From Alcanivorax borkumensis SK2 (GTDB lineage: Bacteria > Pseudomonadota > Gammaproteobacteria > Pseudomonadales > Alcanivoracaceae): 64,000 nucleotides of DNA. The first letter of the stretch is position 1, and every line of letters starts with the position of its first letter. The stretch covers positions 1,089,501 to 1,153,500 of the forward strand of contig NC_008260.1 of assembly GCF_000009365.1 (NCBI RefSeq), read 5' to 3'. Positions 1-64,000 of this stretch are shown here, piece after piece. A program made the translations under genes and the position numbers. The notes below the pieces were generated by a model. It saw only the letters and a list, made by a program, of their open reading frames with translations. It did not search any database and was not told the origin of the DNA.

Positions 1-1184
1 GGGGACTGGGGTTGTTCTTGCTGTGCGGGTGCGGGCTCGACGTTGGCTTTTTCTGTGTCCACTGGGGAAACCGGAGCGCCGGGCTGAATCCGTTGCAGGC
101 CGTCCACAATCAGGCGATCACCGTCTTTCAGTCCGTCGGCAATAAGCCACTGGTTGCCGACTGCGCGCTCAGTGCGGACTTTCACTTTTTTTACCTGATT
201 ATTGTCGTCGATCAGCATGGCGTAGGCTTGGCCGGTCGGGTCGCGGGTAATGCCTTTTTGGGGAACCAGAATGGCATCCTTGCGTTGACCTTCCGGTAGG
301 CGGCCGCGAACGAACATGCCGGGCAGCAGTTCGCCGTCCGGGTTGGGAAATAGGGCACGCAAGGTGACTGAGCCGGTGCTTTCATCCACGGCGAATTCGG
401 AAAATTGCAGGGCACCGGCTTCCTTATAGTGGGAGCCATCTTCGAGTATTAGGGTAATGCGTGCTTCGTCGTCGCTGACCTGTTGCAGCTCACCGGCCTG
501 CATGGCTTGGCGCAGCTGACGCAGCTCGTTGCTTGACTGGGTCAGGTCTACGTAGATCGGGTCGAGTTGGCGAATGGTGGCCAGGGCGTTTGCCTGATTG
601 GCGGTGACCAAAGCACCGGCGGTGACGCTGGAGCGGCCAATGCGCCCGCTGATTGGCGCTTTAATCGTGGCGTAATCCAGATTGATCTGGGCACTTTGCA
701 GATTGGCACGTGCAGCGGCTACGGCGGCCTTGTTCTCATCCAGCTGGGCCTGAGCTTCGTCGTATTCTTGCTGGCTCACCGCTTTGTAATCCAACAGTTT
801 CTTGAAGCGTTTGGCTCGCAAGTCGTTGGAATTCAGGGTGGCAGTGGCACGGGCCAGCTCCGCTCGGGCGCTAGCCACCGCTGCTTGATAGGTGCGTGAG
901 TCTATTTTGTACAGCGGTTGCCCCGCGCTTACTTCTTGGCCTTCTTCAAAGAGGCGCTTTTCTATCACACCACTGACTTGGGGCCGCACTTCGGCAACCT
1001 GGTGTGCAGTGGTTCGCCCGGGCAGTTCCCGGTTCAAGGTGACGGTGGCCGCCTTGACGGTGACAAAGCCGACTTCGGGTGCTTGTTGCTGTTGTTGTTG
1101 GCCGGATTGGCCGGCATCGCCGCAGCCACTTAGCTGCAGTGCGAGTACGCCTGCTATCAGGGGGAGAATGAAACCGCTGCGCAT
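1..1184 (-). CDS. RND efflux periplasmic adaptor (AcrA/MexA family), 3' end outside window
   Basis: Membrane-fusion subunit of a tripartite RND pump: it links the inner-membrane transporter to the outer-membrane channel. The minus-strand frame is open from the ATG at 1184 to the window edge, about 394 codons, so the C-terminus is missing. The N-terminus is a lipoprotein signal with lipobox LSGC (Cys21), followed by a Gln-rich linker. Then come the first lipoyl half (VRPQVSGVIEKRLFEEGQEV), an alpha-helical hairpin rich in Ala/Glu/Gln, the second lipoyl half (ATIKAPISGRIGRSSV) and beta-barrel segments ending in IADGLKDGDRLIVDGLQ. These are hallmarks of AcrA/MexA/TtgA. It is divergent from the TetR gene at 1360, the classical arrangement for a locally repressed pump; the transporter gene presumably follows beyond position 1. 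The substrate cannot be told. Confidence 0.93.
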   Translation of the reverse strand, partial: MRSGFILPLIAGVLALQLSGCGDAGQSGQQQQQQAPEVGFVTVKAATVTLNRELPGRTTAHQVAEVRPQVSGVIEKRLFEEGQEVSAGQPLYKIDSRTYQAAVASARAELARATATLNSNDLRAKRFKKLLDYKAVSQQEYDEAQAQLDENKAAVAAARANLQSAQINLDYATIKAPISGRIGRSSVTAGALVTANQANALATIRQLDPIYVDLTQSSNELRQLRQAMQAGELQQVSDDEARITLILEDGSHYKEAGALQFSEFAVDESTGSVTLRALFPNPDGELLPGMFVRGRLPEGQRKDAILVPQKGITRDPTGQAYAMLIDDNNQVKKVKVRTERAVGNQWLIADGLKDGDRLIVDGLQRIQPGAPVSPVDTEKANVEPAPAQQEQPQS

Positions 1185-1280
1185 AATCACCTCAGTGCTT
1201 GGAAACACGCTATAGCACGCCATCAGCTTGTCCATTAAAGACGGCTTGTGGTGCTTGCATGAAAAATGAATCAGGTTCAG

Positions 1281-1304
1281 TATATACATTCAGTAATGTA
1301 TGTA
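1281..1304. promoter_or_regulatory. AcrR-type operator (inverted repeat) between adaptor and TetR genes
   Basis: A near-perfect palindrome with core TACATT-CAGT-AATGTA, extended on both sides by TATA/TGTA bases. It lies between the divergent starts at 1184 and 1360. From memory it closely resembles the E. coli AcrR operator (TACATACATT...AATGTATGTA). The natural binder is the TetR protein encoded at 1360. Binding is inferred. Confidence 0.75.
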
Positions 1305-1359
1305 TAGATCTTTTGGCTAACTTGAACAAAATACTGTCAATTCCATTTGGGAGTCTCCA

Positions 1360-2007
1360 ATGGTTCGGCGCACCAAGGCAGAAGCGATGGAAACCCGTAC
1401 CCATATCTTGGATGCGGCGGAACAAGTTTTTCATCGCAAGGGCGTGTTGTCTGCCTCATTACATGATATTGCCTGTGAGGCGGGAGTGACGCGCGGAGCG
1501 ATTTATTGGCACTTCAAAAATAAGCATGATGTCTTTGTGGCCATGGCGGACCGTCGGCGCTTGCCATTTGAGGCCTTAGCCCAGCGGGCAGAGGCGGATG
1601 ATGAGGCGGATCCAATGGGACGCCTGCGTGAGTTTATGGTGTATTTGTTACAGCAAGTGGCTCAGGATCCGTCCCAGCGCCGGGTTTTCGAGATCATTTT
1701 TCAGAAGTGCGAGTTCAGTGATGAGAATCGGGATCTGCTATTGCGCCAGCGCGATGCGTGCAGGGATGCGTCTGACGGACTGGAAACGACTTTCAGGAAT
1801 GCTATTGCCAAAGGGCAGCTTCCTGCAGGGTTAAACATTGGGCGTGCGGTGACATTGCTGCATAGCCTGCTCAATGGCGTGATCATGTATTGGTTGTTGG
1901 ATCCGTCAGTTTTTGATCTGGCGGATGCCGCGCCGGATTATGTGGATACTTTCCTGTTCAGCCTGCAGCGTTCCCCCAGCCTTGTGGTTGGTGAAGGTTC
2001 TGTGTGA
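1360..2007 (+). CDS. TetR/AcrR-family repressor of the adjacent efflux genes
   Basis: A 215-aa one-component repressor. Residues about 10-60 form a TetR helix-turn-helix (THILDAAEQVFHRKG, then DIACEAGVTRGAIYWHFKNK), very close to the AcrR/TtgR/MexZ pattern. The rest is the helical ligand-binding and dimerisation domain. The ATG follows a GGGAG-like ribosome site by a few bases. It is divergent from the RND adaptor gene, with the AcrR-like palindrome at 1281-1304 between them, so autoregulation and repression of the pump released by hydrophobic ligands is the expected role. The ligand is unknown. No other TetR gene lies nearby. Confidence 0.93.
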   Translation: MVRRTKAEAMETRTHILDAAEQVFHRKGVLSASLHDIACEAGVTRGAIYWHFKNKHDVFVAMADRRRLPFEALAQRAEADDEADPMGRLREFMVYLLQQVAQDPSQRRVFEIIFQKCEFSDENRDLLLRQRDACRDASDGLETTFRNAIAKGQLPAGLNIGRAVTLLHSLLNGVIMYWLLDPSVFDLADAAPDYVDTFLFSLQRSPSLVVGEGSV

Positions 2008-2034
2008 GAACGGCTCGCGCTTATTTTTCATGAA

Positions 2035-2047
2035 CAAACCTCGTTTG
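2035..2047. promoter_or_regulatory. PsrA-like inverted repeat CAAAC-N3-GTTTG
   Basis: A perfect 5-bp inverted repeat with a 3-base spacer, about 190 bases before the reductase gene at 2234. It fits the motif described for the pseudomonad fatty-acid-responsive repressor PsrA ((G/C)AAAC-N2-4-GTTTG(C/G)). A second short repeat, GTATG-AAA-CATAC, lies at 2067-2079. Short sites of this kind also occur by chance. Confidence 0.35.
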
Positions 2048-2233
2048 AACTTTCGATAACCTGGGCGTATGAAACATACTCGGTGGCGTGCTGTTGTTGC
2101 CGCGGGCGTCAGGTGAGGTTCATCAGCGAGTCAGCACTTTGTATTCATCGGCGATGGGTTTGTTTGTCATGCTCGGTTTGCCGGCGTTGTTTGGGCCCCA
2201 ACAAGAACGCAGCCTGTTAGGAGAATAGAGGCA

Positions 2234-3190
2234 ATGATCCTCAAAAGCGCGGAGGCTAAGCCCCACATTGTGGTGATAGGCGCTGGTGCCATTGGTAGTT
2301 TTTATGGCGCGATCCTGAAACGGGCAGGGTGTGCGGTTAGTGTTGTGTTGCGTTCAGATTATGAGACAGTGAAAGCCTCTGGTTTCCGCTTTACTAGCCC
2401 GCTGGGTGACCTTTCGTGGACTCCAGATCATGTCTATCAGCCTGGTGAAACCCCGCTGCAAACGCCAGATTATGTGTTGTTGTGCGTCAAGGTGTTGCCG
2501 GGTGTGGACCGGGCAGAACTCGTTCGCTCTTGGTTAGGAAATCACACCGCACTGGTGCTGATTGAGAACGGCCTGGATATTGAACGTGAGCTGGCCGATG
2601 CCTTCCCCGACAATCCATTGCTAAGTTGTTTGGCATTCATTGCTGTGAGCCGCACCGGGCCGGGTACCGTTAATCACCAGGCCTATGGACAGCTGGTGAT
2701 GGGGAATTTTCCAAAGGGTTTTGATCAGCACTGCGAACAGTTGGCCAATTTGTTCCGCGAGGGCGGTATCGATGTCAACGGTACTGATGCGGTGGTTGGC
2801 GAGCGTTGGCGCAAATGTGTCTGGAACACATCGTTCAATCCGTTGAGCGTGCTGGCCAACGGTGCTGATACGTTGACCATGCTTGATGCTCCAGGTGGCG
2901 AAGCGTTGATCCGCCTTATGATGAAAGAGGTGATAGCGGTGGCTGAGGCTGATGGTTACCCCATGCCCCCCGACATCATCGAGAAGAATATATCGGGGAC
3001 TCGCGCCATGGGCGCATATAAAAACTCTATGGCGCTGGATTACTTGAATGATAGGCCTATCGAGCTGGAGGCCATTGTTGGCAATATAGTCGCTATCGCT
3101 GACCGTCTTGATGTGCCGGTTCCGCATTTGCGCACGGTATTGGTGACATTGCGTATACGGCAGGGGGTAGACAGCGCTCACAGCGAATAA
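2234..3190 (+). CDS. panE: 2-dehydropantoate 2-reductase family (ApbA/PanE) oxidoreductase
   Basis: A 318-aa NADPH-dependent ketopantoate reductase-family protein. In pantothenate synthesis the family reduces 2-dehydropantoate to pantoate. The N-terminal Rossmann motif GAGAIG is at residues 16-21. The C-terminal all-helical domain carries the family signature RWRKCVWNTSFNPLSVLANG, including the catalytic-type Lys and the conserved Asn residues. The ATG follows AGGAGAA with good spacing. It stands alone, convergent with yheU 25 bases downstream. Many genomes carry several PanE-like paralogues, some acting on other 2-keto acids, so the symbol is provisional. A PsrA-like repeat lies upstream at 2035. 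Confidence 0.82.
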   Translation: MILKSAEAKPHIVVIGAGAIGSFYGAILKRAGCAVSVVLRSDYETVKASGFRFTSPLGDLSWTPDHVYQPGETPLQTPDYVLLCVKVLPGVDRAELVRSWLGNHTALVLIENGLDIERELADAFPDNPLLSCLAFIAVSRTGPGTVNHQAYGQLVMGNFPKGFDQHCEQLANLFREGGIDVNGTDAVVGERWRKCVWNTSFNPLSVLANGADTLTMLDAPGGEALIRLMMKEVIAVAEADGYPMPPDIIEKNISGTRAMGAYKNSMALDYLNDRPIELEAIVGNIVAIADRLDVPVPHLRTVLVTLRIRQGVDSAHSE

Positions 3191-3215
3191 CTTAAGAATT
3201 AGCAGCAACCTGTGA

Positions 3216-3455
3216 TTACTGTCCGTTCTCAATGTCGGTGAGCTGTTCCTTGCTTAATATGGAAACGCTTTCGGTAATGTCATCAAATAGCACAAATACC
3301 TGTTCTTTCTTCAACTGCTCACGGACCTGCTCCACCTTGGTAGCAGTGGCGATCTCGGTATCGCCGTAGTCGGTACCCTCCCGTGTCACGAACTCTTCAA
3401 TCAGGTTGTGCAGTGTGTCGGGGGGCAGATCTTTCCAAGGAACAATGATTGGCAT
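3216..3455 (-). CDS. yheU: YheU/UPF0270 family small protein
   Basis: A 79-aa protein matching the UPF0270 pattern: it starts MPIIVPWKDLPPDTLHNLIE, then EFVTREGTDYGDTE, and ends with a short charged helix-strand unit. E. coli YheU begins in the same way (IIPW.DL.P.TL.NLIE.F..REGTDYG). The function is not established. It is convergent with the PanE-like gene and about 70 bases downstream of the MAPEG gene on the same strand; a hairpin lies between them at 3486-3506. Confidence 0.88.
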   Translation of the reverse strand: MPIIVPWKDLPPDTLHNLIEEFVTREGTDYGDTEIATATKVEQVREQLKKEQVFVLFDDITESVSILSKEQLTDIENGQ

Positions 3456-3485
3456 AAATAGTGTCGGGTTAAGCGGTTTAAATGA

Positions 3486-3506
3486 GAAAGCGCGAAAGGC
3501 GCTTTC
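3486..3506 (-). terminator. Hairpin downstream of the mnmC-MAPEG pair
   Basis: A perfect 8-bp stem GAAAGCGC/GCGCTTTC with a 5-base loop, between the MAPEG stop and yheU. On the minus strand only a weak T-rich tail follows, so it may attenuate rather than fully terminate. Confidence 0.4.
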
Positions 3507-3527
3507 TACGTTTGTAAGCTTGCGATT

Positions 3528-3926
3528 TCAGAGGCTGCTCACCAGCAACTGAATGCTAGTGGCGACGATGACGATCCAGGATGACAGCACTCCAATCTGG
3601 CGGGCCTGGTTGATGCTGCTGTGCGGAACCAGCATGCCGTAGGCGTAGGATATACGCCCGGCCAGCAGCACAATGCCGTAGAGGTGTAAGGAGGTATTGC
3701 CGGCACCATTGATTTCCAGCAAGGCCATCAATATCAGTGCCAGTGGGATATATTCTATGGTGTTACCGTGGGCGCGAATGGCGCGGTTCACATCTTCGTG
3801 GCCACCATCCCCTAAGGATACCTTTTTACCCAAACGGTAACGGACTACGTTGGCGGCTAGGGCGATAATAAGAAAACCGCACAGGGCGGCATACAGGGCG
3901 GTGACAGGCACGCTCACTAAATTCAT
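3528..3926 (-). CDS. MAPEG-family membrane protein
   Basis: A 132-aa integral membrane protein with about four hydrophobic segments. Between the first two is the polar loop RYRLGKKVSLGDGG...RAIRAHGNTIEYIPLALI, a signature of the MAPEG superfamily (glutathione and eicosanoid metabolism relatives; bacterial YecN-type proteins). The RAHGN-E-P motif is well kept. I place the start at the ATG at 3926, which overlaps the stop of the upstream oxidoreductase gene as ATGA with GGAG 8 bases before it. A GTG at 3935 is less likely. The two genes should be co-transcribed and translationally coupled. The substrate is unknown. Confidence 0.85.
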   Translation of the reverse strand: MNLVSVPVTALYAALCGFLIIALAANVVRYRLGKKVSLGDGGHEDVNRAIRAHGNTIEYIPLALILMALLEINGAGNTSLHLYGIVLLAGRISYAYGMLVPHSSINQARQIGVLSSWIVIVATSIQLLVSSL

Positions 3927-5080
3927 GGTTTCCACTCCGGTTGTTTTTTGCGTTTGCGAACAATAAACCGTGCAGGGTCCAGGGCGTCAACCAATTGTGC
4001 GTCTATGGGTAACGATTGCCCGCTTATGAGATCGGCTAACAGGTCAGCACACAGCGGTGTACCGGTAATCCCTCGGCTGCCGTGGGCAAGGTTGAGATAC
4101 AAGCCTGTGGCTGTACGGTGGGGGTTGTCGGTGGCTACAGGCAAGGGGCCACACAAGGGCAAAAAGTCCACACTCTGGCAACGAAAGGCCACGCGGCGGT
4201 GTTTGATCGCAATGGCATTGCCCCCCAAAGCCTGCCAAGCATCTGGAAGATAATATTTTAGCTGTGCAAGGTTTTCGGCATCGTCGGCATCCGTGGGCGC
4301 AGGGTGGCTATCGTGCAAATTAAACGTCGCACCGACACAGTGTAGGTCGTCCAACGCGGGTGTTAGATAGCCTCCGTGGCATTGTGCCTGTTGCCACTGG
4401 CGGGATGTATCGGTGGCCTGACAATAGCTGACCTGGCCTCGTATCTGCTTGAGGGGAAGCCAGGCCAAACCGCCTAACTGCTGGCTGGCACCGGCAGCAC
4501 AAACGATCACAGCATTGGCTTCAAGCGGCCCACTGTGAGTTAGCCATACGCTAGCGGGTGCCCCTTCATGGAGTGACGTTACTGCTTCATGGCGCAACAC
4601 GATGGCGGGGTGGTCGAGAAGATGTTGGCACCAGCGATCTGGGCGCAGATAGCCGCCGCCCACCAGTTCTACGGCATTGGCGGCGTTGGCCGGTCGCAGC
4701 AAATCCTTTGGCCAGGCGCCACTGTCCATGGCAGCGGTGAGCTTTTTCCGTTGTTTGTCGTTGACGAAATGCTGAATCACGCCGTTGAGTTGGCCGTCGC
4801 GGTGACTGGCAGGAAAGCCGTGGCGGCATAGCCAAGTTAATGCATGGCGGTAGCTCGTTTGGTAGAAACGGTTCTGTGGGGTTAGGTGAGGACTAGGGGT
4901 GCTGTATACCACGCCTGCTAAGTTTCCGGACGCGCCATTGGCAATGCCCTGAGGGTCGATCACGGTTACTCGCCAGCCCCGTTCGGCTAGGGCTCGGGCG
5001 GTGGTGGCGCCAGCCAGCCCAGCGCCGATGACAATGGCGTGGCCACCCCAGTTAGGCAGGGCGAAATCAATTGCTGTCAT
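3923..5080 (-). CDS. mnmC: Stand-alone FAD oxidoreductase, MnmC C-terminal domain type
   Basis: A 385-aa D-amino-acid-oxidase-fold flavoprotein. The dinucleotide motif GAGLAG is at residues 19-24, followed by the MnmC-like sequence GIANGASGNLAGVVYSTPSP. The C-terminal FAD-binding part contains GLYLNLAHGSRGITGTPLCA. In enterobacterial MnmC this domain removes the carboxymethyl group of cmnm5(s2)U at tRNA position 34, and an N-terminal methyltransferase domain then methylates the product. Here the methyltransferase half is absent: the reading frame starts only 12 residues before the FAD motif, and no methyltransferase gene lies next to it. It is probably the oxidoreductase half acting alone or with an unlinked methyltransferase. 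It overlaps the MAPEG gene by ATGA. Confidence 0.8.
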   Translation of the reverse strand: MTAIDFALPNWGGHAIVIGAGLAGATTARALAERGWRVTVIDPQGIANGASGNLAGVVYSTPSPHLTPQNRFYQTSYRHALTWLCRHGFPASHRDGQLNGVIQHFVNDKQRKKLTAAMDSGAWPKDLLRPANAANAVELVGGGYLRPDRWCQHLLDHPAIVLRHEAVTSLHEGAPASVWLTHSGPLEANAVIVCAAGASQQLGGLAWLPLKQIRGQVSYCQATDTSRQWQQAQCHGGYLTPALDDLHCVGATFNLHDSHPAPTDADDAENLAQLKYYLPDAWQALGGNAIAIKHRRVAFRCQSVDFLPLCGPLPVATDNPHRTATGLYLNLAHGSRGITGTPLCADLLADLISGQSLPIDAQLVDALDPARFIVRKRKKQPEWKP

Positions 5081-5194
5081 AAAAAAGAGGGCCCATTTGT
5101 GTGGGCGAGGATCAGGGTTGCCAACACGGGAGCGTTAATGAAGCCGGTATGGTTAGCGAACCTCCCAGTGAGGCGAAATAATAACATGTTGCGT

Positions 5195-5860
5195 TCAGGG
5201 TGCCGTCACGGCCTGTGCTGCCTTGAACTCTGCGAGGGCACGCTTGGCCTGTTGCAGTAACCAGCGTGTTTTTTGCTGGTAGCTGGCATTGCTGATGCGA
5301 ACGAAGTGGTTATTGATCAGTGTGACCAGTAACGCTTGGTTCTGAATCGGTCGATTGGGTTCTATCCAGCGCATTTGTGATTGCGCGCTCGGGTTTCCTT
5401 CTAGGTCGACCAGTTGTTCGCTGATTATGCTAAGAGCATAGGCACTGTTGCTTAACGCTTTGTTCACTCGGCGCTGGCGAAGCTCGCTGTAGTAGCCTGC
5501 TACGGCACGATGCGCAGGCATGCTATCCCACCCTGTGGGTAAGCCTGAGAGGGTAAGGGTAAGTTGTTCTTTGCTATTGGGCCCTCGGTAACGCAGGGTG
5601 CGTGCGTATTCGGAGCTGATTTCGCCGTCAAGTTGGAGGCCTGCCAGGGTTTTGGGGGCCTGATAGAACGCTAGCTGCGCTTTGTGCGCGGGTAGAGCGC
5701 GGGCTTGGTTTTCCGAGCCTGTGGCTTTCAGGGCGGATTTGTCTAACTTTTGTACGTGCAATGGTGCGCTTGAGGTTTCCAGGGCCGTTTTACTGGCACA
5801 GCCGGCCAGCGAAATGGCCCAGATAAAGGCGGGCAACAGATAGCAAAATTTTACATTCAT
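5195..5860 (-). CDS. Predicted lipoprotein of unknown function
   Basis: A 221-aa protein when started at the ATG at 5860; another ATG four codons upstream (5872) is possible and neither has a strong ribosome site. A short hydrophobic signal ends in lipobox SLAGC, giving Cys21 as the lipidated residue. The mature part is polar with a mixed alpha/beta composition and recurring Gln/Arg-rich helices; I recognise no domain. It is divergent from the histidine kinase gene, and the perfect palindrome at 5896-5907 sits between them. A role linked to that sensor is possible but is only inferred from position. Confidence 0.7.
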   Translation of the reverse strand: MNVKFCYLLPAFIWAISLAGCASKTALETSSAPLHVQKLDKSALKATGSENQARALPAHKAQLAFYQAPKTLAGLQLDGEISSEYARTLRYRGPNSKEQLTLTLSGLPTGWDSMPAHRAVAGYYSELRQRRVNKALSNSAYALSIISEQLVDLEGNPSAQSQMRWIEPNRPIQNQALLVTLINNHFVRISNASYQQKTRWLLQQAKRALAEFKAAQAVTAP

Positions 5861-5895
5861 AGATCGCAGCATAGGGAAGGTTATTATCTTGTTAT

Positions 5896-5907
5896 CGGGA
5901 TATCCCG
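5896..5907. promoter_or_regulatory. Perfect 12-bp palindrome in a divergent intergenic region
   Basis: CGGGATATCCCG reads the same on both strands and lies just upstream of the lipoprotein start at 5860 and about 215 bases before the kinase start at 6121. It is a candidate operator; no matching regulator is evident. Confidence 0.3.
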
Positions 5908-6120
5908 TTGTTGTACGGCCTCGACAGGCAACCCGCAGGCCTTCAGAAGTGCGCTCCTCTCTACCTGGTCCAACTGGGGGGGGACCAGCCTGAAAGCCTT
6001 AGTGTGCAAGGCGTTATTCACAGGTGTCCTAAGCATTTATACCCTTATAGGCCATGCAGGGGGTTTTTCAGGCCCTCCCACGTGGCAAACTACGAGCATA
6101 ACCTTTTTCAGGGCAGGCCG

Positions 6121-8724
6121 ATGGAAAAGCCATCACATACTGCGTCACAAGATGGGGCGCAATCAGTTCCGAGGCTGCCGGTTGTGGGTCTGCGAACCAG
6201 TGCGGCCATGTTACTGCTGTTTGCGTTGATCACGTTGCCATTTGCTATCGCTTCGGCGCTTTTGCTTCAGCATCGCCTAGGGCTGCTGGATACCTACGAT
6301 ACCATGCGTGCAGATGTGGGCTTGTTTGACCTGGGGCTGGAGGCCGTGCCGCCTCTTAATGATATGCGAGATCTGGCCTCGGCAGCTATTTATACCCAGG
6401 AACCGGGGATCGTCTCGCGCTTCGAGCTTAGCCGTTCCCGCGCGGGCAGTCGGTTGCAGGCCTTTCTCCACGGCGTACGGCAACGCGATACTGCTGGGCT
6501 ACGTGATCAGGCCCGCTTACTCAGTGAGGCTTGGAGCGACTTGACGGTGAAAACCGGCATTCCTATGGAAGATGTGGTTGGCCCTTTTGATAACGTGAAC
6601 CAAATTACCCAGCGGCTAAGCACGGTTTTGTCCACGGTGTTGTTTGTGTCGGACTTATCGATAGGTGAGGGCTTGGAACCCAACGAAGTGCTGTCGCTTC
6701 CCTTGGGTTCATTCATGCAGGTGCAGGAAGATATCGGCTTGATTAGATCGTTGTCATTATATGTGAGCCTACGGGGCGGCTACCTGGGCGACAATGATGT
6801 CCGCCGGCTGGAAAATGCCTGGCAGCGGCTGCAACATCAGGTGACTATCATCGACAGTGAGATCAAGGCACTGGCGGCACGTACCGGAGCCATCGAGCTG
6901 CAGCAACAATGGGGGTTAGTGCGGGGAAGTTTATTGTCGTTTTTGACGTGGTCTGAACAGGAACTGATTTTGGCCACACAGATCGAGGTGTCTTGGACGG
7001 ATGCCTATGATCGTAGCCGCAGTGTCATGAAATCAGTGGATGGCTTATCCGCCATGTTGATTTCCTTGGCTGACCAGCTATTGGGTAATGCTCGCAATGA
7101 GAAAGCGCGGGCCACAGTTTGGATGATGCTGGGCATCGTATTGCTTTATATGGTGGTGTTGAGCTTGGCTCTATGGGTGTATTGGTCTAATTCTAGAGCA
7201 ATCAATGCCCGTGCTGAAAGCCAAGCTAAGAGTTTGTTTCTCGCCCGTATGAGCCATGAAATTAGAACGCCGTTGAATGGCGTTATTGGGTTGGCCGAGT
7301 TGTTACGTGAGACCGACCCATCACCTCGCCAGCAGGAGTACATCAGCTTAATAGACAGCGCTGGCCGTACCTTAACCGCGTTGATTAACGATGTGCTGGA
7401 TTTCGCCAAGATTGAAGCAGGCAAGCTGGAGTTGGTGGAAGAGCACTTTGACCTACCGGTGTTGCTGGCTGAGTGTGTGCAAATGTTCAATCTGCCGGCC
7501 AGTGACAACGGCACGCTAGTGATTCTGGATGTGGATCCGCAGACGCCATCGGACGTAGTGGGTGACGCTATTCGTTTGCGCCAGATCTTGATCAATTTGG
7601 TTGGCAATGCGGTGAAATTCACCCGTAATGGGCGGGTCGTATTGTCTTTAGTATGCCGTCGGCAGTACGGCGAGGCGCCGCTATATACTTTCTCGGTGGC
7701 TGACACGGGCATTGGGCTCAGTCAGGTGGAACAGGCCCAATTGTTCCAACGTTTCACACAGGCATCAGCCAATACAGCACAGCGTTATGGGGGTACGGGA
7801 TTGGGGTTGTCTATCAGCCGTGAGTTAGTCGAGCTGATGGGGGGAGAGATCCATGTGCACAGCGCACCAGGGCAGGGTTCGCGGTTCAGCTTCAGTATCC
7901 AGATGGCCAGCGATCAAGAAACGGTCCCGATGATGGCTGAACTGCCGCCTGCCAGCTGGCTCTGGGATGTGCAGGGGAGCCTGGCTGATTGGTTGATTGA
8001 TGATCCGCGTTTTCAGACCGTGAAGGTGATAAAGACTGTTGGGCAGCTCGCTGAGCCTAACGCAGAGGCGGACAGTGGTATCTTGCTGATCAATGGTTTG
8101 CCTGATCAGGCGTTGTTCGGGGAAGCATTACAGATGACACGCTTGAACTCGGCCGACATCAAAATTCTACTGTTGATCGGTATGCGCTGCTCCCCTCCGC
8201 AGTGGCTGTCAGGCGATGTCCTGGTGCTGCGCCGATCGGTGATCACAGTCTCTGATCTTCAGCAATTATTGGGAAGCCATGTGCCGGGTGTGATTCCAAT
8301 TATCACTGAACCAGCGGCGGTGGAATCTGTCTCCAATTTGCGTGTCCTTATCGTTGAAGATAACCCGGTAAACCAGATGGTGGCAAAAGGGTACCTGCAA
8401 CGGCTTGGGGTTGTGCACATTATTGTCGCTGAAGATGGTCAACAAGGGCTTGATGCTTTTGGTGCGCAGAGCGGTAATCTGGATTTGGTGCTGATGGATT
8501 TGGATATGCCGGTGATGGATGGCTTTGCCTGTGCTAGACACATTCGTGATCTGGAGGCAGAGCGCGGCTGGAACCCTTGCCAGATACTAGCACTGAGCGC
8601 CCATGCGATTAGCGAACACTCTGGGCGAATGTCTCGGTCAGGTATGGATGGACAATTGATTAAGCCTCTTTCTCTGGCGGCCATGAAGCAAGCTTTGTTC
8701 AAGTACTTGGGGGTTACGGCATAA
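6121..8724 (+). CDS. Hybrid sensor histidine kinase with C-terminal receiver
   Basis: An 867-aa inner-membrane sensor kinase. A first membrane segment (about residues 20-42) and a second (about 333-355) enclose a helical periplasmic sensor region of nearly 300 residues. Then follow HisKA with MSHEIRTPLNG (phospho-acceptor His379), a HATPase domain (NLVGNAVKFTRNG; DTGIGLS; GGTGLGLSISRELVELMGG), a degenerate receiver-like stretch (about 610-725) without a clear acid pocket, and an intact receiver with VLIVEDNPVNQM and LMDLDMPVMDG (acceptor Asp793). I start at the ATG at 6121; the open frame before it encodes non-protein-like sequence. No partner response regulator lies beside it, so it is an orphan that probably passes phosphate to an unlinked Hpt protein. 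The signal is unknown. Confidence 0.92.
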   Translation: MEKPSHTASQDGAQSVPRLPVVGLRTSAAMLLLFALITLPFAIASALLLQHRLGLLDTYDTMRADVGLFDLGLEAVPPLNDMRDLASAAIYTQEPGIVSRFELSRSRAGSRLQAFLHGVRQRDTAGLRDQARLLSEAWSDLTVKTGIPMEDVVGPFDNVNQITQRLSTVLSTVLFVSDLSIGEGLEPNEVLSLPLGSFMQVQEDIGLIRSLSLYVSLRGGYLGDNDVRRLENAWQRLQHQVTIIDSEIKALAARTGAIELQQQWGLVRGSLLSFLTWSEQELILATQIEVSWTDAYDRSRSVMKSVDGLSAMLISLADQLLGNARNEKARATVWMMLGIVLLYMVVLSLALWVYWSNSRAINARAESQAKSLFLARMSHEIRTPLNGVIGLAELLRETDPSPRQQEYISLIDSAGRTLTALINDVLDFAKIEAGKLELVEEHFDLPVLLAECVQMFNLPASDNGTLVILDVDPQTPSDVVGDAIRLRQILINLVGNAVKFTRNGRVVLSLVCRRQYGEAPLYTFSVADTGIGLSQVEQAQLFQRFTQASANTAQRYGGTGLGLSISRELVELMGGEIHVHSAPGQGSRFSFSIQMASDQETVPMMAELPPASWLWDVQGSLADWLIDDPRFQTVKVIKTVGQLAEPNAEADSGILLINGLPDQALFGEALQMTRLNSADIKILLLIGMRCSPPQWLSGDVLVLRRSVITVSDLQQLLGSHVPGVIPIITEPAAVESVSNLRVLIVEDNPVNQMVAKGYLQRLGVVHIIVAEDGQQGLDAFGAQSGNLDLVLMDLDMPVMDGFACARHIRDLEAERGWNPCQILALSAHAISEHSGRMSRSGMDGQLIKPLSLAAMKQALFKYLGVTA

Positions 8725-9043
8725 GGTATATTAACGTGTCCTGTACTGCCGTGGGTAGCAAGGGCTCTGCAAGTAAGACCACCATAAATATTACCAATAG
8801 TGCGCTTTCGACGCGCCATGCTTGATGGTTCTGTATCGCGTGGAGCACGCAGCCATAGGCGGCCAACATGATTCCACCAAAAAAGCTGGCCATGCTGATC
8901 AGCTGCCACTCAATGCTATTAAAGGTTAGCCCGAGCCCACAAAGGGTGAGACCGATGGCGCTGGTGGTAAGAAAAGAAAATGATTCGTGATGGCGGAATA
9001 TGAGCATATTCAACACTCGCAAGATGGTTCCGGTGGTTTCCAA
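8714..9043 (-). CDS. Small multi-pass membrane protein, unknown
   Basis: A 109-aa very hydrophobic protein with about three membrane segments (near residues 23-40, 48-66 and 78-96). It has a His-rich cytoplasmic-type start (LIFRHHESFSF) and a short tail. Its end overlaps the kinase gene tail-to-tail by 11 bases. I do not recognise the family. Membrane-like composition and an ATG start support it as a real gene, but a ribosome site is not obvious. Confidence 0.6.
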   Translation of the reverse strand: METTGTILRVLNMLIFRHHESFSFLTTSAIGLTLCGLGLTFNSIEWQLISMASFFGGIMLAAYGCVLHAIQNHQAWRVESALLVIFMVVLLAEPLLPTAVQDTLIYLMP

Positions 9044-9482
9044 TTAGCAGGCAAGCATCATGCTTAAGCCCATTCTTTTAATGATTTTTAATCCAGTTCT
9101 TGTTTATTGGTTTTGTGTGAATATTGCCACCCTATAGGTTTTTTTTCATCATTAAATTCATTGTGTTAACTGCGTTTTAAACTGGCGAGTATGCTCTTTA
9201 ATTCTTCTGCTCGGGCCTAAAGGCTTGTATCTAGATTGTTGCGAACCTCTTGTTGTGAAAGCAGGGGCAATGGGCTTGGGCAGGCGAAGAACCTATTATG
9301 TAATGTTTAGCATTTGTGCTGTTTGTTTACATGGTGTTCTCGGCGGGTCGTTGCTTTGCCTCTCTTGCCAGGATAGCCCGACGGTAGGGGCGTAATGTGC
9401 CCGTTAGCCTGGACGAATAAGCGTTTCTTCCGGGCTCAGCTCCTCGCTATAATCGGCGCCGCAGATGCATACAGGGGCCTTT
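9044..9482. other. Non-coding gap with the cmoA promoter
   Basis: About 440 bases without a convincing gene. The left part is AT-rich with a T run near 9139-9146 that is not preceded by a good stem. The right end has a sigma70-like -10 box TATAAT at 9448-9453, about 30 bases before the cmoA start; the -35 is poor. Confidence 0.5.
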
Positions 9483-10214
9483 ATGTCTGATCAACAAGAT
9501 CGTATTTACGCCACGTCACACTCGCAGGTGGGGCGTTTTTCCTTCGACGACACAGTGGTGCGGGTTTTTCCGGACATGATTCGCCGCTCGGTGCCGGGCT
9601 ATCCGACTATTATCGACATGATTGGGGTGCTGGCGGCCCGGTACGCGCAGCCGGATACTTGCCTGTATGACCTGGGGTGTTCCCTAGGGGCCGCCGCCAC
9701 TGCCATGGCGACCCTGACCGGGGACACCGGTAATCCTATTGTTGCGGTGGATAATTCCCGGGCCATGATTGAGCAGGCCGAGAACTTGCTCTCTCAAGCT
9801 GGTCAGGCACATCGGGTGACACTGCAAGAAGGCGATGTGGCAGAGATGGCGTTCAATTCTTGTTCCATGGCGGTGCTCAATTTTACCTTGCAGTTCATCG
9901 CCCTGGAAAAACGTGATGCCCTGATTCGACGCCTGGCCGATGCCACGGTGCCTGGTGGCATCCTGGTGCTATCGGAGAAAATCCGTTTCGCCAATGACGC
10001 TGAGAATGCCTTGCAGACCGAATTGCACCATGCGTTCAAACGCAATAATGGCTATTCCGATCTGGAAATCAGCCAGAAGCGTAATGCGCTGGAAAATGTA
10101 CTGATTCCGGAAACCCTGGCGGCCCACGAGACGCGACTGAAAAAAGCGGGCTACCGCCAGATTCATGTCTGGTTCCGCTGTTTTAACTTTGTTTCATTAC
10201 TGGCTGTGCGTTAA
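9483..10214 (+). CDS. cmoA: Carboxy-S-adenosyl-L-methionine synthase
   Basis: A 243-aa class I methyltransferase-fold enzyme that makes carboxy-SAM from SAM and prephenate, the donor for 5-oxyacetyl modification of tRNA wobble uridine. It opens with [19 protein letters not shown] and has [18 protein letters not shown], all typical of CmoA, with the SAM motif [11 protein letters not shown] at about residues 62-72. I start at the ATG at 9483, preceded by AGGGG; an in-frame ATG at 9465 adds six residues not seen in the family. The stop overlaps the start of cmoB (TAATG), so the two form an operon. Confidence 0.96.
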
Positions 10215-11182
10215 TGCTTACTGATTACCTGCAGGCCTGCGAACGTGGGCTTGAGCCCCTGTTTTCTCCGCAAATTTTGTCTGCCGTTATGGCGCTGTCG
10301 CGTCAGCGCCTGGTCGAGCGTCCCCACGGTGACCTACCACGCTGGATGGCGGCACTGGATGCTCTACCGGCTGGGCCGACGAACTGCGCACTGGATCAGA
10401 ACACGCTGACCATTGGACGAGCGGGTGAGCAGAATGAAGAGGCTGTGAAACTCGCATTGCAGGGGTTGATCCCGTGGCGCAAAGGACCATTTGAATTTTT
10501 TGGCGTTCCGGTGGAAACCGAGTGGCGTTCGGACTGGAAGTGGCAACGGGTAGCACCGCATTTGTCATCGTTGCAGGGGCGACGGATTCTCGACGTGGGC
10601 TGCGGTAGTGGTTATCACTGCTGGCGTATGGCAGCTGCTGGGGCTAGTTGCGTGGTGGGGATCGACCCGACCATTCTGTTCTTGGTGCAATATCTGGCGG
10701 TACGTCGTTTTGCGCCGGATTTACCTGTGTGGTTCCTGCCTCTGCGTATGGAAGAGCTGCCAGCAGAAGGCGGGCAGTTTGATACGGTGTTTTCCATGGG
10801 GGTGTTGTACCACCGGCGCTCGCCTCTGGATCACCTATTGGAGTTAAAGGGGGCGCTGTGCGCTGGTGGCGAGCTGGTATTGGAAACCCTAGTGGTGGAA
10901 GGGGATGAATGTACGGTGTTAATGCCGCAAGATCGCTATGCGATGATGCGCAATGTGTTTTTCTTGCCGTCGGTGGCTATGCTCTCGCGCTGGTTGGAAC
11001 GATGCGGCTTTGTGGATGTGCGCTGTGTGGACGAAAGCAACACTTCGGTGCAAGAGCAACGGTCTACCGACTGGATGCGTTTCCAGTCGCTTCCTGATTT
11101 TTTAGATCCCGAGGATCATAGCCTTACCCGTGAAGGTTACCCGGCACCACGCCGTGCGGTGTTGGTTGCACGCAAGCCATAA
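10214..11182 (+). CDS. cmoB: tRNA U34 carboxymethyltransferase
   Basis: A 322-aa enzyme that transfers the carboxymethyl group of carboxy-SAM to 5-hydroxyuridine-34, giving cmo5U in tRNAs that read NYN codon boxes. After an N-terminal extension it has [23 protein letters not shown] (Lys90 lies in the family's ligand-binding segment), then the methyltransferase motif [15 protein letters not shown] at about 125-139 and [16 protein letters not shown]. Its length matches E. coli CmoB. It is translationally coupled to cmoA. Together with the MnmC-type gene at 3923-5080 it makes the window's left part rich in wobble-uridine chemistry. Confidence 0.96.
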
Positions 11183-11738
11183 GGTTTGGGCTCCTAGCGA
11201 GTATGAGCGTTAGAGTGTCGATAAGTCTGCTTGGAGTGCCTGTGTCAAAGAAGCGTGATTGAGCGTCTTGTGTGGGACCTGTTCAGTATCCGCCTACGTT
11301 ATTTTTGGCCGGACTGTTTTGTGCCTGCGGTGACAGAATTCGCTGGCCGCGTCCCGTCGGTTGGCGCAGTAGTTTCAGTGTATCGCTGACCCGCCGTCTC
11401 TGTATCTGCCCCGCTGTCCTCATGTGAGCGATCTGTACATTCAACGTGATGCTAAATCCGTTAAGTGTGGATTCATGGCGAGTGAGTCAATCCGGTAACG
11501 GCCCGGCTGAGATGTTGATGTTAGCACTGGATAATGCGAGAGCCTCGTTAATTTCTGCGAGCAGAGGCTTCAGTCGTTGCTGGCCTCCACTCCTGCTGCA
11601 AAGATTCTAGCGGGTTCACGGTTGCCCGTTATCAGGTCATACTCTTATACAGCGCAACTTAACAATAATGCCGGCCCCCTTATACACGTGGTTGCTTTAG
11701 GCCGGGGCCTGAATCGGGACCACGCAGAGGAAGAAATC
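11183..11738. other. Gene-free stretch after cmoB
   Basis: About 556 bases with no coding frame I can support; a frame open from 11577 is in phase with the gene at 11739 but its first 54 codons look non-coding. No convincing terminator follows cmoB and no strong repeat is seen. Confidence 0.4.
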
Positions 11739-12059
11739 ATGTCAGTTACATGGATTGTCGCGTCGGCACTACTCAGTTCTTTTTGTACTCTGCTGGTTGT
11801 CGGTGTATGGGCGAATTTTTATTTTCAGCCCCGTTTACGTGACAGCTTGCAACGGGAGCTGGATGAGCAGGTGGAAAAAGCGGCGCAGGTTCTTTCGGAT
11901 CGAGTGGAAGACGGGGTTCGACGAGGGCTGGCGGAAGGCGTGCGTAACTTGCCGTCTAAAGAGTTACTGGAAGGCGCTAGTCGTAACTTGGCACGTAGCA
12001 GTGCGGAAATGGTGGGTGAGCGCCTGGGGAATATTTTCGGACGCAAGGACAAACCCTGA
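11739..12059 (+). CDS. Small membrane-anchored protein (paralogue of the one at 14310)
   Basis: A 106-aa protein: one N-terminal membrane helix (VTWIVASALLSSFCTLLVVG, about residues 3-22), then a charged amphipathic helical tail (QPRLRDSLQRELDEQVEKAA, LSDRVEDGVRRGL, LLEGASRNLARS). I start at the ATG at 11739, with AGAGGAAG before it. It has the same length, layout and key residues (PR...R.LDE, L.DR, GxSR, a final G(R)-rich end) as the protein at 14310-14630, so the two look like diverged copies on either side of the SCP2-like and DUF445 genes. The function is unknown; an envelope role is likely. Confidence 0.72.
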   Translation: MSVTWIVASALLSSFCTLLVVGVWANFYFQPRLRDSLQRELDEQVEKAAQVLSDRVEDGVRRGLAEGVRNLPSKELLEGASRNLARSSAEMVGERLGNIFGRKDKP

Positions 12060-12103
12060 CCCGTACTTGGTTCGCTATGCCTATGTTTTATAATGTCCGG
12101 CTT

Positions 12104-12856
12104 TTAAGGGAGCCGTTTAGGAAGTAACCGGACCACCAAGCAGGCAATGCCAAGGCTAAGCATGGCCAGTGACAGGAAATCTTGTTGTAAGGCATGCCAA
12201 GTGGTTTCCCACAAGCTGGACGCTTTCATTAGCGACAATAGAATCAGCAGCATGCCGGTGAGGGTAAAGAACTGATCCAGTTTGCGCGCCCGTTGCAGCT
12301 CGCCGCGCAGCTGACGCAGTTCTTCAAGGATGTCTTCCTGCAGTAACTGTTGTTGGGCTTGTTGTTCGGCCAGCTGACCGACCTGTTGGGGTAGGGTGGC
12401 TAATTGCTCAAGCCAGACTGGGTCTTCCCGGCGTAACAGGGCAAGCAGCTCCTTGAGCCTTACATGGTCGTCCAGCCAGTTGCGGATTAGCGGCCAGAGA
12501 CTGAATTGATTTATTAGTTCAGCGAGCACGGCAATGTGCTGCTCACTGCCGATTACACGCAATGATTCGTGGTCTTCTAGTGGGCCGTTGCTAAACAACC
12601 AGTGAATCATTGCCCCCAGCGGTGCGCGCACACGAATGTCCACATTGCCTTCGTAGTCGGTCAGCAGTTCCACGCCATCTTCATAGATCAGCACATACAG
12701 AACTGACCGGGGGCGTTCGGCACGGACTCGCACCACGGTTCCATGGAGGGCGGCGAGATGGTCTCGACCGTGCTGTGTACCTGTGAGCACCTGATTAAGG
12801 GCACTTTCTAGGCCTCCCAGCACAATAAGTTGGGGGAAACTACCGGTTTCAGGCAT
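12104..12856 (-). CDS. SCP2/UbiJ-like protein with a C-terminal membrane hairpin
   Basis: A 250-aa protein. The N-terminal ~120 residues (GLESALNQVLTG...LHGTVVRVRAERPRSVLYVLI...GVELLTDYEGNVDIRVRAPL) resemble the SCP2-type lipid-binding domain of UbiJ, a ubiquinone-synthesis accessory factor. A helical region rich in Gln/Leu/Glu (QQAQQQLLQEDILEELRQL) follows, then two membrane segments (about 198-213 and 228-244) and a basic tail. UbiJ itself has no such membrane pair and normally sits between ubiE and ubiB, so this is a relative rather than UbiJ. A membrane-bound lipid- or quinone-binding role is inferred. It is convergent with the gene at 11739. Confidence 0.55.
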   Translation of the reverse strand: MPETGSFPQLIVLGGLESALNQVLTGTQHGRDHLAALHGTVVRVRAERPRSVLYVLIYEDGVELLTDYEGNVDIRVRAPLGAMIHWLFSNGPLEDHESLRVIGSEQHIAVLAELINQFSLWPLIRNWLDDHVRLKELLALLRREDPVWLEQLATLPQQVGQLAEQQAQQQLLQEDILEELRQLRGELQRARKLDQFFTLTGMLLILLSLMKASSLWETTWHALQQDFLSLAMLSLGIACLVVRLLPKRLP

Positions 12857-13088
12857 GGTGGCAGCGCTATCCTGTCTTTATGTTGACCCGGAGTGATCGT
12901 TCCGGTCTCTTATTGTTGCCAAAAATTACGCGATGCCGCTTATATTTGGCATGACTGCTCCCTATACTATGCATTTTCATAATTAAACTACATTGGCTTT
13001 TTTGACTTGGATGGGTGTACGCGGGACCTGTTCGCCTTAGCGCTGTCGAGTTACAGTGCACCAGCCCTTGAAGGGGAGTTGTTTTTCA

Positions 13089-14309
13089 ATGCTGGAATCT
13101 TTGCTTGCGTACCCGGATTTCTGGAAGTACGTCAGTATTCCGTTCATCGCTGGAACCGTCGGTTGGACAACCAACTGGATGGCTGTGCAGATGACTTTCT
13201 ATCCCCTGGAATTTCTGGGTATCCGTCCTTTTTTCGGCTGGCAGGGCATTATCCCCTCCAAGGTGGAAAAAATGGCCGGCATTGTGGTGGATAAGGCGCT
13301 ATCCAAGCTGGGCAGCTTGGATGAATTTTTCCGCGAAATGGAACCGGAAAAAATCGCTGACCACCTCACTCGTACTATCCAGCTCCGTATCGAAGAGTAC
13401 ACCGACGAGGTGATGACCGAACGCAATGCCGTTCTGTGGGAAAACTTGCCTTTGCTGGTGCGCAAACGGGTTTATAGTCGTGCTCGGCGCGCCATTCCTG
13501 CCGTTATGGATAATGTGGTCGACGACATCAGCCGTAATCTTGATAACCTGGTTGACATGAAACATATGGTTATCACCCAGATGAGCGAAGACAAGCAGCT
13601 CATGGTGCAGATGTTCCGCGAAGTGGGTGATCCCGAATTCCGCTTTGTTACTAACTCCGGTCTGTATTTCGGTTTTCTATTTGGCTTAATCCAGGTGCCT
13701 GTATTTATCTTTTTCCCAGAAAACTGGGTGTTGCCACTGTTCGGCTTCATTGTGGGTATTGCGACAAACTGGCTGGCCCTGAACCTGATTTTCCGCCCAC
13801 TGAACCCGATCAAGGTCGGGCCATTCCGGATTCAGGGTTTATTCTTAAAGCGTCAGAAAGATGTGGCTGAGTCCTTTGCTCGTCTCTCCACGGCCAAAGT
13901 GATTACCTTGCACAACATTATGTACCAGGTGGTGAATGGGCCGCGGGGTGATCGCACCAAAGCGTTAATTAAACGTCATCTCAAACCGCTGCTTAATGGT
14001 GGGGTGGTGCGAACCGCCGCCCAGCTTACGGTAGGGCCAGAGGGTTACGCTGACTTGAAAAAAGCGGTGGAAGAGAAGGCCGTGGACTTGGCGGTGGAGC
14101 CTTTTGAGGACCAGGGATTCAACAAAGAGCGGGGTCAGATTGTCGAGCGGCTGATGTCTGAGCGTATGCAGGCATTGAGTTCCGATGAGTTTCAGGATTT
14201 GCTGCGACCGGCTTTTCAGGAAGACGAGTGGATTCTGATTGTGGTCGGCGGCTTTCTTGGCGCCATGGCTGGCCTTTTCCAGCTTGTGTTTATATTTGGG
14301 ATTAGTTGA
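13089..14309 (+). CDS. DUF445 family membrane protein
   Basis: A 406-aa protein of the DUF445 (YheB/YjiN-like) family. It begins with a membrane segment containing the family signature GTVGWTTNWMAVQMTFYPLEFLG. This is repeated later as GIATNWLALNLIFRPLNP, with two hydrophobic stretches near 195-240 and a last membrane helix at the C-terminus (VVGGFLGAMAGLFQLVFIFG). The long middle and C-terminal parts are helical. I start at the ATG at 13089 behind GGGGAG. The next gene begins immediately after the stop, so they are co-transcribed. The family's biochemical role is unknown; an envelope function is generally assumed. Confidence 0.88.
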   Translation: MLESLLAYPDFWKYVSIPFIAGTVGWTTNWMAVQMTFYPLEFLGIRPFFGWQGIIPSKVEKMAGIVVDKALSKLGSLDEFFREMEPEKIADHLTRTIQLRIEEYTDEVMTERNAVLWENLPLLVRKRVYSRARRAIPAVMDNVVDDISRNLDNLVDMKHMVITQMSEDKQLMVQMFREVGDPEFRFVTNSGLYFGFLFGLIQVPVFIFFPENWVLPLFGFIVGIATNWLALNLIFRPLNPIKVGPFRIQGLFLKRQKDVAESFARLSTAKVITLHNIMYQVVNGPRGDRTKALIKRHLKPLLNGGVVRTAAQLTVGPEGYADLKKAVEEKAVDLAVEPFEDQGFNKERGQIVERLMSERMQALSSDEFQDLLRPAFQEDEWILIVVGGFLGAMAGLFQLVFIFGIS

Positions 14310-14630
14310 ATGCAGGTGCTGCAGATAGATATAGCCACCTTGGCGTGGTTGTTGTTTGCGGCAGCAGCAGGCTCTTCACTGCTGACTCTAATTCTACTGG
14401 GTCTCATCGGCCACTTTTGGCTAGGTCCACGGATTGAGCGCAAAGTAGATCGTCGCCTGGATGAGGGAGCGTCACAGCTTGAAGATCGGCTTCGTCGGCG
14501 TTTCATGGACATGCTAACGGGCGGGTCACGGGACATGCTTCGCGAAAGAGCCAAAAGCCTAGCGCGGGGTGTTGGTTTGATCAGCGGGCGACAGCAGGGC
14601 GTCATAGACAAGGATGATGTGGATAAATAG
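14310..14630 (+). CDS. Small membrane-anchored protein (paralogue of the one at 11739)
   Basis: A 106-aa protein starting directly after the stop of the DUF445 gene. An N-terminal membrane helix (LAWLLFAAAAGSSLLTLILL) is followed by a charged tail with PRIERKVDRRLDEGASQLED, RLRRRFMDML and GGSRDMLRERAKS. It matches the 11739-12059 protein in length and spacing of motifs. Tight linkage to the DUF445 gene suggests the two products act together at the membrane. No known domain is recognised. Confidence 0.72.
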   Translation: MQVLQIDIATLAWLLFAAAAGSSLLTLILLGLIGHFWLGPRIERKVDRRLDEGASQLEDRLRRRFMDMLTGGSRDMLRERAKSLARGVGLISGRQQGVIDKDDVDK

Positions 14631-14734
14631 TATCGTTGGTTCGAATTTTGGGCACCCGGTATTGCAAGCGTTGTCTTGGATCACTTTTGATTTATTGTTC
14701 TACAATTTGTCGATATCAGGCGCCTCTACCCCTC

Positions 14735-14740
14735 TATAAT
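14735..14740 (+). promoter_or_regulatory. -10 box of the phasin gene
   Basis: A perfect TATAAT about 80 bases before the phasin start. A good -35 hexamer is not visible at normal spacing, so the call is tentative. Confidence 0.4.
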
Positions 14741-14819
14741 TCGCCCCACGCGTTGATAATGTTTGTGTGTTGTTTTCCCGCTGCATTCGCTCGTGGAATT
14801 GCCTTCGGGAGTTTGGGCT

Positions 14820-15296
14820 ATGTCCGACCAAGAACAGAACCAGAACGAAAAAGACGGGCGTCAAAACCCGCTGAAAGCCCTGAGCGGGGCTTCAAAAGAC
14901 ATTCGTAAATACACTCATCAGATCTGGCTAGCCGGTCTGGGCGCTTTTGCTCGCGCTGAGGAAGAGGGCAGCGGTTTTTTTGATGCCTTGGTGGAAGCTG
15001 GCCGGGAAGTGGAGCGGCATACCAAGGATAAAACCGAATCCCGGGTGGAAGAGATTAAAGAACGGGTTCGCCATCATACCGGCGAGACGATGGAAAAAAT
15101 GGAAAAAGCCTTTGATGACCGTTTTAACAAGGCTTTATCCCGTCTAGGCCTGCCGAACAAGCGGGAGATCGAACAGCTTGAAAAACGGGTGCAGGAATTG
15201 ACTCAGGCACTAGATCACGCCGAAGAGCAACCCGAAAAGCCTGCCGCGAAACGCCCGACTCGGAGGAAAGTTAAAGGAACCTCTGAAAACCTTTAA
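14820..15296 (+). CDS. Phasin (polyhydroxyalkanoate granule-associated protein)
   Basis: A 158-aa protein of the PhaI/PhaF phasin family, which coats polyhydroxyalkanoate granules. The conserved core is residues about 25-50 (ASKDIRKYTHQIWLAGLGAFARAEEEGSGFFDALVEAGREVE). A highly charged helical stretch (EEIKERVRHHTGETMEKMEK) and a coiled-coil segment (EIEQLEKRVQELTQALDHAEE) follow. The end is a short Lys/Arg/Ala/Pro tail, a miniature of the histone-like tail of PhaF. I start at the ATG at 14820 with GGGAG upstream. A strong terminator follows at 15351. No PHA synthase gene lies in the window, so the link to storage polymer rests on the family. Confidence 0.87.
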   Translation: MSDQEQNQNEKDGRQNPLKALSGASKDIRKYTHQIWLAGLGAFARAEEEGSGFFDALVEAGREVERHTKDKTESRVEEIKERVRHHTGETMEKMEKAFDDRFNKALSRLGLPNKREIEQLEKRVQELTQALDHAEEQPEKPAAKRPTRRKVKGTSENL

Positions 15297-15350
15297 GCTA
15301 TTCAAACTCTATTGTAGCGCACACCGCTAACCCCTTAGTGGTGTCTTTTG

Positions 15351-15383
15351 ACGGGTGCCCGCCTTGGGTACCCGTTTTTTTTT
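15351..15383 (+). terminator. Rho-independent terminator after the phasin gene
   Basis: Stem ACGGGTGCCC / GGGTACCCGT with one mismatch and a short loop, followed by nine T residues. A classical intrinsic terminator about 55 bases after the phasin stop. Confidence 0.9.
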
Positions 15384-15522
15384 GTTTCGAGGAACCCGCA
15401 GGCCTCTGTGCTTAAGGGATTGGCACTGATCATTTTGGTCATTGAGGACGATGTAGCAAGCATGAAATAGTATTTTAAATACTGCTTTATTGTGGGGCGC
15501 AATGCTTCCTCTGGCCCTTTTA

Positions 15523-16488
15523 TTATTTGACAACAATCACTCGCTTGCCGCTGAAGTCGTTGCTGGCCATATGCTTGTGGGCCTCGATGGCGTTTTCGAA
15601 GGAAAACGTTTCCAGTGGCAGCGGTCGCAATTGGCCGTTGGCGAACAAAGGCGCCAACCGGTCATTGAAAACCTGCGCCAGCTGAATTCGCTTCTCCAGT
15701 GGCTGACTGCGCATAGTCATGCTTTTCAGTGTCTGGCGTTTCATCAGCAGTGCGCCCAAGTTCAGCTCAGTGTTCAAGCCGCCCAATACACCGATACTCA
15801 CCAAGCTGCCTTCTGCACGCAGGCCGCCGAGCAGATCGTTCCAATCTGGGCCGACCATATCCAGAATTACAGCTACGCCTTCCCCGTCAGTAATGGTGTT
15901 GAGCTGTGCGGTAAAGGTGCCGTTTTCGCGGACCTGAGCCACAAGCCCCAGGTCGTTGGCGGCAGTAAGTTTGTTTGGCTCGCGGCTAGCCCCGATGGGG
16001 CGGGCGCCAAGCGTGATGGCCAGCTGTGTAGCCGCGAGGCCGACGCCGGCGGTGGCCGGGCGTATAAGGCACCACTGGCCCGGCTGCAAGCCGCCTTCCA
16101 GAAACAATGCCCTGTAGGCGGTGAGAAAGGCTTCGGGCAAAGTGGCAGCGTGAATAAAAGTAATGCCTTGAGGAATCGTCAGTGTTTCGCGTTCATGGCT
16201 AATCACTTGCTCCGCATAGGCGCAGCCTGGCACCAGGCCCATTACCGCATCGCCGACTTTTCGTTTTTGAACTCGTTTTCCAATGGCACTGACGACCCCT
16301 GCATATTCCAGCCCAGGAATGCGGCTGCTGGTTCCGGGTGGGGCCGGATAGCGGCCTTGAACCTGCAGCAGATCGGCCCGATTCACTCCGATGGCTTTGA
16401 CCTGTACCTGGACTTCCTCCGGTCCGGGCTGCGGTGCCTCAAGGCTATGCAGTTGCAATTGCTTCTCTTCAATACACCAAGCGCGCAT
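15523..16488 (-). CDS. NAD(P)H quinone oxidoreductase (zeta-crystallin/PIG3 type)
   Basis: A 321-aa zinc-independent medium-chain dehydrogenase/reductase. The N-terminal GroES-like domain has the PIG3 pattern VKAIGVNRADLLQVQGRYPAPPG...PGLEYAGVVSAIG. The nucleotide-binding part has LIRPATAGVGLAATQLAITLGA (about 155-175), the variant glycine motif typical of this group, then VILDMVGPDWNDLLGGLR and a C-terminal GKRVIVVK. Structural and catalytic Zn ligands are absent, as expected. Relatives reduce quinones or enoyl-type substrates with NADPH. It is divergent from the MBL hydrolase gene; no operon partner. Confidence 0.9.
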   Translation of the reverse strand: MRAWCIEEKQLQLHSLEAPQPGPEEVQVQVKAIGVNRADLLQVQGRYPAPPGTSSRIPGLEYAGVVSAIGKRVQKRKVGDAVMGLVPGCAYAEQVISHERETLTIPQGITFIHAATLPEAFLTAYRALFLEGGLQPGQWCLIRPATAGVGLAATQLAITLGARPIGASREPNKLTAANDLGLVAQVRENGTFTAQLNTITDGEGVAVILDMVGPDWNDLLGGLRAEGSLVSIGVLGGLNTELNLGALLMKRQTLKSMTMRSQPLEKRIQLAQVFNDRLAPLFANGQLRPLPLETFSFENAIEAHKHMASNDFSGKRVIVVK

Positions 16489-16660
16489 GATCGTGCTCCT
16501 ATCAATGATGGCTTATCGCCAAAGTCACAGGGTTTACAAAGAAAACGGTTTGTCGCCAGGCCTGTCGTTGTGCTCACAGACCAGTGGCACGGCAAAAGGT
16601 ACTGGTTTTTTCTGTGTATCGAATGATCACCCCCTGTTCGCCAAAAACAAAAGGTCCCTT

Positions 16661-17680
16661 ATGTCACTAGATTATCCCTTTACTGAGCTGCCGTTGGCGG
16701 GTCAACGCTTCAAGGTTGCCGAAGGTGTTTTCTGGCTGCGTTTTCCGTTGCCGTTTGCTCTTGACCATATCAATCTTTGGTTGCTTGAAGACACCCATGG
16801 CTGGGTCATCTTGGATACCGGTCTTGGGGTGCGGCGCAGTCGCGAAATTTGGCAGCAGTTGCTGGCTGAACAGCTCGACGGCAAACCCGTAACTCGGGTT
16901 ATTGTTACCCATTACCACCCTGACCATCTTGGCATGGCCGGTTGGCTTGAGCAGCATTGTGGGGTGCCGGTGACGATGAGTCATGGTGAGTGGCAGCTGG
17001 CTGACAGTATTTGTACTGCCTCTGATGCTCAAACTATTGAGCGTTTCAAAGCGTTTCTTGCCAGCCATGGACTATTGGGTGACGACCTGAACAAAGTGGC
17101 GGGTAAAGGTAATGGCTTTCGCCGCGTGGTTATGCCGCTGCCTAAATCCCCGGACTTTATCGGCGAGGGCGATTTGCTGCTTATTAATGGTGAGCCTTGG
17201 CAGGTGTATATTGGCCGTGGCCATTCGCCGGAGCATCTGTGCCTGTATCGCGAGAAAGACCACGTGTTACTCAGTGGCGACCAGGTGCTGCCGACTATTT
17301 CCAGTAACTTAATGGTACGTCCCACGGAGCCTGAGGCTAATCCGGTGATGGCATTTGTCGATAGCCTGACAGTGATACGCGATGCGCTTCCTAAAGACAC
17401 CCTAGTGTTGCCCGCCCACGGGCTGCCATTTCGCGGGTTGCATGCGCGCATTAATGCGTTAGTGGATCATCATTCGCAGCAGCTGGAGCAGGTGCTGGTT
17501 GCCTGTGGGCAGCAGCCCCATAATGCTCACGATATGCTGCCGGTAATGTTTAAGCGCGAATTGGATGTGCAGCAAATGATGTTTGCAATGGGGGAAAGCA
17601 TTGCGCATCTCAACTGCCTGCTGGAGCAAGGCAAAGTGCAGCGCGAAGAGCGTAACGGTATTTGGTATTTCGCAGCCTGA
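16661..17680 (+). CDS. Metallo-beta-lactamase-fold hydrolase
   Basis: A 339-aa protein. The zinc-binding motif THYHPDHLG gives His84, His86, Asp88 and His89; further ligands fit GRGHSPEHLCLY, LLSGDQVLP and LPAHGLPF. The C-terminal ~80 residues form a helical, probably winged-helix-like cap (HNAHDMLPVMFKRELD...HLNCLLEQGKVQREERNGIWYF), as in LACTB2/glyoxalase-II-like hydrolases. I start at the ATG at 16661 (MSLDYPFTELP) with AAAGG upstream; the frame is open further upstream over the divergent gene. Relatives hydrolyse thioesters or esters; the substrate here is unknown. Confidence 0.88.
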   Translation: MSLDYPFTELPLAGQRFKVAEGVFWLRFPLPFALDHINLWLLEDTHGWVILDTGLGVRRSREIWQQLLAEQLDGKPVTRVIVTHYHPDHLGMAGWLEQHCGVPVTMSHGEWQLADSICTASDAQTIERFKAFLASHGLLGDDLNKVAGKGNGFRRVVMPLPKSPDFIGEGDLLLINGEPWQVYIGRGHSPEHLCLYREKDHVLLSGDQVLPTISSNLMVRPTEPEANPVMAFVDSLTVIRDALPKDTLVLPAHGLPFRGLHARINALVDHHSQQLEQVLVACGQQPHNAHDMLPVMFKRELDVQQMMFAMGESIAHLNCLLEQGKVQREERNGIWYFAA

Positions 17681-18270
17681 TTAGGAGGAGGAGCTTAAAG
17701 CGACACACTACAAAGCGCGGGCGAGCCACGGATAAACAGCTAGGCGGTGTCTGTGTTACCGGTTTGATTGAAATACGTAGATATGTGCAGCTCAGCTGGT
17801 TACGCCGTTTTCATCGCCTCGTGGTTTGTAGTTTTAAGCTTGTAGCTGCTTTCACGCCCATTGCGCCATTATCGCAATTCCGCAACGTTAGCATTGGCAT
17901 TGCCAACACAAAGAAGAGCCCATTCCGGATACCCTAAAAATAACGGTGGTGTAGTCACGCGAGGTTGTAGCGATGGCAGGCACACGATATTGGTTAGCCT
18001 TTGTCAGCGATTATCATTTGTATCGCACTCTGGCTACTGCTTACTTTGCTCTGAAATTTAAAAATAGAATTCTACGTAGCGATCGGAAGACGGTAACCTT
18101 TACGCTACAACACGCTAAGGATATTGACTGGCTGAAAGCACTTTTTCCGGCCCCCACCTTATTTCGTAATGCTTTGTGTGATTGAACAGAATGAAATGGG
18201 TGAGAGAGGCCTTTCTACCTACATATCGAGTCTCTTTGCCGCTTGAGCGTGTAACTCCTGGGAGGATGTA
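17681..18270. other. Gene-free stretch before the thiolase gene
   Basis: About 590 bases. Short open frames (17662-17937 and 17973-18185) have unremarkable composition and no ribosome sites. A GCTTGTAGCTG unit near 17837 recalls similar TTGTAGCT/GCTTGTAG units near 62032-62045. No promoter or terminator is clear. Confidence 0.35.
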
Positions 18271-19479
18271 ATGCTTGATGCCTATATCTACGATGGTCTG
18301 CGTACCCCTTTTGGTCGCCATGGCGGCGTTCTGGCATCGGTACGCCCGGATGACCTCTTGGCCGGAGTGATTCGCGAACTGGTACAGCGAAATGGCTTTG
18401 CGGCTTCTCTGTATGAAGATGTTGTCATTGGTAATACTAATCAGGCGGGGGAAGATGCCCGTAATGTGGCTCGTCATGCCGGGTTATTAGCTGGGTTGCC
18501 GCAGTCCGTGGCGGGGATCACCGTGAATAGGTTATGTGGCAGCGGCCTCGCCGCAACATTGGATGCGGCACGTATGGTGACGGTGGGCGAGGGCGAGTTG
18601 ATCATTGCCGGTGGTACGGAATCGATGAGCCGTGCCCCTTATGTAATGGCCAAAGCAGAAAAAGCGTTTAGCCGGGAGATGACAGTTTTCGATAGCACTA
18701 TCGGCGCCCGCTTCCCTAACCCGAAAGTGCTCAAGCAGTTTGGTGCCGATACTATGCCGCAGACGGCACAGAATGTAGCGCACGACCTGGGTATTAGCCG
18801 TGAAGATGCGGATGCTTTTGCTATACAGTCTCAACAACGCTATGAGGTCGCCCGTGAGCAAGGGTTTTATCAGCAGGAAGTGTTACCGGTTACGGTGCCC
18901 CAGGGGGGCAAGGCGACACCACTGCGTGTGGCTGACGACGAACATCCCCGCCCCGGAACCTGCGTTGATAAGTTGCGACAACTGCCTGCTATTGTCGATG
19001 GGGGCATTATTACTGCGGGTAATGCGTCTGGGATAAATGACGGGGCGGCGGCAGTGATTGTGGGTTCGCGTAGGGCTGGTGTGGCGGCGGGTATTGCTCC
19101 CCGTGCTCGAGTTCTGTCTGGTGCGGTTGCCGGAGTGGCGCCTCGCGTTATGGGCCTAGGCCCGGTGGATGCGTGCAACAAGGCATTGGCCCGGGCGGGC
19201 CTGGCGTTAGCTCAGATGGATGTGATTGAAATTAATGAGGCGTTTGCCGCCCAAGTGCTGGGCTGCTGTAAGCAGTTGGGCTTGGCTGGGGATGATGAGC
19301 GCCTGAACCCAAATGGTGGCGCTATTGCTGTCGGCCATCCGTTAGGTGCGTCCGGTGCGCGTTTGGTCTTGACTGCCATGCGTCAGTTGGAGCGAACCCG
19401 CGGTCGTTATGCACTTCTTAGTTTGTGCATTGGCGTAGGTCAGGGCGTTGCCATGGTGCTGGAGAGGGTAGATTCATGA
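18271..19479 (+). CDS. Thiolase (acetyl-CoA acyltransferase, PcaF-like)
   Basis: A 402-aa type I thiolase. Active-site Cys89 lies in NRLCGSG, the His in [12 protein letters not shown] and the second Cys in LCIGVGQG. It is strikingly similar to beta-ketoadipyl-CoA thiolase PcaF in blocks such as [32 protein letters not shown] and [11 protein letters not shown]. It would cleave a 3-ketoacyl-CoA with CoA, or run in reverse. The ATG has GGGAGGA before it. Its stop overlaps the glutaryl-CoA dehydrogenase start by ATGA, so the pair is an operon that may serve dicarboxylic acid or lysine/tryptophan breakdown (glutaryl-CoA to crotonyl-CoA to acetyl-CoA). Confidence 0.92.
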
Positions 19480-20642
19480 GTGTTTTTGTATGGAATGATG
19501 CGCTATTGCTGGAAACTCAGCTCAGCGACGATGAGCGGATGATCCGTGATGCAGCGCAGGATTACTGCCAAAGTAAACTGATGACCAGGGTGCTTGAGGC
19601 GAACCGGCACGAGATTTTTCATCGCGAGATCATGACAGAAATGGGGGCACAGGGGTTTCTTGGATCCACCATTCCTGAGCAATATGGTGGCGCGGGAGTG
19701 AACCACGTTAGCTACGGCTTGGTGGCTCGGGAAGTAGAGCGGGTGGATTCCGGGTATCGCTCCGCCATGAGTGTGCAGTCGTCCCTGGTGATGTTTCCCA
19801 TTTATACCTTTGGCAGTGAAGCGGTGCGCAACAAGTACCTGCCAAAGTTGGCCAGTGGCGAATGGGTGGGGTGTTTTGGTCTTACCGAGCCAGACCACGG
19901 CTCTGACCCGGGTTCCATGAGCACTCGCGCTAAAAAAGTGGATGGTGGTTACCTGTTAAATGGTTCCAAAACGTGGATTACTAATTCGCCAATAGCCGAT
20001 GTGGCGGTGGTGTGGGCGAACCTAGACGGTAAGATCAACGGCTTTGTGGTAGAGCGGGGCTTTGACGGGTTTAGCGCGCCTAAGATTGAAGGCAAGTTCT
20101 CTCTACGGGCATCGATCACTGGTCAGATCATGCTGGATGACTGCTTTGTACCGGAACAAAACCGATTGGACGTGGAGGGCTTAAAGGGGCCCTTCAGTTG
20201 CCTGAACAAAGCGCGCTACGGGATCAGCTGGGGAGCCATGGGTGCGGCTGAATTCTGTTGGCAGGCGGCTCGTCAGTACACTTTGGACCGCAAACAATTT
20301 GGCCGCCCGCTGGCGGCTACCCAGCTGATTCAGAAAAAGCTGGCGGACATGCAGACTGAGATTACCTTAGGTTTGCAAGGGGCGCTGCAATTAGGGCGCT
20401 TGATAGATGCGGGAAACTGGGCGCCGGAAATGGTCTCGTTGATGAAGCGCAATAACTGTGGCAAGGCCATTGATATTGCTCGTCAGGCTCGAGATATGCA
20501 TGGCGGCAATGGCATTAGTGACGAGTATCATGTGATTCGCCACGTAATGAATCTGGAAGCGGTGAATACCTATGAAGGTACCCACGATGTCCATGCCCTG
20601 ATCTTGGGCCGGGCCCAGACCGGGCTGCAAGCATTCGGCTGA
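19476..20642 (+). CDS. gcdH: Glutaryl-CoA dehydrogenase
   Basis: A 388-aa FAD acyl-CoA dehydrogenase that oxidises and decarboxylates glutaryl-CoA to crotonyl-CoA. Typical blocks are the N-terminal [23 protein letters not shown], the signature [34 protein letters not shown] and [17 protein letters not shown], with the catalytic Glu in [17 protein letters not shown] start at the ATG at 19476, which overlaps the thiolase stop; the open frame upstream is the thiolase in another frame. A LysR regulator and CoA transferase, often adjacent in other bacteria, are missing. Confidence 0.95.
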
Positions 20643-20664
20643 TGAGTACCTAGTGTTTAGCCCT

Positions 20665-20693
20665 GGTTATTCTGGTGTTTTGTCAGAATAGCC
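20665..20693 (+). terminator. Probable terminator hairpin after gcdH
   Basis: A 10-bp stem GGTTATTCTG/CAGAATAGCC (one G-U pair) with a 9-base loop, about 20 bases after the gcdH stop. It is followed by GGGGG and a short TTT rather than a full T run. Confidence 0.55.
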
Positions 20694-20986
20694 GGGGGTT
20701 TCCCCTCCTTGCGTTTTCTTCCCCGTTTCACCTCCTTGGTGTTATGTGCGTGTCTGTATCAGGGTGTCACTCTTGGTAACGTGAGAATGCCCCAATGTTG
20801 TACACAGATTTGTTGTCAATGCTCTTTTTCTGAACGAAAAAGTGACAATCTCGTTAAAATCTCTTGGTAAATAGTATAACTATATGATTTATTTAAAGAA
20901 AAAATATAGATCAAAAAATGAACACATCGTCTCGGGGCATGATTTATAGGCGATTATGCTCGCTTTTCTACTGTCTATGCACAGGG

Positions 20987-21009
20987 TTATCCACAAGATC
21001 TGTGGACAA
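20987..21009. promoter_or_regulatory. Pair of opposed DnaA boxes
   Basis: TTATCCACA at 20987-20995 on the plus strand faces TTGTCCACA on the minus strand (21001-21009) across five bases. Both fit the TTWTNCACA-like consensus with at most one change. Confidence 0.65.
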
Positions 21010-21264
21010 TATCTTCGCGTTTTTTGCTGACGTAATTTTTGAATCCATAAAACCAGTGGGTCATGAGGGGATTGCGATCTCTCTGGCGCTTTTACACAAG
21101 CTGATCGTGACTAAGGGGTTTGTTCATTAGGTCAAAGGTGAGTTGTGTGCAGGAGAAAATATAATAATAAGTTATTGAATAATCAGTGCTTTATGATTCG
21201 TTTAAAAATGAACCATTGTGCGCTAAGCGCCTAATTACGGGCGATGCAGATACTTGTGGTCAAG

Positions 21265-21285
21265 TTGTTCACATATTTATCCACA
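21265..21285 (+). promoter_or_regulatory. Tandem DnaA boxes
   Basis: TTGTTCACA (21265-21273) and perfect TTATCCACA (21277-21285) in the same direction, three bases apart. An imperfect inverted copy, TGTGGAGTAA, follows at 21291. Confidence 0.6.
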
Positions 21286-21442
21286 GCTTTTGTGGAGTAA
21301 TCCCAGCAAAGAAAAAACGGCGATGGTCTTGACCTTTTTCAAGGTATCCATATCCATATGTCCTTGATGAAAAACCACACAAGTCGCTGTAGCTACCGTA
21401 AATGCTGGCTTTCGAAGCGTTATCCGAGGCTCGTTAACAGTG

Positions 21443-21451
21443 TTATCCACA
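21443..21451 (+). promoter_or_regulatory. DnaA box
   Basis: Perfect TTATCCACA. An imperfect inverted partner (CGTGGATAG) lies about 7 bases downstream. Confidence 0.6.
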
Positions 21452-21716
21452 GATGCCGTGGATAGAAAAGGCCATGTGGGTAACGTGAACGTGTTTGGAT
21501 AAATGAAGGGAGTAAAGAAAAGGAGTAAAGGAAACTAAGGCGGGCGTGGCACGGTGGCATAAATCGTTAGGTGATGGTCTTGTAGCGATGGAGAGCGCCT
21601 GTGGACTTACGTTACAACCCCCGCTATGTCTGGCCTATGTTGGCGGTGTCGAGAACAATGTCTATTGCGGCATTGCGCTAATGGGTTAAGCCACCACTAG
21701 CGCTGTAATGGAGCAC

Positions 21717-21744
21717 AAAAAAGGCGCCTTTCGGCGCCTTTTTT
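21717..21744 (-). terminator. Bidirectional terminator at the end of the atu operon
   Basis: Perfect 12-bp stem AAAAAAGGCGCC/GGCGCCTTTTTT with a TTTC loop. The A and T runs make it active in both directions. It lies 25 bases beyond the atuH stop. Confidence 0.92.
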
Positions 21745-21768
21745 GCTTTCCTAGATCATCTGGATCGC

Positions 21769-23598
21769 TTAGAAGCGGTACTTGCCACCGTCGATGCCGT
21801 CCTGCGTGGCCTCGTCCAGTTGCTGGTAGCAGCTCTCTCCAGGCAGCAGGGCATAAACCGCATTGTTCTGCTGCTTCAGGTCGTACTTCTGTTCTTTGAG
21901 TTTGTTTTTCTGGTGCTTGAAGGTGCCAGTGGTTTCCATGGCTTCTTCATTGATGCGCAGGAAAACGGGGATGGCATAAGCGGGTAATTCGCGCTTGAGA
22001 TACTCACACAGGCCTTTGAAGTCAAAGTCTTTGTGGTTACCGGTTAGGCGAATCTGGGCCATGCCCGCACGGCCATTGGTGTTAGGAATTTCTACACCGT
22101 AGACCACGGATTCCTGGATACCATCGTAGCCATCGAGAATCTGTTCCACTTCGGTGGTGGATACGTTCTCGCCTTTCCAGCGGAAGGTGTCCCCCAGCCT
22201 ATCCACGAACTGAGCGTGGCGGAAGCCGATGTCGCGCATCATATCGCCGGTGTTGAACCACGCATCACCCTTAGTGAACACATCCCGGTAGATAGATTTC
22301 TCAGTTTTTTCTGGGTCGGTGTAACCATCGAAAGGAGTCTTGTCGGTGATTTCACCGAGCATTAGACCCGCTTCGCCTTTGCCGACTTTAGTCATGTGCC
22401 CTTTGCTATCGCGCACCGGTTCGTCACGTTCTTTGTCGTATTTGACAATGGCGTAGCTCACAGGGGAGAAACCAACGGTGTTGTCAAAGTTGAATATGTT
22501 GGTGAACGCTACGTTGCCCTCAGATGACGCATACAACTCTGCCACCCGCTCAATGCCGAAACGATCCTTGAAGTCTTTCCAGATGCTCGGACGCAGACCA
22601 TTACCTACAATGGTGTGGATCTTGTTGTCTTTGTCGGTGGGTTTTTCTGGCTGTTCATGCAGATAGCGGCACAGCTCACCCACGTAACCGAAAGCGGTAC
22701 AGTTGTGGCGTCGAATATCGTCCCAGAAACCGCTGGCGGAGAATTTACGTGCAAGGACAACGGCGCCAGCCGGAGCGATGACCGAGGACCAGCAGATCAC
22801 CATACCGGTGGCATGATAAAACGGCAGGGTAGTGTAGATACGATCATTTTTGGTCAGGTGCAAGGCAGAGAAACCGAAAGCACCATAGGCTTTTTCCCAG
22901 CGGCCGTGGTTGAAGACAACCGCTTTGGGTAGGCCGGTAGTGCCGGAGGTGTAGATGTAGAACAACGGGTCACGCAAGAAGGTTTGCTTAGTGGACGCGG
23001 GGTTCTCGCTGGAACAATCACGGCTTTCGCTGGCCAGATTCTTGTAGCCGCTCGGTACGTCACCGGGGTTATCTAAGGTGTTCTGATCTGCGAAGCAGAA
23101 GAAGTTGTCTTTAAGGTCCAGATCACCGCGAACTTCTTCCACGGCATCAACCAGTTCTTCACCAATAATGGCAGCTTTGGGCTTCACCAAGTTGAAACTA
23201 TGGATCAGCACTTTACCCCGTTGGGAAGTGTTGATAAGGGCCGCACAGACGCCGAGTTTAGCGCAGGCGACAACGGTGGCAAGCAGCTCGGGGCGATTTT
23301 CTATATTGACCGCAATGGTATCGCCTTTTTTCAGGCCGATAGAGGCCAGGTAGTCTGCCAGGCGGTTAGCCCAGGCGTTAAACTGCTTATAGGTAAGTTC
23401 TGTGTCTTCGTAGATCACGGCAGCACCATTAGGGTTCATGCTGGTGGCGCGCTCAATGGCAACGCCCAGCCCCAATGGTTTGCTGGTATCGGTGATTTTC
23501 GTCAGCTTTGAGCCCTTGATCAGGCCGGGAAGATGAGTGATCACCTCTGGGATCTTGGACAGAAGCTTGGGCAACGTGATGATGTCGGCGTTGCTCAT
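21769..23598 (-). CDS. atuH: Acyl-CoA synthetase of the atu cluster (FATP/FadD6 type)
   Basis: A 609-aa AMP-forming acyl-CoA ligase of the very-long-chain/FATP subgroup. It contains the P-loop YIYTSGTTGLPKA (about residue 220), TTLPFYHATGM, ELYASSEGN, FNTGDMMR and DRLGDTFRWKGENVSTTEVE, the last being the FATP signature. It would activate citronellate, geranate or other long or branched acids to CoA thioesters for the neighbouring enzymes. In P. aeruginosa a synthetase of this type (AtuH) closes the atu cluster. The start has GGAG 5 bases before it. A 216-base gap upstream contains a near-copy of the proposed AtuR operator (23653-23670) and a GC-rich hairpin (23688-23705), so it may have its own promoter. 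Confidence 0.88.
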   Translation of the reverse strand: MSNADIITLPKLLSKIPEVITHLPGLIKGSKLTKITDTSKPLGLGVAIERATSMNPNGAAVIYEDTELTYKQFNAWANRLADYLASIGLKKGDTIAVNIENRPELLATVVACAKLGVCAALINTSQRGKVLIHSFNLVKPKAAIIGEELVDAVEEVRGDLDLKDNFFCFADQNTLDNPGDVPSGYKNLASESRDCSSENPASTKQTFLRDPLFYIYTSGTTGLPKAVVFNHGRWEKAYGAFGFSALHLTKNDRIYTTLPFYHATGMVICWSSVIAPAGAVVLARKFSASGFWDDIRRHNCTAFGYVGELCRYLHEQPEKPTDKDNKIHTIVGNGLRPSIWKDFKDRFGIERVAELYASSEGNVAFTNIFNFDNTVGFSPVSYAIVKYDKERDEPVRDSKGHMTKVGKGEAGLMLGEITDKTPFDGYTDPEKTEKSIYRDVFTKGDAWFNTGDMMRDIGFRHAQFVDRLGDTFRWKGENVSTTEVEQILDGYDGIQESVVYGVEIPNTNGRAGMAQIRLTGNHKDFDFKGLCEYLKRELPAYAIPVFLRINEEAMETTGTFKHQKNKLKEQKYDLKQQNNAVYALLPGESCYQQLDEATQDGIDGGKYRF

Positions 23599-23652
23599 AG
23601 GATCTCCATTGTCTGTTCTTGGAAGGCCCCGAAAAGCCGGGAACCCAGTGTT

Positions 23653-23670
23653 GGCAAGCGGGCGCTTACC
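23653..23670. promoter_or_regulatory. Possible second AtuR-type operator before atuH
   Basis: GGCAAGC-N4-GCTTACC, a 7-4-7 inverted repeat with one mismatch. It shares CAAGC-N4-GCTT with the perfect repeat upstream of atuA (32580-32597) and lies 55-72 bases before the atuH start. Confidence 0.45.
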
Positions 23671-23687
23671 TTAACCGCAGCATTAGA

Positions 23688-23705
23688 GCAGGGCAAGCGC
23701 CCTGC
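23688..23705 (-). other. Intercistronic hairpin between atuF and atuH
   Basis: Perfect GCAGGGC/GCCCTGC stem with a 4-base loop (AAGC). No T run follows, so it may be an mRNA-stabilising or processing structure rather than a terminator. Confidence 0.4.
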
Positions 23706-23814
23706 ATGCTGGTAATGCTCGGGTAATGAGTTGGGTGTTATGGCACAACTTACCCCAGTGTAAATTATTGGATCACGATGCAGTGTCCTTTTCCGTCGGC
23801 AAATTGTTACTAAA

Positions 23815-25770
23815 CTAACCGACATCTGGCGTGACCGTAACCAACAACTGCTGGCGTTTTACTTGATTGCCGACGCTCAGATCCAGTGTTTCAATAGTGC
23901 CGTCACAGTCTGCCTTTAGGCTGTGTTCCATCTTCATTGCTTCCATGATCACTAACACTTGGCCTTTGCTCACGGTATCGCCGGGCTTGACGCTAATGTC
24001 GATAATGGCGCCATCCATGGGAGCACGGATCAGGCCAGAGCCCGCTTGTTCGCTGCTGTCGGCGGCGGTGTGGGTATCATCACTGAAACAGGCCGTGCGG
24101 CCCTGACTTTGCAGCCAATATTGATTGCCATCTTGCAGCACGCTGGCGGTCACTTCTACGCCGTTCACGGCTATCCGATCACCCGTTAGCGGTGTCAGGG
24201 TAAGAATGTCAGGCTCGGTACTAAACGTAACGTGGACTTGTTCGCCTTCATAGCGAATATAGAGTGTTTGCTTATGCTCTCCGCTGCGAAGTACGACGGG
24301 TTGAGCGCCCAGCGTACTGGAGTGCCAACCGCGCAAGTCGTCACTGGGTGTTTCACTACGGCAGTGGTGCAGTGCGGCCAGTGCCCATAGGGTTTTGTCA
24401 GGGGCGCTGCCGGCCAGGCTGCTATCGTCGGCAAAGTCTTCGCCGATGAACGCGGTGGTGGCATCGCCACGGGCAAAAACGGGATGAGCAAGGATGGCCG
24501 CCAGGAATTCGCGGTTATCGTTTACGCCCATCAAGGTGGTGTCTTGCACGGCACGAATAAGACGGCGGCGGGCGTCTTCGCGGCTGTCACCCACGGCAAT
24601 AATCTTGGCCAACATAGGGTCATAATGGCTGCCAATTTCGGTGCCTTCCATTAGACCGTGGTCAACACGAATACCGTCACCGCTGGCGGGCTGCCAGCGT
24701 AGAATCGGCCCCGTTTGTGGCATGTAATTTTGCGCTGGATCTTCGGCGTAGAGGCGGACTTCCATTGCATGCCCGGTCAGTTGTACCTGATCTTGAGTCA
24801 GCGGCAGGGCCTCGCCTCGAGCGACCTTGATCTGCCACGCTACAAGATCCAGCCCAGTGACCAGCTCGGTGACCGGGTGTTCTACCTGCAGGCGCGTATT
24901 CATTTCCAAGAAGAAAAAATCCCCTTGCGGAGCAAGCAGGAACTCCACCGTGCCGGCACCAACATACTGGCAAGCTTTGGCGGCCTGAACCGCGGCCTCG
25001 CCCATACGCTGACGCAGGGATTCGTCTACCGCAGGGGAGGGCGCTTCTTCTACCACTTTCTGGTGGCGACGTTGCACGGAGCAATCACGCTCTCCTAGGT
25101 GGATTACGTTGCCATGACGATCACCGAATACCTGGATTTCCACATGACGAGGCTGCAACACCGCCCGCTCCAGAATCAGTTCGTCACTGCCGAAGGCGCT
25201 TTTGGCTTCTTGGCGGGCACTTTTCAGCTGCGCGCTGATGTCGCTCGCATCGGTGACCACGCGCATGCCACGACCACCGCCGCCGGCACTGGCTTTGATC
25301 ATGAGTGGTAGGCCGATGCGCTCGGCCTCCTGTTGCAGTCTTTCGTCACTTTGTTCTTCTCCCTGATAGCCGGGAATACAGGGAACCCCTGCTTCCTGCA
25401 TGGCAATCTTGGAGAGTCGTTTGGAACCCATTAATTGGATGGCCCCTTCATCGGGCCCGATAAAGGTAATGCCTGCGTCTTTGCAGGCTTTGGAAAAGGC
25501 GGCGTTTTCGGAGAGGAAGCCGTAACCGGGGTGTACTGCATCGGCCCCTGTTTGCTTACAGGCAGCCAATAAGGCATCCATATTCAGATAGGAGCTACTA
25601 GCCAAGGCCGGGCCAATGCAAACGGCTTCGTCGGCCAAGGCCGTGTGTCGGGCGCCTGCATCTGCTTCAGAATAGACTGCCACGGTGCGATACCCGAGCG
25701 ATTGGGCGGTGGCTATCACCCGGCAAGCAATCTCGCCGCGGTTGGCAATCAGAATTTTTTCAAAGCTCAT
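23815..25770 (-). CDS. atuF: Geranyl-CoA carboxylase alpha (biotin) subunit
   Basis: A 651-aa biotin-dependent carboxylase alpha chain. The N-terminal biotin carboxylase domain has KILIANRGEIACRVI, the ATP loop KASAGGGGRGMRVV, ERDCSVQRRHQKVVEEAPSP and FFLEMNTRLQVEHPVTELVTG. A variable linker and a C-terminal biotinyl domain with EAMKMEH (Lys613) follow. Sequence alone cannot separate geranyl-CoA from methylcrotonyl-CoA carboxylase, but the neighbours (AtuA, AtuC, AtuD, AtuE types) favour the geranyl enzyme of terpene utilisation; some such enzymes use both substrates. It carboxylates the gamma-methyl of the terpenoid CoA together with AtuC. AAGGA precedes the ATG. Confidence 0.88.
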   Translation of the reverse strand: MSFEKILIANRGEIACRVIATAQSLGYRTVAVYSEADAGARHTALADEAVCIGPALASSSYLNMDALLAACKQTGADAVHPGYGFLSENAAFSKACKDAGITFIGPDEGAIQLMGSKRLSKIAMQEAGVPCIPGYQGEEQSDERLQQEAERIGLPLMIKASAGGGGRGMRVVTDASDISAQLKSARQEAKSAFGSDELILERAVLQPRHVEIQVFGDRHGNVIHLGERDCSVQRRHQKVVEEAPSPAVDESLRQRMGEAAVQAAKACQYVGAGTVEFLLAPQGDFFFLEMNTRLQVEHPVTELVTGLDLVAWQIKVARGEALPLTQDQVQLTGHAMEVRLYAEDPAQNYMPQTGPILRWQPASGDGIRVDHGLMEGTEIGSHYDPMLAKIIAVGDSREDARRRLIRAVQDTTLMGVNDNREFLAAILAHPVFARGDATTAFIGEDFADDSSLAGSAPDKTLWALAALHHCRSETPSDDLRGWHSSTLGAQPVVLRSGEHKQTLYIRYEGEQVHVTFSTEPDILTLTPLTGDRIAVNGVEVTASVLQDGNQYWLQSQGRTACFSDDTHTAADSSEQAGSGLIRAPMDGAIIDISVKPGDTVSKGQVLVIMEAMKMEHSLKADCDGTIETLDLSVGNQVKRQQLLVTVTPDVG

Positions 25771-25950
25771 GGGAGTTCCTTACCGGTATTGGGGCTTGGT
25801 GGTTATGATGCTTTCCACCACAGCGTTCACAGAGAAACACAACCTGATCCCGTTGCGGCCAAGATGGACACGCTTTGGGGATGCCGAAGCCTTGTTATCG
25901 GCCCACGGCTCGCTATGAACACGTTGTGCCTCCTGTGGTAAATCAAATGT

Positions 25951-26757
25951 TCATTGATTCCAGGTTGCTGGGCGTTTCTGTACGAACGCCATGGTGCCTT
26001 CGCGGCCTTCTTCACTGTTGACGGCAGCGGCGAAGTCGGTGGCGGCCTGGTCTAGTAGGGTGTTCATAGGAATATGGCCCACGTTCAGGACCAGTTCCTT
26101 AGTCACCCTATTGGCGCGTGGTGCACAGCGGCGAACGGCCGTGAGGGTGTTCTCCAGTGCTGCGGTCAACGCCTCGCTGTCAGCTGCCACTTCATGGACG
26201 ATGCCGAGTCGCAGTGCTTCGTCGCCTTTGAAACGCACTCCAGTCAACGCCAAACGGCGCGCTTGGGTCAGGCCTATACGTTCCACCACAAAGGGGGCAA
26301 TCTGGGCAGGGATTACCCCCAGCCCGGTCTCAGGTAGGCCAAAGGTGGCGTTCGCACTGGCAAGGGCAACGTCTGAAATGCACGCTAAGCCGAAGCCACC
26401 ACCCAGTACGGCGCCTTCAAGTACTGTGATCACTACCTGCGGTTGACGGTTAGCCAGGGTAATCATTTCACCGAAGCGGCGGTTTAATGTCTGAAAAGCG
26501 TTGTTGTCACCGCTGGCGGCTTGCTGGCGCGCGCCCGCCATATCTTTGATATCTCCACCGGCACAGAAGTGGCCGCCAGTGCCGCGCAGAACAATGGCGC
26601 GAATGTTGGTGTCGTTGGCCACGCTCTCAAACACCGCCATGAGTTCATTCACCATGGTCAGGCTCATGGCGTTACGGCTGTCGGGACGATTCAGCGTGAT
26701 ATGCAGAACCGGGCCGTCCTGGTTTGTTAGCAAGGTTTCAGTGCTGGGTAGGCTCAT
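25951..26757 (-). CDS. atuE: Enoyl-CoA hydratase family, isohexenylglutaconyl-CoA hydratase type
   Basis: A 268-aa crotonase-fold hydratase. LNRPDSRNAMS, the oxyanion-hole block GGHFCAGGDIKDM, and LEGAVLGGGFGLACISDVALASANATFGLPETGLGVIP carrying the catalytic Glu region are all intact. In the atu pathway it hydrates the carboxylated intermediate. I start at the ATG at 26757 with GAGG before it; an upstream in-frame start would add 11 unlikely residues. It lies between the dehydrogenase and the biotin subunit genes, with a REP-like hairpin in the gap upstream. Confidence 0.87.
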   Translation of the reverse strand: MSLPSTETLLTNQDGPVLHITLNRPDSRNAMSLTMVNELMAVFESVANDTNIRAIVLRGTGGHFCAGGDIKDMAGARQQAASGDNNAFQTLNRRFGEMITLANRQPQVVITVLEGAVLGGGFGLACISDVALASANATFGLPETGLGVIPAQIAPFVVERIGLTQARRLALTGVRFKGDEALRLGIVHEVAADSEALTAALENTLTAVRRCAPRANRVTKELVLNVGHIPMNTLLDQAATDFAAAVNSEEGREGTMAFVQKRPATWNQ

Positions 26758-26813
26758 GCTTGACCTCGTTTTTTTGTAGAAGCGCGCCAAACGACGGGAT
26801 GGCCCGATACGTT

Positions 26814-26842
26814 CGCAATCACGCCGCTAGCGACGCTCCTAC
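26814..26842 (-). repeat. REP-like palindromic element
   Basis: On the minus strand it reads GTAGGAGCGTCGCTAGCGGC and continues with GTGATTGCG. A GTAGGAGCG head and an imperfect stem around GCTAGC resemble the dispersed REP elements of pseudomonads (GTAGGAGCGAGCTTGCTCGCGAT type). It sits inside the atu operon between atuD and atuE. Only one copy is visible here. Confidence 0.5.
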
Positions 26843-26867
26843 GGATCAGAGTGGTGCTGTCCGGCTG

Positions 26868-28025
26868 TTACTTCTTTTTGCCGGGCAGGATATCCATGGT
26901 CTTGCAGATAATGCCGAGCATGATTTCGTCGGCGCCGCCGCCGATGGAACCCAAGCGGCCATCACGGAAAAGCTGGCCTGCGGGGTTTTCCCACATGAAG
27001 CCATTACCGCCCCAATACTGCAGGCAGCTGTCGGCCACTTCACGGCTTAGACGGCCCACTTTCAGTTTTGCCATGGACGCAAGTTGTAATACATCCTTGC
27101 CGTTCACATACATTTCGCAGGCGCGATAGGTAAGGGCACGCAGAGATTCGACCTCGCTTTGCAGTTCGGCAAGGCGGAAATGCACGCTCTGGTTATCAAT
27201 CAGCGGCATGCCGAAAATCTTACGATCCTTGGCGTAGGCGATGGTTTCATCGATCACGTGTTCCATGCCCTTAAGGCTGTTGGCTGCGGCAAACAAGCGC
27301 TCTTCTTGGAACTGCATCATTTGCATCATGAAGCCCATGCCTTCCTGGCCAATCAGGTTGCGTTGCGGGACGCGCACGTTATCGAAAAATACCTGGGCCG
27401 TTTCCGAGCAACGCATGCCCAGCTTGTTCAGCGGTTTGTCCACGGTAATGCCGCCTGCGTCTTTTGGCACCACGATCAAAGACTTGTTGACGTGGGGTTT
27501 GCCGTCGGAGGTGTTGGCGAGCAGGCAGAAGAAATCCGCGCTGGGCGAATTGGTGATCCACATTTTGGTGCCGTTGATCACATAGTCGTCACCGTCTTTA
27601 ACCGCAGTGGTTTTTACCGCGGCCACATCGGAACCAGCGTGGGGTTCGGAGACGGCAATGGAGGCCACCATGTCACCGGCGATGGCGGGTGCCAGATAGT
27701 TACGACGTAGCTCATCAGAACCAAAGCGGGCGATGGCAGGGGTGGCCATGTCGGTTTGCACGCCGACTGCAAGCGGGACACCGCCGCAATGAACGCGACC
27801 CATTTCTTCGCTCATTACCATGCCGTAGGAGTAGTCCAGTCCCATGCCGCCAAATTCTTCCGGTTTGGTCACCCCGAGCAACCCCAGGTCGCCCATTTTT
27901 TTGAAGACTTCATGAATGGGGAAACGACCCGCATCTTCCCATTCGCGAACATGGGGGTTGAGTTCTTTGTCGACAAAATTGCGGACGGTACGGCGAAGTT
28001 CTTCGTGCTCTTGAGTGAATTGCAT
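26868..28025 (-). CDS. atuD: Acyl-CoA dehydrogenase, citronellyl-CoA dehydrogenase type
   Basis: A 385-aa FAD acyl-CoA dehydrogenase. It has MQFTQEHEELRRTVRNFVDKE, GVTKPEEFGGMGLDYSY, ASIAVSEPHAGSDVAAVKTTA, GTKMWITNSPSADF and the C-terminal LQYWGGNGFMWENPAGQLFRDGRLGSIGGGADEIM. At the position where many acyl-CoA dehydrogenases carry the catalytic Glu (YEGT) it has GGGA, so the base must come from elsewhere, as known for isovaleryl-type enzymes on branched substrates. This fits oxidation of citronellyl-CoA to geranyl-CoA. It lies between atuC and atuE, with GGGAG before the ATG. Confidence 0.88.
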   Translation of the reverse strand: MQFTQEHEELRRTVRNFVDKELNPHVREWEDAGRFPIHEVFKKMGDLGLLGVTKPEEFGGMGLDYSYGMVMSEEMGRVHCGGVPLAVGVQTDMATPAIARFGSDELRRNYLAPAIAGDMVASIAVSEPHAGSDVAAVKTTAVKDGDDYVINGTKMWITNSPSADFFCLLANTSDGKPHVNKSLIVVPKDAGGITVDKPLNKLGMRCSETAQVFFDNVRVPQRNLIGQEGMGFMMQMMQFQEERLFAAANSLKGMEHVIDETIAYAKDRKIFGMPLIDNQSVHFRLAELQSEVESLRALTYRACEMYVNGKDVLQLASMAKLKVGRLSREVADSCLQYWGGNGFMWENPAGQLFRDGRLGSIGGGADEIMLGIICKTMDILPGKKK

Positions 28026-28127
28026 GGGAAGCTCCCTGTTGTGTTCGTTATGTTTATCGTTTGAGTTTAACGTTCAACGTTGAAACGCCAATGTGCCATG
28101 TCGATTGGCTGCTTAACTGGAGCCGCG

Positions 28128-28146
28128 CCGCACACTTTGTGTGCGG
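28128..28146 (-). other. Intercistronic hairpin between atuC and atuD
   Basis: Perfect 8-bp stem CCGCACAC/GTGTGCGG with a 3-base loop and no T run. It may tune expression of the downstream genes or protect mRNA ends. Confidence 0.4.
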
Positions 28147-28207
28147 AAAAGGTGGGCCTCTGCATTCCTGTAGCCCCTCGGTCGCGGCTCTGGACCTTCA
28201 ACTGTTT

Positions 28208-29818
28208 TTAAAGTCTTGCCACACCGAATGAATTCGGGTGGAGCTGGCGCTGTTCGGCGTCGTCGCAGATGTCCAGTGCATAAGCTACTACCCGGCGAGT
28301 GTCGCGTGGGTCGATAATACCGTCGTCCCAGAGGCGTGCGGTGCCGTATAGGGCAGTGGACTGGCTGTCGAGTTTCTGGGCGGTGCTTTGTTGCAGCATG
28401 TCGAGAACTTTCGGGTCGGGCTCAATGCCGTTGGCCCGTTGTTTGCCCTCGGCCACGATGCGCAACACCATGCCGGCTTGTTGGCCGCCCATTACCGCCA
28501 CTTTGGAATTGGGCCAAGCAAAGATGAAGCGTGGGTCTAGCCCGCGGCCACACATGGCGTAGTTGCCGGCGCCGTAGGAGCCGCCCACCACCACAGAAAT
28601 TTTTGGTACTCGGGCATTGGCCACAGCTTGCAGCATTTTCGAACCGTTTTTTATGACCCCGTTCTGTTCTGCATCGGTACCAACCATGAAGCCTGTGGTG
28701 TTGTGAAGAAACAGTAAGGGCCGGCGAGTTTGGTCGCAAAGTTGGATAAACTGGGCGGCCTTGGCTGCGCCACGGGGCGTAATGGGGCCATTGTTGCCGA
28801 TAATGCCCACGGGTTTGCCTTCGATGGTGCTCCAACCGCAGACGGTGGCGCTGTCCCATTCGTTTTTGAAATCTAAAAACTGGGATCCATCAACGATGCG
28901 GGCGATGATTTCGCGCACGTCGTAGGGTTTCTTGGCATCGCAAGGGACCACACCGAGCAGTTCTTCGGGTGGGAATTTCGGCTCTTCATGTTCGGGAACG
29001 TCCGCGGCCGCTCGGCGCCAGCCCAGTAGTTTCACCAGATCACGAGCCTGGCTAATACCGTCTGCATCGGATTGCGCTAGGTACTCGGCGGTGCCGGCAG
29101 TACCCGCATGCATTTCTGCGCCACCCAGTTCTTCGTCGGTGGCAATCTCTCCGGTAGCGGCTTTCAGTAGTGGCGGGCCGGCCAGGAACATCTTGGCGCG
29201 TTCGCGAACCACTACCACGTAATCAGACAAGCCTGGTTGGTAGGCGCCACCGGCGGTAGCGTTACCATGAACCACGGTGATTTGGGGGATACCCGCGGCG
29301 GACAAGCGTGCTTGGTTGGCAAAGGTGCGGGCGCCATCCACGAATACTTCTGCGGCATAATTCAAGTTCGCACCACCGGATTCCACCAAGCTTACCACCG
29401 GTAGTTTATTCTCCAGGGCGATGCGTTGCAGACGCAGGGTTTTGTGCAAACCAGAGGGAGAAATGGTGCCGCCCTTGATGGCCGAGTTAGATGCCGTGAC
29501 CAAACACCGCACACCGGATACATAGCCGATGCCGGCAATAGTGCCGCCGCCTGCTTCGGTGCCGTCTTTGTCATCGTGCATTTGGTAGCCGGCCAGGTTC
29601 ATAAGGCTCAAAAACGGAGAGCCGGCGTCCAGCAGCCTGGAAATACGCTCGTGAGGAAGCAGTTGGCCGCGTTTTTCAAATTTTGCCCGTTTGCTTTCCG
29701 CGGTATCGACTACGGCCTGTTCGATGGCGCGGAACTCTTCTATCGCCGCAAGCAGAGCCTCACGGTTTTGGCGGTATTCTTCGCTGTTGGGGTCAATTGC
29801 GCTGTCGAGAGTGGCCAT
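28208..29818 (-). CDS. atuC: Geranyl-CoA carboxylase beta (carboxyltransferase) subunit
   Basis: A 536-aa acyl-CoA carboxyltransferase with two crotonase-like halves. The N-half carries KRGQLLPHERISRLLDAGSPF, SNSAIKGGTISPSGLHKTLRLQ and ESGGANL. The C-half carries PVGIIGNNGPITPRGAAKAAQFIQLC, FLHNTTGFMVGTDAEQNGVIKNGSKM and VVGGSYGAGNYAMCGRGLDPRFIFAWPNSKVAVMGGQQA. It transfers CO2 from carboxybiotin (on AtuF) to the acyl-CoA. Its length and blocks match both methylcrotonyl- and geranyl-CoA carboxylases; context decides. The ATG overlaps the atuB stop as TAATG, showing translational coupling. Confidence 0.9.
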   Translation of the reverse strand: MATLDSAIDPNSEEYRQNREALLAAIEEFRAIEQAVVDTAESKRAKFEKRGQLLPHERISRLLDAGSPFLSLMNLAGYQMHDDKDGTEAGGGTIAGIGYVSGVRCLVTASNSAIKGGTISPSGLHKTLRLQRIALENKLPVVSLVESGGANLNYAAEVFVDGARTFANQARLSAAGIPQITVVHGNATAGGAYQPGLSDYVVVVRERAKMFLAGPPLLKAATGEIATDEELGGAEMHAGTAGTAEYLAQSDADGISQARDLVKLLGWRRAAADVPEHEEPKFPPEELLGVVPCDAKKPYDVREIIARIVDGSQFLDFKNEWDSATVCGWSTIEGKPVGIIGNNGPITPRGAAKAAQFIQLCDQTRRPLLFLHNTTGFMVGTDAEQNGVIKNGSKMLQAVANARVPKISVVVGGSYGAGNYAMCGRGLDPRFIFAWPNSKVAVMGGQQAGMVLRIVAEGKQRANGIEPDPKVLDMLQQSTAQKLDSQSTALYGTARLWDDGIIDPRDTRRVVAYALDICDDAEQRQLHPNSFGVARL

Positions 29819-30687
29819 TAGAGATCCTTGAAAACGTCCGGGGTGGTGGCGCGGTGGAAACCATCGAACGGTTTGCTTTTGTCGTGGGCGGGCAGTGGGA
29901 AGATCGCCACGTTGCCCTGGCTGGCAGCGCCATCAATACGTAGGGTGTCGCCACTGATGAAGGCAGCTGCGTCGCTGAGTAAAAAGCAAATCGCGCCGGA
30001 AACTTCCGCTTCATTGCCCATGCGTTGAAGGGGTACGGCGGCGCGTAAGGTCTTAAGCGTTGCCTTGAAGCCTTCAGGGTAGGTGTCCATGCCACTGGAC
30101 ATGATCCAGCCAGGAGCGACTGCATTGACGCGCACACCGCAGCTACCCCATTCATAGGCGGATGTTTGGGTGAAGTTAACCATGCCGGCGCGGGCGGCGC
30201 CGGAGTGCCCCATGCCCGGCATGCCGCCCCACATGTCGGCGACGATATTAACGATGGCACCACCGTTTTTATTCATGCCCTGAAGAAACACTTCCCGGGC
30301 CATCAGAAAGCCGCCAGTGAGGTTGGTGCGCACCACGGCTTCCCAGCCTTTTTGGCTGATCATAGCCAGAGGTGAAGGGAATTGGCCCCCGGCGTTGTTG
30401 ACCAGACCGTGGACCACGTCTACGGCTTTGTAGACCTCGGCCACGGTGGCTTTGACTGCCTCTTCATCACGGATATCGCAAGAAAACCCCAGCGCTTGTC
30501 CGCCGTCTTCGGCAATTTCCGCCGCCACCGCATCGAGTTTTTCCTGCTTGCGACCGATCAGCACGACTCGAGCGCCGAGTGCGGCCAGTTCATGGGCGGT
30601 ACAGCGGCCAATGCCGGAGCCGCCGCCGGTAACAATGATGTTTTGGCCGGCGAACAGGTTTTCTCTAAAAACAGAACGGTATGACAT
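29818..30687 (-). CDS. atuB: Short-chain dehydrogenase/reductase of the atu cluster (enoyl-CoA-reductase-like)
   Basis: A 289-aa SDR. The NAD(P) motif TGGGSGIG is at residues 20-27 and NNAG at 97-100. At the catalytic site the usual Tyr-x-x-x-Lys is replaced: the block is GHSGAARAGM, with Ser162 and Arg166 at the usual positions. The same HSGAARAG block occurs, from memory, in peroxisomal trans-2-enoyl-CoA reductases, which also lack the normal pair, so it probably reduces a C=C bond of a CoA thioester rather than an alcohol or ketone. The order AtuA-AtuB-AtuC matches P. aeruginosa. AAGGA precedes the ATG; the stop overlaps atuC. Confidence 0.82.
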   Translation of the reverse strand: MSYRSVFRENLFAGQNIIVTGGGSGIGRCTAHELAALGARVVLIGRKQEKLDAVAAEIAEDGGQALGFSCDIRDEEAVKATVAEVYKAVDVVHGLVNNAGGQFPSPLAMISQKGWEAVVRTNLTGGFLMAREVFLQGMNKNGGAIVNIVADMWGGMPGMGHSGAARAGMVNFTQTSAYEWGSCGVRVNAVAPGWIMSSGMDTYPEGFKATLKTLRAAVPLQRMGNEAEVSGAICFLLSDAAAFISGDTLRIDGAASQGNVAIFPLPAHDKSKPFDGFHRATTPDVFKDL

Positions 30688-30754
30688 TATCTAATCCTTG
30701 AAATCCTAAAGGCGCTAACCTGCATTGGCTGCAGGCAGCGCGCTACAATCAAAA

Positions 30755-32539
30755 TTACTTGCTCACTGCGTCGGCGATGGTCTGGCTGACGGGGATAGGC
30801 ATATCCAGTAACTGTTGGGCAAATGCTTTACCTTGCGGATCAATACGCAGCGACGCGATACCTCCCCCGCCCAAGGCATTTTTCAACAGGAAGTTGAAGG
30901 CATTCATGCCGGGCATGGACCAGCGATGAACGCTGCCTGTGTCCGGGTCAAGTACGTGTTGCATGTAATGACCGACCGCCTGTTCGCTGAGGGCGGCGTT
31001 CAGGTAGGGCAGGTATTCCGCTTTGCGGGCAATCACTCCGATATTGGCGTGATTGCCCTTGTCGCCGCTACGGGCCCAAGCTAATTTGATCAACGGCACG
31101 GTGATGTCGCCGCTAGCGGTACCATAATCGCTATCCTTTGGTAGAGCGCTGGCGTCAAAGATCTGGCCTGTGGGAATGTCCACGGGGTGGGATTTGCCAT
31201 CCAGATCAATGCTTGCGGTGACCGCATTCTTATCCACCAAAGTGGAGAACAGACGGATGCGGGGGAATGGTTTTGGGCGACCACCGACTAGGCCGGATAG
31301 ACCAGGAGCCATGCCAGTGGCTGCTTGGGCTATTTCCCGGGCAAACAGGCCAAGGGCTTTCTTGTCATCGTGCAGAGCGGCAATTTTTACCACCACTTCA
31401 CGGGTGTCGGCACGCCGGGCGTTGGCACCATAGGTCGTTTCACTGCCAAGTATTTCCACATTGGTGTCGCGGAACGGGGCCATACCTTGTTTTTCAAACA
31501 GGCCGGCCACTTTCTTAAGAATGGCATCGGCGACGACCTGGCCTTTTTCTGGAGCATCAATGCCGCCCATTAAAAATGAGGCCGTAATGCGGTTGCCATC
31601 GGGGTAGGTGGCGGACACTTTGTAGCTGTCGGTGGGCGGGCGGCCCAAGGCGCCAGAGACGCTAACCCGGTGTTCGCCGACCTGCTCCAGTTTTACTTGG
31701 GTAAAATCGCAGACCACGTCGGGCAGTAAATAGGCGCGAGGGTCGCCAATTTCGTAAACAATTTGTTCGCCGACGGTGGCGCAGGTGACAAGCCCTCCGG
31801 TGTCCGCAGGCTTGGTAATCACAAAGTGCCCATCCTCATGGCACTCGGCCACCGGAAAGCCCATGTTGTGGAAGTCAGGGACTTCACGCCAGTCGGTGAA
31901 ATTGCCACCGGTACATTGCGCGCCACACTCAATCACGTGGCCGGCAAGGGAGCCCTGGGCCAGTTTGTCGTAATCCTCGGTGGACCAGTTGAACTCGTGC
32001 ATCAGCGGGCCCAGTACGACGGCGGAGTCGGCAATGCGCCCGGTGAGTACAATGTCGGCACCGGCGTCAAGCGCCGCCTTGATGGGCAGAGCGCCCAGGT
32101 AGGCGTTCATGGTGACTGTCATGGGGGGCAGGGGAGCACCACTATCCAGTTCGGTGACAGCCGCAAAATCGTTGCGGCGGCTGTTTAGGTCGTCTCCTTC
32201 TACTAGGGCGATTTTCATTTCCACGCCAGCAGCAGCAAAGGCTTTTTCCAAGGCATCCCGACAGGCGCGCGGGTTTACTCCGCCAGCATTGCTGACAACC
32301 TTGATGTTTTTTGCCTTGATGTCTTTTGCTAGGGGGGTCATCACGTTAGTGACAAAGTCATGGGCATAGCCGGCATTGGGATCTTTCATCCGTGCCCCGG
32401 CCATGATCGACAGAGTAACCTCAGCGAGATAATCGAACACCAAATAATCCAACTCGGTTTGGTGGACGAGCTGGAAAGCAGCACTGTTGGTATCGCCCCA
32501 GAATCCGGCGGCACAGCCGATGCGAACAGGCTTTGTCAT
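30755..32539 (-). CDS. atuA: Acyclic terpene utilisation protein AtuA (DUF1446)
   Basis: A 594-aa protein of the AtuA/DUF1446 family. It begins [23 protein letters not shown], then [57 protein letters not shown] and [18 protein letters not shown], all typical of the family. The C-terminal ~100 residues ([21 protein letters not shown]) form a second conserved unit. AtuA is required for terpene utilisation in P. aeruginosa, but its reaction is not established. I start at the ATG at 32539 (MTKPVRIG), which has GGAG five bases before it; upstream in-frame starts lack ribosome sites. It is the first gene of the atu operon and faces atuR. Confidence 0.92.
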
Positions 32540-32579
32540 GGTGGCTCCATTTGCGTGTGAATTCATGGTCTCGTAAGCT

Positions 32580-32597
32580 ACCAAGCAAGCGCTTGGT
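32580..32597. promoter_or_regulatory. Proposed AtuR operator
   Basis: Perfect inverted repeat ACCAAGC-AAGC-GCTTGGT, 41 bases upstream of the atuA start in the atuA-atuR gap. The size and symmetry are right for a TetR-family dimer. In P. aeruginosa AtuR is reported to bind inverted repeats in the same gap. Confidence 0.65.
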
Positions 32598-32819
32598 TTG
32601 TAAAGGACGAGAACAGCAGTTGGAAGTGAAAAGTTGAATCATGGTCTGGGTTGGCTGCCAGGCATTGACTTCATGCGCCGCGATTCACTCTCTGAGGATG
32701 GGAGCGTGTCTGCCTGATTTCAGGGCTGCGTTTTTTAATGTTTCACGTTCTCCTGCTCCTGCCTTGCTGCCCCCCGCGCGTAAGCGGGATAATGTGTGCG
32801 TTAATGATAGGGGTAAGCA

Positions 32820-33416
32820 ATGGCTGGTTTAATGGCAATTCATGGAATTGATGATTCTCCTCGTGGGCGGTTGCTCAGCGCGGCGGCGCATCTGTTTCGG
32901 GATAAGGGGTTCGACCGTACCACTGTCCGCGATATTGCGGCATCAGTTGGGATCCAGAGCGGCTCTATTTTTCATCACTTTAAAACCAAAGAGGATATCC
33001 TCTATGCCGTGATGGAAGAGGTAATCCACTTCAATACTGAGCGTTTGCGTCAGGCGGTGGTCGCCCACAGCACGGGGCAGGAGCAATTGCGAGCGCTGAT
33101 CCGAGCGGAGTTACAGTCCATTGTGGGCGATACTGCCGAGGCAATGACGGTGATGGTCACCGAGTGGCGCTGCCTGAGTGAGGATAAGCAAGCCAGGGCA
33201 CTAAAGTTGCGCGGTATCTACGAGCAACTGTGGCTGGATGTGCTAACACGCCTACATAAAGAGGGGGTTTTTACCACTGATCCCTTCATTATGCGGCGTT
33301 TGCTGACAGGGATGACCGGTTGGGCGCCAAATTGGTTTGACCGCGAGGGGCCGCTGAGTCTGGATGATTTGGCCGATATTATACTTGCCCGTGTGATTGG
33401 TGAGGCGGAGAGATGA
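32820..33416 (+). CDS. atuR: TetR-family repressor of the atu cluster
   Basis: A 198-aa TetR regulator. The helix-turn-helix lies at about residues 15-60 (RGRLLSAAAHLFRDKGFDRTTVRDIAASVGIQSGSIFHHFKTKEDIL). The C-terminal part (TVMVTEWRCLSEDKQARALKLRGIYEQLW) matches the ligand-binding domain common in fatty-acid and terpenoid regulators. It is transcribed away from atuA, as in P. aeruginosa, with the perfect inverted repeat at 32580-32597 in the shared control region. AGGGG precedes the ATG. It is expected to repress atuA onwards until a terpenoid CoA or acid is present. Its stop overlaps the start of a 62-codon frame. Confidence 0.88.
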   Translation: MAGLMAIHGIDDSPRGRLLSAAAHLFRDKGFDRTTVRDIAASVGIQSGSIFHHFKTKEDILYAVMEEVIHFNTERLRQAVVAHSTGQEQLRALIRAELQSIVGDTAEAMTVMVTEWRCLSEDKQARALKLRGIYEQLWLDVLTRLHKEGVFTTDPFIMRRLLTGMTGWAPNWFDREGPLSLDDLADIILARVIGEAER

Positions 33417-33601
33417 TTGGTAACGCGATAGCCTGGGGGAAAACAGGTTACTCCATTATTGAGGAGGGGGAGTTGAACCGACAGACTTGGGCGCTGGATG
33501 TGCATCACTACTTACTTGCCAAGCCCAATGGACAGTTACTGCCGGGTCAGTTCAGCCTGGCAGAGGCTAAAGCGAAGATTGAGGCACTAGAAGCTGGGTG
33601 A
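33413..33601 (+). CDS. Small protein coupled to atuR, unknown
   Basis: A 62-aa frame whose ATG overlaps the atuR stop (ATGA). The sequence is mostly polar with no membrane segment (WALDVHHYLLAKPNGQLLPG, then the short helix SLAEAKAKIEALEAG). No family is recognised. The coupled start and the protein-like composition make it plausible as a real gene in the atuR transcript, but there is no independent support. Confidence 0.45.
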   Translation: MIGNAIAWGKTGYSIIEEGELNRQTWALDVHHYLLAKPNGQLLPGQFSLAEAKAKIEALEAG

Positions 33602-33751
33602 CAGCGTCCAGCTCCAATCTTCAAGCTACTAAGCTGTGTTGTGGTTTGTGGCGCGAATTTTGATATTTGATGCTAATCCCTCTCATTTTGCCCAAGTTTT
33701 AGACATATCGACCATTTTCTAGGCAAACGATCAATTTTCTGAAAAAAGCCG

Positions 33752-33779
33752 TTGACACTCTCGGCCCAATCCATAGAAT
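33752..33779 (+). promoter_or_regulatory. Strong sigma70 promoter of the tRNA operon
   Basis: Perfect -35 TTGACA (33752-33757), 16-base spacer, -10 TAGAAT (33774-33779), followed by the GC-rich discriminator GGCGCCC typical of stringently controlled stable-RNA promoters. tRNA-Val begins about 25 bases downstream. Confidence 0.85.
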
Positions 33780-33804
33780 GGCGCCCACTTCGCAGCGCGA
33801 ACAA

Positions 33805-33880
33805 GGGTGATTAGCTCAGCTGGGAGAGCATCTGCCTTACAAGCAGAGGGTCGGCGGTTCGATCCCGTCATCACCCACCA
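33805..33880 (+). tRNA. tRNA-Val (anticodon TAC)
   Basis: A 76-base cloverleaf. Acceptor stem GGGTGAT/ATCACCC is perfect, the D-arm is TAGCTCAGCTGGGAGAGCA, the anticodon arm TCTGCCTTACAAGCAGA has anticodon TAC, the T-arm has GGTTCGATCCC, and CCA is encoded. The wobble base U34 of this tRNA is a target of the CmoA/CmoB pathway encoded in the same window. Confidence 0.97.
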
Positions 33881-33916
33881 TATTTTGTAAGTGAAAGAAT
33901 TCCGTAAGGGATAAGT

Positions 33917-33993
33917 GGAGCGGTAGTTCAGTTGGTTAGAATACCGGCCTGTCACGCCGGGGGTCGCGGGTTCGAGTCCCGTCCGCTCCGCCA
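33917..33993 (+). tRNA. tRNA-Asp (anticodon GTC)
   Basis: A 77-base cloverleaf. Acceptor stem GGAGCGG/CCGCTCC is perfect, the D-arm is TAGTTCAGTTGGTTAGAATA, the anticodon arm CCGGCCTGTCACGCCGG has anticodon GTC, the T-arm has GGTTCGAGTCCC, and CCA is encoded. It is co-transcribed with tRNA-Val, 36 bases apart. Confidence 0.97.
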
Positions 33994-34006
33994 CTATTCA
34001 GCAAGA

Positions 34007-34034
34007 AAGGCTCTCCTTATGGAGGGCCTTTTTT
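34007..34034 (+). terminator. Terminator of the tRNA operon
   Basis: Stem AAGGCTCTCC/GGAGGGCCTT (10 bp, one G-U) with loop TTAT followed by a T run, 13 bases after tRNA-Asp. Confidence 0.92.
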
Positions 34035-34229
34035 GTGTCTGCTAGTTTCGTGGCATCGGGTTCTGGGGCCTGATGTAATACTGTCGCTTTTACCTTTGAG
34101 TAAGCGTCCCTCCCTTCGTGATTCTTTACATCCAGATTTTTCCTGCCTGGCGTTTTCTTTCATGAACTTGTCACTTTTCTTCTGTCTAATCATTTGGACA
34201 ACAAATGAAATGGTAAGGAAGAAAAGGCA

Positions 34230-34334
34230 ATGGATGATTATTTGGAAGAACGCATAGAACAAAGGCTGTTAATGGAAAGCTTGGAAGAGTGCCTTGAAGA
34301 TGATGGCTGGGTGGACGACGGTGAGGAGCTGTAA
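34230..34334 (+). CDS. 34-aa acidic mini-protein
   Basis: A short frame ATG...TAA encoding a very acidic helix-like peptide (MDDYLEERIEQRLLMESLEE, ending DDGWVDDGEEL). A purine-rich AAGGAAGAAAAGG stretch immediately upstream can serve as ribosome site. Amphipathic pattern, biased composition and placement in an otherwise gene-free gap suggest a real small gene, but no family is recognised. Confidence 0.5.
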   Translation: MDDYLEERIEQRLLMESLEECLEDDGWVDDGEEL

Positions 34335-34744
34335 TCCTCGACCGTTTGTCTATGTATAATGCCGTTCGTGCTCTTTGATTCTTACTTGTTACTGCTTCGT
34401 ACTCACTTCCCCGCCGCTTATCCCTGTAATGCTTTGTTTTATCCTTTCAGCTTCTTGTGTCTGGAGGAGGTTCCTGCCTTTTCTGTCGCAAAGTTATCCT
34501 GATACGCTTCTGTTTGGGTTCGTTGCCGCAAGCTATTGTTGTGGCCGTAAAAGGTCTTCAGGCTTGATGGGGAAGCCTGGCGTTGACGCTTTTTTTTAAC
34601 TGCCATTCAGGTCACACTCTTTTGATAGTGCCTGACTATAATTGACTGCAGTGTGACGGCGGGTGTCAGATTGTGAATGACGCACCTTGGTCGGTGTGCT
34701 TGTGCCAACCAACAATAAATAACTTCATAAGAAGGACAGACAGC
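34335..34744. other. Gene-free stretch upstream of the coiled-coil gene
   Basis: About 410 bases. It holds a stem CAGGCTT/AAGCCTG at 34559-34579 with an eight-T run at 34590-34597, possibly the terminator of the mini-gene or of a small RNA, and a TATAAT at 34637-34642 that may be the -10 box of the next gene. No frame is supported. Confidence 0.4.
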
Positions 34745-36103
34745 ATGGCAGCATCCTCTGTTACCTCGGAAGCAATTCTGTTTTTTGACCACCGGGGTAT
34801 TTCCAAAAGCATGCTCTACGCCGATTTTGAAGCCATTCTCGATGGCATGGTGGGGATGCCGGAATTTGCAGATAAAGAGGTGCGATGCGCTTATTGTTTG
34901 GTCAACGGTCAGTTACGGGTTCGCTCTGTAGTGTTATTTACCATCGATTTTGATGAGGATGGCATGGCCGATACCACCTGGAATGTGCCGTTACGGCATT
35001 TGGCGGAGCATGCGGGTCAAGGGCCCGACATGGGGGCTGGACCGATTCGTCTTGCCTGCCGTAGCCAATGCCCGGTGGCCTGGCACCAGGATCAAATGTG
35101 GGACCCTGGCATGAAGCCCGGCGCCAACGATTTTATTGTTATCCGTGACTCCATCCGAGAGCGTGGCCCGAAAATGGGCCTGGTAATGGATGATGAAATG
35201 GAGGCTGTGCCTATTGTGATTGGGGCGTCTGCACCGACGGTCGGCCTGGAGAGAAAGGATGTCGAGAAGAAGGCGGATCAAGAACGGGTAAGGCTGGCTC
35301 GCATTATCAAGGAGCTGCGCCTGCGGGTGCAAACCCTGGAAAACACCCAGTCAGAAGACGCGGCTAAGGTGCGCTATGCGGCCCAGCAAAAAGAAGAAAT
35401 TCTTATTGCTCAGTTGGAAAAGGTAATGGGGCAGTTCAAGGCAATCAAATCGCAGAATGGAGCATTGCGAGAGCAGAATGATTCCTTGAAGGGGCAATTA
35501 TTATCCCTCAACCAAAGTTTGGAAGAGCAGAACCGGCGCAGTGAGCATCAGGGTAGTGAGATGGAGGTGCTGACTGAGCAGTACAAGCTGGCGTTGGAGC
35601 AGCGCCTGGAAGAGGAGCGGGCGAAGATGTCAGAGCAGCTACACTCGCTGGAAATGGATGTGCTGACCCGTGATGATCTTATCGGCCAGCTTCGCGAGGA
35701 AATTTCTGAGCAGAAACGCAACAAGCTGAAAGATGCCAACAGCGGAGCACAGAAGACGCTGGAGAAGCTTGAAGAGCTGGGGTTGAGTTTTATTGCGTTT
35801 CATCCTGGTGCCGGGCATATCTCCATTGCAGCCGATCAGGTGGCCGGTTACATGGAGAATCCCACTGCCTTTGCGGCGCGCAAATGCCTAGTCACCGAGG
35901 ATCATTATCGTGCTTGGCTATCCCATTATGAAAGCCCGACCTGCCAGGTGCCTATAGGCGCGGAGGGGGCTCCCTGTGGTAAGCGAGTGATTCGTGTGGA
36001 AGTTCCCAATCAGTTCAAGCCGGGGGTGTCTGATTGCAACGCTAACCGCTGCCAGAACTGCCGCAATGATTCCGCCATCGATAACGTACTGCGATTCCGC
36101 TAA
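34745..36103 (+). CDS. Long coiled-coil protein with a C-terminal Cys cluster, unknown
   Basis: A 452-aa cytoplasmic protein. Residues 1-165 form a globular domain (AILFFDHRGISKSMLYADFEAILDGMVGMPE, VRSVVLFTIDFDEDGMADTTWNVPLRHLAEHAG). Residues about 175-345 are a long coiled coil rich in Glu/Gln/Leu/Lys. The C-terminal ~100 residues contain a Cys-rich patch (TCQVPIGAEGAPCGKRV, then CNANRCQNCR) that could bind zinc. I start at the ATG at 34745 (AAGGA upstream). Similar proteins are sometimes labelled chromosome-partitioning-like in pseudomonads near nadK; I see no ATPase motif and assign no function. Confidence 0.72.
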   Translation: MAASSVTSEAILFFDHRGISKSMLYADFEAILDGMVGMPEFADKEVRCAYCLVNGQLRVRSVVLFTIDFDEDGMADTTWNVPLRHLAEHAGQGPDMGAGPIRLACRSQCPVAWHQDQMWDPGMKPGANDFIVIRDSIRERGPKMGLVMDDEMEAVPIVIGASAPTVGLERKDVEKKADQERVRLARIIKELRLRVQTLENTQSEDAAKVRYAAQQKEEILIAQLEKVMGQFKAIKSQNGALREQNDSLKGQLLSLNQSLEEQNRRSEHQGSEMEVLTEQYKLALEQRLEEERAKMSEQLHSLEMDVLTRDDLIGQLREEISEQKRNKLKDANSGAQKTLEKLEELGLSFIAFHPGAGHISIAADQVAGYMENPTAFAARKCLVTEDHYRAWLSHYESPTCQVPIGAEGAPCGKRVIRVEVPNQFKPGVSDCNANRCQNCRNDSAIDNVLRFR

Positions 36104-36238
36104 GTCGGCAATTGTGAACTGGTTCCGCCAGGTGCTTGATTGGTAAGCTTTTTGCAGCGTATTTCTCCGATGAGGGTTTCGGCCCGCGCCACGCTTGTAT
36201 TCACCATAGCAACAACAAGAACATCGGGAGCCACTGTT

Positions 36239-37312
36239 ATGACACGGCAATCCATCGATAAAAGCCTGTTACAGACGTTTGTGCCAGTTAATGCTCTGTC
36301 TGGAGATCAGCTTGACTGGCTGCTTGACCAGCAGGAAGTGTGTCGCTATGTGTCAGGTGATGTCCTTTTTTCGCTGGGAGACCAAGACAACACCACCATC
36401 TATCTGCTTAGTGGCAAGGTTGAGCTGAGCGATGAAACCGGTGATCGGCGGACAGTAAGCGCTGGGGATACGGCCTCTTGGCACCCACTGGAGCATGTCC
36501 AGCCTCGCCGCAGCACCGCCAGAGCGGTAGGCGATGTGAGTGTGGTGCGATTCGACAGTTTCCGACTCGATACCATCCTCTCTTGGGATCAATCTGCGGG
36601 CTACGTAATTCTAGACATTAATGCTAACTCTGCGTATCAGAACGACAGGGAATGGATGATACGCCTGCTCAAGTCCAAGCTTTTTCATCGAGTGCCGCCC
36701 AGTAACATCTTGGGGATTTTCAGCCGACTTAAAGCGAATCGTCACAAAGAAGGTGAGCGGATTATTCGACAGGGAGAGGCTGCTGATTGCTGCTATATCC
36801 TCAAAGAAGGCGTGTGTGAGGTGTCTATTAACATAGGGGAGGGCGAGCCGACTTCGGTGGCCATGCTGGAAGAGGGTGAGTGGTTTGGTGAAGAAGCATT
36901 GCTATCTGGCAAGCCCCGTAATGCCACGGTATCTATGGCAACGGATGGTGTCTTGATGAGGTTGGACCGACAAGATTTTGATGCCCTGCTCCGCGAGCCG
37001 ATCATCAAGACCATGCCGGGTGATCAGGTGCTGTCTTCGGCAGAAAAGGGCGCTTGGTGGCTGGATGTGCGTACTAGCGACGAATTCGATCAGGAGCATT
37101 TGGTAGGAGCGACCAATATGCCGCTTAACGTATTGCGTCTCAAGTCTCGCCTACTGGACCCAGGCAAGACCTATATCGCTTACTGTGATACAGGTCGACG
37201 TAGCGCCACCGCCGCTTTTCTGTTAAAAAACGCCGGCCTGGATGTGATCGTGTTGGATGGCGGTCTGAATGCCAATGCTGTTACCCTGAACGAGTACCTG
37301 ACTCAGGGGTAG
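36239..37312 (+). CDS. Fusion of two cyclic-nucleotide-binding-like domains and a rhodanese
   Basis: A 357-aa protein. The first cNMP-binding-like domain (about residues 8-115: YVSGDVLFSLGDQDNTTIYLLSGKVEL) is degenerate. A second (about 140-260: KEGERIIRQGEAADCCYILKEGVCEV, then EEGEWFGEEALLSGKPRNATVSM) keeps the phosphate-binding-cassette pattern. A rhodanese domain (about 275-355) follows, with WWLDVRTSDEFDQEHLVGATNMPL and the active-site Cys316 in YCDTGRRSATAAFLL. No helix-turn-helix is seen, so it is not a transcription factor of the Crp type. A nucleotide-controlled sulfurtransferase or sensor is a reasonable guess. I start at the ATG at 36239 with GGGAG upstream. nadK follows. Confidence 0.87.
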   Translation: MTRQSIDKSLLQTFVPVNALSGDQLDWLLDQQEVCRYVSGDVLFSLGDQDNTTIYLLSGKVELSDETGDRRTVSAGDTASWHPLEHVQPRRSTARAVGDVSVVRFDSFRLDTILSWDQSAGYVILDINANSAYQNDREWMIRLLKSKLFHRVPPSNILGIFSRLKANRHKEGERIIRQGEAADCCYILKEGVCEVSINIGEGEPTSVAMLEEGEWFGEEALLSGKPRNATVSMATDGVLMRLDRQDFDALLREPIIKTMPGDQVLSSAEKGAWWLDVRTSDEFDQEHLVGATNMPLNVLRLKSRLLDPGKTYIAYCDTGRRSATAAFLLKNAGLDVIVLDGGLNANAVTLNEYLTQG

Positions 37313-37375
37313 TGCTTGCCGGTTGGTGAGGCTGCCCAGTCCGGCTTCCGCAACAACCTAAGCAGCACTACCTGA

Positions 37376-38278
37376 ATGAGATCCCTTGTGGCGCAAGAGA
37401 AATTTCGCAACATCGGTTTGATCGCACGGTCTGAAAGTGAGCAGGCGCTCTACTCATTACGCCAGCTCATTCATTTTCTGCATGGCCGTGATTGCACCGT
37501 TATCCTCGATAAACACATTATTGGTCATCTTCCGGAAATGGGATTGCAGGCTGCTAGTGCCTCACAAATGGGGGAAGCCTGCGATCTGGTGATTGTGGTG
37601 GGAGGGGACGGTAGTCTGCTAGGTGCTGCGCGTACCCTGGCTCGCTATAAAGTGCCGGTATTGGGCGTGAATCGGGGCCATCTGGGCTTTCTCACCGATA
37701 TCCTTCCTTCTGAAATTGAATCCCGGGTCGGCCAGGTGCTGGATGGTGAATACAGTACCGAAAAACGGTTCTTGTTGGATCTGGAAGTGCGCCGGGGTAG
37801 GACCGTGGTCGGCGAGGGGAGCGCTCTCAACGATATCGTGCTGCTATCCGGTGACAGTGTACACATGATCGATTTTGAGTTGATGATCGACGGACACTTT
37901 GTCTACGGGCAGCGCTCCGACGGGCTGATTGTTTCTACGCCCACCGGTTCCACCGCCTATGCGTTGTCCGGTGGTGGGCCAATCATGCACCCTAAGCTGG
38001 ATGCCATGGTCTTGGTTCCCCTAAACCCCCACACCCTGACCAGTCGCCCCTTGGTGGTAGCTGGGGATAGTGAAATCAAAATTCACATCACCACAGAAAA
38101 AGTGCGGCCGTTGGTCAGTTGCGATGGCACAGAGGGGATTCGCTTGCAGGTTGACGATGTCATTGCGATTCGCAAAAAACCTCACCGCTTACATTTGATT
38201 CATCCCCCGGGGCACGATTTCTATCAGGCTTGTCGGTCTAAATTGGGCTGGAGTTCCCGGCCCGGTGACAACAATTAG
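37376..38278 (+). CDS. nadK: NAD kinase
   Basis: A 300-aa ATP-NAD kinase making NADP. It opens KFRNIGLIARSESEQALYSLRQLI. The catalytic GGDGSLLGAARTLA has Asp78, then PVLGVNRGHLGFLTDI, LNDIVLLSGDSVHMIDFELMIDG, QRSDGLIVSTPTGSTAYALSGGGPI and a C-terminal HPPGHDFYQACRSKLGW, all strongly conserved in proteobacterial NadK. I keep the ATG at 37376; a GTG 12 bases later is a possible alternative. It lies between the cNMP/rhodanese gene and a DUF1315 gene on the same strand. Confidence 0.97.
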   Translation: MRSLVAQEKFRNIGLIARSESEQALYSLRQLIHFLHGRDCTVILDKHIIGHLPEMGLQAASASQMGEACDLVIVVGGDGSLLGAARTLARYKVPVLGVNRGHLGFLTDILPSEIESRVGQVLDGEYSTEKRFLLDLEVRRGRTVVGEGSALNDIVLLSGDSVHMIDFELMIDGHFVYGQRSDGLIVSTPTGSTAYALSGGGPIMHPKLDAMVLVPLNPHTLTSRPLVVAGDSEIKIHITTEKVRPLVSCDGTEGIRLQVDDVIAIRKKPHRLHLIHPPGHDFYQACRSKLGWSSRPGDNN

Positions 38279-38359
38279 GCCGAGTAATACTGTATAGGCC
38301 GTGGGCCGCCCAAATCTATGTAGCGTGTCGCGTACCGTGACCTTTTGAAGAGTTAAACC

Positions 38360-38632
38360 ATGAGTTACCAGAGTTTTGACGACCTGATTGCGAGTATGGA
38401 TCAGAACATTTGCGATAACATGCGTCGCGCTATTGAAACGGGTAAGTGGGCCGATGGTCGCGTTTTATCCCGCGAGCAAAAAGAGCTTTGTCTTCAGGCT
38501 GTTATTGCTTGGGAAACCCAGAATTTACCTGAAGAGCAACGTAGCGGTTATATGGAGCAGGCCTGTAAAAGCGGGGAGGAAAAAACCGAGGATCAGCCGG
38601 TAACTCTGCGTGGCCCGGATACTCTGCAGTAA
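38360..38632 (+). CDS. DUF1315 (YeaC-like) family protein
   Basis: A 90-aa small soluble protein. The core DDLIASMDQNICDNMRRAIETGKWADGRVLSREQKELCLQAVIAWE matches the DUF1315 pattern (GKWPDG...T.EQKE.CLQ...W) seen in E. coli YeaC. The last ~30 residues are polar and variable. The function is unknown. It lies 80 bases after nadK, a linkage also found in pseudomonads. Confidence 0.82.
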   Translation: MSYQSFDDLIASMDQNICDNMRRAIETGKWADGRVLSREQKELCLQAVIAWETQNLPEEQRSGYMEQACKSGEEKTEDQPVTLRGPDTLQ

Positions 38633-38911
38633 ACATATTATAATGAGATAAATCGTTTTGACCGGCGAGTCGTCCCTGAAAAAATGCCTGCGGGCGTTTC
38701 CCGCCGTTATTCTCCTCAATATCGCATTGGTGGAGAAATAGAATTGATGTAATGTTCCTATGCACCCTCTTTTCACTGGGGGTAGCGTAGGCAGAAATAA
38801 TGCATCTAATTATGTGCCTTCTGTTATTTGTAGTAAGCACCACCGCCGCCCTCCATTGTTGATGTGAGCAACGGCAGGAATTAAATAATAAAAAGAGGTT
38901 TGGGAGAGAAG

Positions 38912-41401
38912 ATGCATACTTACAAGAAGGTACTGCCGGTGGCTATGGTTATGGCGCTGGCCGCCTGCGGCGGCGGGAGTGAAACCGTACCGGATCAGAG
39001 TCAAGGCGCCAGTTTTGACACTCATGCTCGTTTTAATCCTGTCACATTTGATTTGCCGCTGAATACCGATCTGGTTTTTGCAGCAGCAGCAATGTCGGAT
39101 GGTACGTCGGATATCGGTGCTCCTACGAACCCTGTGGAAGTGGGGATCAATGCACTGGATGGATTCTCGACGAATGCACCGTTTGATATCTATTTCGCTG
39201 GTGGTGAGCTAGATGAAGCTTCCATCAAGGTGTGTCAGCAATCTATGTTGGCTACTGGTGAATGTGCACAATCCAACGTATTCGTGTTGGCACTGAACAC
39301 GGAGGAAGGCGGGGACCCACTTGATCCAGATGATGTGAATCAAGATGCGCCTTTCCTGTTCCCTCTGGCTGAAGTGTCGGCCTCAGTGATATCCCTCGAT
39401 GGTGAACAGAATAATGTATTGAGAATTACGCCGTACAAACCGCTCCTTGCCGCTACCAAGTATCTGGTTTTTGTTACCACCGGCTTGCAAGACACGGATG
39501 GCAATTCTGTTAGTGCATCACAAGCTTACAATGTGTTGGGTGAGTCTGAGCCGCCGGTTACGGGAACTTTGTTGTCTGTGCGTAACGCTATTCAGGGCTG
39601 GGAAGCGTTGGCTGCGGGCTTTATCGGTGTGGCGTCCGGGGGGGGGATTCCCGCGGAAGGGGCGAAAGCGTCGGTGGTGGTTTCTTATACGTTTACTACT
39701 ACCGATCCGATTACCCCTTTGCTGGCGAATGCAGCTCCAAAGGCGGCGATTGTGCAGGCTCAACAGAAAAGCTTTGGCGTGGATCCCAATTTAGCCGTGC
39801 AGAATCTTGGCGCCATTCTTATGGAGGGCGTGGATTTGAATTCGCCTGAGCCCCGTGCTGTTTCTGTGTCAGCATCGGGTATTGATGTAAGTGATCTGAC
39901 AAATGGGGCTCTGGAGGCCGGTGTGGTGTCGTTGTACACCGGGTTAATGGATATTCCCTATTATTTGCGCACCCCCGAGACAACGATTTCCGGCAATTAT
40001 AAGCTGGATAGCTGGCAACCAGATCAGGCGCTTGGCGCCGTATTGTTGGCAAAAATAAAAGCAAGCCTTCCTGTAGAAGCAGCATCGCAGCTACCAGCTC
40101 AACTGCCTCTGCCTGATGCGGATGGCTCTACTTTCAACGTAACTTATCGGTACCCCTTTGTTGAGCAGGTTAGCCTTGAATCTGTTCCTTTACAGCTAAC
40201 ACTCCCTAATGGGGCTTATGAAGTTCAGCCTGGTGTTACCTGCGGCATGGCTAAACCAGATGGTTTGCCTGTGGTTATGTATGTGCATGGGATTGGCAGC
40301 GACCGCACTTCTGTTGTTTCGCTCGCACATAGCCTTGCTAAAGCCTGTGTGGCAACAGTGGCGATTGATTTACCTTTGCATGGGGCTCGCGCTTTTGAAG
40401 AAGGCAATGCCGCATTCAATTTCATTAACTTAGGTGTATTGACCAATACTCGTGACAACCTGCGCCAAAGTGTCATGGACCTGCTGAACCTCAACGCCAG
40501 TCTTTCTAATATCAGCGTAGCGCTTGAAGATGAAGGGATGGTTGGGCTTGATACCCGTGATGTGAAGGTGGTGGGCGTTTCTTTGGGTGGTATTGTGGGA
40601 GCGACTTACGCAACTGTTAACCAGCTGGCAGTGGCTGTGGATGGCCAGTTGGCCGCACAGGCCGCTACCCCGTCATTTGCGAGCAAGCTCAATCCATTGA
40701 GCGGCTTGGTGATATCTGCTGCTGGAGGGCAAGTGACTCAGTTGTTGATCAATTCGGAAAGTTTGGGGCCGTCTATTGAGAATGGTTTGGCAGCAGAAGG
40801 CGTTGAGTCGGGCAGCTCTGATTTCGAGAATTTTTTGTATGTAACGCAAAGCATAGTTGATTCCGGTGACCCGGTGAATTTTGCTGAAATTCTAGCTGGT
40901 GCAGCATCATGTGATCCTGTAAAGGCTCAGGCGGGTGATTACGCAAGTATCCTAACCTGTGGCAGCTTGACCATTCCTGTTTTGGTTCAGCAAATTGTCG
41001 GTGGCGGTGATGTCTCCGCTTACGGAGACAACGCTGAATACTTGGCCGATCAAGTGGTGCCGAACAGCGCTGACGGAGCCCCCTTGGCAGGGACTACGCC
41101 TTTGGCTCGTTTGTTAAACGCTCAGCCAGTAGCTGCTGGAAGCGGGCCTGCTGATGTTACGGATGTGAGTGCCGCTAATGCGTTGGTTAATCTGACCGTG
41201 GGTGAGCATGCTTCTTTGTTGACGCCAGGGGACCCAGCGACGGCTGGAGGTGTCATTGCGTTGACCGAGTTACAGACCGAAACAGTGAGCTTTGTTGTGG
41301 CTCCGAACCAGACCGCAGTGGGTATCACTGAAGTTGATTTGCTTGGCAATGGTTTGGTTTTGGCGCCGACTGCGCCTTATGTGCAGATGCCGACGCGATA
41401 G
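38912..41401 (+). CDS. VolA/Pla-1-type surface lipase (lipoprotein)
   Basis: An 829-aa predicted lipoprotein. A short signal ends in lipobox LAAC (Cys19) followed by GGGSE. The N-terminal ~380 residues match the pattern of the bacterial virulence-factor lipase N-terminal domain (ARFNPVTFDLPLNTDLVF, AFLF-type repeats, RITPYKPLLAATKYLVFVTTGL). An alpha/beta-hydrolase domain follows, with VVMYVHGIGSDRTS (oxyanion region), LPLHGAR and the nucleophile elbow GVSLGG (Ser557). The family includes Vibrio VolA, a surface lysophospholipase that feeds fatty acids to the cell. The ATG at 38912 follows GGGAGAG. It has its own terminator at 41435. A fitting tool for a lipid-scavenging bacterium. Confidence 0.85.
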   Translation: MHTYKKVLPVAMVMALAACGGGSETVPDQSQGASFDTHARFNPVTFDLPLNTDLVFAAAAMSDGTSDIGAPTNPVEVGINALDGFSTNAPFDIYFAGGELDEASIKVCQQSMLATGECAQSNVFVLALNTEEGGDPLDPDDVNQDAPFLFPLAEVSASVISLDGEQNNVLRITPYKPLLAATKYLVFVTTGLQDTDGNSVSASQAYNVLGESEPPVTGTLLSVRNAIQGWEALAAGFIGVASGGGIPAEGAKASVVVSYTFTTTDPITPLLANAAPKAAIVQAQQKSFGVDPNLAVQNLGAILMEGVDLNSPEPRAVSVSASGIDVSDLTNGALEAGVVSLYTGLMDIPYYLRTPETTISGNYKLDSWQPDQALGAVLLAKIKASLPVEAASQLPAQLPLPDADGSTFNVTYRYPFVEQVSLESVPLQLTLPNGAYEVQPGVTCGMAKPDGLPVVMYVHGIGSDRTSVVSLAHSLAKACVATVAIDLPLHGARAFEEGNAAFNFINLGVLTNTRDNLRQSVMDLLNLNASLSNISVALEDEGMVGLDTRDVKVVGVSLGGIVGATYATVNQLAVAVDGQLAAQAATPSFASKLNPLSGLVISAAGGQVTQLLINSESLGPSIENGLAAEGVESGSSDFENFLYVTQSIVDSGDPVNFAEILAGAASCDPVKAQAGDYASILTCGSLTIPVLVQQIVGGGDVSAYGDNAEYLADQVVPNSADGAPLAGTTPLARLLNAQPVAAGSGPADVTDVSAANALVNLTVGEHASLLTPGDPATAGGVIALTELQTETVSFVVAPNQTAVGITEVDLLGNGLVLAPTAPYVQMPTR

Positions 41402-41434
41402 TGAGCTGATCTACAGCACAACAAATGGCATCAT

Positions 41435-41469
41435 CAACAACACCCCGCAAGCCGGGGTGTTGTTGTTTT
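41435..41469 (+). terminator. Strong terminator after the lipase gene
   Basis: Perfect 13-bp stem CAACAACACCCCG/CGGGGTGTTGTTG with a 5-base loop and a TTTT tail. Confidence 0.92.
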
Positions 41470-41544
41470 CGTGGATATGATGTTTGAGCGGTGCTAGGCC
41501 GGATTGGCATGGCCGCCAGACTAACCTTTTTGAGGAGTAGGGTT

Positions 41545-44181
41545 ATGGAAAGTGCAGAAATGGTGAAATTCACCCATTTGGCGGACTATCAGCCCCCAGC
41601 CTATCTAGTCGATAGAGTGGCTCTGGATGTGGATATTCGGGATGGGGTGACCACTGTGACCAGCAGTCTATCGCTGCGCCGTAATCCGGCTGCTGCTGAT
41701 TCCACGACAATGACCTTCAATGGCGAAGGGCTCACCTTACGCACTTTGGCGCTGGATGATGTGGTGCTCAATAGTGCTCGCTATCAGTATGAAGATAACC
41801 TGCTGACCGTGCGGGGCTTGCCAGATACCTGCACGTTAACGTCCGTGGTGGATATTGATCCAGAAAACAATACCGCCCTGGAAGGGTTATACCAGTCCAA
41901 TGGCATGGTCTGCACCCAGTGTGAGGCGGAAGGCTTTCGGCGTATTACCTTTTTCCCGGACCGCCCTGACGTATTGGCCCGCTTTACGACCACGGTACGT
42001 GCTGACAAGGCCCGCTATCCGCTGTTGCTGTCTAACGGTAATCCGGTGGCTTCGGGCGATGAAAAGAGTCATGGAGAAGAGGGCGCTCGTCACTGGGTGA
42101 CTTGGGAAGACCCTTTTCCGAAACCATGCTATCTGTTCGCTTTGGTGGCGGGAGATCTAGCCTGCCTGGAGGATACGTTTGTCACTGTATCGGGCCGTAA
42201 GGTGGCGTTACGCCTCTATGCTGAGCATCGTGATCTGGACAAGCTGGACCATGCCATGGCGTCGTTGAAAAATGCCATGCGCTGGGACGAACAAACCTAC
42301 GGTCGCGAATACGATCTGGATATCTACATGATTGTGGCGGTAAGCCACTTCAATATGGGGGCCATGGAAAATAAGGGCCTTAATATCTTTAACACCTCCT
42401 GTGTGCTGGCGCATCCCGCTACGACCACCGACGCCGGGTTCCAACGGGTGGAATCTGTAGTGGCCCATGAGTACTTTCATAACTGGTCTGGAAACCGGGT
42501 GACCTGCCGTGACTGGTTTCAATTGAGTCTTAAGGAAGGTTTCACGGTATTTCGTGACCAGGAATTCTCGGCGGACATGCATTCCGCCGCAGTGAAACGC
42601 GTTGAAGATGTGGATTTCCTGGTCAACCATCAATTCCCGGAAGACCAAGGCCCCATGGCCCATGCTGTTCGCCCTGAGAAATACCAGAAAATTGACAATT
42701 TCTACACCCTAACCATTTATGAAAAAGGCGCAGAAATTGTTCGTATGCAGTATCACCTGCTGGGGGCAGAGAATTTCCGCAAGGCCACGGATCATTATTT
42801 CGAGACCAATGATGGCAAGGCGGTAACTTGCGATGATTTCGTGGCCAGCATGGAAACCGTTTCCGGCTACGATTTGAGCCAGTTTAAATGTTGGTACAGC
42901 CAGGCCGGCACGCCGATACTGACGGTTACCGATGAATACCGGGACGGGCAGTATCACCTTAGGTTCCGTCAGCATACGCCCGCCACTCCCGGACAGGAGC
43001 AGAAACAGCCCTTGGTTATCCCTATTCGTCTGGCGTTGCTTGATGAGCAGGGCGCTCCCTGTGCGTTGGATGCTGGAGGCAACGGTGCGGCTGAGGGGGA
43101 GCAGGTGGTTATCATGGACCAGGCTGAGCAAACCGTGTCGTTTAATGTGCCTGCTGGGGTGACACCTTCTCTGCTGCGTGGGTTCTCAGCGCCAGTGGTG
43201 CTCGATTATGACTACTCCGTTGATCAATTGGCGCGACTGTTGGCCTACGACAGTGACGGCTATTGCCGTTGGAATGCCGCCCAGCGCCTGTACTTTGCGG
43301 CACTGGATCGGTTAGTGACCGAAACCGATGAGGCGGATGCAGAAGCCGCAGCGCTGGTGCCGGTGCTGGAGCAAGTGATTGCCCGTAGTGATGAAGATCC
43401 GGCCCAAGCGGCATTGCTGCTTTCATTACCTGGCGAGGTAGCGTTGGGAGACCGGCATAAGCCGCTGAACCCGGCCTCCATTCATCGCGCGCACAGTGCC
43501 ATGAAGAAAGCGTTAGGAAAGGCGTTGCAGTCGCACTGGTTGTCTCTGTCCGAGAACCTGCTGGCTACGGAACTGAGTATGGATGGGCGGGCGATGGGGC
43601 GGCGGCAGTTACGTAATCTGGCGTTGGATTTTTTAGCAGCAGGAGAGCACCCGGAAGCAGGTCGGATAGCCGTGGAGTTATTTGAGCTGCCACTGTGTAT
43701 GAGTGAAGAGCTTGGCGCATTGCGAGCGCTGGTACACCATGGTTTGCCCGGTGCCGATCAGGCACTGATGCAATTTGCGGATCGCTGGCAGGATGAGGCG
43801 TTGGTTATGGATCAGTGGTTTGCTGTCCAGGCATCCGTGCCGGGGGCTCACACCGTCGATCAGGTAAACCGCCTGCTTGAACACCCTGCTTTTGACTGGA
43901 AGACACCGAATCGAGTGCGAGCGCTAGTGGGCACGTTCACGAACGCAAATCCGTCGGCATTTCATGCGGAAAATGGGCAAGGGTATCAACTATTTTCGGC
44001 TGCCTTGTCTCGCTTGGACGCCATCAACCCGCAGGTTGCGGCCCGTTTGGCCAATGGGGCTTCTCGTTTGCCTGTATTGGAACCGGGCCGGAAGGCTTTA
44101 TTGGCGGAGCACCTTGCGGGTGTGCAAAAGACAGCGTCCGATAACGTGGCGGAGGTGCTTGGGCGGATCCTGTCATCCTGA
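41545..44181 (+). CDS. pepN: Aminopeptidase N
   Basis: An 878-aa M1 zinc metallopeptidase removing N-terminal residues from peptides in the cytoplasm. The substrate-recognition motif GAMEN and the zinc site HEYFHNWSGNR (His308, Glu309, His312) with the third ligand Glu in LKEGFTVF are intact. The N-terminal beta domain (LADYQPPAYLVDRVALDVDI) and long C-terminal helical domain are complete, and the length matches E. coli PepN (about 870). I start at the ATG at 41545 behind GAGGAG. It stands between two independently terminated units. Confidence 0.97.
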   Translation: MESAEMVKFTHLADYQPPAYLVDRVALDVDIRDGVTTVTSSLSLRRNPAAADSTTMTFNGEGLTLRTLALDDVVLNSARYQYEDNLLTVRGLPDTCTLTSVVDIDPENNTALEGLYQSNGMVCTQCEAEGFRRITFFPDRPDVLARFTTTVRADKARYPLLLSNGNPVASGDEKSHGEEGARHWVTWEDPFPKPCYLFALVAGDLACLEDTFVTVSGRKVALRLYAEHRDLDKLDHAMASLKNAMRWDEQTYGREYDLDIYMIVAVSHFNMGAMENKGLNIFNTSCVLAHPATTTDAGFQRVESVVAHEYFHNWSGNRVTCRDWFQLSLKEGFTVFRDQEFSADMHSAAVKRVEDVDFLVNHQFPEDQGPMAHAVRPEKYQKIDNFYTLTIYEKGAEIVRMQYHLLGAENFRKATDHYFETNDGKAVTCDDFVASMETVSGYDLSQFKCWYSQAGTPILTVTDEYRDGQYHLRFRQHTPATPGQEQKQPLVIPIRLALLDEQGAPCALDAGGNGAAEGEQVVIMDQAEQTVSFNVPAGVTPSLLRGFSAPVVLDYDYSVDQLARLLAYDSDGYCRWNAAQRLYFAALDRLVTETDEADAEAAALVPVLEQVIARSDEDPAQAALLLSLPGEVALGDRHKPLNPASIHRAHSAMKKALGKALQSHWLSLSENLLATELSMDGRAMGRRQLRNLALDFLAAGEHPEAGRIAVELFELPLCMSEELGALRALVHHGLPGADQALMQFADRWQDEALVMDQWFAVQASVPGAHTVDQVNRLLEHPAFDWKTPNRVRALVGTFTNANPSAFHAENGQGYQLFSAALSRLDAINPQVAARLANGASRLPVLEPGRKALLAEHLAGVQKTASDNVAEVLGRILSS

Positions 44182-44394
44182 TCTTCTATGGGGGTATAGA
44201 AAGAAAAAGGACGATGACTGGTTAGTCGTCAATAATAGAGCACACAGGGGATTTATTTTTTTTTCTGGTGTGTAAGAATTATGTATTAGCCTGGGCGGCA
44301 GGTCGGGAAGAATAATGAGACCTGTCGCAAATGGGAGCGACTGTTGACCGGGTAAGAACAATAAAGCCATGCGCATGGCAATTCGGAGAACTAC

Positions 44395-46413
44395 ATGAAT
44401 AATAATCACCTGTGTAGAAGCAGGCTGGCGATGGCTGTTGCCAGTATCACCGCCCTTACCGGGCTTTCCCTCCCCGCTTCAGCGGTTCAACTAGATTTCG
44501 AGAACCCGGACTGGTCGGGCCGGCTGGATACAACCTTGTCTGTGGGTGCCCTGTTTCGAACCGAGAGCCAGGATTCTATGTTGGCGGCCACCGGTGACGT
44601 GGTCGATATGGCTACGAAAGGTTATGGGTCCCAAATCAATAAGAACGATGCCAACAACAATTACGATACCGGTTTGGCGTCGTTGGTGTACAAAATTACC
44701 CCAGAGCTGGATCTGAGCTGGAAGGGGAAATATGGCATGTTTCTCCGCGGCACCGCATTTTATGATCAGGTGATCATGGGCGGTGGGCATGATGGTGGGC
44801 AGTTGATTAAGGCTGCTGGCTACCCTGGCGCCATGGGTTTTACCCGTTACGCCACGTATTCTGATTACGCGAATAATGGCACCGGTGATGATTTCAGCGG
44901 TGACGCTGAACGATACGCCGGCCAGCGTGCTCGTCTTTTAGATGCGTATGTGTGGGGGAACTTCGATATGTTCGAGCGCCCATTGAATGTTCGCCTTGGG
45001 CAGCAGGTGATCAACTGGGGTGAAGCCTTGTTTATGCAGAATGGGGTGAATACGGCGAACTACTTTGATTTGAATGCCTTGCGCCTGCCGGGCTCCGAAA
45101 TTAAGGAAGCCTTGCTGCCGCTGGATAGCGTCTACTTCTCTTATGGCCTGACCTTTAATGCAACCGTGGAAGCTTTTTACCAGTTTGAATGGAAAAACTC
45201 TGAGGATGCGCCCTCGGGTACTTACTTCTCTACCCATGATGGCTTCCCGGGTAAAGGGGCAGACAATGTCATCGTCGATGGTCGAGTTGTTGCGCTGAGC
45301 GCTGTTCAGGCGGGTGCAATTCCTTCGCCGGGGCTCCTTGAGCCTGGTTTTGCGAATTATACCGCGTCTAATTACGGTTCTGGTTATCAGTATGAAGCGA
45401 CTCAGGTAACAGTAAATCGAATTCGCGATAAAGAGGCTAGCGATAGTGGTCAGTTTGGTTTGGCGTACCGTTACTTCGCAGAAGGGCTAAACGGTACTGA
45501 GTTTGCGCTTTATTATACGCGAACCCATGCTCGTACCCCCGTCGTTGGTTCTAGCCTGAATAACCTCGAAAACGGCAAGGGTGGTGGCGTTACAGAAATG
45601 GCTAGAACCATTGATACCGCTGAGTATCAGATGGCCTATGTAGAAGACCAAGACATGTTCGGCGCAAGTTTTAATACCAGTGTCGGTAATATGTCACTTG
45701 CTGGGGAGCTGGCGTATAGGCCTAAACGTGCCATTATTAACGAAGGGGGTGATAACCTGATATCTGCTCTTGCTGGTGTTGCGGGTCAATCCGCTTTGCA
45801 GGGTCAGGATGTGGCTATCGGTGATTTGACAGGGCATTGTGTTCGCGCGGAAATGGGGGGCTCCTGCTTGTCTGCGGACACGTTAGTACAAGATGGCCAT
45901 CTCTACTATTTCTACGATGAGGTAGAAAGTTACAACGGTTCTTTAGTCAGTATCTTCAATTTCGGCCCGACGTTTGGCGCTGATGGCCTGATTGCATTGC
46001 TGGAATTGGGCGTCGAACACATTGAAGGGCTTGAAAATCCTGACCTGGAATACAACTCTACGGCGGCAATTCTAGATTCTGAAGCGCAAATTCTCAGCCC
46101 TGATGACCCGAACAGGTATTACATGGACCCCACCTCCTGGGGCTACCGTGCGGTGCTGAAAGCGGATTACAGCAATGTCTTTGCTGGTGTTTCCATGAGC
46201 CCGAGTGTGCGTTTTGCTCATGATGTAAATGGTAACTCTCCGATTGGCGGCAACTTTATGGAAGACCGTAAGGCTGCGACACTGGGGGTGAGTTTTCTGT
46301 ACTTGAATAACCTAAAAGTGGCCATGTCTGCTACCACGTTCTGGGGCGCCAAATACTCCAACAAACTGGCCGACCGGAACAACGCGTCCGTTTCTGTTAA
46401 GTACTCTTTCTAA
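44395..46413 (+). CDS. DUF1302 outer-membrane protein
   Basis: A 672-aa protein with a signal peptide (cleavage after about LPASA) and the DUF1302 layout. It starts VQLDFENPDWSGRLDTTLSVGALFRTES, then LRGTAFYDQV, RLLDAYVWGNFDMFERPLNVRLGQQVINWGEALFM and LPLDSVYFSYGLTFNATVEAFYQFEWK, and ends with alternating beta-strand sequence and a terminal Phe (VSVKYSF) typical of outer-membrane barrels. It is first of a four-gene set with DUF1329, YCF48 and MMPL genes, a linkage common in pseudomonads and marine gammaproteobacteria. It probably forms the outer-membrane component for a hydrophobic cargo; the cargo is unknown. Confidence 0.9.
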   Translation: MNNNHLCRSRLAMAVASITALTGLSLPASAVQLDFENPDWSGRLDTTLSVGALFRTESQDSMLAATGDVVDMATKGYGSQINKNDANNNYDTGLASLVYKITPELDLSWKGKYGMFLRGTAFYDQVIMGGGHDGGQLIKAAGYPGAMGFTRYATYSDYANNGTGDDFSGDAERYAGQRARLLDAYVWGNFDMFERPLNVRLGQQVINWGEALFMQNGVNTANYFDLNALRLPGSEIKEALLPLDSVYFSYGLTFNATVEAFYQFEWKNSEDAPSGTYFSTHDGFPGKGADNVIVDGRVVALSAVQAGAIPSPGLLEPGFANYTASNYGSGYQYEATQVTVNRIRDKEASDSGQFGLAYRYFAEGLNGTEFALYYTRTHARTPVVGSSLNNLENGKGGGVTEMARTIDTAEYQMAYVEDQDMFGASFNTSVGNMSLAGELAYRPKRAIINEGGDNLISALAGVAGQSALQGQDVAIGDLTGHCVRAEMGGSCLSADTLVQDGHLYYFYDEVESYNGSLVSIFNFGPTFGADGLIALLELGVEHIEGLENPDLEYNSTAAILDSEAQILSPDDPNRYYMDPTSWGYRAVLKADYSNVFAGVSMSPSVRFAHDVNGNSPIGGNFMEDRKAATLGVSFLYLNNLKVAMSATTFWGAKYSNKLADRNNASVSVKYSF

Positions 46414-46420
46414 TATGTTC

Positions 46421-46440
46421 CAGGTCGGAGTGCCGGCCTG
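46421..46440 (+). other. Intercistronic hairpin between DUF1302 and DUF1329 genes
   Basis: 8-bp stem CAGGTCGG/CCGGCCTG (one G-U pair) with loop AGTG just after the DUF1302 stop. The short T-poor tail suggests partial attenuation or mRNA end protection, not full termination. Confidence 0.4.
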
Positions 46441-46459
46441 TTGTTAACGGAGAGCAATC

Positions 46460-47866
46460 ATGTTGAAGAAACTGACCGCAATGGGCGGTGCTTTGGCTCT
46501 GTCCTTGAGTGTGACGGCCAATGTGCACGCTGGCGTATCTAGCCAAGAGGCGGCGAAATTGGGTAAATCGCTGACGCCTTTCGGTGCACAGGTCAAAGGT
46601 AACGGCAAAACCATTTCAACCGGGCTGGGCATTCCGGATTACACCGGCGGCATCCAGCGCAAAGATATTCCCAAGACCTATACCCGTCCGGGCCAACATC
46701 ACCCAGATCCGTACACCGCTGACAAAATTGCTTTCACGATCACCGCTCAGAACGTGTCCCAGTATGCGGACAAAGTGCCTGACGGCGTGCAGGCGATGCT
46801 GAAGACTTACCCGGATACGTTTAAAATGAACGTCTATCCGAGCCGCCGCTCCACCTCAGCGCCACAATGGGTATACGACAACACTAAGAATAATGCCATT
46901 AAGGCCAAGCTGGGTGAAACCGGCGTGGATAATGCTTTCGGTGGCATTCCGTTCCCGATTCTCAGTGGTACTAATGAGCAAAAAGCCAAGCAGGCTGTCT
47001 GGAACCATATTTTGCGCTGGCGCGGTTTGTACGTGGTTCGCCGTGCTTCGGAAGTAGCGGTGCAGCGTAGCGGTGCTTACTCGCTGATTACCTCTCAGCA
47101 GGAAGTGTACTTCCGTTACTATGACCCGAAGTACAATTTTGAAAGCCTGGACAATATCATTTTCTATTACCTGTCCTTTACTAAGGCCCCGGCCCGTCTG
47201 GCCGGTGGTGCCGTACTGGTACACGAAATGCTGGACCAGAAACAAATGCCACGCCAAGCCTGGGGGTATAACGCAGGTCAGCGTCGTGTTCGTCGTGCGC
47301 CTAACCTAGCATACGATACTCCGATTGCTGCAGCGGATGGCCTGCGTACTGCCGATGACACCGATATGTATAACGGTGCACCTGACAAGTACAACTGGAC
47401 GCTAGTCAGCGATAAACCGGTGGAAATGTTCATCCCGTATAACAACTACAAACTGGATGATCCGAATGTGAAATATGAGACCCTACTGCAAAAGGGGCAT
47501 GTGAATTCGGATTACCAGCGTTGGGAGTTGCATCGCGTTTGGGTGGTGGAAGCCAACCTGAAAGAGGGTGAGCGGCATATCTACGCCAAACGCCGTTTCT
47601 ACATTGATGCGGACTCCTGGCAGATCGCCGCCATCGACCAGTACGACCGTCGTGGTGAGTTGTGGCGGGTCAGCTTAGCCTATATTAAGAATTACTACGA
47701 AGTACCAAGCCAGTGGACCGCACTGGATACGTTCCACGATCTGCGCGCCCAGCGTTACCACGTGCAGTTCTTGGATAACGAGGAGTCCTCTATCCTGGAT
47801 TATAGTCAGCCAGTACCCGGCGACCGTTATTTCCACCCAGCAGCGCTACGCCGACGCGGCCGTTAA
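46460..47866 (+). CDS. DUF1329 periplasmic/outer-membrane-associated protein
   Basis: A 468-aa protein with a clear signal peptide (MLKKLTAMGGALALSLSVTANVHA). The mature part carries DUF1329 landmarks: AAKLGKSLTPFGAQVKGN, GIPFPILSGTNEQKAKQAVWNHILRWRG, SLDNIIFYYLSFTKAPARLAGGAVLVHE, QAWGYNAGQRRVRRAPNLAYDTP and HRVWVVEANLKEGERHIYAKRRFYIDADSWQIAAIDQYDRRGELWRV. The last blocks resemble the LolA/LppX-type lipid-binding fold, so a lipid- or lipoprotein-carrier role is inferred. It lies 46 bases after the DUF1302 gene and belongs to the same operon. Confidence 0.9.
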   Translation: MLKKLTAMGGALALSLSVTANVHAGVSSQEAAKLGKSLTPFGAQVKGNGKTISTGLGIPDYTGGIQRKDIPKTYTRPGQHHPDPYTADKIAFTITAQNVSQYADKVPDGVQAMLKTYPDTFKMNVYPSRRSTSAPQWVYDNTKNNAIKAKLGETGVDNAFGGIPFPILSGTNEQKAKQAVWNHILRWRGLYVVRRASEVAVQRSGAYSLITSQQEVYFRYYDPKYNFESLDNIIFYYLSFTKAPARLAGGAVLVHEMLDQKQMPRQAWGYNAGQRRVRRAPNLAYDTPIAAADGLRTADDTDMYNGAPDKYNWTLVSDKPVEMFIPYNNYKLDDPNVKYETLLQKGHVNSDYQRWELHRVWVVEANLKEGERHIYAKRRFYIDADSWQIAAIDQYDRRGELWRVSLAYIKNYYEVPSQWTALDTFHDLRAQRYHVQFLDNEESSILDYSQPVPGDRYFHPAALRRRGR

Positions 47867-47981
47867 TTATAAAAAAATGCCGGTTTAATGAAGCCGGAAA
47901 GCCAAGGCGACCGGAGTGCTTATGGCACCCGGTTGGTTTTGCTTGGCCGTGAAGCAGGGCCTTTGGGAAGAGCAAAAAAGA

Positions 47982-49073
47982 ATGAAAAAAACAGTGTTAA
48001 TGGCCTTGTCAGCCGTGCTGTCTGCACCTTCGCAGGCAGATTTCGTTTCCAATAATGGGCCTCTGGTTACGGCAAACAGCTATTTGGATATCGCCTATGC
48101 GGATAACCGGATCGTTGCTGTGGGTGACCGAGGCAAAATTCTGTATTCCGATGATCAAGGTGATCATTGGACGCAGGCGATCACACCGTCTGAAGTGCTG
48201 CTCACCTCCGTTTGTTTTGCCGATGCTCGCCACGGTTGGGCTGTTGGCCATGATGCGTTGGTATTAGCCAGCAGTGATGGCGGAGAATCCTGGACCGTTC
48301 AGTACAGTGATCCTTTGGGGGGCGACGGCGATGTAGGGCTCGCGGAAGAAAAACGGGACGATTACTCCATGGATGATCTCTATGGTGATCCCTACAGCGA
48401 TAATGCTTACGGGGATGACGGTGGTGATCTTTATGATGGTAGCGATAGAGTCATGGCACCAGTGGATACATCTGGTGCGCCGTTGCTGGATGTGTTTTGC
48501 GACAGCCGTGAGAGTGCAGTCGCCGTAGGGGGCTATGGTTATTTCCTGAAAACCAGCGATGGCGGAGCAACCTGGGATAAAGCCCTGGACAGCTTGGATA
48601 ATCGTGAGGGTTGGCACCTGTACGATTATACCGCCGTGAAAGGGGGCAATGACCGTTACGTTGTAGGCGAAAAAGGTCTCATGTTCCATTCCGCCGACAA
48701 AGGCATCCGTTGGAAAAAGCTAGATAGCCCCTATGGCGGCACCCTGTTCGGTGTAACCCCGATTTCTGATAACAACGTCCTGACATATGGCTTGCAGGGC
48801 AATGTGTGGTTGACGGCTAATCGGGGGCGCAGCTGGGTGAAAATTCCCTCAAAGCTGACCCGTGGTATCAACGATGGCACCGTACTGGCGGATGGCACGG
48901 TGGTGCTGGTCACAAATGCTGGCGGCATCCTTACCAGTCGCGATGGTGGTCAATCCTTTTCCCTACGGTACCTGCCGGGCCGCCGTTCAATCTCCGCTGT
49001 TCTTCCCCGTGATGCGGGCGGCATTCTTGTCGCCGGGCAGGGTGGGCTGCGTGTGATCGAAGACGTTAAATAA
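47982..49073 (+). CDS. YCF48-related/BNR-repeat periplasmic protein
   Basis: A 363-aa secreted protein, signal peptide MKKTVLMALSAVLSAPSQA, then a predicted beta-propeller with repeats of the YCF48/BNR type (GDRGKILYSDDQGDHW, GWAVGHDALVLASSDGGESW, KTSDGGATWD, SADKGIRWKKL, NRGRSWVKI, TSRDGGQSF). About residues 125-157 hold an unusual Asp/Tyr/Gly-rich insert (DDYSMDDLYGDPYSDNAYGD and on) between repeats. I start at the ATG at 47982. It ends 10 bases before the MMPL gene. YCF48 proteins assist photosystem assembly in plants; in this bacterial cluster an assembly or scaffolding role for the envelope machine is inferred. Confidence 0.88.
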   Translation: MKKTVLMALSAVLSAPSQADFVSNNGPLVTANSYLDIAYADNRIVAVGDRGKILYSDDQGDHWTQAITPSEVLLTSVCFADARHGWAVGHDALVLASSDGGESWTVQYSDPLGGDGDVGLAEEKRDDYSMDDLYGDPYSDNAYGDDGGDLYDGSDRVMAPVDTSGAPLLDVFCDSRESAVAVGGYGYFLKTSDGGATWDKALDSLDNREGWHLYDYTAVKGGNDRYVVGEKGLMFHSADKGIRWKKLDSPYGGTLFGVTPISDNNVLTYGLQGNVWLTANRGRSWVKIPSKLTRGINDGTVLADGTVVLVTNAGGILTSRDGGQSFSLRYLPGRRSISAVLPRDAGGILVAGQGGLRVIEDVK

Positions 49074-49083
49074 GGGGCACAGC

Positions 49084-51465
49084 ATGTCTGGTCGCATTTC
49101 AAGAAGTATTGCCAGTGGGCTGTTTGCTTTTCGGCCCCTAATTCTCCTGGCTTTTATTGCAGCCACAGTGCTGTTGGGTTTCCAAGCCAGTAAGATCGAA
49201 CTGAACACCGATATTCGCAAGTTGATCCCGCTGGATCATCCGTATATCCAGAATTACCTGGAGCATCAGAACGACTTGAGCCTGGGCAATGATGTCCGGG
49301 TAATTGTTGCTGAAACCCAGAGTGAAGACATTTTCAACGACGATTACGTTAAAGCGTTGAAAGAAATCACCGATGAAGTGTTCGCATTGGAGGGGGTGGA
49401 TCCCAGCAAGATCCGTTCATTGTGGACCAGCAATGTGCGCTGGAATGAAGTTACGGAGCAAGGCTTTCAAGGCGGTGAGGTGATTCCCGCCGGTTACGAT
49501 GGCTCCCAGGACTCACTGGAGCAGTTGCGCACCAATGTTTTGCGCTCCGGTCAAGTAGGCCGTCTGGTCGCTGATAATTTCCAGTCTAGTGTTGTGCATG
49601 CTTATTTGCTGGATGCTCTGGGGGAGGATGGGGTTGATATTCCGGCTCTCTCTACCCGTCTTGAAGAGATTCGCAGTCAGTATCAAGAGAAATACCCTAA
49701 CGTCCGCATTCACATTGTCGGGTTGGCCAAAAAAGCCGGTGATGTGATGGCCGCGGCGGAAGAAGTGGCCATGTTCTTCTTCTTCACCCTGGCGCTAATT
49801 GCGCTACTGCTGCTAATTGATACTCGCTGCCTGCGCAGTGCCCTGACCGTTACTGTTTGTTCCTTTGTGGCGGTAATCTGGCAGCTCGGGATTGTGAGTA
49901 GTCTGGGTTTTACCATCGATCCGTACTCCATGCTGGTGCCGTTCCTCGTCTTTGCCATTGCGGTTTCTCATGGTGTCCAGATTGTGAATACCCTGGCTAA
50001 CTACGCAGCGCAAGGGCTCAGTTCCCTGGAAGCCGCCCGTTCCACTTTCCGGGCATTGTGTGTGCCGGGCATGGTGGCATTGGTGTCGGATGCCATTGGT
50101 TTCCTCACGCTCTACATGATTGATGTGGGTGTGATTCGTGAGCTGGCCATGGCGGCCAGTATCGGCGTGGCCGTGATTATTATTTCCAACTTGGTGATCG
50201 TGCCGTTGGTGCTGTCCTACCTGGGCGTAAGTGATGCGTCCATTCGAAAGATTCAGGCAGGAGAGAAGAAAGATCACCCGTTGGCTGGCCTGTTTGCCCG
50301 CTTCACGCGTACGCCTTTGGCTGCTCTGTCCATTGCCGTGGCCGTGGCCGGTTACGGAGTGGGTATCTATATGAGCCAAGACCTGAAAATCGGTGACTTG
50401 GACAAGGGGGCCCCCGAGCTGTGGCCGGACCCATGTGAAGATATGGAATGTCCGCGTGGCTATGAGCCCAAGCCTCGTTACCGCTATAACCACGATGTGA
50501 ACTTCCTGGTATCGAATTATTCAGTGAGCGCCGACGTTTTGGTGGTTATGGGCAAGACACCAGTGGAATCCTGCAACACCTACCAAGCTATGCAGACGGT
50601 GGATGATCTAGCGTGGAACCTGCGTAATGTAGAAGGGGTGCAGGATGTGGCCACGATTGCGTCTGCTACGAAACAGATATCCACCAACATGAATGAAGGC
50701 TCCATGAAGTGGGCGACCATTTCTCGAGACCAGTATGCGTTGAATAACGTGATGAGCTTCATGCCTGATCGCTTATACAACTTGGACTGTTCGCTGACGC
50801 CGATTTTCGTGTTCCTCGATGACCACAAGGCGGAAACCCTAGAACGTGTTACCCGTGCGGTGGCTGATTTTTCCCAGATCCGTAACAACCCGGATGTGTT
50901 GGAGTTGAAGCTGGCTTCCGGCAACGCAGGTGTGGAGGCTGCCACAAACCAGACCATTGCCGCTAGCCAGTACCCCATGTTGGCGCTGGTGTATGCGGTG
51001 GTGTCTGTGTTGATTCTGATTGCTTTCCGCTCTTTTCGGGCGGTGATTTGTATCATCGTGCCGCTTGGGTTGACCTCGATTCTTTGCCAGGCGTTGATGG
51101 CGTATCTAGGGATAGGTGTGAAAGTGGCGACGCTTCCGGTGATTGCTCTAGGTGTGGGTATCGGTGTGGATTACGGTATTTATATCTACAGCAAGTTATC
51201 CGAGTACCTGAAGCGGGGTATGAATTTGGAGGAGGCCTACAAGCAAACGTTGAAAACTACTGGTAAAGCGGTGGCCTTTACTGGGATCACTTTGGCGGTG
51301 GGGGTGATTTTCTGGGGGTTTAGTTCCATTAAATTCCAGGCGGACATGGGCATCTTGCTGACCTTTATGTTCCTGTGGAACATGATTGGCGCTCTGTGGC
51401 TTCTGCCTGCTCTGGCTCGTTTCCTGCTCAAGCCTGATTCAGTCCGCGTGAACCTTCGTAGTTAA
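49084..51465 (+). CDS. MMPL/RND-superfamily transporter
   Basis: A 793-aa inner-membrane protein with the hydrophobic-RND layout. TM1 (about 20-40) is followed by a periplasmic loop starting with the family signature KIELNTDIRKLIPLDHPYIQNY. Five TMs follow (about 225-390, including FVAVIWQLGIVSSLGFTIDPYSMLVPFLVFAIAVSHGVQ), then TM7, a second periplasmic loop, and a last TM block with IALGVGIGVDYGIYIYSKL and AVAFTGITLAVGVIFWGFS. Conserved Asp in GVGVDYG-type helices suits proton coupling. No AcrB-type docking domain is seen. Linkage with DUF1302/DUF1329/YCF48 suggests export or trafficking of lipids or other hydrophobic compounds. A terminator follows. Confidence 0.92.
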   Translation: MSGRISRSIASGLFAFRPLILLAFIAATVLLGFQASKIELNTDIRKLIPLDHPYIQNYLEHQNDLSLGNDVRVIVAETQSEDIFNDDYVKALKEITDEVFALEGVDPSKIRSLWTSNVRWNEVTEQGFQGGEVIPAGYDGSQDSLEQLRTNVLRSGQVGRLVADNFQSSVVHAYLLDALGEDGVDIPALSTRLEEIRSQYQEKYPNVRIHIVGLAKKAGDVMAAAEEVAMFFFFTLALIALLLLIDTRCLRSALTVTVCSFVAVIWQLGIVSSLGFTIDPYSMLVPFLVFAIAVSHGVQIVNTLANYAAQGLSSLEAARSTFRALCVPGMVALVSDAIGFLTLYMIDVGVIRELAMAASIGVAVIIISNLVIVPLVLSYLGVSDASIRKIQAGEKKDHPLAGLFARFTRTPLAALSIAVAVAGYGVGIYMSQDLKIGDLDKGAPELWPDPCEDMECPRGYEPKPRYRYNHDVNFLVSNYSVSADVLVVMGKTPVESCNTYQAMQTVDDLAWNLRNVEGVQDVATIASATKQISTNMNEGSMKWATISRDQYALNNVMSFMPDRLYNLDCSLTPIFVFLDDHKAETLERVTRAVADFSQIRNNPDVLELKLASGNAGVEAATNQTIAASQYPMLALVYAVVSVLILIAFRSFRAVICIIVPLGLTSILCQALMAYLGIGVKVATLPVIALGVGIGVDYGIYIYSKLSEYLKRGMNLEEAYKQTLKTTGKAVAFTGITLAVGVIFWGFSSIKFQADMGILLTFMFLWNMIGALWLLPALARFLLKPDSVRVNLRS

Positions 51466-51495
51466 CCAGCGCGCTGATTCGTTGGTTGTGTTTAG

Positions 51496-51517
51496 CCCGG
51501 CTCTGCCGGGTTTTTTT
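51496..51517 (+). terminator. Terminator after the MMPL gene
   Basis: Stem CCCGGC/GCCGGG with loop TCT and seven T residues, 30 bases after the stop; closes the four-gene envelope operon. Confidence 0.9.
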
Positions 51518-51659
51518 ATGCCGTTTTGCGGCTGCTAGAGCGCCCGTAGCATGTCACCTGTTCAACAATTGAGACTGTGGACGTAGGCTGGGTGCTCAAT
51601 TGGTTCACTGTTCTTCCTACTGTTCGACACAAAACATCGAAGTCCCCGATGCCCTTGGC

Positions 51660-51665
51660 TATAAT
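51660..51665 (+). promoter_or_regulatory. -10 box of pyrD
   Basis: Perfect TATAAT 31 bases before the pyrD start. No good -35 at standard spacing. It implies a short leader. Confidence 0.5.
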
Positions 51666-51695
51666 GCCGGCGATTACTACCGATCGGGCTCTTTC

Positions 51696-52706
51696 ATGCT
51701 GTACTCCTTGGCACGACCTTTATTGTTCTCTCTATCAGAAGAGCATTCCCATGAGTTGACTCTGGCGCTGCTGCGCAAGCGTGCAGGCAAGCTATGGCCC
51801 GGTACGGTACCGGCGGTGCCTAAGACAGTAATGGGGATCGAATTCCCTAATCCAGTGGGCTTAGCGGCTGGCCTGGACAAAAATGGTGACTGCATCGATG
51901 GCTTGGCGGATCTGGGGTTTGGCTTTATTGAAGTCGGTACTGTAACGCCGCGGCCGCAATCGGGTAACCCACAGCCTCGTTTGTTCCGGCTGCCGGAGGC
52001 CCAAGCGCTGATTAACCGCATGGGGTTCAACAATCTGGGTGTAGATTACCTAGTGGCTGCAGTCAAACGCAGCCGCTACAAGGGCGTATTAGGCATCAAT
52101 ATCGGCAAGAACAAGGACACCCCGGTTGAAGATGCCGTGCAGGACTACCTGATTTGCCAGCAGAAAGTGCATGCCTATGCCAGCTATCTGGTGGTGAATG
52201 TCTCCTCTCCGAACACGCCCGGACTGCGAACCTTGCAACATGGCGCGGCACTGGATGAGTTGTTGGACACGCTGCGAGAAGCCCAGACACGCTTGGATCA
52301 AGAGCAGCGTCGTCGAGTGCCTCTGGTCATCAAAATTGCCCCGGACAACAGTGAAGAAGAGCTGCAGAGCATGGCTGAAGCCTTCTTACAGCATGGAATC
52401 GATGGGGTTTGTGTTGGTAACACCACACTTTCCCGTGATGGTGTGCAGAACCTGAAAAATGGTGGGGAGCAAGGTGGCCTCAGTGGTACACCGCTAACCC
52501 CCATCGCCAACCGGGCGCTGGCAGTTATGCGCAATACGCTCAATGGCCGCATTCCGATTATCGGTGTAGGCGGCATTAATAGCGCGGGCGATGCGTTGGA
52601 AAAGCAGCGCCAAGGTGCTGACTTGGTACAAATTTACAGCGGTCTGATTTATCAGGGGCCCGGTTTAATCGGCGATATTGCTCGCGCCTGGCCGAAGAGC
52701 ATCTGA
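51696..52706 (+). CDS. pyrD: Dihydroorotate dehydrogenase (quinone), class 2
   Basis: A 336-aa membrane-associated FMN enzyme oxidising dihydroorotate to orotate with quinone in pyrimidine synthesis. The length equals E. coli PyrD. It shows the N-terminal membrane-binding helix ([21 protein letters not shown]), [60 protein letters not shown] with the catalytic Ser, VIKIAPD and [16 protein letters not shown]...[15 protein letters not shown] start at the ATG at 51696, 31 bases after TATAAT; its ribosome site is weak. It is convergent with rmf. Confidence 0.96.
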
Positions 52707-52721
52707 GTTTGAGTTGATATT

Positions 52722-52744
52722 AAAAAGGGCCCGGGTGGGGCCCT
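52722..52744 (-). terminator. Terminator of rmf
   Basis: On the minus strand: stem AGGGCCC/GGGCCCT with a 5-base loop followed by TTTTT. A second GC-rich stem (CCGGCGC/GCGCCGG, 52750-52768) lies between it and rmf. It may also serve pyrD. Confidence 0.85.
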
Positions 52745-52788
52745 GCGGGCCGGCGCTGAATGCGCCGGTGTTGTGAAAATGGAAGGAA

Positions 52789-52995
52789 CTAACCGATATT
52801 TTTTAGATTCTGAATGCTGGCAACCCCGAGCATACCGTGAGCAAAGTCAGTGCGACCTTCGCGCCATCCTCCCATCCAGTTGGTGCGAGCCTGGAGAGTG
52901 CCAAACGGGCAGTCTTCGCGAGATTTTCCATCCAGGCCGGCGTTATATCCCCGGTTGTAAGCGCGGTCGTCTTTATTACGTTTTTGTCGCTTCAT
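52789..52995 (-). CDS. rmf: Ribosome modulation factor
   Basis: A 68-aa basic protein starting MKRQKRNKDDRAYNRGYNAG, with CPFGTLQARTNWMGGWREGR, closely matching E. coli RMF (MKRQKR...RGYQAG...CP..TL..R..WLGGWREA) and slightly longer at the C-terminus. RMF drives formation of 100S hibernating ribosomes in stationary phase. I start at 52995 with AAAGGGAAAG upstream; the frame stays open beyond but without protein-like features. Next to pyrD and rlmL as in pseudomonads. Confidence 0.95.
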   Translation of the reverse strand: MKRQKRNKDDRAYNRGYNAGLDGKSREDCPFGTLQARTNWMGGWREGRTDFAHGMLGVASIQNLKNIG

Positions 52996-53247
52996 AAACG
53001 CTTTCCCTTTCACCGATAGCGGAATCGAAATATGACCCCCGGCTGAGACTGTAGCCAAGTATGGGGCCGACACATTCAGTATGGGAAACCGGTAAAGTAG
53101 TGTCGAATACCATGTAGCAATATGGCCACTGCTGTTTAAGCATATGGCGTATAAAGGACAGTTTGATGACAGTTTGTGTAATACATTGAAAAATAATGGT
53201 TTATTTTTTGTTTTGCACATAAATTAGTCATTTTAGAGGATTAGATA

Positions 53248-55362
53248 ATGGAATTTGTGGCCACCTGCATGCCAGGTCTGGCAGATCTGCTCAGCGACGA
53301 ACTAGGCTCACTGGGCATATCCGTAACAGAAACCGGGCGTGCGCATGTCAGTTTCTCCGGGGGCGTGGCGGATGCTCTGAAGGTGTGCCTCTGGTCCCGT
53401 TTGTCCGAGCGGGTGCTGCTGCATCTGGCCACGTTGGGTGTAACACCGGATATTGCACCGGAAAAGTTGGCGGCTAGCCAGGATTGGCTATCTTTGGTGG
53501 GGAACAATGCACCGGTACATCTGCATATTGAGCACGGCGCTGAAGTGCGTGGTGATAATCGGATCAGTGCCAAACGGTTTATTCATGCATTACCGGAGCA
53601 GTTTGCCATCTCCCGTGAGCCGAAAGGCAGTTGCTGTATTCGTGCCCGGCTGGATTTGAATGAGGCACATCTGTGGTTGGATCTGGCCGGCGAGCCTTTG
53701 CATCGCCGTGGATATCGCCTCGCAGGCGGTCGTGCGCCGCTACGCGAAACCTTGGCTGCAGCCATATTATGGGCTGTAGGGTGGGGCAAGGAAGGTCGTC
53801 ATTCCGCGCTGATCGATCCGTTTTGCGGTAGTGGTACCCTGGTGATTGAAGCGGCGCTGATAGCAGCAGGCCGCGCCGCAGGTGCCCAGCGTCAGCACTA
53901 TGGCTTTCAGCAGTGGCGTGGTTGTCGGCGCCAATTGTGGTTGGATGCCCAGAAGGAAGCAGGTGAGAGTGGTAAGCGGCCAGTGCCAGCCGTATCGCTG
54001 AAAGGGTTTGATTCTGAAGCGAGCACATTGCAATTGGCTTTGCAGAACGCAGAGCGCGCCGGAGTGCGTAACGCAATTCATTTTGAGCGCCGGGAACTGG
54101 GTGCTCTGCGGCGTCGAGATTTTGTTGATAACGGTATTGTGGTGGGTAACCCGCCTTGGGGTGAGCGCCTGGAGGAAAAACCACAAGCGGGCTGGCTGCA
54201 TTATGCGCTGGGTCGTATTTTGTCGGTTCGAGCGCCGGGCTACCAGGCATTGTTGCTGGGTGCGGATGCGGAAGTCATGGACCGCTCCGGGATGAATTTG
54301 GAACAGCAATGGCGCCTGAAAAATGGCCCGTTCAATAACTTTATCCGTCTTTATTCGCCCCGTAAGCAGACGCCAGCCAATGTGGTGAAAGTTGCTGATG
54401 ATAGTGCGTTCAACGTGCCCGAGGGCGCGCAACCCTTATTAAATCGGCTGCGTAAAAATGGCAAACACCTGCGCCGTTGGCTGGAGCGGGAGGACATTCA
54501 GTGCTACCGGCTGTATGACCGCGATTTGCCAGAATTCAATGTGGCCGTGGATATCTATGCGGATCAGGTGTTGGTGCAGGAGTTCAAGGCACCTAAAACC
54601 ATTGATCCGGAAAAAGCGAAAGAGCGCCGTGATTGGGCGGTGACAGCGGTGCGAGCGGCCTTAGGTGTTCACCGTGAGCAGGTGCACCTGCGCACCCGTG
54701 AAAAGCAGAAGGGGAATCAGCAATATCAAAAGCTGGATGCTCAGGGACAATACCGGGTTGTGCGTGAAGGGCAATCGCAGTTGTTGATTAATTTGCAGGA
54801 TTACTTGGATACCGGGCTATTTCTCGATCACCGGCCCACGCGTTTGCGTATCGCTGAAGAGGCCAGTGGTAAGCGCTTCCTTAACCTGTTTGCGTACACG
54901 GGGTCTGCCACGGTGCATGCTGCTGTGGGTGGCGCAAAGCGCACCGTTACGGTGGATTCCTCCAAGCGGTATCTGGATTGGGCAGCCTGCAACCTGGCCG
55001 CTAACGGTTTCTCCACCGATCAGCATGAATTGGCTCGGGCCGACACCATGCGTTGGCTGGATGAGTGTAAGGAGCAGTTTGATCTGGTGTTCTGCGATCC
55101 GCCCACTTTTTCCAATAATAAGTCACGGAGTGACTTTGTGGTGGAAGAGCATCACGGTGATTTGATTCGCAAGATTATGCGCTGCTTGGAACCGGGTGGG
55201 GTGCTGTATTTCTCCTGTAATTACCGTCGCTTCCAAATGGATGAAAGCATCAGCAAGTGGTACGCGGTAGAGGATATCTCACGTTGGAGTATCCCGGAGG
55301 ATTTCCGCCGCAATGAAAAAATCCATTATTGCTATGCCATTCGTCATGTGGAGGATGCATGA
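53248..55362 (+). CDS. rlmL: Bifunctional 23S rRNA methyltransferase RlmKL
   Basis: A 704-aa fusion of two methyltransferases, modifying 23S rRNA G2445 (N2) and G2069 (N7). The N-terminal THUMP region (about 45-155) is followed by RlmL catalytic blocks IDPFCGSGTLVIEAAL (about 189) and NPPWGERL (about 301; E. coli has Tyr for Trp). The C-terminal RlmK half has FLNLFAYTGSATVHAAVGGAKR and FCDPPTFSNNK (Asp617), then HHGDLIRKIMRCLEPGG. The length equals E. coli RlmL (702), so the fusion is complete. GAGG precedes the ATG. The stop overlaps the glutaredoxin-like gene by ATGA. Confidence 0.96.
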   Translation: MEFVATCMPGLADLLSDELGSLGISVTETGRAHVSFSGGVADALKVCLWSRLSERVLLHLATLGVTPDIAPEKLAASQDWLSLVGNNAPVHLHIEHGAEVRGDNRISAKRFIHALPEQFAISREPKGSCCIRARLDLNEAHLWLDLAGEPLHRRGYRLAGGRAPLRETLAAAILWAVGWGKEGRHSALIDPFCGSGTLVIEAALIAAGRAAGAQRQHYGFQQWRGCRRQLWLDAQKEAGESGKRPVPAVSLKGFDSEASTLQLALQNAERAGVRNAIHFERRELGALRRRDFVDNGIVVGNPPWGERLEEKPQAGWLHYALGRILSVRAPGYQALLLGADAEVMDRSGMNLEQQWRLKNGPFNNFIRLYSPRKQTPANVVKVADDSAFNVPEGAQPLLNRLRKNGKHLRRWLEREDIQCYRLYDRDLPEFNVAVDIYADQVLVQEFKAPKTIDPEKAKERRDWAVTAVRAALGVHREQVHLRTREKQKGNQQYQKLDAQGQYRVVREGQSQLLINLQDYLDTGLFLDHRPTRLRIAEEASGKRFLNLFAYTGSATVHAAVGGAKRTVTVDSSKRYLDWAACNLAANGFSTDQHELARADTMRWLDECKEQFDLVFCDPPTFSNNKSRSDFVVEEHHGDLIRKIMRCLEPGGVLYFSCNYRRFQMDESISKWYAVEDISRWSIPEDFRRNEKIHYCYAIRHVEDA

Positions 55363-55580
55363 CGGTGCTGTTGTATACCACCTTGGGGTGCCACCTTTGT
55401 GATCAGGCCAGGGAGCTGGTAGCCATGGTCAGGCCGGATCTTGAAATTACGCTGGTAGATATCGCTGAAGATGACACCTTGATCGAACAGTATGGTGAGC
55501 GAATCCCGGTATTCATGCGCGAAGGGCAGGAGCTGGCTTGGCCGTTTGGCTTGCTCGACGTACAGCAGTTTCTTTGCTGA
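55359..55580 (+). CDS. Glutaredoxin-like (DUF836) thiol protein
   Basis: A 73-aa thioredoxin-fold protein. The CxxC pair Cys11/Cys14 lies in TTLGCHLCDQARELV, followed by LVDIAEDDTLIEQYGERIPVFM with the cis-Pro and a short C-terminal helix. This is the compact DUF836 type. The start overlaps the rlmL stop (ATGA), so it is made from the same mRNA. The partner is unknown. Confidence 0.9.
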   Translation: MTVLLYTTLGCHLCDQARELVAMVRPDLEITLVDIAEDDTLIEQYGERIPVFMREGQELAWPFGLLDVQQFLC

Positions 55581-55656
55581 TGTTTTGATGTCGGGTTACG
55601 CCTTTCTGGCTAGCCCGACAAACATCCTGCGCATTGTCCTGATGCGTTTTTTCCGG

Positions 55657-56490
55657 TCAGCGAAACAGCGTTAACGCATTTTGATACGTCATGGCGGCGA
55701 CTTGTTGCGTCTCCTGCCCGCGTAATTGTGCGACACGTTGGCCAATCCAAGGCAGTAGCGCAGGCTCGTTACGGCGCTTTTTCGGGGGCGCTTGCGGCAG
55801 GTCCCGGGGGAGTAGATAGGGCGCGTCTGTTTCCAAAAGCAGGCGGTTATCCGAAATGTTAGGCAGCAGCTCTGCCAGCGATTTGCCACGTCGTTCGTCG
55901 CAGACCCAACCGGTAATGCCGATGTGGCAATCCAGATCCAGATAGGCGAACAGAGCCTCACGGGAACCGGTAAAGCAATGCACAACGGCGCCAGGCAGAG
56001 TATCGCGGAAGGATTTCAGGATAGGCAGAAAGCGTTCATGGGCATCACGCTCGTGAAGAAAAACCGGCAATTTGTATTCCGCCGCCAGGGCTAACTGAGC
56101 CTCGAAGGCCCGCTCCTGCTCTGGGCGCGGAGAAAAATCCCGATTGAAATCTAAGCCCATTTCGCCGGCAGCTTTTATCTGTTCATGGGCGAGTAGATCT
56201 CGTAGCTCTGCTTCTAGCGCAGCAGAGTAAAAACGAGCGCTGTGAGGGTGCAGGCCGGCGGTGGCGAAAAGCCCTGAGTGCTCGTCGGCGAGGGCAATGG
56301 CCGCGCGGGAATCGTCGATAGTGGTGCCGGTAATTAGCTGCCAAGTAACTGCGGCGCAAGCCGCACGCTCAATCACGGCCTCCCGGTCGTCATGAAATTG
56401 TCGATCGGTGAGGTTAACGCCGATATCGGCCCATTGTTCAGGCGCGATTTTCTGCGTTTCCGAAGGGGGGCTGTTGTGAAGTGCGGTCAT
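55657..56490 (-). CDS. tatD: TatD family metal-dependent nuclease
   Basis: A 277-aa TIM-barrel hydrolase. It opens [22 protein letters not shown] and has [77 protein letters not shown] and [15 protein letters not shown]. These follow E. coli TatD, a 3'-5' exonuclease involved in DNA repair, more closely than YcfH/YjjV. I start at the ATG at 56490 with AGGA before it, which overlaps the end of the DUF1499 gene by 53 bases. The overlapping lexA-DUF1499-tatD order suggests one transcript. Confidence 0.93.
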
Positions 56491-56929
56491 CGGTTTCCTG
56501 CTCAAATAGCTGCTCGCGCAGGGATTCTACCCGACGACGGTTGGCACCTAAATCCCAATAACCGGCCCGTGATGCGGAACGGACCTCCACCATGCCATTC
56601 TCGCGAACATAGAAAGTGACATCATCTACAAAACGCAGGATCCGACTGGTGAAGCGGGCTTGAATACGCGACTGGCCGACAACATCGTAGTCCACACGGG
56701 GAAGACTGCCCAGCAGTGTTTCCAGCTTTTTCAGGCTGCTTTCCCGGTCGGCGGCGACCTGTAACGGGTCAACGCGCTTGTCACTCTGTGTAGCCAGGCT
56801 GGATACACAGTTGGGTGAGTCCGGGCAGGGTGCCAGAAGATGGGTTTCAGCCATGGCAAATGCACTCCATACAATCAGGCAAAGGCCTGTACCGGCACGG
56901 ATACAGGCTTTAAAAAGAGTTTGGGTCAC
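56438..56929 (-). CDS. DUF1499 family secreted protein
   Basis: A 163-aa protein with a signal peptide ([18 protein letters not shown]). The DUF1499 core is [23 protein letters not shown], then [58 protein letters not shown]. The Cys pair in [10 protein letters not shown] and the RSASRxGxxDxGxNRxR end are family marks. The start is a GTG at 56929, inside the last codons of lexA (20-base overlap); no later start keeps the signal peptide. The last ~20 residues overlap tatD. The function is unknown; its place directly behind lexA suggests SOS-linked expression. Confidence 0.88.
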
Positions 56930-57524
56930 GAATTAGCCCCACAAAAATGCCTTCAATAATAAGTTGATCAGCGGGCACTTTGATCGGTTCATAGGCTTCG
57001 TTAGCCGGGAGTAGTGTGGCGCTGGATTTATTCAACTTTAAGGTCTTTACCGTGACTTCTTCGTCAATGCGCGCGACAACGATTTCACCGGAACGGGCCA
57101 CATTGGATTTGCGCACGGCAATTAGGTCGCCATCGAAAATGCCCGCATCCACCATGCTGTCGCCTTGCACCTTTAATAGATAGGTGGGGCGCTGTTTAAA
57201 CAGGCCTTGGGGTACTGGCACGGTTCGTTCCACGTTCTCGATGGCTTCAATGGGGATCCCCGCAGCCACTTTACCGACGACGGGCAGTTCCTCTTCACCC
57301 CAGTAGGCATGATCAAGTAGTTGGATTCCGCGAGAGCGATCACTGTGAAGTTTGATATAGCCTTTGCGCTCTAAGGCACGGAGATGGTCTGAGGCCGCAT
57401 TCTTGGATTGGAATCCCATAATGTCGGCAATCTCTGCACGGGTAGGGGCCATGCCGTTGTCCTTAAGACATTCACGGATGCAGTCGAGGACTTGTTGCTG
57501 CCGGTCGGTAAGTTTGCTGCTCAT
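56910..57524 (-). CDS. lexA: LexA SOS repressor
   Basis: A 204-aa SOS repressor and self-cleaving protease. An N-terminal winged helix (LTDRQQQVLDCIRECLKDNGMAPTRAEIADIMGFQSKNAASDHLRALERKGYI) is followed by the cleavage site Ala88-Gly89 (VAAGIP), the catalytic Ser123 in GDSMVD and Lys160 in VKTLK. The DNA-reading helix (SKNAASDHLRAL) is close to the E. coli type, so a CTG-N10-CAG operator is expected; one is found at 57686-57705. It is first of a lexA-DUF1499-tatD series. No sulA-like gene follows, unlike in Pseudomonas. Confidence 0.96.
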   Translation of the reverse strand: MSSKLTDRQQQVLDCIRECLKDNGMAPTRAEIADIMGFQSKNAASDHLRALERKGYIKLHSDRSRGIQLLDHAYWGEEELPVVGKVAAGIPIEAIENVERTVPVPQGLFKQRPTYLLKVQGDSMVDAGIFDGDLIAVRKSNVARSGEIVVARIDEEVTVKTLKLNKSSATLLPANEAYEPIKVPADQLIIEGIFVGLIRDPNSF

Positions 57525-57685
57525 AACCTTCTCCCTGTTTCCTGCAGAGTGTGGCGCTTAGCCGTGGCCTCTAGGGGGGGCTAGTTGGGCGCCTTTCGGT
57601 GCGTGTAGGCCTATGTATTGGTCACTTGCCTGAGCGTGTAAGTAATGGCTGACAGGAAGTGCTATATTCAGGATGCTAGCATGTT

Positions 57686-57705
57686 TACTGACAATAAGAA
57701 CAGTG
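57686..57705. promoter_or_regulatory. SOS (LexA) box
   Basis: ACTG-ACAATAAGAA-CAGT, fitting the gammaproteobacterial CTG-N10-CAG consensus with symmetric A/T outer bases. It lies about 160 bases before lexA and 125 bases before the divergent cNMP-domain gene, so it could control either or both. Confidence 0.65.
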
Positions 57706-57829
57706 TTATTTGGTCAGCATTGGGAGAAGAGTTCACCCCTCTTTTTTTCCTTGCCGTTGCTCTGTTGTGGAGGTCGCTCTAGCATGTGTGTAGTTGATTA
57801 CAATGCCATCAGACCAGTGGGGGTAGTGG

Positions 57830-58480
57830 ATGGAGCAGGCCAATAATAATGATTTCGGCCAGCAACGGCGTCGCCAGCTGTTAGCGGGCGTGCCGTTTTT
57901 TAATGAAATTAATCGTGATGATCAGAACGAATTTTCCCGGCTTGAACAGACCACCCGTCTTTGGGTTGCCGCTTCGGGAGAAAGCGTAATTCGAGCCGGT
58001 GAGGTGGATTCCACTCTGTACTTTTTGTTGAGGGGGCAGCTGGAAGTGTTATCGGAGAATCCCCAGGGTGCGCCGTTGTATTATGTATCACCGGGTGAGG
58101 TGTTTGGCTCCTTGTCTATGCTGCTGGGGACTCCGCGTAGTGCGACTATTAAGGTGACAGATAATGCCCGCGAAGCGGTATTGGCAAGCTTGGATTTCAA
58201 TGATTTTAATGATGATGGCAGTGCCTATTCGCTGGCAACCCGGCTGGCTTTTTTCCATATGATTGTGCATCACATTCGCTGGACTTTGGAGGTGAAGCGA
58301 ATGCAGGCACCGACCCATGAACTGGTTCAGTCTATGCGCAAGTTGCCAGTGTTTTATGGCGAGAAAAACAGTCCGCAAGAGCTGGCTGCATTGAAAGCGC
58401 AGGCGCAAGGGCTGGCAGAATTGCTGTGTCGCTGGAACGAGGAAGGCCAGGCCAGCACCGGGGCTCTGCAGCTGACCTGA
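57830..58480 (+). CDS. Cyclic-nucleotide-binding-domain protein without HTH
   Basis: A 216-aa protein. Residues about 18-125 form a Crp-type cNMP-binding beta roll (FNEINRDDQNEFSRLEQTTRLWVAASGESVIRAGEVDSTLYFLLRGQLEVL, then GEVFGSLSMLLGTPRSATIKV). The C-terminal ~80 residues are helical and lack a recognisable helix-turn-helix, so it is not a normal Crp/Fnr regulator. The conserved Arg in TPRSATI is present, but the acidic residue of the phosphate cassette (FGE) is changed (FGS). It is divergent from lexA, with the SOS box between them. Its role is unknown. Confidence 0.82.
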   Translation: MEQANNNDFGQQRRRQLLAGVPFFNEINRDDQNEFSRLEQTTRLWVAASGESVIRAGEVDSTLYFLLRGQLEVLSENPQGAPLYYVSPGEVFGSLSMLLGTPRSATIKVTDNAREAVLASLDFNDFNDDGSAYSLATRLAFFHMIVHHIRWTLEVKRMQAPTHELVQSMRKLPVFYGEKNSPQELAALKAQAQGLAELLCRWNEEGQASTGALQLT

Positions 58481-58492
58481 GGGGCTCTGCTT

Positions 58493-58521
58493 CGGGGAAT
58501 ACGCGCTGCGCTATTTCCCCG
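58493..58521. terminator. Hairpin between convergent genes
   Basis: Stem CGGGGAA/TTCCCCG with GC-rich inner bases between the cNMP-domain and UspA genes, which converge. It lacks a T run but is well placed to end both transcripts. Confidence 0.45.
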
Positions 58522-58524
58522 TTG

Positions 58525-58965
58525 CTAGTGCTGGTCTACCTTAACGGCCAGCACGTCGCAGTGCGCACCGGGGACCAGGCCTCTGGCCGTGGAGCCTAGC
58601 AGCAGTGCTAGGCCGCTTCGCGTATGACTGCCCACCACGATTAAATCCGCGCCTATCTTGTCTGCCTTGTCGAGAATGGTTTTTTCGATAGATCCCATAT
58701 CCACGTAAACGTTGGCTTCCGGCACGTGGTATTGGCCGGCGTATTTATCTGCCATTTCTTGGGCTTGTTTCATCAGCCCGCTTTGCAGGTCGGTTACATC
58801 CATGGGTACATCCGCGCCGTAGGCCAGAGCCAGCGGTTCTATCACATGGATTAAATGCAGTTCGCCGTCATTGCCCGACAGTACGCCAGCCGCGCGGGAC
58901 AGTACCTGGGGTGATTCATCGCTGCCATCGATGGCAACCAGTATTCTGCGATAGGGACTCAGCAC
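58525..58965 (-). CDS. Universal stress protein (UspA family)
   Basis: A 146-aa single Usp domain. It starts YRRILVAIDGSDESPQVLSRA and has the ATP-binding pattern GADLIVVGSHTRSGLALLLGSTARGLV (G-2x-G-9x-G-S/T) near residues 110-135, so it is of the ATP-binding type. Relatives help survival during starvation and stress. It is convergent with the cNMP-domain gene and divergent from topA. No operon partner. Confidence 0.93.
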   Translation of the reverse strand: MLSPYRRILVAIDGSDESPQVLSRAAGVLSGNDGELHLIHVIEPLALAYGADVPMDVTDLQSGLMKQAQEMADKYAGQYHVPEANVYVDMGSIEKTILDKADKIGADLIVVGSHTRSGLALLLGSTARGLVPGAHCDVLAVKVDQH

Positions 58966-59179
58966 GGTTCTCTCCCTGAAAAATGAGGTTCATTGCAGTA
59001 TAGCGTGCTTGTGCGGCGTTGCTAGCAGGCTGTTTTACAGATGAGGGTTGCCCTGACAGGGTGGCTTGTACTACTACTAAAAAAGGAGCAAGGGGGCAGT
59101 TCCTGCTTGACCCGCCTATACCGGCGCTGTCTAAATAGCGCCCATCACACGCCTTAGACCGGATGTTGAGTACCTGAGA

Positions 59180-61909
59180 ATGGGAAAATCGTTAGTAATT
59201 GTGGAGTCGCCTGCCAAGGCAAAAACCATTAACCGCTACCTGGGCGACGACTTCATCGTGAAGTCCAGCGTCGGCCACGTGCGCGACCTGCCGGTCAGTG
59301 GTGGCTCCAAAAAAAGCACCCCTCAAGAGCGGGCCAAGGAGGCAGCCTACACGCGCTCCTTGCCCAAGGAAGAGCGGGATGCCTATAAAAAGAAGAAGGC
59401 CAAGAAGCAGCTGATCAATCGTATGGGGATCGATCCGGAAAATGGCTGGGCCGCCCACTATGAAGTGCTCCCCGGTAAGGACAAGGTGGTTGATGAGCTC
59501 AAGCGCCTGGCTGCGAAAGCAGACCGCATCTATCTGGCAACGGATTTGGACCGCGAAGGGGAGGCTATTGCCTGGCACCTGCGGGAAGTTATCGGTGGCG
59601 ATGAAGAGCGCTTCGACCGGGTGGTGTTCAACGAAATTACCAAGAAAGCCATTCAGGCGGCTTTCGAAGAACCCGGCAAGCTGGACTTGCACCGGGTAGA
59701 AGCCCAGCAGGCTCGTCGCTTCCTGGATCGGGTGGTGGGCTTCATGATTTCCCCGCTGCTGTGGGAAAAGATCGCCCGCGGATTGTCTGCCGGTCGGGTT
59801 CAGTCCGTAGCGGTGGAGTTGGTAGTGGAGCGTGAGCGTGAAATCCGCGCTTTTATCCCGGAAGAATTCTGGGAGCTTTACAGCGATACCCACAGCGGCG
59901 ATGGTGAAGCCCTGCGTTTGCAGGTGGCAAAGCACAACGGTTTGGCGTTCCGCCCTAACAACGGCGACGATGCCGCGGCGCACAAGCAAGCTCTGGAAAA
60001 TGCCGGCCGCCTGACCATCAGTCAGCGCGAGCAACGGCCGACCCGTTCCAAGCCTTCCGCGCCGTTTATTACCTCTACCCTACAGCAGGCGGCCAGTACG
60101 CGGCTGGGCTTCGGGGTGAAAAAGACCATGATGATGGCGCAACGGCTTTACGAAGCCGGCCACATTACCTACATGCGTACCGACTCCACCAACCTGAGTT
60201 CCGATGCGGTGGCAGCCTGCCGGGAATGGATCGGCGAAAAGCTGGGGGATAAGTATCTTCCCGACGAGCCGTTGTCTTACAGCAGCAAGGAAGGGGCCCA
60301 AGAAGCGCACGAAGCGATTCGTCCTTCTGATGTACGGCGTACCTCCGATTCCCTGAAAGATATGGAACGCGATGCGCAACGCCTTTATGAATTGATTCGC
60401 CGTCAGTTTATTGCCTGCCAGATGCCCCCGGCGGAATACCTCAGCTCCACGCTGACGGCCATCGGCAATGGCTATGAGCTGAAAGCGAAAGGGCGCATCA
60501 TGAAGTTCGATGGTTGGACTCGCATTCAGCCGCCGGCCTCGCGCAAGGGCCAAGAAGACACCTTGCTGCCGGACGTGAAAGAAGGCGATGTGCTGGCCAT
60601 CGATAATGTGGACGCCAACCAGCATTTCACCAAACCGCCGGCGCGCTTTACCGAAGCAAGCCTGGTTAAGGAACTGGAAAAGCGAGGCATTGGTCGCCCG
60701 TCTACCTACGCGGCGATTATCTCCACCATTCAGGACCGTGGCTACGTGCGTCAGGATAACCGCCGTTTCTATGCGGAAAAGATGGGCGACATCGTCACTG
60801 ACCGTCTGGTAGAGAGCTTCCCCAACCTGATGGACTATGGCTTTACCGCCAGCATGGAAGAAACCTTGGATGAGGTTGCCGAAGGGCGGCGTAATTGGCA
60901 GGACGTGCTCAACGAGTTCTACAAAGACTTTGTGAGCAAACTGGATGCAGCCCAAGGTGAAGGCACTGGCAAGCAGGCAGTGGGCGGCATGCGAGCCAAC
61001 CTGCCTACCGACACCGATATCGAGTGCCCTAGCTGTGGCCGCCCGATGCAGATTCGTACCGGCTCCACCGGAGTGTTCCTGGGCTGTTCTGGTTATGCTT
61101 TGCCGCCGAAAGAGCGCTGCACCGCGACACTAAACCTGTTGCCTGGTGAAGAAGCGGAAGCGGTGAAAACGGATGATGATGAAGAAGCGGAAACCAATGA
61201 ATTGCGTAGTAAGAAGCGTTGTCAGAAATGTGGCACCGCAATGGAAAACTACCTGATCGACGAAAAGCGCAAATTGCATATTTGCGGTAATAACCCGGAC
61301 TGCGACGGTTATGTGATCGAGAAGGGTGAGTTCCGTATCAAGGGTTATGATGGCCCGGTGCTGGAATGTGAGAAGTGCGGCAATGATATGCAGTTGCGCA
61401 CAGGGCGTTTTGGCAAGTTCTTCAAATGCACCAATGATGAGTGTGGCAATACCCGCAAGCTGCTTAAGAGCGGCGAGCCGGCACCGCCACGAGCCGACCC
61501 GATTCCTATGCCGCACCTGCAATGCCAGAAGGTGGATGATCATTATCTGTTGCGTGACGGTGCCTCTGGCCTGTTTCTGGCCGCCAGCAAGTTCCCCAAA
61601 AATCGGGAAACGCGGCCGCCACTAATCGAAGAAATTCAGAGTGTGGCCGAGCAGCTGGATCCCAAACATGCCTATTTGGCCCAAGCGCCTGCTACGGACC
61701 CGGACGGCAATAAAGGCGTGCTGCGCTATAGCCGCAAGGCCAAAGAGCAGTATGTGATGAGCGAGATCGACGGTAAGGCTACCGGCTGGATGGCGTTCTA
61801 TCGTGATGGCAAATGGGTCGAGGAACAGGCCAAGAAAAAAGCCCCCGCGAAAAAGAAAGCCGCGGCCAAGAAAAAGGCCACGAAGAAAAAAGCCGCGGCC
61901 AAGAAGTAA
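59180..61909 (+). CDS. topA: DNA topoisomerase I
   Basis: A 909-aa type IA topoisomerase that relaxes negative supercoils. The Toprim domain ([20 protein letters not shown], then [17 protein letters not shown]) is followed by [33 protein letters not shown], the active-site Tyr331 in YMRTDSTN, and [18 protein letters not shown]. Four-Cys zinc units follow in the C-terminal third (CPSCGRPM...C, CQKCGTAM...C, CEKCGNDM...C), and a Lys/Ala tail of about 25 residues ends the protein. The tail is longer than in E. coli TopA and probably strengthens DNA or RNA-polymerase contact. All core parts are complete. Confidence 0.97.
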
Positions 61910-62074
61910 CATGCATGCTATAGCCTGTGGCCGCTGTTTTCGTATCTTGAATGATGAAGGGTCACGCGCAGCAAAGAGAGGATGAACGCGGGTACGGCTA
62001 GCCAATTCATTGGGTGTGCTCCGCGCCTTGTAGCTCAAAGCTTGTAGTGGGTAGCTGTTTTAAGAGTGTTTTTT

Positions 62075-62605
62075 ATGTCCAGAATGGTTCGAGATAATAC
62101 CGTTAGTGGTTTGCGCGAGCGGCTCTACTTTGCCCGCGCGCTGTTGCAGCAACTGACTCACGATCAGGCCGATGCCACCCCAACCGTGCGGCTGGCATTG
62201 CGTGGGGCGGTGGTCTTTCACCTTTATTCCGTGCTGGTGGGCTTGGCGCGGCAATCTGGAAAGACCTTTCAGGTTGCCCATACCGATACCTTGTTCAGCC
62301 TTGCTGCATTGGAGCAGGCTTTTCGGGACGCGGGAGTGGAGGCGCCGGAAATCGCTATTTTGGCTCGTGCCCGTGCCGATCGGGGTGATCTGATTGCCTG
62401 GCTGGATGGTGAAATGCAAACCGCACTGGGCGCGGCTGGTTTGGCCCGTCGTCCGACACCGCCCAATGAAAGTGATGCGCTTAACTTGATGGCAGAAGAC
62501 CGTTATGCCCCTCTGGCCGACGGTGACCTGCAACGCCTTGCTGACAGCGTTACCCGCGTGGGAGAGCTGGTAGAGCACTGCATGGGGTATCTGGAAGAGT
62601 GGTGA
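62075..62605 (+). CDS. DUF6586-like protein downstream of topA
   Basis: A 176-aa mostly helical soluble protein (RLYFARALLQQL, LALRGAVVFHLYSVLVGLARQ, DLQRLADSVTRVGELVEHCMGYLEEW). Its position next to topA and general pattern match the Pseudomonas protein encoded beside topA (DUF6586 family, named from memory). The ATG at 62075 has only a weak ribosome site; an ATG three codons later is possible. No catalytic motif is visible. The function is unknown. A 20-bp hairpin follows at 62666-62715. Confidence 0.68.
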   Translation: MSRMVRDNTVSGLRERLYFARALLQQLTHDQADATPTVRLALRGAVVFHLYSVLVGLARQSGKTFQVAHTDTLFSLAALEQAFRDAGVEAPEIAILARARADRGDLIAWLDGEMQTALGAAGLARRPTPPNESDALNLMAEDRYAPLADGDLQRLADSVTRVGELVEHCMGYLEEW

Positions 62606-62665
62606 AGGTCAGTCGATAGTTGATCGTAGGCAGTTGAGCGCTAGGTGCATCGATGATGTTTCTGG

Positions 62666-62715
62666 TGGCAAACGCAAGAGGCCGCTCCCAGAGAAGGGGG
62701 CGGCCTCTTGCGTTT
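62666..62715 (+). repeat. Long perfect hairpin without T run
   Basis: Arms AAACGCAAGAGGCCGC (62670-62685) and GCGGCCTCTTGCGTTT (62700-62715) are perfectly complementary, and the inner TCCC/GGGG extends the stem to about 20 bp with a 6-base loop. GGGCTC, not T residues, follows. It lies between the topA-DUF6586 unit and the next operon and may act as a terminator, processing site or exonuclease barrier. Confidence 0.7.
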
Positions 62716-62869
62716 GGGCTCATGGAAATCTCAGCGGGCCACTATCAACAGTCAATTATTTTTTGGCCTCTTTGAGCATCGCCGTTTTGGTTTAAATCGC
62801 TATCATGGTAAACACGCTGTTGCTTGCTTTGCCGGCATCGCCCCAGACATGTGTACCGTGAGGAACTCC

Positions 62870-63661
62870 ATGAACGTTCGTTTACTGCCTGCCGTTTTGT
62901 TTATCAGCTTGGCTGCGCCCACTGTGCTGGCCCAGAGCCCGGAAGAAAAAGGGCTGCAAATCGCCCAGGAGGCGGATAGCCGTGGCGAGGGTTTCGGGGA
63001 CTTCCAGGCGGACATGAAAATGGTGCTGATCAGTAAGAGCGGCCAGACCTCTGAGCGGGAGCTGCGAGTGAAAACGCTGGAAGGCACCGGCGAGGGGGAG
63101 GGCGACAAGAGCTTGACCATTTTCGATACCCCCCGTGATGTACGTGGTACGGCCATGCTCACGTTCAGCTACAAAACCCGCGACGACGACCAGTGGCTGT
63201 ATCTGCCCGCCCTCCGCCGGGTAAAGACCATCGCCTCGCGGAATAAATCCGGGCCTTTCATGGGCAGTGAGTTTAGTTTTGAAGACATGCGCGGCCAGGA
63301 AGTGGAGAAATACACCTACGAATACCTGCGCGATGAGCCCTGCGGCGAGCTGACCTGTTTTGTGGTAGCTCGTTACCCGCAAGATGAAGACTCCGGTTAT
63401 ATCCGTCAGGTTTCCTGGATCGATCAGCAGGAATACCGTACCTGGAAAGTAGATTATTACGATCGCAAGGAAAGCCTGCTCAAGACACTGAAAGCCAGTG
63501 ATTTTTCCCAGTACCAGGACAAGTATTGGCAGCCTGGGAAGATGTCCATGGTCAACCACCAAACCGGAAAATCCACCGACCTATTCTGGAGTAACTACCG
63601 CTACGGTACCGGGCTGGACGGTGCGGATTTCAACAAAAATAGCTTGAAACGCGCACGTTGA
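62870..63661 (+). CDS. LolA-like outer-membrane lipoprotein-sorting-type protein
   Basis: A 263-aa secreted protein: signal peptide MNVRLLPAVLFISLAAPTVLA, then the pattern of the COG2834/LolA-like family (GLQIAQEADSRGEGFGDFQADMKMVL, SGQTSERELRVKTLEG, DDDQWLYLPALRRVKTIASRNKSGPFMGSEFSFEDM, YIRQVSWIDQQEYRTWKVDYYDRKESLLKTLK). Members of this group bind lipid or lipoprotein in a half-barrel and are usually encoded with an MMPL transporter and an outer-membrane protein. Here an outer-membrane protein gene follows 17 bases later. I start at the ATG at 62870, preceded by GAGGAA. Confidence 0.88.
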   Translation: MNVRLLPAVLFISLAAPTVLAQSPEEKGLQIAQEADSRGEGFGDFQADMKMVLISKSGQTSERELRVKTLEGTGEGEGDKSLTIFDTPRDVRGTAMLTFSYKTRDDDQWLYLPALRRVKTIASRNKSGPFMGSEFSFEDMRGQEVEKYTYEYLRDEPCGELTCFVVARYPQDEDSGYIRQVSWIDQQEYRTWKVDYYDRKESLLKTLKASDFSQYQDKYWQPGKMSMVNHQTGKSTDLFWSNYRYGTGLDGADFNKNSLKRAR

Positions 63662-63678
63662 TCTCGCGCGTTAGTACT

Positions 63679-64000
63679 ATGAAAATCGGGTTGGTTACGG
63701 CTTCGCTGTTGACGATGCCATTGGCTTCCTTTGCGTGGGAATTTCGCGGTGAAGTGGGGTTGGAAGGGCGTTACTTTACCCAGGATTCGCCTTACCCTCA
63801 GTCGGATTATTCGACCAACGGTTCCGTGTATCTAAAGCCGGAAATCCTCCATGAATGGAACAACCGTGATGACCTGCTCACGTTTATTCCCTATGCCCGA
63901 GTGGATGAAAACGATACGGAGCGGACCCATTGGGATATTCGCGAACTGTCTTGGATTCATGTGGGCAACGGCTGGGAATCGCGTGTGGGTATTCGCAAGG
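63679..64000 (+). CDS. Outer-membrane beta-barrel protein, cut by window edge
   Basis: The first 107 residues of a protein with a short signal peptide (MKIGLVTASLLTMPLASFAW). The beta-rich sequence EFRGEVGLEGRYFTQDSPYPQ, SVYLKPEILHEWNNRDDLLTFIPYARVDEND and WDIRELSWIHVGNGWESRVGIRK follows. Alternating polar/apolar strands and aromatic girdle-like residues point to an outer-membrane barrel. It follows the LolA-like gene closely and should be in its operon. An MMPL transporter is expected next, outside the window. Confidence 0.8.
   Translation, partial: MKIGLVTASLLTMPLASFAWEFRGEVGLEGRYFTQDSPYPQSDYSTNGSVYLKPEILHEWNNRDDLLTFIPYARVDENDTERTHWDIRELSWIHVGNGWESRVGIRK

What the first reader, a model, noticed from the sequence alone, without database searches (positions are those of the whole stretch)
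20798..21451. DnaA-box cluster in a 1.1-kb gene-free region away from dnaA
Three perfect TTATCCACA boxes, one opposed TTGTCCACA and three one-change boxes lie within about 650 bases, beside AT-rich tracts and several GATC sites. This many boxes are not expected by chance. The region could be the chromosome origin at an unusual address, a second origin-like site, or a DnaA-titrating (datA-like) or DnaA-reactivating (DARS-like) locus. Against a normal origin: flanking genes point inwards, and no dnaA, dnaN, gidA or rpmH is near.
Basis: partly seen in the sequence, partly recalled or inferred. Interest (0 to 1): 0.75.

Follow-up and report, generated by a model that had tools for sequence, protein, structure and literature searches.

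The report
Tandem DnaA-recharging (DARS-like) DNA array
This gene-free stretch of a marine bacterium's chromosome looks like three side-by-side copies of the DNA switch that Escherichia coli uses to recharge its replication-starter protein DnaA, with bending-protein sites at fixed distances; it does not look like a replication origin.

Summary
The box cluster is real and more than chance. It is not an origin: sampled GC skew changes sign only at dnaA and near a dif-like site at 1.535 Mb; the cluster lies at 1.110 Mb of 3.12 Mb (probably Alcanivorax borkumensis SK2). The boxes form three modules, III-3 bp-II (TTATCCACA)-5 bp-inverted I, the geometry of the E. coli DARS1 and DARS2 cores, which recharge ADP-DnaA; datA lacks it. 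Modules 1 and 2 are tandem units 290 bp apart: outer box near -176, IHF-consensus site at -97/-98, core; unit 1 also has a Fis-consensus site at -66, kept in 13 of 13 genomes (this one included). Module 3 is a core alone. The array persists in the genus, also beside other genes, 34-39% of the chromosome from dnaA in the five genomes measured. Among 63 box I/II pairs in other families, IHF motifs sit at -95..-101 in 22 and Fis motifs at -65..-67 in 23 (best other windows 2 and 4). Best reading: a tandem DARS2-type DnaA-reactivating array, a new variant of a known kind, with Fis between core and IHF (E. coli: IHF between). Biochemical function is inferred, not shown.

The parts
20643..21768 (.). 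gene-free region between two convergent genes, holding the DARS-like array
20798..20806 (+). unit 1 outer DnaA box TTGTACACA, 177 bp before core 1
   Evidence: TTKTNCACA at -176/-177 in 13 of 13 unit-1 loci (window included) and at no other place on that strand of the 230 bp scanned
20877..20889 (+). unit 1 IHF-consensus site TAACTATATGATT (1 mismatch), 98 bp before core 1
20909..20923 (+). unit 1 Fis-consensus site GATCAAAAAATGAAC, 66 bp before core 1
   Evidence: 0 mismatches in 13 of 13 unit-1 loci at -65/-66; shuffled motif 0 of 300
20975..21009 (+). core 1: box III CTATGCACA -3- box II TTATCCACA -5- inverted box I TTGTCCACA
21090..21098 (+). unit 2 outer DnaA box TTTTACACA, 175 bp before core 2
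   Evidence: at -175/-176 in 13 of 13 unit-2 loci
21168..21180 (+). unit 2 IHF-consensus site TAAGTTATTGAAT (1 mismatch), 97 bp before core 2; a second, (-) match at 21181-21193 is shared by the three closest sequences only
21265..21299 (+). core 2: TTGTTCACA -3- TTATCCACA -5- inverted TACTCCACA
21431..21465 (+). core 3: TCGTTAACA -3- TTATCCACA -5- inverted CTATCCACG (no IHF match upstream on the core's strand)
19425..20642 (+). left neighbour: acyl-CoA (glutaryl-CoA type) dehydrogenase-like gene; name from my reading of the sequence, not from a family search
21769..23598 (-). right neighbour: acyl-CoA synthetase (FadD-like) gene, used as synteny anchor; name from my reading of the sequence

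Best explanation
A chromosomal DnaA-reactivating locus of the DARS2 type, built as a tandem array. Each core would place two ADP-DnaA molecules head to head on boxes I and II, steadied by a third on box III, so that ADP is released and apo-DnaA reloads ATP. IHF (at -97/-98) and, for unit 1, Fis (at -66) would bend the flank and gate this in the cell cycle. Shown here: box geometry, consensus sites and their fixed positions, conservation, presence of IHF and Fis homologues, lack of origin signals. Inferred from E. coli: protein binding, ADP release and effect on initiation timing.
For: Module geometry (offsets 12 and 14) is identical to the E. coli K-12 DARS1 and DARS2 cores and absent from the datA stretch. 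Head-to-head boxes I/II are described as functionally essential for DARS (PMC10380432 passages; also PMC8682772 passages). With gaps of 0-30 bp allowed, 14 of 14 TTATCCACA/TGTGNANAA inverted pairs in 17 same-genus genomes have a 5-bp gap (13 of them are at this locus in relatives, so they are not independent). The relaxed 5-bp pair occurs 167 times in 57 genomes against 13 for the reversed pattern. IHF consensus within 1 mismatch at -97..-99 in 23 of 33 pooled cores, other 3-bp windows at most 4, shuffled motif 0 of 300; Fis 13 of 13 in unit 1. Wider test on the 63 pair sites of the order's other families: box III at gap 3 in 24 (other gaps 0-14: at most 1), IHF at -95..-101 in 22 (other windows at most 2, far side at most 3), Fis at -65..-67 in 23 (others at most 4, far side at most 1), shuffled motifs 0 of 300 each. 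Fis homologue 59% and IHF-beta homologue 71% identical in this genome; a second, weaker Bac_DnaA-domain match (272-aa frame) is probably Hda.
Against: No biochemistry or binding data. IHF and Fis sites are consensus matches. 10 of 33 pooled cores lack an IHF match within one mismatch at that place; for unit 1 alone (8 of 13) 2 of 300 shuffled motifs did as well; core 3 has no IHF match in 10 of 10 loci and a full Fis match at -65 in only 2 of 10; unit 2 has no full Fis match at -66 in 13 of 13. In other families 28 of 63 pair sites have neither motif at its place, though part of the 63 must be chance pairs (reversed pattern: 11 in those genomes). IHF/Fis order differs from E. coli DARS2 (IHF -87/-71, Fis -125). 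In 17 of 36 sequences the stretch next to this fadD carries no cluster; some of these are second fadD copies, three genomes with cores elsewhere were read (L153, L154, L157), the rest were not located.
Confidence: 0.83

Rival explanations
1. A DnaA-titration or DnaA-inactivation locus (datA-like or like the B. subtilis box clusters): boxes bind DnaA and lower the amount free or ATP-bound.
For: Many high-affinity boxes plus IHF-consensus sites; datA also uses IHF (PMC4245941 passage).
Against: The E. coli datA stretch has no core of this geometry; E. coli datA lies 10% of the chromosome from oriC by the map positions in PMC5010248 (passages), this locus at 34-39% from dnaA. Titration alone does not demand exact 3- and 5-bp spacing with an inverted partner (inference).
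Confidence: 0.12
2. A second or former replication origin.
For: AT-rich gene-free DNA with clustered boxes.
Against: GC skew stays positive through the window and in the sampled stretches on both sides; sign changes only at dnaA and near the dif-like site at 1.535 Mb. The genomes measured keep the locus far from dnaA. The boxes form inverted pairs, the DARS arrangement, not head-to-tail runs as at oriC (PMC10380432 passage).
Confidence: 0.02
3. A transcription control region for the flanking genes, regulated by DnaA, IHF and Fis.
For: DnaA, IHF and Fis also regulate promoters (general knowledge).
Against: Both neighbours end at the region, so neither should have its promoter there. The array lies beside other genes in G008 and G002. 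No Rfam family matches the region at gathering score.
Confidence: 0.03

Closest known systems
Escherichia coli DARS2 (rppH-mutH interval)
   Same: Three-box core with identical spacing and orientation; the regulatory flank is on the box III side, with IHF consensus within about 90 bp and a Fis consensus.
   Different: Here two IHF-core units plus a third core lie in tandem; Fis (-66) lies between core and IHF (-98), whereas in E. coli the IHF matches (-87/-71) lie between core and Fis match (-125); neighbouring genes differ.
Escherichia coli DARS1 (bioD-uvrB interval)
   Same: Same core geometry; similar distance from the origin: DARS1 33% of the chromosome by map positions in PMC5010248, here 34-39%.
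   Different: DARS1 shows a single core, and no IHF match within one mismatch between bioD and uvrB.
Escherichia coli datA
   Same: Non-coding DnaA-box cluster away from oriC with an IHF site (paper passages).
   Different: No III-3-II-5-I module in the 6-kb stretch scanned.
DARS2 homologues of E. coli-proximal species (Figure 8 legend of PMC8682772)
   Same: Conserved core with Fis-overlapping flanks, as the paper states.
   Different: The eight species named in the legend, E. coli itself among them (passages read), include no Alcanivorax; I did not fetch their sequences.

Membership tests
DARS | Core of three DnaA boxes, I and II head to head, III next to II | tested here: met
   three modules with E. 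coli offsets; 5-bp gap in 14 of 14 pairs of 17 genus genomes
DARS | Non-coding, away from oriC, conserved position relative to oriC | tested here: met
   1,126-bp gene-free region; 34.0-39.2% of the contig from dnaA, same arm, in 5 genomes: own plus 4 of the 8 (G004 left out for unknown contig length; G030, G033, G040 because the locus was not identified); arithmetic by hand; in G029 the locus identity is inferred
DARS2 | IHF sites in the flank at a set distance from the core | tested here: met
   consensus only: 23 of 33 pooled cores at -97..-99, 22 of 63 pair sites in other families at -95..-101; 0 of 10 for core 3
DARS2 | Fis sites in the flank | tested here: met
   consensus only: unit 1 13 of 13 at -65/-66; 23 of 63 pair sites in other families; unit 2 0 of 13, core 3 2 of 10
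DARS2 | E. coli order core-IHF-Fis with E. coli spacing | tested here: not met
   order is core-Fis-IHF; this bars calling it an E. coli DARS2 orthologue, not DARS-type function
DARS | Releases ADP from ADP-DnaA | not testable with these tools
   needs purified proteins
DARS | Extra copies cause over-initiation; deletion lowers ATP-DnaA | not testable with these tools
   needs strains
datA | Origin-proximal, IHF-dependent ATP-DnaA hydrolysis | tested here: inconclusive
   not origin-proximal; hydrolysis not testable
oriC | GC-skew sign change and origin gene neighbourhood | tested here: not met

The most novel reading that the evidence does not exclude
The order that contains Alcanivorax has its own DARS2-type unit with fixed geometry (core; Fis at about -66; IHF at about -98; in Alcanivoracaceae also an outer box at about -176), in which Fis sits between core and IHF, the reverse of E. 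coli; some lineages multiplied it into arrays (three cores here, five in G053) that act as cooperative DnaA-recharging stations. E. coli DARS2's boxes IV-VI, reported as dispensable, may include a degenerate same-orientation core-like module 316 bp from the core that could be the remnant of such an array.
Probability: 0.5. Interest if true: 0.75.

Novelty: new variant of a known kind. Interest (0 to 1): 0.62.

Why it matters
In the paper passages I could read, DARS function and its IHF/Fis control come from E. coli and, by sequence, its near relatives. A fixed and different IHF/Fis geometry in another order gives a natural spacing experiment, a simple pattern for finding DARS sites by sequence, and a tandem array that lets one ask whether several cores act additively, cooperatively or as a backup.

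Tried and rejected
Origin: rejected on sampled GC skew, dif-like site and gene context. Plasmid-derived element: 'distant' blastn of the region against 72,556 plasmids found nothing. Structured RNA: Rfam at gathering score found only two tRNAs in the window. Transcription control of neighbours: they converge. GATC enrichment: none. A second, unlinked cluster of three perfect boxes at C1:2361900-2362035 was examined and is not of DARS geometry.

Papers: searches for Alcanivorax with DnaA box (2 papers), A. borkumensis with origin of replication (11) or GC skew (9), DnaA-reactivating with Pseudomonas and DARS (2), DnaA rejuvenat* with Pseudomonas (0) and DARS1/DARS2/datA/DnaA box (24) listed no title on DARS sites in this order. 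Two wide searches were capped lists (15 of 285; 8 of 1,529, none of the 8 with DARS2) and say little, as does (15 of 26 listed). PMC10380432 cites Fujimitsu et al. 2009 for DARS-like sequences in many proteobacteria; that paper is not held, so I do not know whether it lists this order. Papers were seen as search listings or passages only; none was read whole.

Selections to know: one search pooled 33 cores (13 unit 1, 13 unit 2, 5 other-clade first cores, 2 of locus B). Left out: the 10 unit-3 cores (tested apart, 0 IHF), second cores of L104 and L106 and both cores of L154 (seen, none with IHF at -97..-99), and L105, L122, L126 (not tested). In some searches I first took 31 of the 63 pair sites, picked by eye for TTATCCACA-like letters: IHF 19, Fis 13, box III within one mismatch 20 in the gap scan (19 after the strand was chosen). 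To remove that choice I then read the other 32 (and L155): IHF 3, Fis 10, box III 4; the report quotes all 63. Strand was set by boxes III and II only. The 63 hold one tandem triplet in G051 and five cores in G053, so they are not all independent.

Full report
WHERE. The window is bases 1,089,501-1,153,500 of a single 3,120,143-base contig whose dnaA gene starts the record. That length is, from memory, the Alcanivorax borkumensis SK2 chromosome; no call named the genome, but the closest named relatives of the neighbouring gene are Alcanivorax species.

OBSERVATION. The boxes are as described, in a 1,126-bp region without ORFs of 80 aa or more, between two genes that both end at it. Three perfect boxes within 456 bp were reached in 0.025% of 20,000 random placements of the genome's 32 perfect boxes.

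NOT AN ORIGIN. In 60 stretches sampled round the chromosome GC skew is positive from 0 to about 1.47 Mb and negative from about 1.51 Mb to the end. Skew is positive in 16 of 16 4-kb steps of the window. The cluster, at 1.110 Mb, sits about 72% of the way from dnaA to that site.

GEOMETRY. The perfect boxes are each the middle of a 35-bp module: box III, 3 bp, box II (TTATCCACA), 5 bp, inverted box I. Modules start at 20975, 21265 and 21431 and are the only ones in the window at the threshold used; 8 shuffled windows gave none. The same scan finds the DARS1 core (L147, 2608) and DARS2 core (L148, 2136) of E. coli K-12 with the same offsets, and none in the datA stretch. The head-to-head pair I/II is described as essential for ADP release, with box III stimulating (PMC10380432 passages; see also PMC8682772 passages). 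In this genome the pair occurs at 6 places within 3 mismatches (reversed pattern: 1); three are this cluster. With gaps of 0-30 bp allowed, 14 of 14 exact pairs in 17 genus genomes have a 5-bp gap, reversed pattern 0; 13 of the 14 are at this locus in relatives (12 by fetched loci; G005 by spacing), so they share descent. In 57 genomes the relaxed pair occurs 167 times against 13 for the reversed pattern; 55 of 57 have at least one.

CONSERVATION. The stretch beside the fadD-like gene holds a box cluster in 19 of 36 sequences read (window and 35 loci); 18 of the 35 loci have at least one full module. Of the 17 without, one had only 29 bp of flank and some are second fadD copies from genomes that also gave a first one. 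The left neighbour was found next to fadD in L093 and L094 (and L064, L065, apparently the same genomes) of 58 loci scanned; short loci could not show it. Module starts keep spacings of 281-292 and 158-168 bp in the Alcanivorax loci listed, except L096 (270 bp). In an 11-sequence alignment, box II columns are invariant at 23 of 27 positions, box I 18 of 27, box III 12 of 27, the rest 116 of 725. The cluster can lie elsewhere: in G008 between two other genes, in G002 beside a relative of one of them; in G029 two cores lie near a gene similar to window 13056-14309. Distance from dnaA, in the direction dnaA is read, is 35.6% (G000), 37.5% (G006), 34.0% (G008), 38.5% (G014) and 39.2% (G029) of the contig (arithmetic by hand; four further genomes were not usable). 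Map positions in PMC5010248 (passages) put DARS1 33%, DARS2 21% and datA 10% from oriC.

UNIT ANATOMY. Before core 1: outer box TTGTACACA (-177), IHF consensus TAACTATATGATT (-98, 1 mismatch), Fis consensus GATCAAAAAATGAAC (-66, exact). Before core 2: outer box TTTTACACA (-175), IHF TAAGTTATTGAAT (-97, 1 mismatch). Across 13 genomes, this one included, the outer box is found in 13 of 13 for unit 1 and 13 of 13 for unit 2 at -175..-177 and nowhere else on that strand of 230 bp; Fis in 13 of 13 for unit 1 (shuffled 0 of 300), none of 13 at that place for unit 2; IHF within one mismatch in 8 of 13 (shuffled 2 of 300) and 8 of 13 (0 of 300). Pooled with five first cores of other clades and two copies of an unlinked locus, IHF at -97..-99 is 23 of 33, other 3-bp windows averaging 0.12 with a maximum of 4; shuffled motifs 0 of 300. 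Core 3 has no IHF match on its strand in 10 of 10. The genome encodes Fis-like (59%) and IHF-beta-like (71%) proteins.

WIDER TEST. The relaxed I/II pair occurs at 63 places in 20 of 21 genomes from other families of the order, reversed pattern 11. I read the flanks of all 63, the first 31 being chosen by eye (see Tried and rejected). Box III within one mismatch lies exactly 3 bp from box II in 24 of 63, other gaps 0-14 giving at most 1. IHF consensus at -95..-101 in 22 of 63 (other windows at most 2; far side of the core at most 3; shuffled 0 of 300) and Fis consensus at -65..-67 in 23 of 63 (others at most 4; far side at most 1; shuffled 0 of 300); 35 of 63 have one or both; the outer box in only 2. 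So core, Fis and IHF form a unit with fixed geometry well beyond Alcanivorax, though not at every pair site. In E. coli DARS2 the nearest matches are IHF at -87 and -71 and Fis at -125: same side of the core, opposite order.

OTHER SITES. The genome has an unlinked single unit at 873,904 (outer box -177, IHF -126 and -98, core) beside a purC-like gene, kept in G014, and a bare core at 1,621,070 near the terminus, with no Fis match and no IHF match within one mismatch. G053 has five cores within about 0.9 kb, 4 of 5 with a Fis match at -65 but none with IHF at -98.

READING. Best explanation: a tandem DARS2-type locus that regenerates ATP-DnaA under IHF and Fis control. Sequence anatomy and conservation are shown; binding, ADP release and timing effects are inferred from E. 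coli. Titration or datA-like action is the main rival and would be separated by the sign of the deletion effect.

Noticed in passing
G000:C1:2361900-2362035 (L048:9900-10035): Another cluster of three perfect TTATCCACA boxes beside a penicillin-binding-protein-like gene and a stretch with ParA/ParB-like genes (names from reading the translations); no DARS geometry.
   Followed up: partly
G000:C1:873904-873938 (L150:4905-4939): Unlinked single DARS-like unit with outer box at -177, IHF matches at -126 and -98 and a full core, beside a purC-like gene; kept in G014 (L158).
   Followed up: partly
G000:C1:1621070-1621104 (L151:5071-5105): Bare DARS-like core near the terminus between a ParA-like and a glutathione-reductase-like gene; in G006 it is present twice within what looks like a 3-kb tandem duplication (L156).
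   Followed up: partly
L155:4247-5187 (G053): Five DARS-like cores in a row in one stretch of another family, 4 of 5 with a Fis match at -65.
   Followed up: partly
L148:2452-2486 (E. coli K-12): A degenerate core-like module in the same orientation as, and 316 bp from, the DARS2 core; it may overlap the boxes IV-VI reported as dispensable.
   Followed up: no
window 20766-20780: Dyad GTCACTCTTGGTAAC about 200 bp before core 1, nearly invariant in the 11-sequence alignment; binding protein unknown.
   Followed up: no
window 20814-20847: Conserved TGTCAATG ... TGACA block between outer box and IHF site of unit 1; role unknown.
   Followed up: no
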